From the IMG/VR virus record IMGVR_UViG_3300045538_000127, positions 1-38,322 of that record: DNA of 38,322 nt; one strand, 5' to 3'. Each line of letters begins with the position of its first letter. Positions within the stretch are counted from its first letter, which is position 1. Made by a program: the position numbers and the translations under genes. The DNA is from a virus. Shown here piece after piece: positions 1 through 38,322 of the stretch. The notes below the pieces were generated by a model that saw nothing but the letters and a program-made list of their open reading frames with translations, did no database searches and was not told where the DNA came from.

Positions 1-645
1 CAAGTTCCAGAGGAAGGGACTAATTACATGGTCGTAGACCCTGCTGGAGCGAGAAACTGGTTTATGATTTGGGCTAGAAAAGCCGATGACGGAAATCTGT
101 ATGTTTACAGAGAGTGGCCTGACATTTCTTACGGCGAATGGGCGTTGCCTAGCGAAAAACCCGATGGTAAAGAGGGTATGGCACAGAGAAACGGGGCTGG
201 TATGGGCATAGACGACTACAAGCGTCTCATCAGGAAACTGGAGGGAGACGAAGAGATTATGGAGCGGTATATTGACCCCCGTGCAGGTGCTACCCAAGCC
301 GTAGGCAGGGATGGCGGTACATCCGTTATAGAACTTTTAGATGGTGGTGATGAACCTATGTACTTCTCTCCTGCGGCTGGCATCAGCATAGAGCAGGGAG
401 TTGCTATGATTAATGACCTGATTGCTTGGAACCAAGAACAACCCTTGTCTCCACTTAACCAGCCTAAACTTTTTGTAACTAATAATTGCAAAAACCTAAT
501 ATACTGTATAAAAGAGTGGACAGGTGCTGATGGGGACAAAGGGTCTACAAAAGACCCGATTGACTGCCTTAGGTACTTGGTCGTTATGCAACCTGAGTAC
601 ATAGACCTGCAACAGATGCCAGTCAATAAGCCCTTCTCCTACTAA
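1..645 (+). CDS. terL: Terminase large subunit, C-terminal nuclease part (5' truncated)
   Basis: The frame is open from base 1, so the gene begins before the window and only about 214 C-terminal codons are present. Terminase large subunits package DNA: an N-terminal ATPase translocates it and a C-terminal RNase H-like nuclease cuts the concatemer. What remains fits the nuclease: a first acidic strand in VVDPAG, a second segment YIDPRAG, and a C-terminal DPIDCLRYLV block that matches the last metal-binding aspartates of phage terminase nucleases. The ATPase part (Walker A and B) lies outside the window. The stop overlaps the portal start as TAATG, which suggests translational coupling and is the usual terminase-portal order. 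The identification rests on motifs plus context and is fairly secure. Confidence 0.85.
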   Translation, partial: QVPEEGTNYMVVDPAGARNWFMIWARKADDGNLYVYREWPDISYGEWALPSEKPDGKEGMAQRNGAGMGIDDYKRLIRKLEGDEEIMERYIDPRAGATQAVGRDGGTSVIELLDGGDEPMYFSPAAGISIEQGVAMINDLIAWNQEQPLSPLNQPKLFVTNNCKNLIYCIKEWTGADGDKGSTKDPIDCLRYLVVMQPEYIDLQQMPVNKPFSY

Positions 646-2849
646 TGGACGATTACGAATCTCAAAGACACGAACTTGGTGAGTCCGCTGACCCGCTTCT
701 GCTGGCAGACGACAAGCCAAACATCCCTGAACTGGTCAACGAACTTAGCCGTTCCTACCTGTTTGGTGCGAACACCACAGCCCTCAATGACAATGACGAC
801 CTTCGTTTTTGCAGATGGGATGGACAGACAACCGACGGAAAGAAATTTTCCGAAAATCGGGATGAAGACGACCCCGCTCTCCCGTTCGAAGGTGCTTCAG
901 ACTCCAGAATTAGGCTGATTGACAGAGTCATCAATGAACAGGTGTCGCTTTGGATGAACTCTCTGAAGGGTTCTAAGTTGGGCGTGTCTGGCAGAACTGC
1001 TGAAGACGCTAAGAACGCCGCTTCAATGTCTACACTTCTTGAGTATATTACTTCTGGAAGAATGAAGCAGGAACTCCGCAGAGAAGCGGAACTATGGGCT
1101 AACTACACCAATCAGTACGGCTGGTCGGCTGTTCATATCGGCTGGGAGCAGGAAATGGGAACTCGTGAACAACGCTTTACCATCTCTGATTTGGTGAACA
1201 TGGCTTCCGAGGCTTTTAAGGCCGACCCTGACTCTCCGTTATCGTCTATTCCGTCTTTAATCCTCGACCCTGAAAAGGACGAGATGACAGTCTCCTTAAT
1301 CGTAAATTTCCTGCCTAATTTTTCCGAAAAGGAGATTAGGAGAATGGTCAAGGAACTTAGAGAACAGGGCTATACAAAGGTCTACGAAGAAGTTTTATTA
1401 AAAAGCCTTCCCTGCGTCACCACGCTCAAGCCGTATGACGAGATTTCATTCCCGCCTGAAACCATCGACCTTCAGAAGGCTCGCATTGTTTTCCGCAAGG
1501 TCTTTATGACCGAACTGGAAGTCCGTGCTATGATTAATACGGACAAGTGGGATGAAGAAGGAGTCGAAGAAGCCGTAAAGACTAAGGGTATGTTCACTTG
1601 GTACAGAGACCCTAATGTCGTCCCGACCAACACGCTTGCTCAGGACTACAGACTAAGAACCAATAACCTCATCGAAATCTGCTACGCTTATTACAGACAA
1701 CTGAGCGAAGACGGAACTCCGTGTGTCTATTACACAGTGTTCTCTCCCAACGCCAGTTCTGAAACGCATTTGAAGCACGAAAAGTTAGGATATGCTCATG
1801 GTAAGTATCCCTTTGTCGTGCTTCGCAGGGAGTATATTAGAAAGGCCATATACGAGAGTCGAGGCATCACGGACATCCTTTCTACTGACCAAGCCGAACT
1901 GAAGGCACAGCGAGACGCTATGCGTGACCGCACGGCGTTTGAAACTGTCCCGCCCCTGATGTACAAGAGGCGGGTTGGAGGCACTGGTCGCATCGGGCCA
2001 GCGATGTTACTCCCTGTTTCAGATGTCAATGCGGACTACAAGTGGATGGAGCCTCCCAGAGGTTCTCCTCAGATTGCAGAGTTTGTGGTCAATCAGATTG
2101 AGAAGGAAGCGGCTGGTTACTTTGGTCTTACCAGAGAAGAGTCTCCTCCTGCTCTTGCACAGATGCTTCAGCAGACATCCGTTGACAACTGGCTTACTGC
2201 TTGGAGCGAAGTCTATACCCAGATGTTGCAACTCGCCGTCCAGTATATGGATGTTGTCGAGGTTGAGCGTATCTGCGGTTCTCCTCTTCCCAAGATGATG
2301 GACGACCTTACCAGCCAGTATGACTTTGAGGTCAAGTTTGATGTCAGAAACCTGTACAGCGACCTTGTGCTTGAGAAATTACAGGCCATCAACCAGTACA
2401 TCCTTCCTCAGGATACTGGTGGAATCATCGACAGAAATGCGATGGTCAAACTTTCCGTCGAGGCCGTTTCCTCTGACATCGCCAAGGCTGTCGTCACAGA
2501 CCAAGCCTCTGCCAGCCAGAAACTGTACAAGGATGTCCAGACTGAAATCGGCATGATGATGCTTGGTAACGAAGCCAACTATGTCGAGAACGACCCGACA
2601 GCCCAGACCAAGTTGATGTACCTGCAAGACATCATGTCTAAGAACATGAAGGCTCAACAGGCTTCGCAGGGCGACCCGATGTTCCAAGCCCTGTTGCAGA
2701 ATTATGTAAAGAACCTGCAAATGTCGGTCATGCAACAACAGAACAAGCAAATCGGCAGAATTGGAGTGACCCCAGTTTCGGATAAGATGCAACAGGAAGC
2801 CGCTCAGAACCAGAACCAGATGCAGGGAGGCCAGAGTGAAGGATACTGA
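645..2849 (+). CDS. Portal protein
   Basis: A 734-residue protein directly after terminase, the size of podovirus portals (about 700-770). Portals form the dodecameric ring at one capsid vertex through which DNA is packaged and ejected. Central segments such as ESRGITDILSTDQAELKAQR followed by an MRDRTAF stretch and PPLMYKRR resemble the core of podoviral portals, which bind terminase and the tail adaptor. The last 60 residues are rich in Gln, Asn and Met, typical of the portal barrel or disordered tail. An acidic N-terminus (about residues 1-40) precedes the body. The ATG shares its A with the terminase stop. No frameshift or unusual feature was seen. Confidence 0.9.
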   Translation: MDDYESQRHELGESADPLLLADDKPNIPELVNELSRSYLFGANTTALNDNDDLRFCRWDGQTTDGKKFSENRDEDDPALPFEGASDSRIRLIDRVINEQVSLWMNSLKGSKLGVSGRTAEDAKNAASMSTLLEYITSGRMKQELRREAELWANYTNQYGWSAVHIGWEQEMGTREQRFTISDLVNMASEAFKADPDSPLSSIPSLILDPEKDEMTVSLIVNFLPNFSEKEIRRMVKELREQGYTKVYEEVLLKSLPCVTTLKPYDEISFPPETIDLQKARIVFRKVFMTELEVRAMINTDKWDEEGVEEAVKTKGMFTWYRDPNVVPTNTLAQDYRLRTNNLIEICYAYYRQLSEDGTPCVYYTVFSPNASSETHLKHEKLGYAHGKYPFVVLRREYIRKAIYESRGITDILSTDQAELKAQRDAMRDRTAFETVPPLMYKRRVGGTGRIGPAMLLPVSDVNADYKWMEPPRGSPQIAEFVVNQIEKEAAGYFGLTREESPPALAQMLQQTSVDNWLTAWSEVYTQMLQLAVQYMDVVEVERICGSPLPKMMDDLTSQYDFEVKFDVRNLYSDLVLEKLQAINQYILPQDTGGIIDRNAMVKLSVEAVSSDIAKAVVTDQASASQKLYKDVQTEIGMMMLGNEANYVENDPTAQTKLMYLQDIMSKNMKAQQASQGDPMFQALLQNYVKNLQMSVMQQQNKQIGRIGVTPVSDKMQQEAAQNQNQMQGGQSEGY

Positions 2850-3081
2850 TTACAATATAGGCACTTTCGCATTCCCTGAAAAAAATGCGGTTTGGGAGCA
2901 TATCATGTATGTCTTAGACCTTAACATTAAGGCTGAGACAGAAATGGCTATATCCAAAGACTCTGTTGGTGAAAATCGTATACACCAGTGCGGAAGAGCC
3001 GAGGCTCTTGTGGCTTTTAAAGCCCTTCTTTTAGAAGAACAGCGTAAGGCAAGAATACAGGCTGGACTAACAATAGAATAA
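2836..3081 (+). CDS. Small hypothetical protein between portal and scaffold
   Basis: An 81-residue protein starting at GTG 2836, inside the 3' end of the portal gene. A strong GGGAGG ribosome-binding site at 2825-2830 decides this start and is one of few clear Shine-Dalgarno sites in the late operon. The protein is mixed acidic/basic with a helical C-terminus (about residues 50-78, AEALVAFKALLLEEQRKARI). No signal peptide or membrane segment is visible. Many podoviruses carry a small gene at this position, but no family was recognised. The strong Shine-Dalgarno site and the operon position support a real gene; the function is unknown. Confidence 0.7.
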   Translation: MKDTDYNIGTFAFPEKNAVWEHIMYVLDLNIKAETEMAISKDSVGENRIHQCGRAEALVAFKALLLEEQRKARIQAGLTIE

Positions 3082-3179
3082 TTTCTTGACACTATAAGGA
3101 TTAGTGTCTTATTAACTTCAGTTTCTGGGAGTCTGTAAAAACCCTGACATAAAACTACAGGCACTTTAGACCTTATCTA
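3082..3179 (+). promoter_or_regulatory. 98-nt gap upstream of scaffold with inverted repeat and possible promoter
   Basis: This is the only sizeable gap in the late operon. It contains a perfect 7-bp inverted repeat, GACACTA at 3088-3094 and TAGTGTC at 3102-3108, with a 7-nt loop. A TTGACA hexamer (3086-3091) overlaps the left arm; 18 bp downstream lies TATTAA, a 4/6 match to a -10 box. It could be a promoter for scaffold and capsid, an operator, or a weak hairpin terminator (followed only by TTATTAA). A nonamer AGGCACTTT occurs both here (about 3159) and near 2859. Role inferred, not shown. Confidence 0.35.
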
Positions 3180-4160
3180 ATGGACAATACAAATAACAAT
3201 GGAGCAGAAAACGCATCCAACGCTGACAACAGCGAAAACAGTTTTCAGGAAAGCAACTTTCCTAGTTCCGCTGAAATAAGCGGTAAACTAAACGAACTTC
3301 TGTGGGACGATGTTGCCGAGCCACAGACGGAAGCAGACGAAGCCGAAAGTAATCAGTCTGAAGTCCAGCAGTCAGAGGACGAGCCGCAAGAGGCCGTATC
3401 CGAAGAAACTGAAGGCGAAGAGGTTCATTCACAGTCCGAGGAAGAACAAGAAGAAGTTTCTCGTGGTGTACAGAAGCGTATCGACAAACTGACAGCGAAG
3501 CGAAAAGAGGCCGAGGCCGAAATCGAAAAACTGAAGGAAGAAGTCGAGAAACTGAAAGCCGCCACTCCTGCTCCGAGAGAGCGTGAAATCCCTGACGACC
3601 CTTATTCCAACCTGAATACGATTGCTGAAATCGAGGCAGAGATTGCCCAAGCAAGGTCGGTTCGGAACTGGGCTGAGGAAAACGCAGATGGTTACACGCA
3701 CACCAACGAACAGGGCGAAGAAGAGTATTATGACCCTGCCAAAATCAGGCAGATTAAGGTAAATGCTATTAAGGCTCTCGAAGAGGGCTTACCTAGAAGA
3801 TACCAGTACCTCCAAGCCAGAGACCAAATCGAACAAGTTGTAAGTAAGGAATACCCGTGGTGGTCAGACAAGACAGCAAAGGAACGGCAACTCGCCGAAC
3901 AGTTCATCAATGCTTTCCCTGCCATCAAGAAGTTCCCTGATTACAAGATGGTAATCGGTGACTATATCAGAGGCGTAAAAGCCCGAGAAGCGGCAGTGAG
4001 AGGTCAAAAGCCTGTCGTCAAAGCACCTGTTCAGCCTCGCTCTAGCGGAGTTGCCCCGACTGTTAAAAAGGAAGAAGTTCGCAGTCAGAACGCATACGCA
4101 AAGTTCGCCAAAACTGGCAGAACTGATGACCTAGCAAATGTAATGAACAAGTTCCTATAA
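3180..4160 (+). CDS. Capsid scaffolding protein
   Basis: A 326-residue, very acidic protein placed immediately before the major capsid gene. Residues about 1-95 are dominated by Asn, Ser, Glu and Gln, with low-complexity acidic runs. Residues about 95-130 form a heptad-like charged coiled coil (KRIDKLTAKRKEAEAEIEKL). The C-terminal third is basic (KKEEVRSQNAYAKFAKTGR). An acidic body with a coiled coil and a basic C-terminal tail is the hallmark of phage scaffolding proteins, which direct procapsid assembly and are then released or cleaved. No separate prohead protease gene is seen nearby. The ATG at 3180 has no clear Shine-Dalgarno site. Confidence 0.83.
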   Translation: MDNTNNNGAENASNADNSENSFQESNFPSSAEISGKLNELLWDDVAEPQTEADEAESNQSEVQQSEDEPQEAVSEETEGEEVHSQSEEEQEEVSRGVQKRIDKLTAKRKEAEAEIEKLKEEVEKLKAATPAPREREIPDDPYSNLNTIAEIEAEIAQARSVRNWAEENADGYTHTNEQGEEEYYDPAKIRQIKVNAIKALEEGLPRRYQYLQARDQIEQVVSKEYPWWSDKTAKERQLAEQFINAFPAIKKFPDYKMVIGDYIRGVKAREAAVRGQKPVVKAPVQPRSSGVAPTVKKEEVRSQNAYAKFAKTGRTDDLANVMNKFL

Positions 4161-4172
4161 TCATATACTAAT

Positions 4173-5204
4173 ATGGCTAAATTAACAGAACCCAATATCG
4201 TCAGCGGTAAGCGTGAAGCCCTTGCTGACATCATCTCGATGGTGGATGCTAAGTCCACCCCGTTCACCTCGATGGCTCCGAAGGTTGCTAAACCTGGCAA
4301 CACTCTGTTCCGTTGGCAGGTTGACTCTCTCCCCAGCGTTACCGCCGAACAGGCTGGTATCGTTGATGGTACTGATGTTGACCCGAATGGTGCTCAGATT
4401 AAGAACTTTGTCAAGGATGGTGCGGCTCAGTACCGCTTCGAACTGTCCAACCACATTCAGATTTTCAGAGAAAGCACCCGTGTGTCTCCTCTGACAACTG
4501 ACATCGCCGTGGTTGCTGGCGTTCGCTCCGAACTGTCGAACAATGTCGCCAAGGCTACTGAAGTCCTGAAGCGTAAGATGGAAAGAACCCTCTGTTCTGC
4601 CAATCTTCCGAAGGCCGATGACGGCGTTAATCAGGGCTACGCTACCCGTGGTCTTGACTCTTGGATTAAGAACGACTTCACAGGCGATACCTACCTCCCT
4701 GTCCCGTCCTCGTTCCGCACTCCTACGACCAGCATCTCGACTGTCGGCACTGCCGCCCTCGATGAACTGGTCTGCCAGAACATCCTCGCCTCCGTCTTCG
4801 AACAGCAGGGCAAGCCGCAGGAATTCGATGGTCTCGTCGGTTACAAGTTAAAGCAGGCTTTCACTGCTCTTACCTACACCACAAGACAGAATGCCAACAC
4901 TAACACCGCCTCTGTCATCCGCACTCTTAACAGAGACCAAGAACAGGCCGTGTACAAGTCCAGCATCGATGTCTTCGAAGGCGACTTCGGCTCCATCCGT
5001 CTGCACACCTCGCTGTTCCTGAAGAACAACTTCTGCGGTTACCTCCTGAACTGGGACTTGGTTGGCGTTGGCTACGGCGGCAACATCGCTCAGGTGAAGG
5101 AACTGACCGACAACGGCGGTGGCCCTGCTCGCATGGTCGAGGCGATTGCTACTTGCATCGTCAAGAACCCGCTCGGTCTGGCTAAGTTCGACTTCACCTC
5201 GTAA
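4173..5204 (+). CDS. Major capsid protein (SU10/DUF5309-like)
   Basis: A 343-residue capsid protein directly after scaffold. The N-terminal pattern GKREALADIISMVDAKSTPF, then PGNTLFRWQVDSLP, the DGTDVD loop, and NHIQIFRESTRVSPLTTDI followed by an AGVRSE helix match the capsid family typified by phage SU10 (DUF5309), an HK97-fold group found in many podoviruses. The C-terminus ends in a strand-rich segment (LGLAKFDFTS). It forms the icosahedral shell. The codons are the most GC3-rich and regular in the late operon, as expected for the most abundant protein, yet the start (CTAATATG) has no Shine-Dalgarno sequence. Function is well supported by sequence and position. Confidence 0.9.
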   Translation: MAKLTEPNIVSGKREALADIISMVDAKSTPFTSMAPKVAKPGNTLFRWQVDSLPSVTAEQAGIVDGTDVDPNGAQIKNFVKDGAAQYRFELSNHIQIFRESTRVSPLTTDIAVVAGVRSELSNNVAKATEVLKRKMERTLCSANLPKADDGVNQGYATRGLDSWIKNDFTGDTYLPVPSSFRTPTTSISTVGTAALDELVCQNILASVFEQQGKPQEFDGLVGYKLKQAFTALTYTTRQNANTNTASVIRTLNRDQEQAVYKSSIDVFEGDFGSIRLHTSLFLKNNFCGYLLNWDLVGVGYGGNIAQVKELTDNGGGPARMVEAIATCIVKNPLGLAKFDFTS

Positions 5205-5208
5205 TTGA

Positions 5209-5574
5209 GTGGCTGACGCATTCGTCCAGTCTTTGGTTGAGATTATCCCTGCCCACCTCCACAAAGAGATGGAAAGGGAACTCATCAACGGCTGGCGAAT
5301 GCGTGAGTCTGTCGCACGAGCGGAAGCCAAGCAAATTGCCCATCACGGGCATATGAACGAGGCTAACGACATCAAGGGTCTCGGCAGAAAAATCGCAAGC
5401 ATTCCTGCCGATGCTTATCACTATTGGGGACAGCGACTCGGGTACGAATGCTGGAAGGACAAGCAGTTTATGCGTGAATACCTTCGTGATAATCCCGAAC
5501 TTGCTGTCCGCAATTATTGTAAGAAGACTGTAGTGCAAGGCACAATCTTCACATCTGACGGCTATAAGGTCTAA
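5209..5574 (+). CDS. Hypothetical protein between capsid and adaptor
   Basis: A 121-residue protein with a GTG start at 5209. An in-frame TGA at 5206-5208 makes this the earliest possible start. It is helical and rich in His, Arg and Tyr, with segments such as HHGHMNEANDIKGLGRK and YHYWGQRLGYECW. No membrane segment or known motif was recognised. It lies between the capsid and adaptor genes, where podoviruses often encode small head or neck factors, and its stop overlaps the next start (TAATG at 5572-5576). A head-completion or virion role is a guess from position only. Confidence 0.75.
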   Translation: MADAFVQSLVEIIPAHLHKEMERELINGWRMRESVARAEAKQIAHHGHMNEANDIKGLGRKIASIPADAYHYWGQRLGYECWKDKQFMREYLRDNPELAVRNYCKKTVVQGTIFTSDGYKV

Positions 5575-6347
5575 TGCGTACTTCCAACTTCTCCCAAATC
5601 CTTTTCGAAGCCCTTCAATACAGCGGCAACGACAGACACAACATCACGGATGAGACATTTGCTCAGTTCCGTGACTTCATTTCTGCCCGTCTTAGGGAGG
5701 CTTGGGAACAAGACGAATGGCTGGACATCTGCCGACTTGCACAATTTACCATCACGACAGACGCAAACAATGTGTCTTCGTTCACTTTGCCTTCTGACGC
5801 TGGGGAAGTCCTCGGTGTCTATAACTTAAATCCTCAGGTCACTACCAGAGCCAGAGATGTCGGGTACGAAATATACAACGATGGCACGACCACAAAGGTC
5901 ATTCTTCGTTCTAACTTTGTTACCGAAGGCTGGTTCAATTACAGAAATAAGTGTCCTGTTCTGTCGGGAGACCTGTATAACCCTTCCAATGTTTATATGA
6001 ATGGTGTGCAAGTCTACTTTGACAGCGGTTCTTCCACAGGTACATACACTCCTGTTTTAGGAAAACCTCACTACGGAAATTTCTATACCTGCATAGCCGC
6101 CTCGACTAGTGCTGGGCAAAACCCAGTATCGCATCCTTCGTTATGGCAAAAAATAGAAATACCTTACATTTTTGGAAACTACCTTGCTTGGGGAGCCGCC
6201 GCTAACTGGCTTGTCTCCGAAGGTCAATTACAAGAAGCCGCAGGGCTTGACTCTAAGGCGAATCAGATGCTCTCTATAGAGGCTGATAAAATCGCCCGTC
6301 AACAAAACCAATCTCAGAAAATCAAATTCATTAACCCATACTCCTAA
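5574..6347 (+). CDS. Probable head-tail adaptor (podoviral gp4/TTPA-like)
   Basis: A 257-residue protein. Residues about 1-60 are helical (FAQFRDFISARLREAWEQDE), followed by strand-rich segments and a C-terminal helical part containing NYLAWGAAANWLVSEGQLQE. This helix-strand-helix plan and the position (after capsid, before nozzle) are typical of the adaptor ring that joins the portal to the tail in podoviruses such as SU10 and P22. A threonine/serine-rich insert (about residues 145-185) may be a surface domain. TAATG overlaps couple it to both neighbours. The family call rests more on context than on signature residues. Confidence 0.62.
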   Translation: MRTSNFSQILFEALQYSGNDRHNITDETFAQFRDFISARLREAWEQDEWLDICRLAQFTITTDANNVSSFTLPSDAGEVLGVYNLNPQVTTRARDVGYEIYNDGTTTKVILRSNFVTEGWFNYRNKCPVLSGDLYNPSNVYMNGVQVYFDSGSSTGTYTPVLGKPHYGNFYTCIAASTSAGQNPVSHPSLWQKIEIPYIFGNYLAWGAAANWLVSEGQLQEAAGLDSKANQMLSIEADKIARQQNQSQKIKFINPYS

Positions 6348-6655
6348 TGTCATCCTCCTATGTAAGTTTCTCGACTCCCGCCCTGCGGAAGTTGACTCAC
6401 CTGCCGAACTATACTTGCACTACCTCTTATGTTGAGGTTCTTGCTCCTAGAGTTCTTCCTGAGCGAAGAGTGCTTGTGATTATCCAGAACAAGTCTACAA
6501 GTGCCACCCTTGAAATCGTCCTTGATTCGACAGGCACAGATGGCCTTATTGTCGGCCCTCTTGGAACACTGACTGTAGATAACTACAACGGCCCTATTAG
6601 ACTTAAGTCTACTACTGCTGGCTCTATCGCCCACATCGCCTACGGCTCTGTCTAA
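6347..6655 (+). CDS. Small beta-rich structural protein
   Basis: A 102-residue protein made almost entirely of predicted beta strands (RVLVIIQNKS, ATLEIVLDST, PLGTLTVDNY, GPIRLKSTT, IAHIAYGSV). Similar compact beta-sandwich proteins act as capsid decoration or tail accessory proteins in phages. It sits between the adaptor and a lectin-like protein and is joined to both by TAATG overlaps. No signal peptide or catalytic motif is seen. It is very likely a virion component, but the exact location on the particle is unknown. Confidence 0.75.
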   Translation: MSSSYVSFSTPALRKLTHLPNYTCTTSYVEVLAPRVLPERRVLVIIQNKSTSATLEIVLDSTGTDGLIVGPLGTLTVDNYNGPIRLKSTTAGSIAHIAYGSV

Positions 6656-7410
6656 TGAGTATCTCTATTTCTGAGGCTGGTGTAAGTTTTGCCTCTACGA
6701 TTGAGGCACAAGGCGGGACTACATCTAACAAGGCGATGTCTCCTGCTACGACCATTGATGCAATTATTGATGGAAGTCTTAGCATAATACCAATTACAAC
6801 CACGACAACTGTGACAAGCGGAACTGGAGCAGTATATGTCAACGCATCGCCCGACTTCGGATATCTGACTAGCCCTAATGCAAACACCGCTGGATTCTGC
6901 CAGAAGAATTTCAATATGTTCGCTCGTAGCAATTCCACCTACGGCTTTAACTTCACGAGGAATATCAAGATTGGATGCAAAATCGCTCTTAATTGGTCGG
7001 GAACTTTCACGGCTATTACTCAGACTTTGTTCTTCCGTCTAAACACAGGGACTACTAACGGAACGCTTACGCAAATTGGTTTCGGCATCTCAATTGATTT
7101 GGCGACCAAGGTTCTATCCATCCTCGCTCATAACGGAACGACTCTGACGACCAAGACCACCTCTTGGGCTGTGCCTACATCTGGCATTTCCTCCGTCGAT
7201 TTTATGGTTGAGTCAAACGGCTCTGGAACTGTCTTCGCCTATGCCGATGGCGTACTCATCGACAGCACAACTGGGATGTCCACGGCGGCTAACTCTGGGG
7301 CTACGACCCAAGCCATTGCCCAAGTCGAAGTTAACTCCGCTGGCGGAACATCCACGGCGAACGCAACGACCTATATTTCTAACCTTCGTGCTTTTGTCGC
7401 CCACGGATAA
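6655..7410 (+). CDS. Lectin-like beta-sandwich virion protein
   Basis: A 251-residue protein, very rich in Thr, Ser, Asn and Gly. After a repeat-like N-terminus (residues 1-60) the body has the alternating strand pattern of a concanavalin/laminin-G-type sandwich: GCKIALNWSG, QTLFFRLNTG, IGFGISIDLATKVLSILAHN, DFMVESNGSG, VFAYADGVLID and a final ISNLRAFV strand. Such modules bind carbohydrate and occur as head fibres or tail accessory proteins in podoviruses. The fold call is inferred from strand pattern only. Position in the tail cassette and TAATG coupling to the preceding gene support a virion role. Confidence 0.65.
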   Translation: MSISISEAGVSFASTIEAQGGTTSNKAMSPATTIDAIIDGSLSIIPITTTTTVTSGTGAVYVNASPDFGYLTSPNANTAGFCQKNFNMFARSNSTYGFNFTRNIKIGCKIALNWSGTFTAITQTLFFRLNTGTTNGTLTQIGFGISIDLATKVLSILAHNGTTLTTKTTSWAVPTSGISSVDFMVESNGSGTVFAYADGVLIDSTTGMSTAANSGATTQAIAQVEVNSAGGTSTANATTYISNLRAFVAHG

Positions 7411-7413
7411 CTT

Positions 7414-7608
7414 ATGACCACCTATCGCATCACATCATCCCTTCTAATCGGGGACTATGTTCAGTTGCTGAAGTCCGTCTTTCCGACTTGGAATGGCGAG
7501 CCTGTCACAGCCAGCCAGTCCGAAATCACAGTCACCTTTGCTACTGCAAAGACCCCTGTAAATATCAGTCCTCTCATCAAGGTAGAGGTCGTCCCAGAAA
7601 CCGAATAA
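7414..7608 (+). CDS. Small hypothetical protein in tail cassette
   Basis: A 64-residue protein starting 3 nt after the previous stop. It contains a short helix (LLIGDYVQLLKSVFPTW) followed by strands (SEITVTFATAK, PLIKVEVVPE). No known motif was recognised. The tight spacing on both sides (the next ATG is 1 nt after its stop) and the codon use of its neighbours support a real gene. It could be a chaperone or a small structural subunit; nothing in the sequence decides this. Confidence 0.65.
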   Translation: MTTYRITSSLLIGDYVQLLKSVFPTWNGEPVTASQSEITVTFATAKTPVNISPLIKVEVVPETE

Positions 7609-7609
7609 T

Positions 7610-7717
7610 ATGCTTACCATGCTCCTCCTCTCCCTGTCCTTCCTTGGCGGTGTCTATGTCGGTGCTCGCTGGGCTGAGAAACTCAGAGACATCTACTTTT
7701 CTATCGTTTCTAAGTAA
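7610..7717 (+). CDS. 35-residue single-pass membrane protein
   Basis: A very short gene filling the space between two larger ones: ATG at 7610, stop TAA at 7715-7717 sharing its A with the next ATG. The protein begins MLTMLLLSLSFLGGVYVGA, one hydrophobic segment, followed by a charged tail (RWAEKLRDIY). Exact fit between neighbours and the TAATG junction argue that it is translated. Function unknown. Small membrane peptides of this kind can be accessory lysis or ejection factors, but that is speculation. Confidence 0.55.
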   Translation: MLTMLLLSLSFLGGVYVGARWAEKLRDIYFSIVSK

Positions 7718-9327
7718 TGGCTAATGAGTACCAGAAGGACGGAGACATAGGATTTATCGGGCTTAACAGCCGTGATAATCCTAGTGCTCTGCCCCAAGGT
7801 ATTGTTAGTCGCTCTCAGAACTTCAGGTTAGACAGAGGCGTTGCTACTGTCCGAAAGGGTATGCAACGCAAAACCATTGGTGCTCTTGTTGGACAGGTCG
7901 TATATGGCGTAGGCACATATATCAATCCTACAGGACAGGAAATTATTATATTGGTCGTTACTGACGGGCTGTATGGTTACAACCCTCAGACGGAAGTTCT
8001 TACCGCCAAGATACTTTTTCCTGTTGGAGAAACCATCACATCTCAAGATGGAGTGGATGTTGTGACGGCTGTTGACAAGGTTTATATAAGTAGAGGTTGG
8101 AGTAAGCGTCCGTTAGTATGGGACTTATTTACTACAATAACAGCCCTTCCAGTTTCACCTTCTTCAGGACATAAGTTTCCGAATTGCACGGGTATGCTCT
8201 TCTATGCCAATCGCATGATTGCCCTTGGCAAGCACCACGCAGAACCCAACACGCTTCGCAACAACGATACTGTTTCTGTCAGCAACTTCCTAGACTTAAG
8301 TGAGTGGGATGCAGTAGATGCGTTTACCATCAACAACGGAGGTAACGACCAGATAGTAGGCGTTGCACCTTGGACGCTAAACGAGTTCTTGGTCTTCATG
8401 CGTAACAGCATCTTCTACATAAATGTAGGAGACGACAGGTATGCTTCTGGAGACGGATTGTCCGCTACATCCTACATAAAGACCCTCGCAACGGACATAG
8501 GTTGTACTGCCAGAAAGTCCGTAGTTCAGGCTGGTGGCGGCGTGTTTTTCCTGTCCGACAACGGAGTTTACTTCCTACAGCCTCAGCCAGCCTCTGCTGA
8601 GTCGATGAAGTTGCTGACGATGTCAGACCCCATTTCAGCACCGATAGACGATGTCATCCAGAGAATAAACAGAACCTATGCCTACAGAGCCGTAGCAACA
8701 TACTGGAATAACAGATATTACCTTGCCGTACCTTTAGACAACTCCGTAGACAACAACGCAATCCTTGTCTATAACTTCATCCTCAAGCAGTGGGAGTCCG
8801 TAGATACTTATCCCGCTGGGTTCGACATCTTCGACTTCGTCATCGCCAAGAAGGAAAATCAACGGCGTATGTATGGCGTTGATACAGACCAAGGTTTATT
8901 CCTGATGGAGCAACTGAACTGGGACGAGTACGGGCCTTCGACAGGAACGCCCGTTCTTCCGTTCTTCTTACCTGCTACATTGTCTTCACTTTCGTTTACT
9001 CCTATTCCGATTATAGCAGTCTTAAAGACACGGCGTTATTCGTTCAATAGCATAGGAGACAAGAGGTTCAGCACAGCAGAAACAGAAATGATTGCTGATG
9101 CTGGTTCTCAAGTCCAAACCTCAATAGAAGTGGTAAATCCAGATGTTAACGCCGTAGTGGATAAGTTCGGCTCTCAGTTTACTGAAGACTCGGCAAGGCG
9201 TGTTGCCATCAGGAAGATAGGAACAGGCATCCAACTGGAGTTCCTTTCGACAAACCTAAGACCTTCTATTCGCTCTGTGTTCATATACGCCACAATGCAG
9301 AAACAAACAAATACATCTAAAATCTAA
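7717..9327 (+). CDS. Tail nozzle protein (podoviral stabilisation protein type)
   Basis: A 536-residue, beta-propeller-like protein. Its N-terminus, with GLNSRDNPSALPQGIVSRSQ followed by an NFRLDRGVATVRKGM segment, is the typical opening of podoviral nozzle/hub proteins: DNPSALP-type loop, then a NxRLdrG strand. Repeated propeller-blade-like segments follow (ANRMIALGKH, WTLNEFLVFMRNSIFYI, GVFFLSDNGVYFLQP, YWNNRYYLAVPL, AILVYNFILKQWESV). Nozzle proteins form the distal end of the short tail and close the DNA channel. Position after the adaptor and before the fibre agrees. The start is fixed by the TAATG overlap at 7715-7719. Confidence 0.82.
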   Translation: MANEYQKDGDIGFIGLNSRDNPSALPQGIVSRSQNFRLDRGVATVRKGMQRKTIGALVGQVVYGVGTYINPTGQEIIILVVTDGLYGYNPQTEVLTAKILFPVGETITSQDGVDVVTAVDKVYISRGWSKRPLVWDLFTTITALPVSPSSGHKFPNCTGMLFYANRMIALGKHHAEPNTLRNNDTVSVSNFLDLSEWDAVDAFTINNGGNDQIVGVAPWTLNEFLVFMRNSIFYINVGDDRYASGDGLSATSYIKTLATDIGCTARKSVVQAGGGVFFLSDNGVYFLQPQPASAESMKLLTMSDPISAPIDDVIQRINRTYAYRAVATYWNNRYYLAVPLDNSVDNNAILVYNFILKQWESVDTYPAGFDIFDFVIAKKENQRRMYGVDTDQGLFLMEQLNWDEYGPSTGTPVLPFFLPATLSSLSFTPIPIIAVLKTRRYSFNSIGDKRFSTAETEMIADAGSQVQTSIEVVNPDVNAVVDKFGSQFTEDSARRVAIRKIGTGIQLEFLSTNLRPSIRSVFIYATMQKQTNTSKI

Positions 9328-9329
9328 CA

Positions 9330-10538
9330 ATGGCTCAAATACAAAAAGGTGATACCTTTACAGACGGGCAACAGGTCACTGCTTCTCGTCTTAATCAAAT
9401 GATAGATTCGGCAACGATTCTAGTTAACGCAATTACAGACCAGACTTCTGTACCTGCGAACGGACTTATTGCGACAGACAGTTTCCTTGTCGAAGATGGC
9501 GGCTTGCTTAAGAAGGCTACCATAGGGGATGTGCTTAACTCAAAACTCCCTGTTACTGCTCCGTCCATAACTGGGGTCACAGGTTCTGATTTGACGCTCA
9601 CTCCTCAGTCTGGTCAAAAGGTTGACATCGTTGGTAATGCTGAAGTTGACAACATCACAGTAACTCAGAATGCGACCATCACAGGCAACCTTACTACCGC
9701 TGGAGATGTGAACTTCAACACAACGGCGGCTATTAAAATTCCTTCTGGTACTACAGTCCAGAGACCCGTAAGCCCTGTTGTCGGTCAAATCCGTTATAAC
9801 ACCACAAACAACGAAACCGAAATTTACAGCGGTACTGAATGGAAGATTGTAGGTGGCAACCCTTTTGACGCAAGCGGGGGAACTGTCACAACCATAGATG
9901 GGTACAAGATACACACTTTTACCACCTCTGGTACATTCACTCCCTCGCTTACTAAGGAAGGTAAAGTTGAAGTTCTTGTTGTTGGTGCTGGCGGTGCAGG
10001 GGCTAGTTTCAACCCTCACGGCGGCGGTGGTGGCGGTGGAGATGTAAAGGCTGGATTTGTTACCATCGCAAAGAACACAGCACCTATGGCTGTCGTTGTC
10101 GGTGTTGGTTCTTCTGGTGCTGGCACTTCCTCTTCGTTTGAAGGCATAGTTGCCAACGGAGGTCAGGCAGGTAGCGGATACACAGGTGGTACTTCAGGTT
10201 CTGGAATTGCTGGAGGTACTGGAACTTTTGTTGGTGCTGGCGGTGGTGCTGGTGCTCAGACAACACAGACCTTCAGATGGACTGATGCTGGCGGTGTTGG
10301 AGGACAGGGATATGGTTCTTCCATCAGCGGCACATTAAGAACATATGGTGGCGGCGGGGGCGGTGGTGCTGGCAATAGTAGCACAACTCTTTCTGCTCCA
10401 GGGATTAACGGAGGAGGAGGTCAAGGTAATCCTCCCGTAGCGAACTCTGGAGGCGGTGGTAGCGGTTCTGCTCAGAACGACCATGCCAGCACAAACGGAG
10501 CAAACGGAATTGTAATTATTCGTTATAGAGTTTCTTAA
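9330..10538 (+). CDS. Tail fibre with glycine-rich tip domain
   Basis: A 402-residue fibre. Residues about 1-60 (GDTFTDGQQVTASRLNQMID) look like the virion-attachment segment common in phage tail fibres. Residues 100-175 carry repetitive beta strands and the GQIRYNTTNNETEIYSGTEW box seen in many phage fibres before the receptor-binding tip. From about residue 210 the protein is strikingly glycine-rich, with several runs of six to eight glycines spaced by short loops, and ends IVIIRYRVS. Glycine-rich tips of this kind form polyglycine-II sandwiches in some phage adhesins and bind receptors. It probably determines host recognition. Confidence 0.8.
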   Translation: MAQIQKGDTFTDGQQVTASRLNQMIDSATILVNAITDQTSVPANGLIATDSFLVEDGGLLKKATIGDVLNSKLPVTAPSITGVTGSDLTLTPQSGQKVDIVGNAEVDNITVTQNATITGNLTTAGDVNFNTTAAIKIPSGTTVQRPVSPVVGQIRYNTTNNETEIYSGTEWKIVGGNPFDASGGTVTTIDGYKIHTFTTSGTFTPSLTKEGKVEVLVVGAGGAGASFNPHGGGGGGGDVKAGFVTIAKNTAPMAVVVGVGSSGAGTSSSFEGIVANGGQAGSGYTGGTSGSGIAGGTGTFVGAGGGAGAQTTQTFRWTDAGGVGGQGYGSSISGTLRTYGGGGGGGAGNSSTTLSAPGINGGGGQGNPPVANSGGGGSGSAQNDHASTNGANGIVIIRYRVS

Positions 10539-10951
10539 TGCTTCTCTATAATCTTAAGTCTTTTGTTTCACAGCACCGAAGCAAAGGGCGAGGAGAGGCT
10601 TTTGGGTTCGATGACATCACCACAGAGACATACCTCAAGTGGGCTTTTTCACATGACTACCTTATAGTTTCCTTAAAAGGAGAAGAGATAAATGGGATAG
10701 GTATAGTCTACCCCATTCATTTTAACGGAACGGAGGAGTCCATGTTTACATTTAACAACAAGATACCTAGGGAAAAGGAATATATGCATGACCTTTGTAT
10801 AATGGACATGATTTCCTTAAACAAAGAGTCTACAGATAATCTTGTAAAACAGTTTAAAACCCGTTATCCTCACTGGAACACTTGTAAAAAGTGGGCTTTG
10901 CGGTTCGGTGAACTTAAGGAAATAACCAATCAATACATAAATCTTTTATAA
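10538..10951 (+). CDS. Hypothetical protein after fibre; possible GNAT-like fold
   Basis: A 137-residue protein coupled to the fibre by TAATG. The pattern of helix, central strands (DYLIVSLKGEEINGIGIVYP), a YMHDLCIMDMISL strand and a C-terminal helix (NLVKQFKTRYPHW) is reminiscent of small GNAT-like acyltransferases that some podoviruses encode beside fibre or internal-protein genes. No acetyl-CoA binding motif (Q/RxxGxG/A) is visible, so the resemblance is weak. It may modify or chaperone the fibre or the ejection proteins. The gene is real judging by spacing; its function is open. Confidence 0.5.
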   Translation: MLLYNLKSFVSQHRSKGRGEAFGFDDITTETYLKWAFSHDYLIVSLKGEEINGIGIVYPIHFNGTEESMFTFNNKIPREKEYMHDLCIMDMISLNKESTDNLVKQFKTRYPHWNTCKKWALRFGELKEITNQYINLL

Positions 10952-10953
10952 CA

Positions 10954-11784
10954 ATGGGAAGTAAAGAAGTTAAAACACCGCCGCCTAGAAGTTACCAGCA
11001 GGAAATGATGGACGCTATGTCGGCACAGGAGGCCATCCAGCCTCGTCTGTTGGCATTAGAACAGCAGTATCTGCCTATGTACCAGAAACTCCAGCAGGAG
11101 ATGATGGACAAACAGTTAGGCTTCCAGATGGAGTCTTATCAGAAGGCCATCCCTAAGTCTGCTGAACTTAGCAGTATGTATGCTTCTGCAATGACTCCTG
11201 TGTTCGGGCAGATTGGCGAGCAGTCAATGCAAGCATACAGGCAGGGTCTTGGTTCTGAAACTATGGGTCTGTACGACCAGATGGTTAAAAGTGCCAATTC
11301 TGATTTACAGGCTGGAAGAGGTCTTACTCCTGAGATGGAGAAACTCGCACAGCAGTCTTCCAGACAGGCTATGGCGGCTAGAGGTCTTACTGGCAACCAA
11401 GCGATTGCTCAGGAAGTTTTAAACTCTTACCAGATGTCTGATGCCCGTGAAAACAGGGCTAGACAGTTTGCTGGAAGCGTGTACGGAGTAGGACAGCAGA
11501 ACCTTGGACAGGCAATGTCTATGTATGGTAACTCCATGATGACACAGGCCAATGCGTACTCTCCTGCCAATATGTACGGCAACGCCTACAATATGTCTCA
11601 GGGCTTAGGTGCTCAGATTTTCCAGCCCGAGTCTCAGTACAACGCTCAACTTATTTCTGCAAACCGCAAAGAACAGATGGACGCTCAGATTGCCAACGCT
11701 CAGAATTCTGCTGGCATTATGGGTGGTCTTATCGGAGCGGCTGGCTCTTTCCTTGGAACAAAGGCTGGAGCGGCTATGATTTGA
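10954..11784 (+). CDS. Internal virion (ejection) protein, small
   Basis: A 276-residue protein rich in Gln, Met and Ala, mostly helical, with no Cys or Trp. Residues 20-110 form long amphipathic helices (LLALEQQYLPMYQKLQQEMM). The C-terminus holds a glycine/alanine hydrophobic segment (IMGGLIGAAGSFLGTKAGAA). Helical Q/M/A-rich proteins with a C-terminal glycine-zipper-like membrane segment, encoded after the tail genes, are typical of podoviral ejection proteins such as T7 gp14, which enters the outer membrane of the host during infection. The assignment is from composition and position. Confidence 0.7.
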   Translation: MGSKEVKTPPPRSYQQEMMDAMSAQEAIQPRLLALEQQYLPMYQKLQQEMMDKQLGFQMESYQKAIPKSAELSSMYASAMTPVFGQIGEQSMQAYRQGLGSETMGLYDQMVKSANSDLQAGRGLTPEMEKLAQQSSRQAMAARGLTGNQAIAQEVLNSYQMSDARENRARQFAGSVYGVGQQNLGQAMSMYGNSMMTQANAYSPANMYGNAYNMSQGLGAQIFQPESQYNAQLISANRKEQMDAQIANAQNSAGIMGGLIGAAGSFLGTKAGAAMI

Positions 11785-12584
11785 TGAACAAACTGGAAAA
11801 AACAATAGAACTAATCCGTGCAGGATTGGCTGTCCCTAATCGTTCTGCCTTGGCTTGGTCTGGCGGCAAGGACTCTATGGTTCTTTTCCACATCCTTCAT
11901 ACATTAGGAATAAAGATGCCAGTGGTGTTCTTCAAGGAACCTTGGCAACCAGTTAAGTATTCGTTCCAGAACAAGGTCATTGAAGACTACGCCCTTGAAG
12001 TGTACTCTTGGCATCCTTGCAGTTCTACATTCCAGCAGTCTGGCGATGAGTTTGAGGTTCAGAATGTGTATGGCATAAACACATCTACAGTCACTTGCCC
12101 TACGGGCATAACGCCTCCCGAAGAAGGGAAGCCGTGGGTCTGTGCCATCGACATCCTCAATCGTCCTAAGCAGTTAAACATTCAGGCCAACTGGGATATG
12201 CTGTGGATTGGTCATAAGGGATGCGACAGCGACCCTATCCTTGGAGGAGATGCTGGCACTAGAATACACGGCAGATTTGGTCAGGGCTGGATGAACTTCA
12301 TGTTCCCTCTTCGTGATTGGTCTCACGAGGACATATGGGAATACATCGAGGCCAACGATGTGCCTTGGGATAAGAACAGATACGAAAAGGTAGACGGCAA
12401 GTATCGTGAGAAGGCAGACAAATCCTTCAATGTGGACTATGTCCATGCCTGTACTGCCTGTATAGATAAGAGACCTACAGCACCAAAAACAGTTTACTGT
12501 CCTAAGTTCAAGGGGGTCGTTGAGAATGCGTCCTCTAGGTATCCTTGGGCAGACCAAACACCACTTTCTTACATGAGAGACTAA
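11784..12584 (+). CDS. PAPS-reductase-family PP-loop protein
   Basis: A 266-residue enzyme. The PP-loop ATP/adenylyl-binding motif SGGKDSMVL lies at about residues 25-33, followed by the FFKEPWQPVKYSF segment seen in phage members of the phosphoadenosine phosphosulfate reductase family. Later come WIGHKGCDSDP, a PLRDWSHEDIWEY helix and a C-terminal CTAC...YCPK cysteine cluster. The CysH catalytic ECGLH-type end is not seen, so sulfate reduction is doubtful; sulfur transfer to nucleic acid or another PP-loop reaction is possible. ATG 11784 overlaps the preceding TGA (TGATG); an in-frame TTG at 11781 is less likely. It is embedded among internal virion protein genes. Confidence 0.78.
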   Translation: MNKLEKTIELIRAGLAVPNRSALAWSGGKDSMVLFHILHTLGIKMPVVFFKEPWQPVKYSFQNKVIEDYALEVYSWHPCSSTFQQSGDEFEVQNVYGINTSTVTCPTGITPPEEGKPWVCAIDILNRPKQLNIQANWDMLWIGHKGCDSDPILGGDAGTRIHGRFGQGWMNFMFPLRDWSHEDIWEYIEANDVPWDKNRYEKVDGKYREKADKSFNVDYVHACTACIDKRPTAPKTVYCPKFKGVVENASSRYPWADQTPLSYMRD

Positions 12585-12588
12585 TTAT

Positions 12589-14586
12589 ATGGCTTCACCT
12601 TTCCAAAAATACCAGAGCGGAATTCAGGCTTCTACCGAGAACTTAGTTCCTGCGTTTGGACGAATGGCAGAACAGACAACTGCCAACCTTACCAACCTTG
12701 GCAAGAACCTTGGAGATGCTCTTACCAAGTATCAGGACGCACAGGAAGAGCGTGACGAACTTGCTCAGGTCGCTCAGTCCGAACTGTCCAAGTATGTCGT
12801 TCCTGACCTTTCTAACTCTGACGACAAGGACAGATTTAAGGCTTCGGAAGATGCTCCTCAGCATTCTGCCGACCTTATCAACATAGCCCTTAAGGAGGGT
12901 GACGGCGATGTAGCCAGAGGCATGGCGGCTGTCCCGATGAGCAAACTCAAGGGATGGTACAACGCCGACGCTAGGTATCAGAAGGCCGTACAAATAAAAG
13001 CAGAAAACGACTTTAAGGACAGAGAATTAAAACTACGCAAAGATGCTAATGCGGTTGCCATAGCCGCTCAGGAGTTAGCAAAGAAAGAATACGAATTAAG
13101 AAAGTCTGAGGCCGACAGAAAGGCACAGGAAGCCAAGGAAGAGAAGGCTAAGTTAGACCTGTTCAGAAGAAGCACAGACTTAAGCGGTGTCCCTACCACA
13201 ACACAGGTCAGGGAAACTCAGGCTACCACGATTGAAGAAATTGGTGACATCTTCGACAAAAACGGAGAACTTATTGCTTCGAATGTGATGCTCCAAGATG
13301 GCATGAAGGCTCTTGGATTAAAGCCTGAAGATGTTATTACTGAGGCTCAGGCCATTGCGATTAGAACAGAAGGTACGGAAGGCTTTAAGTTTAACGCTGT
13401 CGGCAAATACCTTACTCAGAACGACAAGTATAACCACAAGGCCACATTCTCTGAAGCCATTCAGAACGGCTATGCCGAGTCTTTTATTCGCAATGCGTTT
13501 AAACAGGCTAACGCATGGTCTCTTGAAAAGACAGGTAAGGAACTGACAGGAGTTGAGGCTTTGTTTCCTCAGGGTCTTGACGGAACTATAAACAACACGG
13601 CTAAGGCATATGAACTTGCTGTAAAGTACTCTCAAAATCCTGCGTTTGTAGACTACATAAAGGCTCAGGGTGTGAACATGATACCCGATGGTGCGGCCTT
13701 CAACAAGGCTTACTACACAGTCACGGGTAAAGAGTCTTACAGCCCCACTGTAATTCACACTGTCGGATTAAACGAAGCCGCTCGTCTTAAGATTAGATAT
13801 GACGAGATAGCCGCCGCCTCTGGAGGTTCTGATAAACTGCCTCTGTCTCTGTATCAGATTATGGCGATGCAACCAGACAGGTTCTTGCCTTCTGCTGAAA
13901 TCACATTGCCCGATGGTTCTACGCAGAGAGTGTATAAGGCTGGCAAGGATTGGGTTCCTGCCACATCTCTTGTTGGTCTTGGTGAGCGTGGTACACCTGA
14001 TACAGAAGCAGGACTTAACATTGCCTCCGCAGATAGATGGTTAAGAAACTTCAACAAGCCGCAACAGTTTGGTAATATTACTGTTCAGTTTGTTGGTGGA
14101 ATTAACAACTTTGCAGGCAAGTGGTCTGAAGATTATCCCATTCTTAAACAGGGCTTCACTGATGTTGAACAGACTGGTAAAATAGCCAATGAAATGAGGC
14201 AGTATGTGAACAAAGGACTGCTGTCTAAGGTCATGGATGTTGAAGCCAGAAACCGCTTTGACTCTCTTGTGATGAGAGCCACTACATACAGAAGGTACTT
14301 TATTGCTGGCGGTCAGGAAACAGAGCCTGATGCCCAGCGTCTCTTCGACATTGTTGGTGCAATGAACACTTCTAGAATGGTGTTTAAGGATGCCCACCTT
14401 AAGGCCATTGATGCCTTTGAATCTATTCTTAGAGACAAGGTCGTAGGCCAAGCCAGACAGAACGGCTTCCGTGTAGCCGTCAACAAGGCTGGTGAAAAGA
14501 TTGACCTTAAGAAGATTATTGCGGATGTTGAGGCCGAAAACAAAAAACAGGGCTTAAACACACCCGCTCCCGCATCCTCTAAATAA
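12589..14586 (+). CDS. Internal virion (ejection) protein, medium
   Basis: A 665-residue, mainly helical and charged protein. Residues about 1-60 contain helices rich in Ala and Gln. Residues about 140-190 form a long Lys/Glu coiled coil (RKAQEAKEEKAKLDLFRRS). The rest alternates helices without membrane segments or catalytic motifs. Position between the small ejection protein and the giant protein matches the T7 gp14-gp15-gp16 order, in which three internal core proteins form the channel that carries DNA across the cell envelope. It is therefore best read as the gp15-like member. The gene ends with a TAATG overlap into the giant gene. Confidence 0.65.
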   Translation: MASPFQKYQSGIQASTENLVPAFGRMAEQTTANLTNLGKNLGDALTKYQDAQEERDELAQVAQSELSKYVVPDLSNSDDKDRFKASEDAPQHSADLINIALKEGDGDVARGMAAVPMSKLKGWYNADARYQKAVQIKAENDFKDRELKLRKDANAVAIAAQELAKKEYELRKSEADRKAQEAKEEKAKLDLFRRSTDLSGVPTTTQVRETQATTIEEIGDIFDKNGELIASNVMLQDGMKALGLKPEDVITEAQAIAIRTEGTEGFKFNAVGKYLTQNDKYNHKATFSEAIQNGYAESFIRNAFKQANAWSLEKTGKELTGVEALFPQGLDGTINNTAKAYELAVKYSQNPAFVDYIKAQGVNMIPDGAAFNKAYYTVTGKESYSPTVIHTVGLNEAARLKIRYDEIAAASGGSDKLPLSLYQIMAMQPDRFLPSAEITLPDGSTQRVYKAGKDWVPATSLVGLGERGTPDTEAGLNIASADRWLRNFNKPQQFGNITVQFVGGINNFAGKWSEDYPILKQGFTDVEQTGKIANEMRQYVNKGLLSKVMDVEARNRFDSLVMRATTYRRYFIAGGQETEPDAQRLFDIVGAMNTSRMVFKDAHLKAIDAFESILRDKVVGQARQNGFRVAVNKAGEKIDLKKIIADVEAENKKQGLNTPAPASSK

Positions 14587-17500
14587 TGTCCGAACTTACA
14601 TTTAGTAACCAAGAAGAACTCAGAAAACTCGCTCTTGCCAACGGCCTTATACTGCCGTCTCAGCAGAAGAAAGAGGACTCTGAAATCCCGCTCATTCCTG
14701 ACGGCGATGTAAACATCCCGCAAGAACCTGAAGACGAGGGGATGATTGTTGCCGAGAAGATTAGGCAGTTTACAGGAGTCGGCTACAGACCTACATACGA
14801 AGAGGCCATCAAGTACAAGAGGTTCATGGAACAGCAGGAAATTTCTGCTTGGGCTATGATTGGACAGGCCATCGAGCAGACTGCTTCTGACCTTTCGAGT
14901 GCCGCCTTATCCCTTGCTGGCGATACTCTGTCTTTGAAACTTCCTAAGGTTGCTGGCTCTGTTGTCGAAGGTGCGGCTCTTGGTACTAAGAACTGGTACT
15001 ACATGATGGAAGAGGCCAAGTACAACGAAGCCTCTCCTATCCACAAGTTACTTTATAAAAAGACAGGTAGTGACGAAGAGTACTACTACAATCTCACGAA
15101 GTTGTTAGATGTTCGTGAGAAGATGGAACGAGACATTAACGAAGGCATCCTGCTTCCTAAGGAAGTTGAGGTTGCTGGTGTTAAGTTAGACCTTTGGAAC
15201 CCCGCTACTGTGATGGGCATTTCTTATATTGCCGACCCCAGTTGGGTTACGCCTAACCTTGGCATCGAGTCTGCCCTTGCGAAGGGTATGCGTGGTGCGT
15301 CCAAGGTCATGGCTCTTAACGAGCAGTTGGCGAATGTCGCCGTCTGGTCTTCCAAGCAAGCGGAACTTGCGGCTGGCAAGGTTCAGAAGGGTTCTTCTGC
15401 CTTAGCCAATCAGATTGTCAAGACCGAGGAAGCCCTGATTAAGAACATTGAAGATGTCACAGGCCAGAAGGTCTTCGTTGGTATTTCTGGTAACATCGTT
15501 GACAGAAACGACCTTGGTCGTGGTGCGATGTCTGCGGCTGGTCTTAACGCCGTTAAAATTCCTGCTTGGGGTTTCACGACTCTTGCTTGGGGTGCTTCTA
15601 AGATTACCGAGACTGCGGCTAGTGCCGCTCAGTTGGCGGCTAAGATTGCCCAAGAGCCTACTACACAGTACGGCCTTCGTATGTCTGAGCGTCTTGCGAT
15701 GCAGTCGGACAATGCTTCTGTCCGTGCTATTGCTGGAACATGGGCTAAGACAGGCTCTCCGCTTGTCGAGTGGGCTGGCAATACAACCAGAACCTCTCTT
15801 CACTCTGCCATGTATGGCGGTGCGTTTGGTTTTACCTTTGGCGGTGAAGAAGGCTTTTACCACGGCATAGGCTCTGGCTTCACAATCGGCAGTGCGTTCC
15901 ACCAGATTGGTGCTATACATGGTACTGTCGCTGGTGCTGATGCCCCCCGTGAGGTCATCAAGAACTTCCTCTGGGCTACCGAGGGTTACGATTTTCCTAA
16001 CAAGGAAGGCGTGTTTCGTCTGTTGGCTAATGCAGAAAAGGACTATGGTGCTGAAGCCAAGTTGAAGTTAATGGCAGACATTGCCGCCTCCGAGCGTCTG
16101 CAAAGAGATGTTAAGAAGGTCATCCTGACGGAAGAACGCATCAAGGAAATCATCGGCGAGAACTCCCCTGAGTGGGCTGAGTTCATCAAGGAAGCCAACG
16201 GCAGTCCTGATTTCGGCGGTATTGCGTTCCAGCGTACCTTAGACGGACAGAAGGTTGTCATCATCAACGCCGACAGAGCACACCACTTTGCCGCCAAGGA
16301 AGAACTGTTCCACACACTCCTGATGGACAATCGCTATGGCTTGGAATTCCAACGCCATGCAATGGATGCCCTTATCGGCTCCGAAGACAACAAGGGTGCT
16401 CTGTATAGAGTGTCCAAGGATGATGGTGCTAGAATGCTTGAGACCTTCAGAGATGCATACCTTGGCGTTGAAGACAAGGCTTCTAACGGAGACCCTGAGC
16501 GTATCAATAAGACCAGACAAATCTGGAATGAGGTCATCAACAAGTTCAGAAACGGAGAGACTGACGGACGACTCAACAAGTTGTTCGAAGAATTCTTAGC
16601 GTCCTACTGGGTTTCCTATGTTGACGACAAGCCTATCGACTTCCTGCTTAAGGGCGGCGACCTTGGACTTGTCCGTAACGCCATTGAATTAGCCAAGGAT
16701 GCCTACAAGAACACCATGCACCAAGACCTTAGGGCGGCTGGTGGTAAGTTCGTATTCGGCAAGGAAATTGACGGCTTCTTCACAAACCAGACCACAGGAC
16801 AAAGAGTCCGTATTCCTAAGTTGGAGAAGTTGATGAAGCACTTCGTGGAGCGTTCCAGAAAGGAAATGTACACGGGTTGGGTGCAGAATAAGCGTTCTGT
16901 TACAAGCGTTGAAAAGGCTCTGACTGGAGGTCTTGAGCATCTGGTCATAAACAACGCCGATGGCTCTGCCAGAATTGGCAGTGCTGACGAAGTGTCCAAG
17001 AAGGTAGGCAAGGGTCTAAGGTCTGCTATTGAGGAAATCGCACAACTTGAAGAGAGGGGTCTTAAGTTTCAAGTCATTGGTAAGGACGGCGAAGTAAACG
17101 CTAGTTTCTCTGCCGCTAAGAACAGCAGAAAGCCTAAGAAGAAGAAAGCCCCTAAGCCTAGCAAAGATGTTCTTCTTGATGAGGATGCGGACACTACGCC
17201 CCTAGATTATACCGCGACAAAGCGTTATAACAAGCACTGGGAAGAACAGGCCGAGGCTTTAGCGGAACAAGAGAAGGTTCCGATTACGAACAAGGAACTT
17301 GCCGCCGCTGAACAAGTGGCTGGAGAAGCCCCTGACATGGGTGGTTGGAGCACCGACAAGAGAAAGAAGTTCTGGAAGAGCGTCTGGAACGGCAACCCGA
17401 GAATTAAGATTACAGGCGTGGCGACTAAGAAGGAACTCGCCATCTTGGAAAAGTGGCTTCCTTACAGCGTGGTCAACAGGTTCAAGCACCTTAACGCTGT

Positions 17501-20500
17501 CATCGAGATGTCCAGAATGGGTACATTCGCTGGCAATGTCTCCAATATACTTAGAGCCGAAGTAGTCACTCAAACAAAAGGCCCGTACAACAAGGTTGCT
17601 AACAGAGAGGAAGGCCCGTTTACCGAGACACGAAACTTCCAACCTGTCGAACTCAACATCTACTTTGAGCGTAAGAGAAGCAAGGACATGGAAGACGGCG
17701 AAACTGTCTACACTTATGAGTCTGGTGAGCCTAATATGCTCGCCAAGGTCATCGACCATGACGCAATCCTTACCAGAATAGACTACTTCTTTGACGAGTA
17801 TAAGGGAGACATCGACTATAAGGAGGTCAGAAGACTGTTCCAGACCAAGGAAGACCTGTATATTGCCGCCAAGTCCCTGCTTTCGCATTACTCTACATCA
17901 AAAATTGCTGAAGGCGGCATAGCCATTTTCAGAAATGCTGGGGCTGTTTCCGTCAGGGATGCTGGAAGAATGCGTACCATCGTGAATGGTGTGCTTGGCT
18001 TCCATCCTACTAAGACGCAGATGAGGGCTGGCGAGTACGCCAATCCTTGGCATGAACTTCAGATTAGAAAGAGGAGCGAAGATGCTGACCTTCCTGCCGT
18101 CATCAAAGACTTCAGGGTTGACCGCATCGGTCATATGCACTCCAGAGACGGAGAAGGCTTCTTCTACGACCATGACAACGCTCATTCTCGTTCTACCTAT
18201 AACTTCTCTCCTTCCAAGTCTAACAGAGACCATGAAGGCAATCCTATGTCCAAGGCTGAGATGCTGTCCGTTAAGAACAGCGTTTACCGAAACAGGGAAG
18301 GTGAAGTGCTTTCTGTCTATAGCCTCAAGAAGGCTTTGGGCAATGTAAGAAGAAACAACAGAGAGTCTGTCTTCGACTATGTCGATGAGAGCCTTGGTGC
18401 TGTCATTGACGGCATCAACCCGAGACTCAGAGGAAGACAGTATGTGTCAGAAAGCGGATGGATGCACTACACTCCTGACATGAGCGAGGCTTCGTTCGTC
18501 AGCAGAGGCTCGATGGAGACTGGATACATTGATACTACCAAGCATCTGGACATCTCCAGCGTAGACTATAACTCTACCCCTGACCAGTATATCAGAGCCA
18601 TTGCCGAAGGCATGAGCCGACTGACTGGCAGAAAGTTGGACGAGCATCTCAAGGAAATCTTCAATCTCAGGGATGTCGATGGCTACAAACTGTCCGAAAA
18701 GATTAACGGAAACAGGTCTCCGTTTGAAGCCAAGACGGACATAATCGAAGGTTATATCTTCACAAAGGATATGGCTAAGTACTTCAGGGATAATGACATT
18801 CACTCCCTTGAGTACATCCACTTCAATCCTGTCAGACAACACGCCACCTCTGCCGTGGCTATCTGGGACAATGGTCGTTTCATAGAGAACAGAGCCAGAA
18901 GAAGAGAAGCCAATTACTTTGCGTTCTCTCCTGCCAAGAAGAAAGAGGTTAAGCCTGACGGAACTCTCGCTCCTAAGTCCATGCTTGACCAGTTGGACAA
19001 GCGTCTTGCGGCTACCAAGGCCGCTAACATGGCTAAGGGCATGAACGCTGAAGAGGCCGTTCTTGAGGCGTTCATGGAATGGAAGGTGTCTGAAGACGGC
19101 GAAACCCTTCTCCCTAACACAAAGAGGATTACCGAAAAAGACATAGACAAGATTATTGCCGAAGAAGTCGCTAAGTACGAACAGATACTTGGAAAAGAAC
19201 TGGGTGACAACTTCTTTGACTACGAAGGTAGAAAGAAGATTAACACCCAACTGAAACCTCTCGTTCTTAAGTCGTTGAGAAAGTCTATGCCGTTCGCTCC
19301 TAATGTCATCCTCAACCAGATTGCAGACATCGCTCTTAACGGCATAACCGCCAAGACTGTTGTTGAGAAGAAGTTAAAACTCAAGATTGCTGGTGAGCGT
19401 GGTAGCGGAAGAACTGACGACTACAAGGTCATCAGAGATAGTGTTCTTGCCAGATACAAGAAGCACTACCAGATGTCTGCCGAAAAGATAAACAACGGCT
19501 ACAAGAGTTCTTTGTTTAGGGCTGTTGAGATGAGCGAAGGAGAGTACTCATTGGCTAGAAGAGTACCCGAGTTTATGGACGCTGTCAGGGAAGGAAGACA
19601 GGCAGAATGGATTGCTAATAACAGAGAAGTAATCGACAACCTGTTTGGAGACCACGGCGGTTTGCGTGGTTTTGAAGACATGGTTCAGGGAAGAGAAAAG
19701 GAAATCTTCATCCTGATGGAGAAGGCGTTGCAGACCGAAATGGAAGACACTGGCGGCAACAAGTTCAAGATTATGAACTACAAGGCTCTTGAGGAATTAT
19801 ACGCCGCAAGAACCAAGGAGTTCTTGTTTGAGGCCATAAAAACTCCTTCAAAAGAACGAGGTGAACTTCTCAAGACATATCAGAAGTACAGAGATATGGC
19901 TCAGGAAAAGAGAGACCTACGCTCTAGGTTCAAGTCATACAACGACACCATCAATGCCTTCATCAAGGAAGAATTCAACACTAGAGTCCTCGACACTCTT
20001 ACAGCCCTTGAGATTGACACTAAGTTAGATGAAGAGGTAGTTCAGAATGTCAGAGCATTGATGTACAGAGATGTAAGAAACGGACTGTATAAGTTCGGTT
20101 CTTATGATGCCATTGCTCAGTCGGTCAGATACTACTATGCACAGTCTAACGCCGATGGTAAGAACAAGGTCATCAACGCTAGGCTTGCCGTCCAGAAGAA
20201 CCTGCTGAAGTCCTTGGCAGACCTTGAGGCCGCTGGTTTCGTTGGCATCAACTTCCACAAGATGGAAAGACCTTACGAAATAATTGATGGTCAGAAATCC
20301 TACCTCTTTCACAAGGTAGACATCGTAGACCCTCAGCGTGGAGTCATTGACACAAAGGATGCGTACAATGTCTGGAACTTTGACGGAACTTATTTCAAGG
20401 TCATTGAAGCACCAACAGGTGAAACAGGGTGGGATAAGGCTATCCTCAAGTTAATCGACACAAGAAACGGAAGAGAGGTTCTCACACAGCCTGTCACGAG

Positions 20501-23500
20501 AGACGAGAACGCTGAAAGAACAGCCGTAATCAACAACTTCCTAAGAGAAGCCTCTGGCAGAATGAACAAGGAAGTTCCTGCTACAGTTCTCAACTCTCAG
20601 TTCGGAAAGGTAGACGGCCCGATGAAGAGTTATATCCTTATTAACCATGAGTTGAATGAGTACAGAGGTGATGTAGATAAGCGTTCTCCTCTGTTCACGG
20701 ATTGGTCGAACTACGACCTATACAAGAACGGAAATTACTTTGTCGCCATCAGAAAGTGGAATACTGAAAGTGCCGACATCAAGACTCTTGAAAGAATTAA
20801 TAAATTGAAGGACGACATCTCTCGTGGCTTTGAGATTATTGAGAGAAAGAAGAACGGCAAGACCATCAAGACCAAGAGAGAATTCTCCATCGAGGAGATT
20901 GTTCAGAAGCGTGAGCAGGTCACAGAACTTCAGGGCAAGGTAAACAAGGACAGAGGCATCATCCTTGAGGTGGACAACATCGGAAGAGTCACGAAGATTG
21001 GTTCTCCGCACACCCTGCTTGAACAGAGCAAGGCTCTTTCTGCCCTTAAGAAGGGCAAGATTGAGAACTACGCCTTACAGCACTATGTCACAGAACTGTT
21101 TGCAGACTATGTGAAACTTGAAGGCACGATGCGTAAGAAACAGGCTGATAAGATTGCCGAAGTCTTAGGCACAGGTGAGAACGGCAACATCGCCAAGATT
21201 AAGAAACTTGAAAAGATACTCCGTGAGGCTGAAACGGAACTTCAGACTGCTGTGAATTCTAAGATGCGTGAGATGAACAAGCAACTTAAGGATGCTGGCA
21301 TCAACAGAGAGGTCACAGCCCTTGAAGCCTATCGGAGAATTGAGATGGACTTGGACAGTCTTAGAAAGAACTCAGACAACGCCATGAAGCGTCTTACCGC
21401 TCTTGAGAATGTGTTGTTTACGGAGGGTGCTTTCCCTGAGTACCAAGCAATGTCTCCAGAGCAGAAGCGTCTGTTCGAAGAAAGAATTCAAAACAGAGGT
21501 GAAGAAGGAGAGTGGGTGCAAGACCCGATGACTGGAAAGTACACTTGGACTGTGACTGATTGGGTTGCCCAGAATGCGGCTAAACTTCCGAACGAAAGCA
21601 GAATTGAATACGCCACCAGACTCAGAAAGGAATACGCCAAGCAAAGAAGTCTTCATGCAGAGTACTCCACCAAGTTCGAACAACTTTCTGAAATCATAGA
21701 CAGAAAGAAGAGCACTCTGATGGATGTGGAGGAGCAGTTAGAGTTCCTCGTCAGACAGTACGGCTTGGCTAAGGGACTAAAAATTAGCAAAAAGACTGCA
21801 TTGTCCCTTATCGAAAAGTCCAAGAAGGGAGATGACCTTGTTGGTCTTTCTACCATCAACATCAGCAAACTTAAGAACTTCACGGGCAAGAAGGTCGAGC
21901 CTGTGTACCTTCCTGATACAGAAGGCATCATCCCAGACAAGAAGGGTCGTACTGGCATCCCTGAAAAAGGAGAAACTGTTGAAGACCTGCGTAAGATTTT
22001 TGCCAATGTCTTGGCGAATGTCTCTGGCAACTGGCACAGTATGTCCGACTCCGTGATGCTTATTAACACACTTATCGAGCGTCAGGGCATCCTAAAGAAC
22101 AGAGGTCAGTACAAGGAAAAGCCTCCTGTCAGGGAAGACTTTGAGTCTCCTCGTCAGTTCGAACAGGCGTATGAAGACTGGAACTCCAGAAAGACTGCGT
22201 ATGAGTCAAACTACCTACAGATACTTGGAACTATAGAGTCTTGGGGTAAGGACAAAAAGACTGGCTTAGACAGGAAGTCATTCAGCCAGAGACCTAACAA
22301 GCAGGTCAACCAGCGTATTGCCAAGTTGATGCAGGACGAACTTGGTGAGATGAACGCCATGCTTGGAAAGGCCATGCGTCTTGCCAGAGAAGCCAAGAAC
22401 AACGCTGAGTTCAACTTCAACGCTGAGTTTGAGTCCTTCCTTACCAGTGCCACCAAGTTGACAGGCAAGCAGGAGGGCTGGGTTAGAGACCCGCTCAACA
22501 GACAGCGTGTCAATGAACTTCAGGATGCCTTCGCAAGGGGTGATATCACTGAAAACCAATTGATTGAGACCATTCAGAACGAGGCTTATCTGTCTGCATA
22601 CGGAGAAGAGGGTGTCGAACTGATGAGAACCGATGAGGAACTCCAGTTAACAAGAACCAGAATTGCCGAGAAGATGGACAGAATAGACAGCATCGAGTTC
22701 GGCAAGTACAGGGAGAAGTATGACCCTAACTTCGTGTACAACGAGGAGAACGCCAAGGTTACAATCGATAAGATAAACAAGGACATCGATGACCTTAAGA
22801 TGACAGAGAGTGCTCTGCTCATGCGTCTTGATGACATCATCGCTGGGGTTGAAAGAGCCAACGCCTCCAACAGATACCAACTTGCTTTCTCCAGAAACGA
22901 GCACAACAACCAGCGTATTGCTAATAAGCGTTTCCTTATTGAACAGTGGAAGGAAGCGGTTGATGCCGATGGTAGTTCTGAAAACAGAAAGGGTCTTATT
23001 CAGGCTCAGAAAGAACTCGAAAGCCTCCTTCAGATTAAGGACACGCTTGAAGCCGAGATGCGTAAGACGGAAGGCGACAAGGATGTCGTGGTTCTTGACG
23101 ACAAGAAGTCCCTGTACAACTCCTCTGAGTTTAGAGAACTCGTAGACAGGGTAATCGCCTCCAGAAAGACGGACGAACAGAAGGAAATACTTAGAGTCCA
23201 GAGAGTTAAGGAGCGTATCGAATTGGCTAAACTTTGGGCTGAGGATTATAAGATGTTCCTCGATATGTTCAGGCAGGACGCTCTGGAACTTGGCCTCAAA
23301 GACCCGAACATCGTTGTCAGTGCCAACAACCCTAGAACCAGACACCTGTTCAACGCCTTCCCTAGGATTTCCTACGACCTGTACGGAAGTTCCCACCCGC
23401 TTGATTGGAGCGGTAGCGGATACGAGATTGGATACACAGAAAGAGGCGAGCAGATTGTCCGCTTCAGGGGTGGTCAAGACCCTGCTGGCCTTGTAAACAG

Positions 23501-25520
23501 AAGCCAGACCGAGTCTGCCAGACGGATGTTTACTGTCGCAGACTATATGTTCTTCGCCAGAAAGAGAGCGGACTACCACATGGCTAATCCCGATGCTCCT
23601 ATGAATGCGGAAGATTACCTGCTCATTACGCATCTTGTTCCCAAGAGCAGATATGTTCCTACCGAGCAGAAGGTTGCCACAATCAACAAACTTGAACTTG
23701 CGAACAAGCGTAGGGTTGCCAACGGCATATTGGATAATGTCTCTCTTCCTGAGAACAGACAGAAGTTCCTCAGGTCGTTCGTCAAGGATGGCCTGTCTCT
23801 GGTGATGGGAAGCAGGGGAGAAAGACTCCGTGCTCTCCAGAGAATAAGCGGCTTGGACAACGATGCTTGGAATAAGAAACTTCTTACGATGTCAGAGGAG
23901 GAAATACTCAAGGCCGCTTCTACGAGAGAAGTGGTCGAGAACGCCTTCTACTGGATTACTGACGGCTACATCCCGCTCAGTGATGCCACGAAGAAGACTG
24001 TGATGCTTGAGCGTAAGGATGGCACTAAGACTTCTATCAGGACAGAGACAATGGATGTCCAGCGTCTCATCGAGTTCGAAGAGTTTGCTACCTTCATGGA
24101 CGAAGAACTGTCTGCCGCCAAACTGACATCTATGTTCGACTCCATGCCTTACGCCAAGGCTCAGTACGAGATGCTTGCCCCTGAGGACAGGATGGGTCTG
24201 AACATGGATGCTTTCCAGCGTCTGGCAATGGACAACAACGCCGAGATGCTTAGGTATCAGCGTGAGCAGTTCCTTGCCAGAGGAAACAAGCCTGTCTGGT
24301 TCGCCGATAGGTTCCACGAAGCCAAGCACACGGGCAAGAGCACGGACTACCAGATGCTTGAGCAGGAAAGAATTGGAAGACTCATTGCCCAGACTGCGGC
24401 TGTCGAGTCGTCCATCCAGAAGTACAAGGGTGACCTCACAGGCTTTATGAAGCACCGCCCTGCGGCTGTGCGTAATATGCTTGGTCTTAAGGACGGACTT
24501 CACTTCCCTGACCTTGTGTTCAGGGAAACAGATGGCATAGTCACACAGGCTGACTCTTGGAAGGAGTCCACTGACGGCAGGTACATCATCCAGAGAGTAG
24601 CCACCGAGAAGAAGGGTGTTCACTACAAGTTATACTTCATCGGCGAGACAGTTAAGAACGCTGACGGGGCTACCATGTACGAAATCCCCACCACACAGTT
24701 GGGTAACTTCGGTGAACTTGACCAAGCCCAAATCATGGCTCGCTTCTACGAGGATGACATCCAGCGTATCAAGCAGACCGCTTCCTATGTGTCTGGTGGC
24801 GAAGGTGCGTTCGACTCCCTTAGGGTTGGCGATGTGCTCCTTGCCAGAGAGGGTGCTGGTGCTGTCCTTAAGTCTGCCTATGACGCACCTGCCTTCTCCA
24901 AGGCTGTGATTGCGGCCTTCAAGAAGGCCAAGGCCAAGCCTGAGAATGTAGCCGACATGGAGACAGTCCTCAGACCGCTCTATAACTTCGGTGAGACACA
25001 GCGACTGGTATGGAGTACTGCCAACGGCAAGCCCATGCAGAGGGAGTTCGTCATCACGCCTCGCTCCGAGGGTATACTTAGCAAGTACTACTACAGGGAT
25101 GTAGCCGCTGACGGCGTGGTCAAGTGGACACAGAAGCCTCGCAAGGCCAATGATGGTGCTCAGTCCGACCCGACTGTATCGGTGGACAGCAATGCTCAGA
25201 CCGAACAGCAGAACCCCAGCACCAACACCAAGCCTGACGCTAACACAGAGCCTACCCCTGAGGATAAGATTGTTACCGACTCCACGGAGTTCACCATCGT
25301 CCAAAACAAGAGCAAGGACGGCGAAAGGTTTGAGCAGTGGGAAATCCTTAGGAACCGACTGGGCTACCAGATTATTAGGCTCAAGGACAAAGCCGCTAAT
25401 CGTGATGTGTTCAAGTTGTTTAACGCAACCTCAAACTATCTTGGTCAATATTACGATGAGATGGATGCTGTTGAAGAAATTCTACAACAAGAGTTCAAGA
25501 AACTGTACGGCAATGAATGA
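14586..25520 (+). CDS. Giant (3,644-residue) internal virion / polyvalent-type protein
   Basis: One uninterrupted frame of 3,644 codons, over a quarter of the window. Residues about 1-460 hold hydrophobic Ala/Gly-rich stretches (GGAFGFTFGG, GIGSGFTIGSAF) that could contact membrane. Residues 572-576 read EELFH with an FEEFLASYW helix about 90 residues later, resembling a degenerate HExxH zincin. A Lys/Pro-rich linker lies near residue 850. Around 1100-1450, segments such as FHPTKTQMRAGEYANPWHE, YNFSPSKS, VYRNREGEVLSVY and NYFAFSPAKKK recall large polyvalent proteins of phages and mobile elements. Residues about 2050-2300 and 2600-2850 are coiled coil. The C-terminus has a low-complexity Gln/Pro/Thr linker and a final compact domain. 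By position it equals the largest ejection protein. No RNA polymerase motifs were found, so an N4-type virion polymerase is unlikely but not excluded. Confidence 0.75.
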   Translation: MSELTFSNQEELRKLALANGLILPSQQKKEDSEIPLIPDGDVNIPQEPEDEGMIVAEKIRQFTGVGYRPTYEEAIKYKRFMEQQEISAWAMIGQAIEQTASDLSSAALSLAGDTLSLKLPKVAGSVVEGAALGTKNWYYMMEEAKYNEASPIHKLLYKKTGSDEEYYYNLTKLLDVREKMERDINEGILLPKEVEVAGVKLDLWNPATVMGISYIADPSWVTPNLGIESALAKGMRGASKVMALNEQLANVAVWSSKQAELAAGKVQKGSSALANQIVKTEEALIKNIEDVTGQKVFVGISGNIVDRNDLGRGAMSAAGLNAVKIPAWGFTTLAWGASKITETAASAAQLAAKIAQEPTTQYGLRMSERLAMQSDNASVRAIAGTWAKTGSPLVEWAGNTTRTSLHSAMYGGAFGFTFGGEEGFYHGIGSGFTIGSAFHQIGAIHGTVAGADAPREVIKNFLWATEGYDFPNKEGVFRLLANAEKDYGAEAKLKLMADIAASERLQRDVKKVILTEERIKEIIGENSPEWAEFIKEANGSPDFGGIAFQRTLDGQKVVIINADRAHHFAAKEELFHTLLMDNRYGLEFQRHAMDALIGSEDNKGALYRVSKDDGARMLETFRDAYLGVEDKASNGDPERINKTRQIWNEVINKFRNGETDGRLNKLFEEFLASYWVSYVDDKPIDFLLKGGDLGLVRNAIELAKDAYKNTMHQDLRAAGGKFVFGKEIDGFFTNQTTGQRVRIPKLEKLMKHFVERSRKEMYTGWVQNKRSVTSVEKALTGGLEHLVINNADGSARIGSADEVSKKVGKGLRSAIEEIAQLEERGLKFQVIGKDGEVNASFSAAKNSRKPKKKKAPKPSKDVLLDEDADTTPLDYTATKRYNKHWEEQAEALAEQEKVPITNKELAAAEQVAGEAPDMGGWSTDKRKKFWKSVWNGNPRIKITGVATKKELAILEKWLPYSVVNRFKHLNAVIEMSRMGTFAGNVSNILRAEVVTQTKGPYNKVANREEGPFTETRNFQPVELNIYFERKRSKDMEDGETVYTYESGEPNMLAKVIDHDAILTRIDYFFDEYKGDIDYKEVRRLFQTKEDLYIAAKSLLSHYSTSKIAEGGIAIFRNAGAVSVRDAGRMRTIVNGVLGFHPTKTQMRAGEYANPWHELQIRKRSEDADLPAVIKDFRVDRIGHMHSRDGEGFFYDHDNAHSRSTYNFSPSKSNRDHEGNPMSKAEMLSVKNSVYRNREGEVLSVYSLKKALGNVRRNNRESVFDYVDESLGAVIDGINPRLRGRQYVSESGWMHYTPDMSEASFVSRGSMETGYIDTTKHLDISSVDYNSTPDQYIRAIAEGMSRLTGRKLDEHLKEIFNLRDVDGYKLSEKINGNRSPFEAKTDIIEGYIFTKDMAKYFRDNDIHSLEYIHFNPVRQHATSAVAIWDNGRFIENRARRREANYFAFSPAKKKEVKPDGTLAPKSMLDQLDKRLAATKAANMAKGMNAEEAVLEAFMEWKVSEDGETLLPNTKRITEKDIDKIIAEEVAKYEQILGKELGDNFFDYEGRKKINTQLKPLVLKSLRKSMPFAPNVILNQIADIALNGITAKTVVEKKLKLKIAGERGSGRTDDYKVIRDSVLARYKKHYQMSAEKINNGYKSSLFRAVEMSEGEYSLARRVPEFMDAVREGRQAEWIANNREVIDNLFGDHGGLRGFEDMVQGREKEIFILMEKALQTEMEDTGGNKFKIMNYKALEELYAARTKEFLFEAIKTPSKERGELLKTYQKYRDMAQEKRDLRSRFKSYNDTINAFIKEEFNTRVLDTLTALEIDTKLDEEVVQNVRALMYRDVRNGLYKFGSYDAIAQSVRYYYAQSNADGKNKVINARLAVQKNLLKSLADLEAAGFVGINFHKMERPYEIIDGQKSYLFHKVDIVDPQRGVIDTKDAYNVWNFDGTYFKVIEAPTGETGWDKAILKLIDTRNGREVLTQPVTRDENAERTAVINNFLREASGRMNKEVPATVLNSQFGKVDGPMKSYILINHELNEYRGDVDKRSPLFTDWSNYDLYKNGNYFVAIRKWNTESADIKTLERINKLKDDISRGFEIIERKKNGKTIKTKREFSIEEIVQKREQVTELQGKVNKDRGIILEVDNIGRVTKIGSPHTLLEQSKALSALKKGKIENYALQHYVTELFADYVKLEGTMRKKQADKIAEVLGTGENGNIAKIKKLEKILREAETELQTAVNSKMREMNKQLKDAGINREVTALEAYRRIEMDLDSLRKNSDNAMKRLTALENVLFTEGAFPEYQAMSPEQKRLFEERIQNRGEEGEWVQDPMTGKYTWTVTDWVAQNAAKLPNESRIEYATRLRKEYAKQRSLHAEYSTKFEQLSEIIDRKKSTLMDVEEQLEFLVRQYGLAKGLKISKKTALSLIEKSKKGDDLVGLSTINISKLKNFTGKKVEPVYLPDTEGIIPDKKGRTGIPEKGETVEDLRKIFANVLANVSGNWHSMSDSVMLINTLIERQGILKNRGQYKEKPPVREDFESPRQFEQAYEDWNSRKTAYESNYLQILGTIESWGKDKKTGLDRKSFSQRPNKQVNQRIAKLMQDELGEMNAMLGKAMRLAREAKNNAEFNFNAEFESFLTSATKLTGKQEGWVRDPLNRQRVNELQDAFARGDITENQLIETIQNEAYLSAYGEEGVELMRTDEELQLTRTRIAEKMDRIDSIEFGKYREKYDPNFVYNEENAKVTIDKINKDIDDLKMTESALLMRLDDIIAGVERANASNRYQLAFSRNEHNNQRIANKRFLIEQWKEAVDADGSSENRKGLIQAQKELESLLQIKDTLEAEMRKTEGDKDVVVLDDKKSLYNSSEFRELVDRVIASRKTDEQKEILRVQRVKERIELAKLWAEDYKMFLDMFRQDALELGLKDPNIVVSANNPRTRHLFNAFPRISYDLYGSSHPLDWSGSGYEIGYTERGEQIVRFRGGQDPAGLVNRSQTESARRMFTVADYMFFARKRADYHMANPDAPMNAEDYLLITHLVPKSRYVPTEQKVATINKLELANKRRVANGILDNVSLPENRQKFLRSFVKDGLSLVMGSRGERLRALQRISGLDNDAWNKKLLTMSEEEILKAASTREVVENAFYWITDGYIPLSDATKKTVMLERKDGTKTSIRTETMDVQRLIEFEEFATFMDEELSAAKLTSMFDSMPYAKAQYEMLAPEDRMGLNMDAFQRLAMDNNAEMLRYQREQFLARGNKPVWFADRFHEAKHTGKSTDYQMLEQERIGRLIAQTAAVESSIQKYKGDLTGFMKHRPAAVRNMLGLKDGLHFPDLVFRETDGIVTQADSWKESTDGRYIIQRVATEKKGVHYKLYFIGETVKNADGATMYEIPTTQLGNFGELDQAQIMARFYEDDIQRIKQTASYVSGGEGAFDSLRVGDVLLAREGAGAVLKSAYDAPAFSKAVIAAFKKAKAKPENVADMETVLRPLYNFGETQRLVWSTANGKPMQREFVITPRSEGILSKYYYRDVAADGVVKWTQKPRKANDGAQSDPTVSVDSNAQTEQQNPSTNTKPDANTEPTPEDKIVTDSTEFTIVQNKSKDGERFEQWEILRNRLGYQIIRLKDKAANRDVFKLFNATSNYLGQYYDEMDAVEEILQQEFKKLYGNE

Positions 25521-25800
25521 TTACCTTGAAGAGTTTAAGAAAACAGGATGGGTGTTCGCCATCCTTGGTGGCCTTGGTATGCTGGCTCGGCTCATCCTTA
25601 CGGACGAGAAGTACAACACCACCAAGTGGTTCAGGATGGTCATCGCTGGTGCTATAGTAGGGGTAATTTGCTACTTCTCTTTGCATAATGCAGATATTGA
25701 CCCATTTTATAAGTCTGTATTGTGCTCCGTATCTGGGTCTCTAGCACCTGAGTTGTTCAACTGGGTACGAGCGAAATTTTTACAAAAAGCCACACTATGA
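25513..25800 (+). CDS. Holin (LydA/HP1-holin-like)
   Basis: A 95-residue membrane protein. ATG 25513 overlaps the end of the giant gene by 8 nt; the frame is open much further upstream but that part lies inside the giant gene. Two clear hydrophobic segments (VFAILGGLGMLARLIL, MVIAGAIVGVICYFSL) and a third weaker one (SVLCSVSGSLAPELFNWV) with an SGSLAPEL turn fit the small-holin family that includes LydA and related phage holins. Holins form inner-membrane holes that time lysis. Its stop overlaps the next start (ATGA). The lysis role is supported by the spanin candidate two genes downstream. Confidence 0.75.
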   Translation: MNDYLEEFKKTGWVFAILGGLGMLARLILTDEKYNTTKWFRMVIAGAIVGVICYFSLHNADIDPFYKSVLCSVSGSLAPELFNWVRAKFLQKATL

Positions 25801-26783
25801 GTAATGAAGAATTAAGAGGTTTTAGAATTCAAGACGAAGATTCTATCTTCTGGGATGCAGTAAAACACCTTGAGCAAGATTATACTCCTGTATTTGGGTT
25901 GGAAAACAAGACTCCTTACGATGAAGCATTAAGGAGAAACATGAACAACCCGAATTATGGGTACATTTTTCATACTGACCCACAATCTGGATACACATAC
26001 CCCAAGGCAATTACTCAAGGATACTGGGATGAATGGAAGAGGTATCGAGGCTCTTATGTTCTTCCAGAAGGTTACCCAGCAAAAGATTATCCAAACTCTC
26101 AAGAGTATACAAGAAGGCTTATCTCTCCGACAGATAATCCTGCTACTCCTTTCTATACAGGAAACAAAGCCTACCCTCCCTCTCCTCTTTATGTAAATGC
26201 TATGGCAGATAAAAGAGTAACAGTTAGAAATCCTGTTATTGCTTCTCCTAGAGTTCGCTACACTCCTACTACAGCAGAAGAAAAAGCGGCATTTCTTAGG
26301 TCTCAGGCTGAAAGAGGTTTTACTTTAGTTGGTGAGCCTTACACGCCAGTCACAGATACAAGACTTGCTCCTAGAACTATGCTTTCTACGGAAAGAGTTC
26401 CGTACTATGGTGATTACAGGGCTGGCTCTGTTCCTACCCCTTCTGGAAAGCCGTTTATGACGGCAGGACAGGCCGTAAGATATGTGCCTCATTATCTTAT
26501 GAGACCTGATGTTGCCAGAGACTTAATGGCTAAGGCTGGTACAGCGGGTAACGCTCTTGGGGCGGCTGGCATCATAGCCAATGCTTACAACAGGGCTACG
26601 GCAGACTATGAAAACCCTGTTACTGGAGAGACATTCAGCAAGAACGAAGTCAAAGAACTTGATGGTCTTAACTATGCTAACGCTGACCTTGAGACCATAG
26701 CCATGTTCCACCCTGACAACGCCGAAAACCATCCTGAGATAACGGATGCGATGCGTGACAAGTTCTTCAAGAAGAAGAAATGA
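25797..26783 (+). CDS. Hypothetical protein between holin and spanin
   Basis: A 328-residue protein rich in Pro, Tyr, Thr and Arg over residues 1-230, with little regular structure (YVLPEGYPAKDYPNSQEYTR, PYTPVTDTRLAPRTM). A hydrophobic Ala/Gly stretch at about residues 244-260 (AGTAGNALGAAGIIANAY) is followed by a charged tail ending FKKKK. No known family was recognised. ATGA overlaps with the holin and the spanin candidate show that the three genes are co-translated. Base composition is lower in GC than the giant gene. It may be a virion protein or an accessory lysis factor; neither can be decided. Confidence 0.7.
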   Translation: MSNEELRGFRIQDEDSIFWDAVKHLEQDYTPVFGLENKTPYDEALRRNMNNPNYGYIFHTDPQSGYTYPKAITQGYWDEWKRYRGSYVLPEGYPAKDYPNSQEYTRRLISPTDNPATPFYTGNKAYPPSPLYVNAMADKRVTVRNPVIASPRVRYTPTTAEEKAAFLRSQAERGFTLVGEPYTPVTDTRLAPRTMLSTERVPYYGDYRAGSVPTPSGKPFMTAGQAVRYVPHYLMRPDVARDLMAKAGTAGNALGAAGIIANAYNRATADYENPVTGETFSKNEVKELDGLNYANADLETIAMFHPDNAENHPEITDAMRDKFFKKKK

Positions 26784-27379
26784 GGTTTATCGTACTGACA
26801 GTACTGCTATGCGGCTGTTCTGTTTTTACAAAAACGCCTGAAGCCCCCGTAGTCGTTTCTAATAATGGTCAAAAGGATGCGTACATTGCCAAGGTCGAGG
26901 AAGTCGTCTCTGAGTCGGCTTCTGCTCTCACTGCTGTCGCTCCTTCCGTCCCTGCTGGAGTACCTAGAGAGATTGTGCAGGGTCAAGTCCAGAGACTTAG
27001 CGGCATCAGCAAGCCAACGGACGCTCGCATCAAGGAGTACGAGCGTATCATCAGGGAGAAAGACCAAAAGGCCGCAGAGGAAGACAGGAAGAGAGCGGCT
27101 AAGGTAGACGAAGAGACAAATAAACTGTGGGCAGAAGTAGAGAAGAAAGACAGGATGCTATCAGAAGCAATCGCAGTACGAGAAGAAGCAAAACAGCAGT
27201 TGCAAGAAGAGCGTAAAACAAAACTAACCCTCCAAGCGTCTCTGGCTTGTCTAGGGTTATTAGTATTTGGAGTTTTGGTAACAGCATTTGCTCCGTCAAT
27301 TTTTCTAAAAAGGGCAGGGATAATCGTGGTGGTGTTAGCCGTACTGCTGGAAGGTCTGCTCCTCTGGTATACCTCTTGA
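26780..27379 (+). CDS. Lipoprotein with C-terminal membrane segments; candidate unimolecular spanin
   Basis: A 199-residue protein. The N-terminus MRFIVLTVLLCGCSVF is a lipoprotein signal with lipobox LCGC, so Cys13 would be lipidated and anchored in the outer membrane. Residues 60-150 form a periplasmic coiled coil (KEYERIIREKDQKAAEEDRK onward). Two hydrophobic segments follow (SLACLGLLVFGVLVTAFA, AGIIVVVLAVLLEGLLLWY). A lipidated N-terminus plus a C-terminal inner-membrane anchor is the plan of unimolecular spanins such as T1 gp11, which fuse inner and outer membranes at the last lysis step. Two C-terminal segments rather than one is unusual. It ends the late operon, two genes after the holin. 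Confidence 0.6.
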   Translation: MRFIVLTVLLCGCSVFTKTPEAPVVVSNNGQKDAYIAKVEEVVSESASALTAVAPSVPAGVPREIVQGQVQRLSGISKPTDARIKEYERIIREKDQKAAEEDRKRAAKVDEETNKLWAEVEKKDRMLSEAIAVREEAKQQLQEERKTKLTLQASLACLGLLVFGVLVTAFAPSIFLKRAGIIVVVLAVLLEGLLLWYTS

Positions 27380-27474
27380 CAGACGCATTCATCGGGTAAT
27401 ACTGATTGTGCTTCTGCTTGTGAAGGGTGGGCTTTGTGTCGTGCGTTGTGCCTTTGGGGCGAGCAGAGGAAGTG

Positions 27475-27501
27475 TCCTAGCCAATCCCTTCGTGGCTAGG
27501 A
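27475..27501. terminator. Hairpin at the convergent transcription junction
   Basis: TCCTAGCCA at 27475-27483 pairs perfectly with TGGCTAGGA at 27493-27501 around a 9-nt loop. It lies in the 131-nt gap (27380-27510) between the end of the rightward late operon and the leftward tRNA genes, the place for a bidirectional terminator. Neither side has a run of T, so a standard intrinsic terminator is not supported; it may block transcription or RNases in another way. I see no gene in the rest of the gap. Confidence 0.35.
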
Positions 27502-27510
27502 TGCGATTAC

Positions 27511-27586
27511 TGGTAGGCGTGGAGGGAGTCGAACCCTCGACTTAACCCTTATAAAGAGTCCACTCTAACCGCTGAGTTACACGCCC
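27511..27586 (-). tRNA. tRNA-Ile(UAU)
   Basis: Read on the minus strand, a full 76-nt cloverleaf folds: acceptor GGGCGTG with CACGCCT, D stem ACTC/GAGT, anticodon stem GACTC/GGGTT with loop TTTATAA, T arm GAGGG-TTCGACT-CCCTC, discriminator A and an encoded CCA end. Positions 34-36 read TAT, which decodes AUA (Ile). The first pair is G-U. Most bacteria read AUA with a lysidine-modified CAU tRNA, so a genuine UAU tRNA-Ile is uncommon and could help phage AUA codons. The isotype is inferred from the anticodon only. Confidence 0.85.
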
Positions 27587-27594
27587 AGTAAAGG

Positions 27595-27667
27595 TGCGGG
27601 AGATGGGAGTCGAACCCACAAAGAGCGGATTTTAAGTCCGATGCGTCTGCCATTTCGCCACTCCCGC
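27595..27667 (-). tRNA. tRNA-Leu(UAA) lacking the long variable arm
   Basis: Minus strand, 73 nt, 8 nt upstream of tRNA-Ile. Acceptor GCGGGAG/CTCCCGC, D arm GCG...CGC, anticodon loop CTTAAAA (anticodon TAA, reads UUA), T arm GTGGG-TTCGACT-CCCAT, discriminator A73. The 5' half closely follows typical bacterial tRNA-Leu, including the leucine-type GCGAAAT start of the D arm. However, only about 5 nt (TCTTT) separate the anticodon and T stems, where Leu tRNAs carry a stem-loop of 10 or more. The anticodon stem has a U-C mismatch at its first pair and CCA is not encoded (CCT follows). It may be degenerate or a minimised functional variant. Confidence 0.75.
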
Positions 27668-27672
27668 AAGAG

Positions 27673-27999
27673 TCAGTCATCGTCTTCTTCGTCCCATTCG
27701 GTAGGCTCTTCTTCCCATTCGGTCTCCAACTTCTCACGCTCGATGACGGGACGAGGAACAGGCATATAGGGTATGCCACGCTCAGTGTTGAAGTCAACCA
27801 CCTGAGAGGCTTGGTCGTAGGTCAGCCCGTCCTTGGTCATAAACGCCTCGATGAGGGTGTCATAGTCGTAGATGATGCCACCAGTATGGAGGCACTTCCC
27901 AGAGATGGCGTTGTCCAGCCACTCCCTAGGTTCTAGAAAGGTACACCCTTTGTAGAGTTCATCGTTTTCCTTTATGTCTGCTTTTGAAACTTTTCGCAT
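27673..27999 (-). CDS. Hypothetical acidic-tailed protein
   Basis: A 108-residue protein ending 5 nt before tRNA-Leu. The body contains FLEPREWLDNAISGKCLHTG and IIYDYDTLIEAFMTKDGLTY; the last 20 residues are almost all Glu and Asp. No catalytic motif or family was recognised. Its start lies 41 nt inside the preceding gene, a long overlap, so a later start cannot be excluded, although no good later ATG is present. It is probably co-transcribed with the tRNAs downstream. Function unknown. Confidence 0.65.
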   Translation of the reverse strand: MRKVSKADIKENDELYKGCTFLEPREWLDNAISGKCLHTGGIIYDYDTLIEAFMTKDGLTYDQASQVVDFNTERGIPYMPVPRPVIEREKLETEWEEEPTEWDEEDDD

Positions 28000-28276
28000 C
28001 GGCTTTGGTCTTGAACTTATAGACGGGGATTTTTCTTACGAACCATTCGTTTGTTCTTCTTCTTACGAACCTTACTTCCAGTTCTTTTAGGGACAGGCTT
28101 TCCGACACCCATTTTTGCATGACACGATGGGCAATGCCGTACTTCTTCGCCATCTCTGCCGTAGAGAAAAACCCAGTCGGCATCTTCTCTTCCTTCACAG
28201 GACGATACCTGCTCTTCATGGCGGTCAACTCGTTCAGCAGAACGCCGAGACCTTCCTTCGTCAGATTTTTTCTCAT
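27959..28276 (-). CDS. Small basic protein, possible helix-turn-helix
   Basis: A 105-residue strongly basic protein. Residues about 38-62 (FSTAEMAKKYGIAHRVMQKW) fit a MerR/excisionase-like helix-turn-helix, in which a helix beginning with a TAEMAKKYG pattern is followed by a recognition helix. The C-terminus is Lys/Arg-rich (KSFKSRHKGKR). It could be a DNA-binding regulator. Its start overlaps the metallophosphoesterase stop by 4 nt (ATGA), so it lies in the same operon. The fold is inferred from the local pattern only. Confidence 0.6.
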   Translation of the reverse strand: MRKNLTKEGLGVLLNELTAMKSRYRPVKEEKMPTGFFSTAEMAKKYGIAHRVMQKWVSESLSLKELEVRFVRRRTNEWFVRKIPVYKFKTKADAKSFKSRHKGKR

Positions 28277-29028
28277 CGGGCTTCTTGAGGGTAGATGAAC
28301 TTTTCTCCAACACGATGAATTTGCCAGATTTTCCAGTTGTTACCTTCCACATACCCGCACAGCCAGCCAGTACCCCATTCACTTGTACCCAGTCTATTCT
28401 TCGCATATCGCATCTCACGCTTTCTCGAAAGGTGTCCACCACAAAAACCAACGACACCTCCGTGCTTTCTTGCATTGACACAGGCGATGCGGTGGAGGTG
28501 TCCCATCGTGACGGCTCCACCAGACTCTCCGTAGAACTCAGCGTGTTCCTGTACCGAGTATCGATTGACTGTATATCCGTGTACGATGGCAACTGGGCCG
28601 AGCCGAAACACGCCCTCGTCTGCGTGGTAGGGGAGAATAGTCTTACAGCCAACCTCCTTAAGGAAGTTGTCAATGTCTTCCATAAGATGATGGCAGTAGT
28701 CTTTAACGATTGCATTGGTTGTAGCATAAAAGATGTTCTCAGGTCGTTCGCAGTGGTTTCCCTTCAGGTATCTGGTGGGCTTCAGGTGACGCAAGAATTT
28801 CTTGCCCCACTTGATGTCGTCTTCAAGGGACTCAGACTGTTCATTGGCACTTGCACCGCCACGGATGGAGCGGAAGTCGAAGCCGTCCCCAGCGTGGATG
28901 ATTTCGTCTGGCTGATACCATTGGATGAAGTCGAACAGGGCTTTGGCGGCATCCCAGTCTACCATGTCCCCGTGGTTGTCGGAAACTATGATGAACTTTA
29001 CTTTCTTCGGCTTTTTTTGTTTTGGCAT
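28273..29028 (-). CDS. Calcineurin-like metallophosphoesterase
   Basis: A 251-residue protein with the metallophosphoesterase motifs in order: SDNHGD (about residue 16), AGDGFD (about 46), GNHCER (about 90), a VHGY histidine (about 150) and GHLH (about 177). These bind two metals and cleave phosphate esters. In phages such enzymes may act on nucleic acid ends, cyclic phosphates or nucleotides; the substrate is not evident here. The usual GNHE/D motif reads GNHC, a substitution in the position often occupied by Glu or Asp. The gene sits in the minus-strand operon between small hypothetical genes and overlaps the next gene by 4 nt. Confidence 0.85.
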   Translation of the reverse strand: MPKQKKPKKVKFIIVSDNHGDMVDWDAAKALFDFIQWYQPDEIIHAGDGFDFRSIRGGASANEQSESLEDDIKWGKKFLRHLKPTRYLKGNHCERPENIFYATTNAIVKDYCHHLMEDIDNFLKEVGCKTILPYHADEGVFRLGPVAIVHGYTVNRYSVQEHAEFYGESGGAVTMGHLHRIACVNARKHGGVVGFCGGHLSRKREMRYAKNRLGTSEWGTGWLCGYVEGNNWKIWQIHRVGEKFIYPQEAR

Positions 29029-29129
29029 AGTTCGTATTGTAGAAGTTTGTAGCGTAGGTTCGTGACCTCTTCCGTGAGGTACTGCATGGCCTTTACCATG
29101 TCTCCGAACTTCACTGTGGCTTCGTCCAT
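28998..29129 (-). CDS. 43-residue hypothetical peptide
   Basis: ATG at 29129 within a frame that stays open further upstream. The upstream part of the frame (to 29246) looks like a shadow of the neighbouring 54-residue gene, so the shorter form starting MDEATVKFGD is preferred. The peptide is helical (MQYLTEEVTNLRYKLLQYEL) with a basic tail and may form a coiled coil. It overlaps the start of the metallophosphoesterase by 31 nt. Existence is plausible from the densely overlapping gene layout but not certain. Confidence 0.42.
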   Translation of the reverse strand: MDEATVKFGDMVKAMQYLTEEVTNLRYKLLQYELCQNKKSRRK

Positions 29130-29275
29130 TTGTTGAGGGAGAACAGGTACTCCCATCTCTCCTTGTTGTTCTTGATGTGCAGGTCTACCTTCTTCTGCTC
29201 CTGCGGAGTCAGACCCTGCTTTTGGAATGGTTTTCCTTTTCCGCATTGGCCTCGTTTATTTCCGAGTTTCTTCAT
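29111..29275 (-). CDS. 54-residue basic hypothetical protein
   Basis: Starts at ATG 29275 inside the last codons of the preceding gene and ends at TGA 29111-29113. The protein is basic in its first half (MKKLGNKRGQCGKGKPFQKQ) and then helical with LTPQEQKKVDLHIKNNKERW and a LFSLNKW tail. The LTPQEQKKVD segment reads like a genuine helical protein, more so than the alternative 82-residue frame over the same bases. No family recognised. Chosen because it tiles the gap between neighbours with short overlaps, as is the habit in this operon. Confidence 0.5.
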   Translation of the reverse strand: MKKLGNKRGQCGKGKPFQKQGLTPQEQKKVDLHIKNNKERWEYLFSLNKWTKPQ

Positions 29276-29624
29276 TGCGTTGAAGTTGGTTCAGCCAGCA
29301 TCCGTGCCAATGCTTTGCCTCAATCTGCCAGTAGTGTAGAGCATCCTTTAGTTGGGTTACTGCTCTTTTACACTCATCGGGATTGGCATAGTTCGGTTCC
29401 TCAAAGCAGTCAGTATCAACTCTGCGTCTTTGACGGAAAGACTGACATACTTCTGAAAGGGACTCTTCCTTGCCTTCCCTAGCAGGTAGGACAAACGGAC
29501 ATCCACTGGCAGTACGGATTTCTTGGACTTTCGAGGCGTTGTGGAGGACATTAATTAGTTCTTCTACGGACAGGCCGAGAAGGTATGCGGATGCTTTGAG
29601 GCTGTTCTGGGCTGTGTGGTTCAT
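29256..29624 (-). CDS. Hypothetical protein, 122 residues
   Basis: The ATG at 29624 overlaps the stop of the upstream lysozyme-like gene (ATGA), which supports the start. Residues 1-45 are helical (SAYLLGLSVEELINVLHNAS); the C-terminus has a Trp/His-rich segment (DALHYWQIEAKHWHGCW). Six Cys are present but no recognisable zinc-binding pair. A second frame within it (29357-29551, 64 residues) also looks protein-like, so the middle of this gene could be doubly coding, or two genes may overlap here. No function recognised. Confidence 0.6.
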   Translation of the reverse strand: MNHTAQNSLKASAYLLGLSVEELINVLHNASKVQEIRTASGCPFVLPAREGKEESLSEVCQSFRQRRRVDTDCFEEPNYANPDECKRAVTQLKDALHYWQIEAKHWHGCWLNQLQRNEETRK

Positions 29625-30046
29625 AGGACACCTCTCGCTCTGTTGAGTGCAGGGTAATCAAGGTTGGTGTTGAACTTGTGCTTCATGGCTCCGCTGAAGC
29701 CCATGCAGTAGCACATATACACACGGATAGGGGTAGGAGTGATGCCGTTGGCCTTGAGGCGTTCGACAATCCACTCGCAGTGCCATTGGGCTACCTGACG
29801 GGCGATGGGGTAGTTAAATGCGTTGGCCTTGTTGTACTCCCAGTTGGCGTAGTTCCGCTTACAGGCATCGACCCAAGCCTCACGCTTCATCTGGAAGCAT
29901 CCGAGGCTCTGGCCTTTGTCTCCGATTGCAGTACAGCGTTCGCTGGACTCGATGAGGGCTAATTTATCCAAAAAGCCGTCCGTAATCTCATATGCACGGA
30001 GGTCGTGCATAGTCACTAGTGCCAAGACTAGTAGTGCGTATTTCAT
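29621..30046 (-). CDS. Secreted lytic-transglycosylase-like muralytic enzyme
   Basis: A 141-residue protein. Residues 1-18 form a Sec signal peptide (MKYALLVLALVTMHDLRA, likely cleaved before YE). The mature part has the lysozyme/SLT pattern: an ALIESSERC helix with the probable catalytic Glu, then AIGDKGQSLGCFQMKREAW, equivalent to the G-x-x-G-x-x-Q box of goose-type and SLT transglycosylases, and later an NAFNYPIARQVAQWH helix. It would cleave peptidoglycan in the periplasm. Exported lysozymes can serve as endolysins, and no other endolysin is seen. It lies on the strand opposite the holin, next to tRNA-Arg. Endolysin versus entry enzyme is not resolved. Confidence 0.72.
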   Translation of the reverse strand: MKYALLVLALVTMHDLRAYEITDGFLDKLALIESSERCTAIGDKGQSLGCFQMKREAWVDACKRNYANWEYNKANAFNYPIARQVAQWHCEWIVERLKANGITPTPIRVYMCYCMGFSGAMKHKFNTNLDYPALNRARGVL

Positions 30047-30054
30047 TGGGAAAA

Positions 30055-30126
30055 TGTCCCTGCTAGGAATTGAACCTAGATATTCTGCTTAGAAGGCAGA
30101 TGTTCTATCCATTGAACTACAGGGAC
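30055..30126 (-). tRNA. tRNA-Arg(UCU)
   Basis: Minus strand, 72 nt. Acceptor GTCCCTG/CAGGGAC, D stem GTTC/GAAC, anticodon stem TCTGC/GCAGA with loop CTTCTAA, short 4-nt variable loop, T arm CTAGG-TTCAATT-CCTAG, discriminator A; CCA is not encoded. Anticodon TCT reads AGA and AGG. AGA is the most frequent arginine codon in many late genes here, so this tRNA likely supports late protein synthesis. It lies between the lysozyme-like gene and the ERF gene in the same transcription direction. Confidence 0.92.
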
Positions 30127-30134
30127 AAGGTCAG

Positions 30135-30845
30135 TTAGAACGGAACTTCGTCTTGGGGTTCAGTTTCTTCCTCGCCTCTTTCCTTAATAGCCCAGAGAGC
30201 CTGTGCGGACTTCTTGAGCGACAGGTCTTTCGGGCCGACCTTGCCAGTCTTTTCCCACGGCTTCGGCTCCCACTTGTTCGCCCAGTAGTCGAGGTCAGCA
30301 AGCGGCAGGTTGTTCAGGGTAGTACCCTTGTTCTTGCCGAACGGCACAGGCAGGTCGAAGTCGATGCTCACGCCAGCCGCAGGAGCGGCAGAGACGGCAG
30401 GAGCGGCCTTCTTGGCAGGGGCAGGAGCAGAGGCGGTCTTGACCACCCTGTCGGCTTCACAGTCGTCATCGGTGGTAGCCAGACCTCCGATGGAGGCCAG
30501 ACAGTAGCGTCTCAGGTAGGTCAGGATAGCACCAGCCTGTTGACCCGTGGCCTGTTCGCCTACGGGGACGATGCACGAGGACTCGATGCTCGTGCCGTTC
30601 TTGTGGGCGATGATGGTCTTGATGCCGATGCCGTTGTCGTGGTACTCAGAGGTCGGCAGTTGGATGACCACGAGTCCGTGCTTGCTGAAGATGGGCTTCA
30701 GGTACGACAGGTGAGCCGACAGACTGGCGAACTTGTTTTTGAAATGCGGATTGTAGTCATCCGCAACGATGTCCTTGGTCTCGTCATGCACCTTGCTGAG
30801 GGCAGTGTACAGTTCCGAGAGGTTGGGCTTGGGAGCGTCTTCCAT
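30135..30845 (-). CDS. ERF-family single-strand annealing protein with C-terminal FGKxKG domain
   Basis: A 236-residue recombinase. Residues about 10-140 carry the ERF pattern: NPHFKNKFASLSAHL, LKPIFSKHGLVVIQLP, then TGQQAGAILTYLRRYCLASI and an ATTDDDCEAD end. ERF proteins anneal complementary single strands in phage recombination. An Ala/Pro linker (about 145-170) leads to a second module, PVPFGKNKGTTLNNLPLADL followed by a YWANKW helix, like the small domain attached to some phage nucleases and annealing proteins. The frame is open to 30944 but that part lies inside the 72-residue neighbour; ATG 30845 (MEDAPKPN), 22 nt after its stop, is the better start. Confidence 0.85.
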   Translation of the reverse strand: MEDAPKPNLSELYTALSKVHDETKDIVADDYNPHFKNKFASLSAHLSYLKPIFSKHGLVVIQLPTSEYHDNGIGIKTIIAHKNGTSIESSCIVPVGEQATGQQAGAILTYLRRYCLASIGGLATTDDDCEADRVVKTASAPAPAKKAAPAVSAAPAAGVSIDFDLPVPFGKNKGTTLNNLPLADLDYWANKWEPKPWEKTGKVGPKDLSLKKSAQALWAIKERGEEETEPQDEVPF

Positions 30846-30867
30846 ATCGAGTTTAGTCCAGATTTGG

Positions 30868-31086
30868 TTACTTGCTCTTGACCACCTCATCGTTAATCTT
30901 GCGACTGTCGTTAGCGTTGATGCGAACAGCCTTCCCTTGGTCATTGATGTAGGAGTAGTACAGGTAGTGCTTGACCTTAACAGGCTTCAGCAGTCGTGCC
31001 ATCCTGCCGTCAGGCAGAACGATGTACTTCTTAGCATTATTGACCTCGATGACGGAGGCTTCGTTGGTGTTGGTTTGGTTTTCCAT
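30868..31086 (-). CDS. Small basic hypothetical protein
   Basis: A 72-residue protein: a polar N-terminus, then strands (KKYIVLPDGRMARLLKP, HYLYYSYINDQGKAVRI) and a basic C-terminus (SRKINDEVVKSK). The pattern of two or three strands with basic residues could suit a nucleic-acid-binding protein, but no family was recognised. The ATG is preceded by a G-poor CCCCCACACAC leader with no Shine-Dalgarno site. It sits between the helicase-loader-like gene and the ERF gene, so a replication or recombination accessory role is possible. Confidence 0.62.
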   Translation of the reverse strand: MENQTNTNEASVIEVNNAKKYIVLPDGRMARLLKPVKVKHYLYYSYINDQGKAVRINANDSRKINDEVVKSK

Positions 31087-31100
31087 GTGTGTGGGGGAAA

Positions 31101-31790
31101 TTACTGTACGGATGCTCCGTAGATTTTGAAGTAGTCCTTGAGTCTGCGAATGATGGCAGAGCCAGTCTCTCCGTTGGTAAATCTGTCGGACAGTCCGTTT
31201 CCGTTGTAGTTCGTTGTGATGATGGTCGGGCGTTTGTTGGATGTACGCTCGTCAATGATGGAGAACAAATCACTCTCCATCCGTTGCGTCAAGCGTTCTT
31301 TACCCAAATCGTCAATGACCAGTAAAGCACACGAGGTCAGACGCTCGATGACATCGCCGTGGTTCTGGTTGGCGAAGCCCTTCTCAATCTCCTGCTCCAG
31401 TTTACGCATGGTCAAGAAGTTGCTGTGCTTCGGGTAGAAGTGTAGCCACGCCTTGTTGAACATAGCCCACGCAGTACGGGTCTTGCCCGTACCCGTGATG
31501 CCGTGCAACAGGATGCTGTTCTCTGGGTTGTACTCCTTGAGTGCCTGTTGCATCTGAGGAGCGAGTTTGCTCTCGATGGTGTCCAAGAACGCCAGAGGAG
31601 TCGAAGGGTGCGTGGACTTGAAGCACCAGTTGTGCTTGTCGAACACATCCTTGTACACGAACGGATACTCGTGATGCTCCTTGGTCTGGAAGCAGTCAAG
31701 ACACACGGCGATGTAGGGCTTGAACTTCTCGCTGGTCGCATCCCACACAGGGGTTGCGTTGGATTTGCAGTGAATGCACTTAGAAGCCAT
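31101..31790 (-). CDS. DnaC/IstB-like helicase loader ATPase
   Basis: A 229-residue AAA+ ATPase. The N-terminus has two CxxC pairs (CIHC, CLDC), a likely zinc-binding module. Walker A is GITGTGKT (about residue 97), Walker B LLVIDDLGKE (about 157), and a sensor-like TIITTNY follows. This is the DnaC/IstB arrangement. In phages, such proteins load the host replicative helicase at the origin together with an initiator such as lambda O. The neighbouring gene upstream is an initiator candidate and overlaps it by 11 nt, which strengthens the assignment. Confidence 0.82.
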   Translation of the reverse strand: MASKCIHCKSNATPVWDATSEKFKPYIAVCLDCFQTKEHHEYPFVYKDVFDKHNWCFKSTHPSTPLAFLDTIESKLAPQMQQALKEYNPENSILLHGITGTGKTRTAWAMFNKAWLHFYPKHSNFLTMRKLEQEIEKGFANQNHGDVIERLTSCALLVIDDLGKERLTQRMESDLFSIIDERTSNKRPTIITTNYNGNGLSDRFTNGETGSAIIRRLKDYFKIYGASVQ

Positions 31791-32412
31791 TGGCGTGGTC
31801 TTGATTGGTGAGGGTCTTCGACTTGGTGTTGTTAATTACAAAAAGCCCCTGCCAGCCGAATGCAATGCTTTTGTTGATAGACTCGATGGCCTGTTGCTCG
31901 TTGCCCCAAGAGGCCAGCATCTTCAACTGCTCCTCCTTGGTCATGGGAGTGAGAGGCTTCTTGGTCTGCTTCCTGTAGGTCTCCCACTTCGTCCATGCCT
32001 CCTTGAAAGGCTCACCATAGGGCAGGACGATGTTATTATTACTATCCTCTTTCTTATCATCTTTACTATATGTAGGAAGTCTATTTCCCCCCCTGCGGGA
32101 AATCTGTTTCCCCCTCCCTAGGAAATCTGTAACACCCACCAAGGCTTGCTTCTCCACAGTCCGCAGGATGCGTTTGCCGTCCAGTTCGATGCGTACCACC
32201 AACTGGTAGTCGATAAGCGTTTTGAGGACATTCTTGACCTGCCTGTCGCTCAGTTGCAGGGTCTGTGCAAGGTAGCCGTTGGAGGCGTAACAGCCCTCTT
32301 CGTTGTCGAGGGCGTTCACAATTCCGTACACCACCTTCTCGGTGATGGTAAGGGTTTCCATCTGGAAGACCTCAACGGGAATCCAGACACCAGTAAATGA
32401 GGGCTTGCTCAT
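31780..32412 (-). CDS. Lambda-O-like replication initiator with winged helix
   Basis: A 210-residue protein. Residues about 15-85 form a winged-helix domain (LTITEKVVYGIVNAL, NGYLAQTLQLSDRQVKNVLK). A low-complexity Gly/Arg/Asn/Lys linker spans about residues 95-127, and a C-terminal domain ends with a GWQGLF motif seen in phage initiator or helicase-interacting proteins. The linker-coding DNA contains three direct repeats next to an AT-rich tract (31 to 69 nt each), as in lambda O where the origin lies inside the gene. It would bind those repeats through the winged helix and recruit the DnaC-like loader encoded next. Confidence 0.75.
   Translation of the reverse strand: MSKPSFTGVWIPVEVFQMETLTITEKVVYGIVNALDNEEGCYASNGYLAQTLQLSDRQVKNVLKTLIDYQLVVRIELDGKRILRTVEKQALVGVTDFLGRGKQISRRGGNRLPTYSKDDKKEDSNNNIVLPYGEPFKEAWTKWETYRKQTKKPLTPMTKEEQLKMLASWGNEQQAIESINKSIAFGWQGLFVINNTKSKTLTNQDHANGF
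32031..32074. other. AT-rich tract beside iterons, possible unwinding element
   Basis: This stretch inside the initiator gene is clearly AT-rich (it includes TGTTATTATTACTATCC and CTTTACTATATGTA) against GC-rich flanks, and abuts the first iteron. In lambda-type origins an AT-rich segment next to the iterons is where strands first open. It encodes a Lys/Asp/Asn-rich linker, so protein constraint is weak here. Role inferred from position. Confidence 0.45.
32075..32143. repeat. Three 23-bp direct repeats (iterons), candidate replication origin
   Basis: Units start at 32075, 32098 and 32121, exactly 23 bp apart. Their leading 18 bases are GGAAGTCTATTTCCCCCC, GGAAATCTGTTTCCCCCT and GGAAATCTGTAACACCCA. 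The middle unit contains the inverted repeat GGAAA-TCTG-TTTCC. They lie in the linker-coding part of the winged-helix initiator gene. Iterons within an initiator gene, flanked by an AT-rich tract, are the lambda ori layout. A fourth unit was not found on either side. Confidence 0.6.
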
Positions 32413-33191
32413 CCGATGTAGAGGTCTTTGATGACGCTGTTCTGGGGCTTGACCCAGATGTCGGTATCAACGCAGTTCTTGTACTTGATGAGCAGGGTCT
32501 CGACCACCCGCTTCCACTTCAGCAGTTCCTGCTCGTCCACAGGATGGAACAGAGCCGTGCTTGGGTCGCTGGTCTCGACTGCGATGAACTCAAAGTTGAA
32601 CCGCTTGCCGAACACCTGTTCTGCCATCAGGGTATAGAACCCTGCCTGTAGCCAGTACAGCCTGTCCTTGATGGTGTAGGAGAACCGAACGATGCCAGCG
32701 TCATCACAGGTCTTGATGTCCCTGATGATACCTCCGTCCACATCAATCAGGTCGAGGCGGGACTTACAGGCAGTACCGAACAGGTCGCACATCAGCACCT
32801 GCTCGTAACGCATGGACTTGATGCTCTTGATGGCATCCCATTCGTTGCTACGGACGACAGCGGACACAGCCCTATCTACGACTTCCTTGGACACGGCCTT
32901 CAGGATGGTCTTGCCAGCGTACTTCTCTTCGAACGCCTTCTTGATGGCCTTGCCTTCGGTGGTGCGTCCGTCCACATCAGGCAGGAAGCCGATGGACGAG
33001 TCGTACAGGCTTGGTTCAAGCAACGCCGTGTGGACGGCAGTTCCAATCTTCATAGCCTCGGTGGTCTCGACCTCCTTCTGATTAAAGAAGTGGTAGGGCG
33101 AGCGGTGGAACGCCTTGAAGCGGGAAGCATTCAGGGCGGGAAGAGAGCGGTACTCGCTCTCCGACATTTCACATACTAGTGACTTACTCAT
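32409..33191 (-). CDS. RecE-like PD-(D/E)XK exonuclease
   Basis: A 260-residue nuclease. The opening MSESEYRSLPALNASRFKAF, then SPYHFFNQ and GTAVHTALLEP, is the typical N-terminus of the phage exodeoxyribonuclease VIII-like PD-(D/E)XK group. The catalytic core is SRLDLIDVDGGIIRDIKTC (about residue 140 onward), with the Asp and D-x-K residues, followed by a QAGFYTLMAEQVF helix. Such exonucleases resect double-stranded ends so that an annealing protein such as ERF can pair the single strands. It overlaps the initiator gene (ATGA) and RusA (8 nt), so the recombination and replication genes form one operon. Confidence 0.84.
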   Translation of the reverse strand: MSKSLVCEMSESEYRSLPALNASRFKAFHRSPYHFFNQKEVETTEAMKIGTAVHTALLEPSLYDSSIGFLPDVDGRTTEGKAIKKAFEEKYAGKTILKAVSKEVVDRAVSAVVRSNEWDAIKSIKSMRYEQVLMCDLFGTACKSRLDLIDVDGGIIRDIKTCDDAGIVRFSYTIKDRLYWLQAGFYTLMAEQVFGKRFNFEFIAVETSDPSTALFHPVDEQELLKWKRVVETLLIKYKNCVDTDIWVKPQNSVIKDLYIG

Positions 33192-33642
33192 GGGTTGTTG
33201 GTTGTTGGTTTTGGTCTATGTACACGGCGACTCTTGGTTGAGCCGCCCAGTACTTCTCAACTGTTATTGCCCAGACTTGGCTGTCGTCAACCCAATATTC
33301 GAACTTTGTAAACTCGTCCAGTATGGCCTTGACAACATTGTCCACATCGGGTTTTGTGGTCTTTACAAGTATTTTACACTTGTTAATCTTTTGTAAAAGG
33401 TACTTTGGGGGTGTATAATACAGTCTGATGTAGACCCTCACCCCTCCCTCCATCGGCTTGTCGGGCTTTGTCAGGTACGAGGCGAACAGTTTAGACCAGT
33501 TGGTTATTTTGTTGTTCTTCATCTTACCAACGAACTGCCTCCCGTCCCTTGTCCTAAGTATGCGAAGGTTTGCCTGATGTGTCGATGTCGGTGGCTCTAT
33601 CGGAACTTCTAACCAGCATTGACTAATCGGTAAATTTAGCAT
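33184..33642 (-). CDS. rusA: RusA-family Holliday junction resolvase
   Basis: A 152-residue protein with the RusA signature: TTKPDVDNVVKAILDEF (about residues 93-109) and YWVDDSQV (about 115-122), which carry the metal-binding Asp and Lys residues. RusA cuts four-way junctions symmetrically and helps process branched DNA before packaging. The N-terminal LEVPIEPPTSTHQANLR segment is in the usual place. It is the first gene of the leftward operon; its ATG lies 11 bp from the divergent rightward gene. Size is slightly above the usual 120-140 residues. Confidence 0.86.
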   Translation of the reverse strand: MLNLPISQCWLEVPIEPPTSTHQANLRILRTRDGRQFVGKMKNNKITNWSKLFASYLTKPDKPMEGGVRVYIRLYYTPPKYLLQKINKCKILVKTTKPDVDNVVKAILDEFTKFEYWVDDSQVWAITVEKYWAAQPRVAVYIDQNQQPTTHE

Positions 33643-33643
33643 A

Positions 33644-33653
33644 ATTATATAAT
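33644..33653. promoter_or_regulatory. 10-bp AT palindrome between divergent start codons
   Basis: ATTATATAAT is a perfect palindrome filling the 11-bp gap between the RusA start (33642, minus) and the helix-turn-helix gene start (33654, plus). It contains TATAAT on both strands, but both start codons abut it, so it cannot be the -10 box for either annotated start. It may be an operator, a translation-initiation AT element, or chance. The true divergent promoters probably lie within the opposite genes. Confidence 0.25.
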
Positions 33654-34112
33654 ATGGAATACGACTCTAAGTATGAGAGGGTGAAGAACGACCAGAAGTC
33701 AACAACTTTGCAAAAACTCTCCAAGGAGAAGAAGGACGAAATCGTCTGGATGACCGAACAGGGTCACACGCAGAAGGACATCGAAGAAAAGGTCGGCGTT
33801 TCTTCTCATACTGTCGTAGCCGTCCGTCAGGACATGGGAGACAACAACCTTGACCTTGGCACATACAAGAGACGCACAAGCGACCTCTTCAAGTCCATCA
33901 TCCTCAAGGGTGCTCACAGGCTCGATGCAGAAATCGACGACCTGCCCATCACCCAGATGCCTCTGGCTCTCGCCATCTTAATCGACAAGGTTCAGACGCT
34001 CAACGACCAGCCTGTCGTAGTGACAGAACACAGACTCAAAATAAAGCACGAGGATATAAATCGCATGATTTCTGGGGAGATTGTCGATTTGCCCAAGGAC
34101 GAAAACGGCTAG
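33654..34112 (+). CDS. Helix-turn-helix protein; regulator or small-terminase candidate
   Basis: A 152-residue protein. Residues about 25-62 form a homeodomain-like helix-turn-helix (EIVWMTEQGHTQKDIEEKVG then SSHTVVAVRQD), the type found in resolvases and small terminase subunits. A helical middle (LDAEIDDLPITQMPLALAIL) and a charged C-terminus with a DINRMISGE segment follow. No small terminase is otherwise seen, but the left edge of the window is cut, so TerS may lie upstream of TerL. Being first rightward gene divergent from the replication operon, a transcription regulator is equally likely. Confidence 0.6.
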   Translation: MEYDSKYERVKNDQKSTTLQKLSKEKKDEIVWMTEQGHTQKDIEEKVGVSSHTVVAVRQDMGDNNLDLGTYKRRTSDLFKSIILKGAHRLDAEIDDLPITQMPLALAILIDKVQTLNDQPVVVTEHRLKIKHEDINRMISGEIVDLPKDENG

Positions 34113-34381
34113 AAAAAAATTACACAAAACCCACGCAAATAAGGTTCCAATTAGGGTAGCGTGGTGGTGTGGGCAGGGTTCTGACGCTCACGACTCCGCA
34201 GGTCTGGGCGGTTTCCAGCCACGGATGGTGTAAGATACAAGTAAGCGGGAAAGCGTCTGCCCCTGTCCTTACCTGTTCAGCCGTGTGTGCTGAACGCAGG
34301 AACTGCTACAACAATTAACGCCAACGCTATCGTTGTCGTAGCGGTTATGCAGTCGCGAGTATCGTGAAACAAAATAAAACC
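34113..34381 (+). other. 269-nt structured non-coding region
   Basis: No convincing gene is seen on either strand. The sequence is GC-rich with several potential stems: TTCAGC/GCTGAA around CGTGTGT (about 34277-34295), ACTGC/GCAGT as an outer pair (about 34302-34354), GCTAC/GTAGC inside it, and GTAAG/CTTAC (about 34241-34272). The segment GAAAGCGTCTGCC onward to TTCAGCCGTGTGT resembles the leader element near 38190. It ends with a G-poor A-rich leader before the next gene. It could be a long structured 5' leader, a small RNA or a regulatory/origin region. Confidence 0.45.
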
Positions 34382-34912
34382 ATGAGCACCAACAAGTCGC
34401 TCTCGGAAATCCGTTCCACCGCCGTCAAGGTCGAAGTCGTTTCGACCTGCGTGTGGACGCACACCGCTCCGCACACGAGCATCGATGTCTTCGAAGGCAC
34501 TCTGCTGTTCGTTCGTGCGTTGCTGTCGTGCATCGCCTACAACCACGACCACAAGGTCATCAGCATCTTCGTCACCACTCGTGAGAGCGGCGACTGGATG
34601 TATCGCCGCCCCTTGGAGGCGAACGACCTTGCTTCGCTCGGAGTCTATCAGTTCTTCTCCGAAGTTCCTGCGATGATGGCGAGGGCGTTCGGCATCCACT
34701 TCCGTGGCTTCTTCAAACTCAGGAATGAAGACTCCCGTGAGGCGATGCTCAACGAACTCACCCACATCGAGGTGGACTTTAATCAGTCCATCGAGCGTGG
34801 CCTGACGGAGTATCGCAACTCCATCGTGTCGTCCAACGACAAGGTGGTCGAGCAGTCAAGCACCATCGCTGACGCTGTCGATGCCCTCAACAACACGAAC
34901 CAGAACTCCTAA
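34382..34912 (+). CDS. Hypothetical early-type protein, 176 residues
   Basis: ATG 34382 (MSTNKSLSEI) is preferred over the in-frame GTG 18 nt upstream because it follows the AAAATAAAACC leader typical of this block. The protein has a strand-rich middle (VEVVSTCVWTHTAPH, HKVISIFVTTRESGDW), a Phe/Met-rich helix and a C-terminal coiled region rich in Ser, Asn and Asp. No family recognised. All eleven Arg codons are CGT, CGC or AGG and none is AGA, unlike the late genes. Function unknown. Confidence 0.72.
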   Translation: MSTNKSLSEIRSTAVKVEVVSTCVWTHTAPHTSIDVFEGTLLFVRALLSCIAYNHDHKVISIFVTTRESGDWMYRRPLEANDLASLGVYQFFSEVPAMMARAFGIHFRGFFKLRNEDSREAMLNELTHIEVDFNQSIERGLTEYRNSIVSSNDKVVEQSSTIADAVDALNNTNQNS

Positions 34913-34925
34913 CGCACATGAGCAT

Positions 34926-34954
34926 CTCGTCCACGACTGGCAATCGTGGGCGAG
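34926..34954 (+). promoter_or_regulatory. Stable hairpin in the leader of the Gp88-like gene
   Basis: CTCGTCCACGA (34926-34936) pairs with TCGTGGGCGAG (34944-34954) as an 11-bp stem with one G-U pair and a 7-nt loop CTGGCAA. It lies in the 73-nt gap between two early-type genes, 31 nt before the next ATG, and is not followed by a T run, so it looks more like a leader structure or processing site than a terminator. Confidence 0.45.
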
Positions 34955-34985
34955 TATCTCTTGCCGCACTTCCAAAAACACCACC

Positions 34986-35756
34986 ATGAAAAACCTGTTC
35001 AACTTCACGAACGCTAAAACTGTGAAGGGTGAGAAACTCGGCTATCGCACAGCCATTCTCTACCTCGCCCCCCATAAGATGAATGGTATGGGCATCGACT
35101 TGTGCGAACACTCCACACTTGAGTGCCGTATCATGTGTCTGAACACCGCTGGCCTCGCTGGCGTGTTCAAGAGCATCCAAGAGTCTCGCATCAAGAAGAC
35201 TCGCTGGATGCTGAAGCACCCCGCTCTGTTCTGGTCTCGCATCGACAAAGAGATTACGAACCACGAGAACCTTACGCATCGTCAGCAGACGAGACTCAAG
35301 CGTAAGTTCAAGCCGTGCGTTCGCCTCAATGGCACGAGCGACATCTGGAACAAGGACATGGAGACGATTATGTATCGTCACCCTGACACCCAGTTCTACG
35401 ACTACAGCAAGGACTTCAATCGCATTGTCGATTGGACTCTTAACAAGTTGCCGCAGAACTATCATCTCACCTTCTCTTACAGCGGCGGCGATAAGGGAGA
35501 GGCGACTTGGTGTCTGGACAACGGCGTTAATGTCGCTGTCGTGTTCGATGTGAAGCGTGGCAAGCCTCTGCCTGAAACGCATTGGGGCTTCGAAGTCGTT
35601 GACGGCGACAAGCACGACCTTCGCTTCCTCGATAAGTCGTGGTGGCCTTCTACGAAAGGTCGCATCATCGGGCTTCGTGCCAAGGGCAAAGCCATCGGAG
35701 TTATTTCGAAAGAAAACTCCTTCGTTCAGTCAGGTTCTATGGAGGTGCAATCGTGA
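34986..35756 (+). CDS. Gp88-like phage protein of unknown function
   Basis: A 256-residue protein starting at MKNLFNF; the frame is open 105 nt further upstream, but that part spans the hairpin leader. The pattern TAILYLAPHKMNGMGIDLCE, LECRIMCLNTAGLAG, then ESRIKKTRWMLKHP and a VRLNGTSDIWNKDM box resembles the phage 'gene product 88' family first named in mycobacteriophages. The conserved cysteines (LCEHSTLEC, MCL) may bind metal or an Fe-S cluster. Biochemical role is not established. Its stop overlaps the next start (GTGA). Almost all Arg codons are CGC or CGT. Confidence 0.6.
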   Translation: MKNLFNFTNAKTVKGEKLGYRTAILYLAPHKMNGMGIDLCEHSTLECRIMCLNTAGLAGVFKSIQESRIKKTRWMLKHPALFWSRIDKEITNHENLTHRQQTRLKRKFKPCVRLNGTSDIWNKDMETIMYRHPDTQFYDYSKDFNRIVDWTLNKLPQNYHLTFSYSGGDKGEATWCLDNGVNVAVVFDVKRGKPLPETHWGFEVVDGDKHDLRFLDKSWWPSTKGRIIGLRAKGKAIGVISKENSFVQSGSMEVQS

Positions 35757-36157
35757 GCGAGTACAGAGTCGCCACCTACGAGGAAGCAATTGCTAAACCT
35801 CGCACCCATGTCTGGGCTGAAGGCAACGAAATCCACAGAGTGTCCAAGTGTTCGTGCGACAAGTGCGGCTCCATCCGCATGAAGCGTATCGAAAACAGGA
35901 ACAACTACATTGCCGCTTACAGAAACGACCCTTCTACCAAGGAGCGTCACAGACTATATCAGGCTTACCTGCGTAAAATAGGAAAAGAAAAATGCGGTAT
36001 CGCCAGTCTGTCTGTAGGCTGGACTGGATTTAGTTACAAAGATGACCACATCGCGTTCTACAACAGCGTGAAAGCCTTTTGCGAAGCGAATGGCTTGAGC
36101 GTCAACGAAATGGTCATGCTTGCCGTAACCAAGTACATGAAACGGAGGAAGTCGTGA
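35753..36157 (+). CDS. Small zinc-binding-like hypothetical protein
   Basis: A 134-residue protein. GTG 35753 is chosen over upstream starts because a GGAGG ribosome-binding site (35741-35745) lies 7 nt before it and the GTGA overlap couples it to the previous gene. CSCDKCG (about residues 32-38) could hold a metal. The C-terminus (FCEANGLSVNEMVMLAVTKY) resembles the second half of a ribbon-helix-helix fold and ends in a basic tail, suggesting DNA binding. No family assigned. Confidence 0.62.
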   Translation: MSEYRVATYEEAIAKPRTHVWAEGNEIHRVSKCSCDKCGSIRMKRIENRNNYIAAYRNDPSTKERHRLYQAYLRKIGKEKCGIASLSVGWTGFSYKDDHIAFYNSVKAFCEANGLSVNEMVMLAVTKYMKRRKS

Positions 36158-36405
36158 GTGCCGAATTCCATCGTGCATTAAGCGAGTTCCTCGATGCGGA
36201 AGATAAGTGGCTCACTGCTCAATCACATTGGCTTGATGACCACCTGCCTATCCGCAACGCACAGTCGGACAAGCAACTCGATTTGATTTACAGCAATGTA
36301 AAGTTTCGAGTCTCCGAACTCCGTACCATCGCCAATAAACTTGGCGGTGAGTATGTACGAACTGCCGAGTACGCACTTGGCAAAAACTTCGGACTGCCAC
36401 GATGA
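36154..36405 (+). CDS. Small helical hypothetical protein
   Basis: An 83-residue protein starting at GTG 36154, which overlaps the previous stop (GTGA) and has a GGAGG ribosome-binding site 6 nt upstream (in CGGAGGAAGTC). It is helical and rich in Leu, Asp and Trp (SEFLDAEDKWLTAQSHWLDD, NVKFRVSELRTIANKL). No motif recognised. The longer frame starting at 36079 overlaps the previous gene and is not used. It is translationally coupled to both neighbours. Confidence 0.58.
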   Translation: MSAEFHRALSEFLDAEDKWLTAQSHWLDDHLPIRNAQSDKQLDLIYSNVKFRVSELRTIANKLGGEYVRTAEYALGKNFGLPR

Positions 36406-36545
36406 TTAAAAGTCGTCTGTCCGAATGGGAGGATGAACACGAAAACCTTCTCGCCGAGTTGCTGTCCTCCCACAGCGACGAAGCAGAAAACAAGACCCAA
36501 AAAGAAAACGCCCATGAAGGCAAAGAAGCCGACCACCGAGGCTAA
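36402..36545 (+). CDS. 47-residue acidic peptide
   Basis: ATG 36402 overlaps the stop of the previous gene (ATGA); TAA at 36543-36545. The peptide starts MIKSRLSEWEDEHENLLAEL and is acidic and helical, then Ser/Glu/Lys-rich. It overlaps the next gene by 32 nt in a different frame. The ATGA coupling supports translation. Function unknown. Confidence 0.45.
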   Translation: MIKSRLSEWEDEHENLLAELLSSHSDEAENKTQKENAHEGKEADHRG

Positions 36546-36912
36546 AAACAGGTGGACTCTGGTGAGCAAAGAAATGCTCACCTTCAACGAGGTGGTTATC
36601 CCCACCTCCGTAACTGCGGACAGCAATGTCTCGCAGACCGCAAAGAAAGCCTATCACCTCAAGCGTCCCGATGTCGTTGCGAAACGACAGGAGGCCGTGC
36701 AGAAGTATTGGCAGAAACGCAGAGAAGCAAAGGAAGCCAGCAAGCGTTACATCGAACGCTACGGGCTGAAGTGCGTCTCCGCTCGCATCCCTGAAAAGAT
36801 TGCCAATGCGTTCATCGACCTGTGCAAGGACAACAATCTTTGCCAAGCCGAAGTAATTGCAAGGCTCTTGACAGGTTTCATCCAGCGTAACTCGTATCCC
36901 AACACGAAGTAA
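36514..36912 (+). CDS. Ribbon-helix-helix-like protein
   Basis: A 132-residue protein starting MKAKKPTTEA at 36514; the frame opens earlier (36433), but that ATG abuts a GGGAGG with zero spacing and would add a disordered basic tail. The N-terminal half is basic (KRPDVVAKRQEAVQKYWQKR). The C-terminus, VSARIPEKIANAFIDLCKDN followed by NLCQAEVIARLLTGFI, fits an Arc/MetJ ribbon-helix-helix: one strand and two helices. It is probably a DNA-binding regulator in this early-type block. Target unknown. Confidence 0.58.
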   Translation: MKAKKPTTEAKNRWTLVSKEMLTFNEVVIPTSVTADSNVSQTAKKAYHLKRPDVVAKRQEAVQKYWQKRREAKEASKRYIERYGLKCVSARIPEKIANAFIDLCKDNNLCQAEVIARLLTGFIQRNSYPNTK

Positions 36913-36926
36913 CGCTCAACCCTCGC

Positions 36927-36979
36927 TGTGTCATGTGTGAAAGCCGCTACAAACCATCAGGCAAGTAGCACATGACGCA
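36927..36979 (+). ncRNA. Structured leader RNA element, copy 1
   Basis: Upstream of the gene at 37018, an 11-bp stem forms between TGTGTCATGTG (36927-36937) and CACATGACGCA (36969-36979) with one G-U pair. Inside, CTAC (36947-36950) pairs with GTAG (36965-36968), and GCC (36943-36945) can pair with GGC (36960-36962) as a pseudoknot. The internal words GAAAGC, ATCAGG and GTAGCACAT recur in order near 38190. It is followed by about 38 nt of G-free-like CA-rich leader. It may be a riboswitch, protein-binding leader or processing element; the class was not recognised. Confidence 0.5.
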
Positions 36980-37017
36980 TCACCACCAAAACCCAAAATA
37001 CATAACCAAGCACCAAC

Positions 37018-37848
37018 ATGAAAATCCTGTTCTATAAGTTCCTCGGTCTATTTGGCATCCATCGCCAGACAGACTTGCAGATGCTTCGTAACAACCTCGT
37101 GCAAATGAGGAACGATTACGAAACCCGCATCCAGTCTCTCGAGAATACCACTCGCAGACTCGCTGTGATGCTCAAGCACGGCGAAGTCGATGTGACTGTC
37201 AGCGAGCAGACGCTGAAGGAACACTTCCAGACTCTCATCCGTGAGATTGTCGAAGAAGCGTTCGACTTCGAAACGCTGGTCAGCGATTGCATCAACGACT
37301 ACGACTTCTCCGATGCGGTTGACACCGCAATCGGTGACCGAGACTGGGATTACGAACTGCGACACTCCCTCGATTGGGATAAGGTCGCCGAGCGTGTCGC
37401 AGAGAAACTCGATTGGGAAACCATCGTGTCCGATAACGACATCATCACTCGTGGTGATTACGACTTCGATGACATGATGCTCAAGTCAGACCACTTGAGC
37501 GAAGACGACATCGTCACTCGTGACGAACTGTCCGATATGGTCGTAGGCGAGACGAAGCGTGACTGGTTCAAGCAGATGCTCAAAGAAGAAGTTTCTAGCC
37601 TGTTCAAGGATACGCTCCAGCGTGCTCGTGAGACCGAAGAGGACAACTGCCGCAACGCCATCGATGAAGAGATTGAAAACAAAGTCGGCATCCTCATCGA
37701 CGAGCAGTTGCAGAAGAAGTTCGGCGACTCGTTCGACATCTGGTTTCACAATGTCATCGCCCACGGCGTGAAGCAGGTCATCAGCGAGATGATTATCGCC
37801 GCTCACAAGCAGGTGGTCGCCAACGAGGAAGGAGAAGACAATGTCTAA
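37018..37848 (+). CDS. Acidic hypothetical protein with DW/DF motifs
   Basis: A 276-residue protein. Residues 1-60 hold a hydrophobic start (MKILFYKFLGLFGI) and a coiled coil. Residues about 75-190 are extremely acidic and carry recurring aromatic-acidic words (FDFETLVSD, DYDFSDAVD, DWDYELRHSLDWDKV, LDWETIVSDND, DYDFDDMM) like degenerate repeats. The C-terminal third is helical with charged residues. Acidic surfaces of this sort occur in DNA-mimic proteins, but no family was recognised. It is preceded by the first structured leader and overlaps the next gene by 8 nt. Confidence 0.68.
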   Translation: MKILFYKFLGLFGIHRQTDLQMLRNNLVQMRNDYETRIQSLENTTRRLAVMLKHGEVDVTVSEQTLKEHFQTLIREIVEEAFDFETLVSDCINDYDFSDAVDTAIGDRDWDYELRHSLDWDKVAERVAEKLDWETIVSDNDIITRGDYDFDDMMLKSDHLSEDDIVTRDELSDMVVGETKRDWFKQMLKEEVSSLFKDTLQRARETEEDNCRNAIDEEIENKVGILIDEQLQKKFGDSFDIWFHNVIAHGVKQVISEMIIAAHKQVVANEEGEDNV

Positions 37849-38176
37849 TCCTTTCACGCAGGTGGTCGTCTGGCCTCACACGCTCCTTGGCGAGGGTAAC
37901 ACCGAGCAGGACTTCTCGCAGTTCATCACCGACAACTTCGATGCTCGCATCAAGTTCATCGGTGAGCACCGCATCAACGCAGACAGGACTGACCTCCTGT
38001 TCTACATCCACAGCGAAGACATTCCGAAGTTCGCTGTCGCTCGCCTCTCGTGGGGTATGCGATGGCTCGAGGATGTGATGGCGAACGATGGCTCTTACAG
38101 GCCGCCGCTCGACATCGCTCCTACTTGGAACGAAGACGCTATCAACGCCGCCCAGAACCCGAAACTGGACGCTTAA
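37841..38176 (+). CDS. Hypothetical protein, 111 residues
   Basis: ATG 37841 overlaps the end of the acidic gene by 8 nt, with a GGAAGGAG-type Shine-Dalgarno site just upstream (in GAGGAAGGAGAAGAC). The protein has strand-helix alternation (FTQVVVWPHTLLGEG, RIKFIGEHRI, DLLFYIHSEDIPKFAVARLSW) and a Pro/Asn-rich tail. It reads like a compact alpha/beta domain. No family recognised. It is likely to act with the preceding acidic protein because they are translationally coupled. Confidence 0.65.
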   Translation: MSNPFTQVVVWPHTLLGEGNTEQDFSQFITDNFDARIKFIGEHRINADRTDLLFYIHSEDIPKFAVARLSWGMRWLEDVMANDGSYRPPLDIAPTWNEDAINAAQNPKLDA

Positions 38177-38185
38177 CCCAAAACC

Positions 38186-38237
38186 TTTGTGCGAAAGCGT
38201 TGTGCCTTATCAGGTTTCAGCGTGAGTAGCACATAAC
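38186..38237 (+). ncRNA. Structured leader RNA element, copy 2
   Basis: Lies in the 79-nt gap before the last gene. Relative to copy 1 it keeps TGTGyGAAAGC (38188-38198), TATCAGG (38208-38214) and GTAGCACATAAC (38226-38237) in the same order and spacing class. GTGC (38189-38192) can pair with GCAC (38229-38232) and CCT with AGG around TATC; the outer stem is shorter than in copy 1. It is followed by a CA-rich leader (CCCAAAAAGAAACACACAT) and the ATG. Confidence 0.48.
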
Positions 38238-38255
38238 CCAAAAAGAAACACACAT

Positions 38256-38322
38256 ATGTCTCACGACATCGAGAGTGCTGACCTCTCCAAAATCCGTCAG
38301 CAATACGAGAGCGAAACCCTTG
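38256..38322 (+). CDS. Start of a hypothetical protein (3' truncated)
   Basis: ATG 38256 opens a frame running off the window with 22 codons (MSHDIESADLSKIRQQYESE then TL). It follows leader element 2 and a CA-rich, G-poor leader like those before the other early-type genes. Too short to assign. Confidence 0.6.
   Translation, partial: MSHDIESADLSKIRQQYESETL

Follow-up and report, generated by a model that had tools for sequence, protein, structure and literature searches.

Near one end of a phage genome fragment, two unrelated genes are preceded by non-coding leaders that resemble each other, which raises the question of whether such leaders belong to one family of structured RNA and, if so, at which step of gene expression this RNA would act. 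The window, i.e., the whole stretch of DNA analysed, is the entire IMG/VR record IMGVR_UViG_3300045538_000127, 38,322 bases long with one ORF cut at each end. It is apparently part of a tailed-phage genome, encoding an SU10-like major capsid protein, an ERF recombinase, RusA and a DnaC-like loader. A single 3644-aa ORF among the structural genes (14586-25520) occupies nearly 29% of the record, the start of a 267-aa ORF (11781-12584) resembles by eye the PAPS-reductase type (adenine nucleotide alpha hydrolase, SGGKDSMV), and three tRNA genes, namely Ile(TAT), Leu(TAA) and Arg(TCT), lie on the minus strand at 27511-27667 and 30054-30127, Rfam also detecting a tRNA at a comparable position in several of the relatives.

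The blocks TGTGyGAAAGC, ATCAGG and GTAGCACATrAC, on which the original prediction of a repeated structured RNA in front of unrelated genes was based, are present where it had placed them, each of the two end blocks being exact at these two sites only. Both leaders indeed fold to the same architecture, i.e., an outer helix (P1), an internal loop and an inner helix (P2), with the following features.

36927..36979, + strand: class I leader hairpin (fold; covariation in 10 relatives; covariance model R1, E 4e-16)
36927-36938 with 36968-36979: class I P1, followed by GAAA at 36939-36942 opposite A+AGTA at 36963-36967
36943-36945 (GCC) with 36960-36962 (GGC): class I P2, enclosing a 14-nt loop at 36946-36959
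36980..37017, + strand: linker to the ATG of the 276-aa gene, A/C-rich, G-/T-poor, unstructured, without Shine-Dalgarno
37018..37848, + strand: gene for the 276-aa protein, found behind class I leaders in relatives too
38188..38233, + strand: class II leader hairpin (fold; covariance model R2, E 2e-14)
38188-38192 (TGTGC) with 38229-38233 (GCACA): class II P1, with GAAA at 38193-38196 opposite G+AGTA at 38224-38228
38197-38202 (GCGTTG) with 38218-38223 (CAGCGT): class II P2, topped by an apical GCCT/AGGT hairpin
38234..38255, + strand: linker leading to the DUF932 ATG, A/C-rich
38256..38322, + strand: start of the DUF932 gene, cut by the record end, with a full homologue in contig L020

The class I copy folds at -22.6 kcal/mol (z -4.0) and the class II copy at -18.7 kcal/mol (z -3.1). 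The outer stem foreseen for the first copy exists, with 12 bp rather than 11 and a closing U-G, while the GCC/GGC pairing, previously taken for a possible pseudoknot, turns out to be the nested and covarying helix P2. As for the proposed inner CTAC/GTAG stem, it is not kept in relatives, where CTAC becomes CCCA or ATAC, GTAG being part of the invariant AGUA-G strand. The DUF932 assignment comes from L020:11005-11931 (E 1e-23); the 276-aa protein has no match in Pfam or PHROG, and AlphaFold models of this protein and of the 176-aa protein considered below were uninformative, i.e., too poor for a fold search.

To place these leaders among relatives, about 20 related IMG/VR contigs (hereafter designated by L numbers) were collected via the GP88-like, 276-aa and DUF932 proteins together with a DNA pattern of the leader. 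The common core of the family is P1, an asymmetric loop 5'-GAA-N / N-AGUA-3' and P2, whereas the part above P2 varies from a 4-nt loop up to a three-way junction; this same core precedes three early genes, encoding the 176-aa protein (large form), the 276-aa protein and the DUF932 protein. Of the 22 instances tabulated from the three classes, 21 have GAA (the remaining one reading AAA) and all have AGUA, while the helices vary: pairs 3-4 of P1 use four pair types and are nonetheless paired in 22/22, and many changes are independent swaps, e.g., GUGC/GCAC to GGGC/GCCC to UGGU/ACCA in L020 and L046. In class I, P2 likewise changes from GCC/GGC to CCC/GGG or GUC/GAC. A descriptor combining P1 of at least 4 bp, GAA/AGTA, P2 of at least 3 bp and a span of at most 70 matches the + strand of the 38-kb record at exactly these two leaders, where shuffled sequences yield 0.28 matches per strand on average.

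The original prediction had set homologues with compensatory changes as its own test, and these were found in the approximately 20 contigs, with covariation beyond controls and recovery by covariance models. Double-sided changes affect 8 of the 12 class I pairs, amounting to 23 cells, where shuffling gives 8.4 ± 2.2 and sliding of one strand no more than 5; class II has 9 such cells against 3.7 in shuffles, and in the large form 17 of 40 pairs are affected, with 22 cells against 7.4 in shuffles and at most 7 in slid controls; the relatedness of the sequences can inflate the shuffle control, a flaw from which the slid control is free. Covariance models were trained on class I (R1), class II (R2) and the three-way junction (R3). 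At orthologous sites in many records, R1 finds class II (E from about 3e-4 at best to about 4e-2) and R2 finds class I (E 4e-4 to 6e-2), these cross-class values being modest and owed for the most part to the conserved loop and to the GUG/CAC top of the stem. Members outside the training sets were also recovered, namely that of L046 by R2 (2e-4), the class II leader of L020 by R1 (1.6e-3) and an unseen three-way-junction member in the L106 contig by R3 (E 3e-40). As such, the existence and the fold of this leader RNA family are well supported. Searching the window and its relatives against Rfam release 15 at gathering thresholds returned tRNAs only, with no meaningful weak match to the leaders, in line with the earlier view that the element lies outside known RNA classes; a search of the literature on this leader RNA found nothing, and the folded leader is a previously undescribed RNA, absent from Rfam.

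The family is restricted, within the collections searched, to a narrow group of uncultured tailed phages. A near-identity search of phage records gave no match, and a strict DNA pattern of the leader gave none in the viral contigs searched. A looser pattern, for which about 7 matches are expected by chance, matched 23 viral contigs, 19 of them with a class II leader; 18 of these 19 leaders precede a DUF932 start, the other (L116) being cut at the contig end. The matches in L099 and L120 were set aside as chance. Those in L105 (6087-6136) and L118 (6798-6844) were rejected as well; both contigs, at least one of which carries GemA-like genes, share a similar hairpin, GTGC-GAAA...GAGTA-GCAC, that at least in L105 reads better on the opposite strand, where it would cover a GGAGG Shine-Dalgarno site in front of an MFNAIKKF gene. 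The bacterial genomes searched with the DUF932 protein contained no relative of it, and no host was found.

Class II leaders occur in nearly all members of the phage group, class I leaders in L005-L009, L020, L022/L023, L100/L101, L106/L107 and L116, with at most two class I and class II copies per record. Some members are minimal, e.g., ACCAACTCAAC-GAAA-GCAAATGC-AAGTA-GTTGAGTTGGT for class I in L046 and TTTGGGGC-GAAA-GCAATCCCGC-AAGTA-GCCCCGAA for class II in L020, the latter with 8+2 bp only; class I in L020 has 6+3 bp only. The element is dispensable in some phages, since one or more other, different hairpins replace the class I leader before the 276-aa gene in L013-L017, the class I hairpin of L046 lies 138 nt before the start codon, and no hairpin precedes the DUF932 gene in the distant L159. 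Further structures were seen beside class I elements, i.e., a second large inverted repeat with inner hairpins (GTTGGCGTG...CACGCCAAC, L046:9790-9900) following the minimal hairpin in the 138-nt leader, and a second irregular hairpin (GCTGTGCTAC...GTAGCACGGC, L022:10670-10750) directly upstream of the element in L022.

The original prediction also suspected a weaker third relative at 34249-34292. The same internal loop is present there, not within a hairpin of this type but on the 5' strand of a large RNA, the 3' partner of which lies at 34349-34365.

34228..34236, + strand: putative extended -10-like promoter, TGGTGTAAGAT (from an upstream-region alignment; no scan match)
34242..34369, + strand: three-way-junction leader RNA, about 125 nt (RNAalifold; covariation; covariance model R3)
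34245-34248 with 34362-34365: P1, with GAAA at 34249-34252 opposite GAGTA at 34357-34361
34253-34260 with 34349-34356: P2
34262-34266 with 34296-34300: P3
34274-34282 with 34287-34295: P4
34302-34315 with 34332-34345: P5
34382..34912, + strand: gene for a 176-aa early protein, behind the large leader RNA

RNAalifold, applied to the whole intergenic alignment of five phages, placed the unpaired GAAN/NAGUA internal loop between P1 and P2. The junction and loop bases are strongly conserved, and P1 is closed by G-C in L020 versus G-U or A-U in the others. A DNA pattern for this RNA returned the known subgroup and L189, the match in L189 being attributed to chance as it falls inside a coding region. 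In L008, R3 matched the P5 hairpin only (E 0.4-0.6), so that a wider spread of the large RNA is unproven. In relatives, the -10-like site reads GATAAT, TAAAAT or TATAAT (TGnTATAAT type), 6-8 nt upstream of the large RNA, which therefore probably begins at the transcript start. Downstream, the leader of the GP88 gene holds a hairpin at 34926-34954 (CTCGTCCACGA-CTGGCAA-TCGTGGGCGAG) with compensating changes and a CTGRCAA loop in L003, L004, L010 and L020, replaced in L006 and L008 by terminator-like hairpins with U-rich tails; it may act as an attenuator separating the 176-aa gene from the GP88 gene. Conserved as it is, this hairpin was rejected as a family member because it lacks GAA/AGUA, and a flipped AGUA/GAA loop in the L006 and L008 leaders proved to be an unsupported by-eye impression.

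All elements are sense-oriented to the downstream gene. From the end of AGUA to the start codon, the distance is about 17-20 nt for the three-way junction (ATG at 34382), 25-34 nt in class II (all ten members measured) and mostly 45-52 nt in class I; a constant position relative to the start codon, as demanded of a translational operator or enhancer, is thus seen within each class, except for class I in L046. The linkers after the elements are rich in A/C and poor in G/T. A special absence of Shine-Dalgarno signals at the leader genes was considered and rejected: nearly all genes of the record lack one, structural genes included, the exceptions (35753, 36154, 37841 and 2836) overlapping or abutting the preceding gene, so that the lack is characteristic of the phage or host rather than of the leaders. 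The idea that both copies head separate transcripts gained no support: they lie 10-15 nt behind the stop codon of the preceding gene, with nothing promoter-like nearby, and only the large RNA has such a site directly upstream.

The internal loop itself suggests how the leaders may work. The bulged-G (loop E/sarcin-ricin) motif, a structural module of rRNA, riboswitches and ribozymes, has as its consensus GAA opposite AGUA between helices; as far as sequence can tell, the leader loop with its flanking helices matches this consensus, and the single AAA variant is compatible with it. The reading favoured here, with moderate confidence, is that of one cis-acting, protein-bound leader RNA family with a bulged-G module, controlling translation initiation of early cistrons. 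From a constant distance to the start region, which is A/C-rich, unstructured and devoid of Shine-Dalgarno, the rigid GAA/AGUA module would act as the recognition site of an RNA-binding protein, be it a phage regulator or a host factor, and translation initiation of the three early cistrons would be controlled jointly. No candidate binding protein for the leader RNA was identified. Translational control is preferred over processing or antitermination on account of the constant spacing, the sense orientation and the open linker.

Among the alternatives, mRNA processing or stability comes first, although it is unlikely. As in the early region of T7, cleavage by a nuclease near the elements would give the downstream cistron a hairpin protecting its 5' end; this would suit hairpins that fold better than shuffles and the location of two of the three elements between genes of what is probably one operon, 10-15 nt behind a stop codon. 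Both L020 hairpins, with their 8+2 and 6+3 bp, nevertheless fall short of the roughly two helical turns of duplex of an ordinary RNase III substrate, which makes RNase III processing unlikely, and a plain stabiliser requires neither an invariant GAA/AGUA loop nor a class-constant distance to the ATG. Processive antitermination, in which RNA polymerase would be modified by the emerging transcript, either by itself (put-like) or together with a factor (nut-like), with the large RNA as main loader and the internal copies as boosters, is improbable. It is conceivable chiefly for the large RNA, which sits directly behind the extended -10 promoter-like site, because terminator-like hairpins stand between cistrons of the operon (at 34926-34954, in L006/L008 with U-rich tails, and in L013 ahead of the 276-aa gene); against it stand internal copies positioned relative to start codons and the lack of a conserved boxA and of a put-like double stem (PMC9378689). 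Just as doubtful is the notion of a phage-encoded module for starting translation in a host largely without Shine-Dalgarno, i.e., that the bulged-G module, in its three architectures, would bind a ribosomal protein or the small subunit at a defined spacing to the start codon and thereby enhance expression of early phage genes, like a small bacterial IRES.

A metabolite-sensing riboswitch is very improbable, even when limited to the large form, the three-way junction of which would speak for it, since bases in the junction and loops are strongly conserved and the RNA probably lies at the 5' end of a transcript; in the small members, nothing but the internal loop could accommodate a ligand, no metabolic theme emerges from the phage genes downstream, and Rfam gave no match. 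Finally, two similar inverted repeats within one genome could reflect a DNA-level element (operator, recombination site or origin repeat) or a chance duplication of intergenic DNA, a reading excluded in practice by the covariation, P1 being free in sequence yet paired, with G-U pairs in use, while the asymmetric loop always lies on the sense strand of the downstream gene and is the sole feature common to the three architectures.

The leaders add to the RNA repertoire a covariation-supported family absent from Rfam, in which one small noncanonical module is common to three leaders of differing complexity in one phage early operon. They allow coordinated control at the RNA level to be tested in phages of hosts largely devoid of Shine-Dalgarno signals, and the leader RNA can serve as bait for finding the protein that reads it.

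Several known systems invite comparison. Known operators of phage RNA-binding proteins, e.g., T4 RegA and the MS2 coat protein, are leader structures setting the translation of early or regulatory genes and overlap the start region, whereas the leader structure here ends about 13-40 nt upstream of the ATG. With the bulged-G motif, the leaders share, by comparison of sequences, the same 5'-GAA / AGUA-3' loop between two helices, but that motif is a general module and not a phage leader family as found here. RNase III sites of the T7 type are likewise hairpins that lie between early genes and contain an internal loop; the leaders differ from them in having 8+2 bp members, a conserved noncanonical loop and a fixed start-codon spacing. 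The LoaP/dfn leader is a small protein-bound hairpin in a 5' leader (PMC12691694), the UNCG tetraloop hairpin of which is absent here. Also comparable are putL and putR of HK022, i.e., similar structured RNAs repeated in one phage on early transcripts, each put RNA comprising about 70 nt with two stems and a minor-groove triplex and contacting the beta' zinc domain of RNA polymerase (PMC9378689). Compared with that description (PMC9378689), the leader folds do not show two adjacent stem-loops within about 70 nt near an early promoter; they form instead a single hairpin or a three-way junction and are placed by the start codon.
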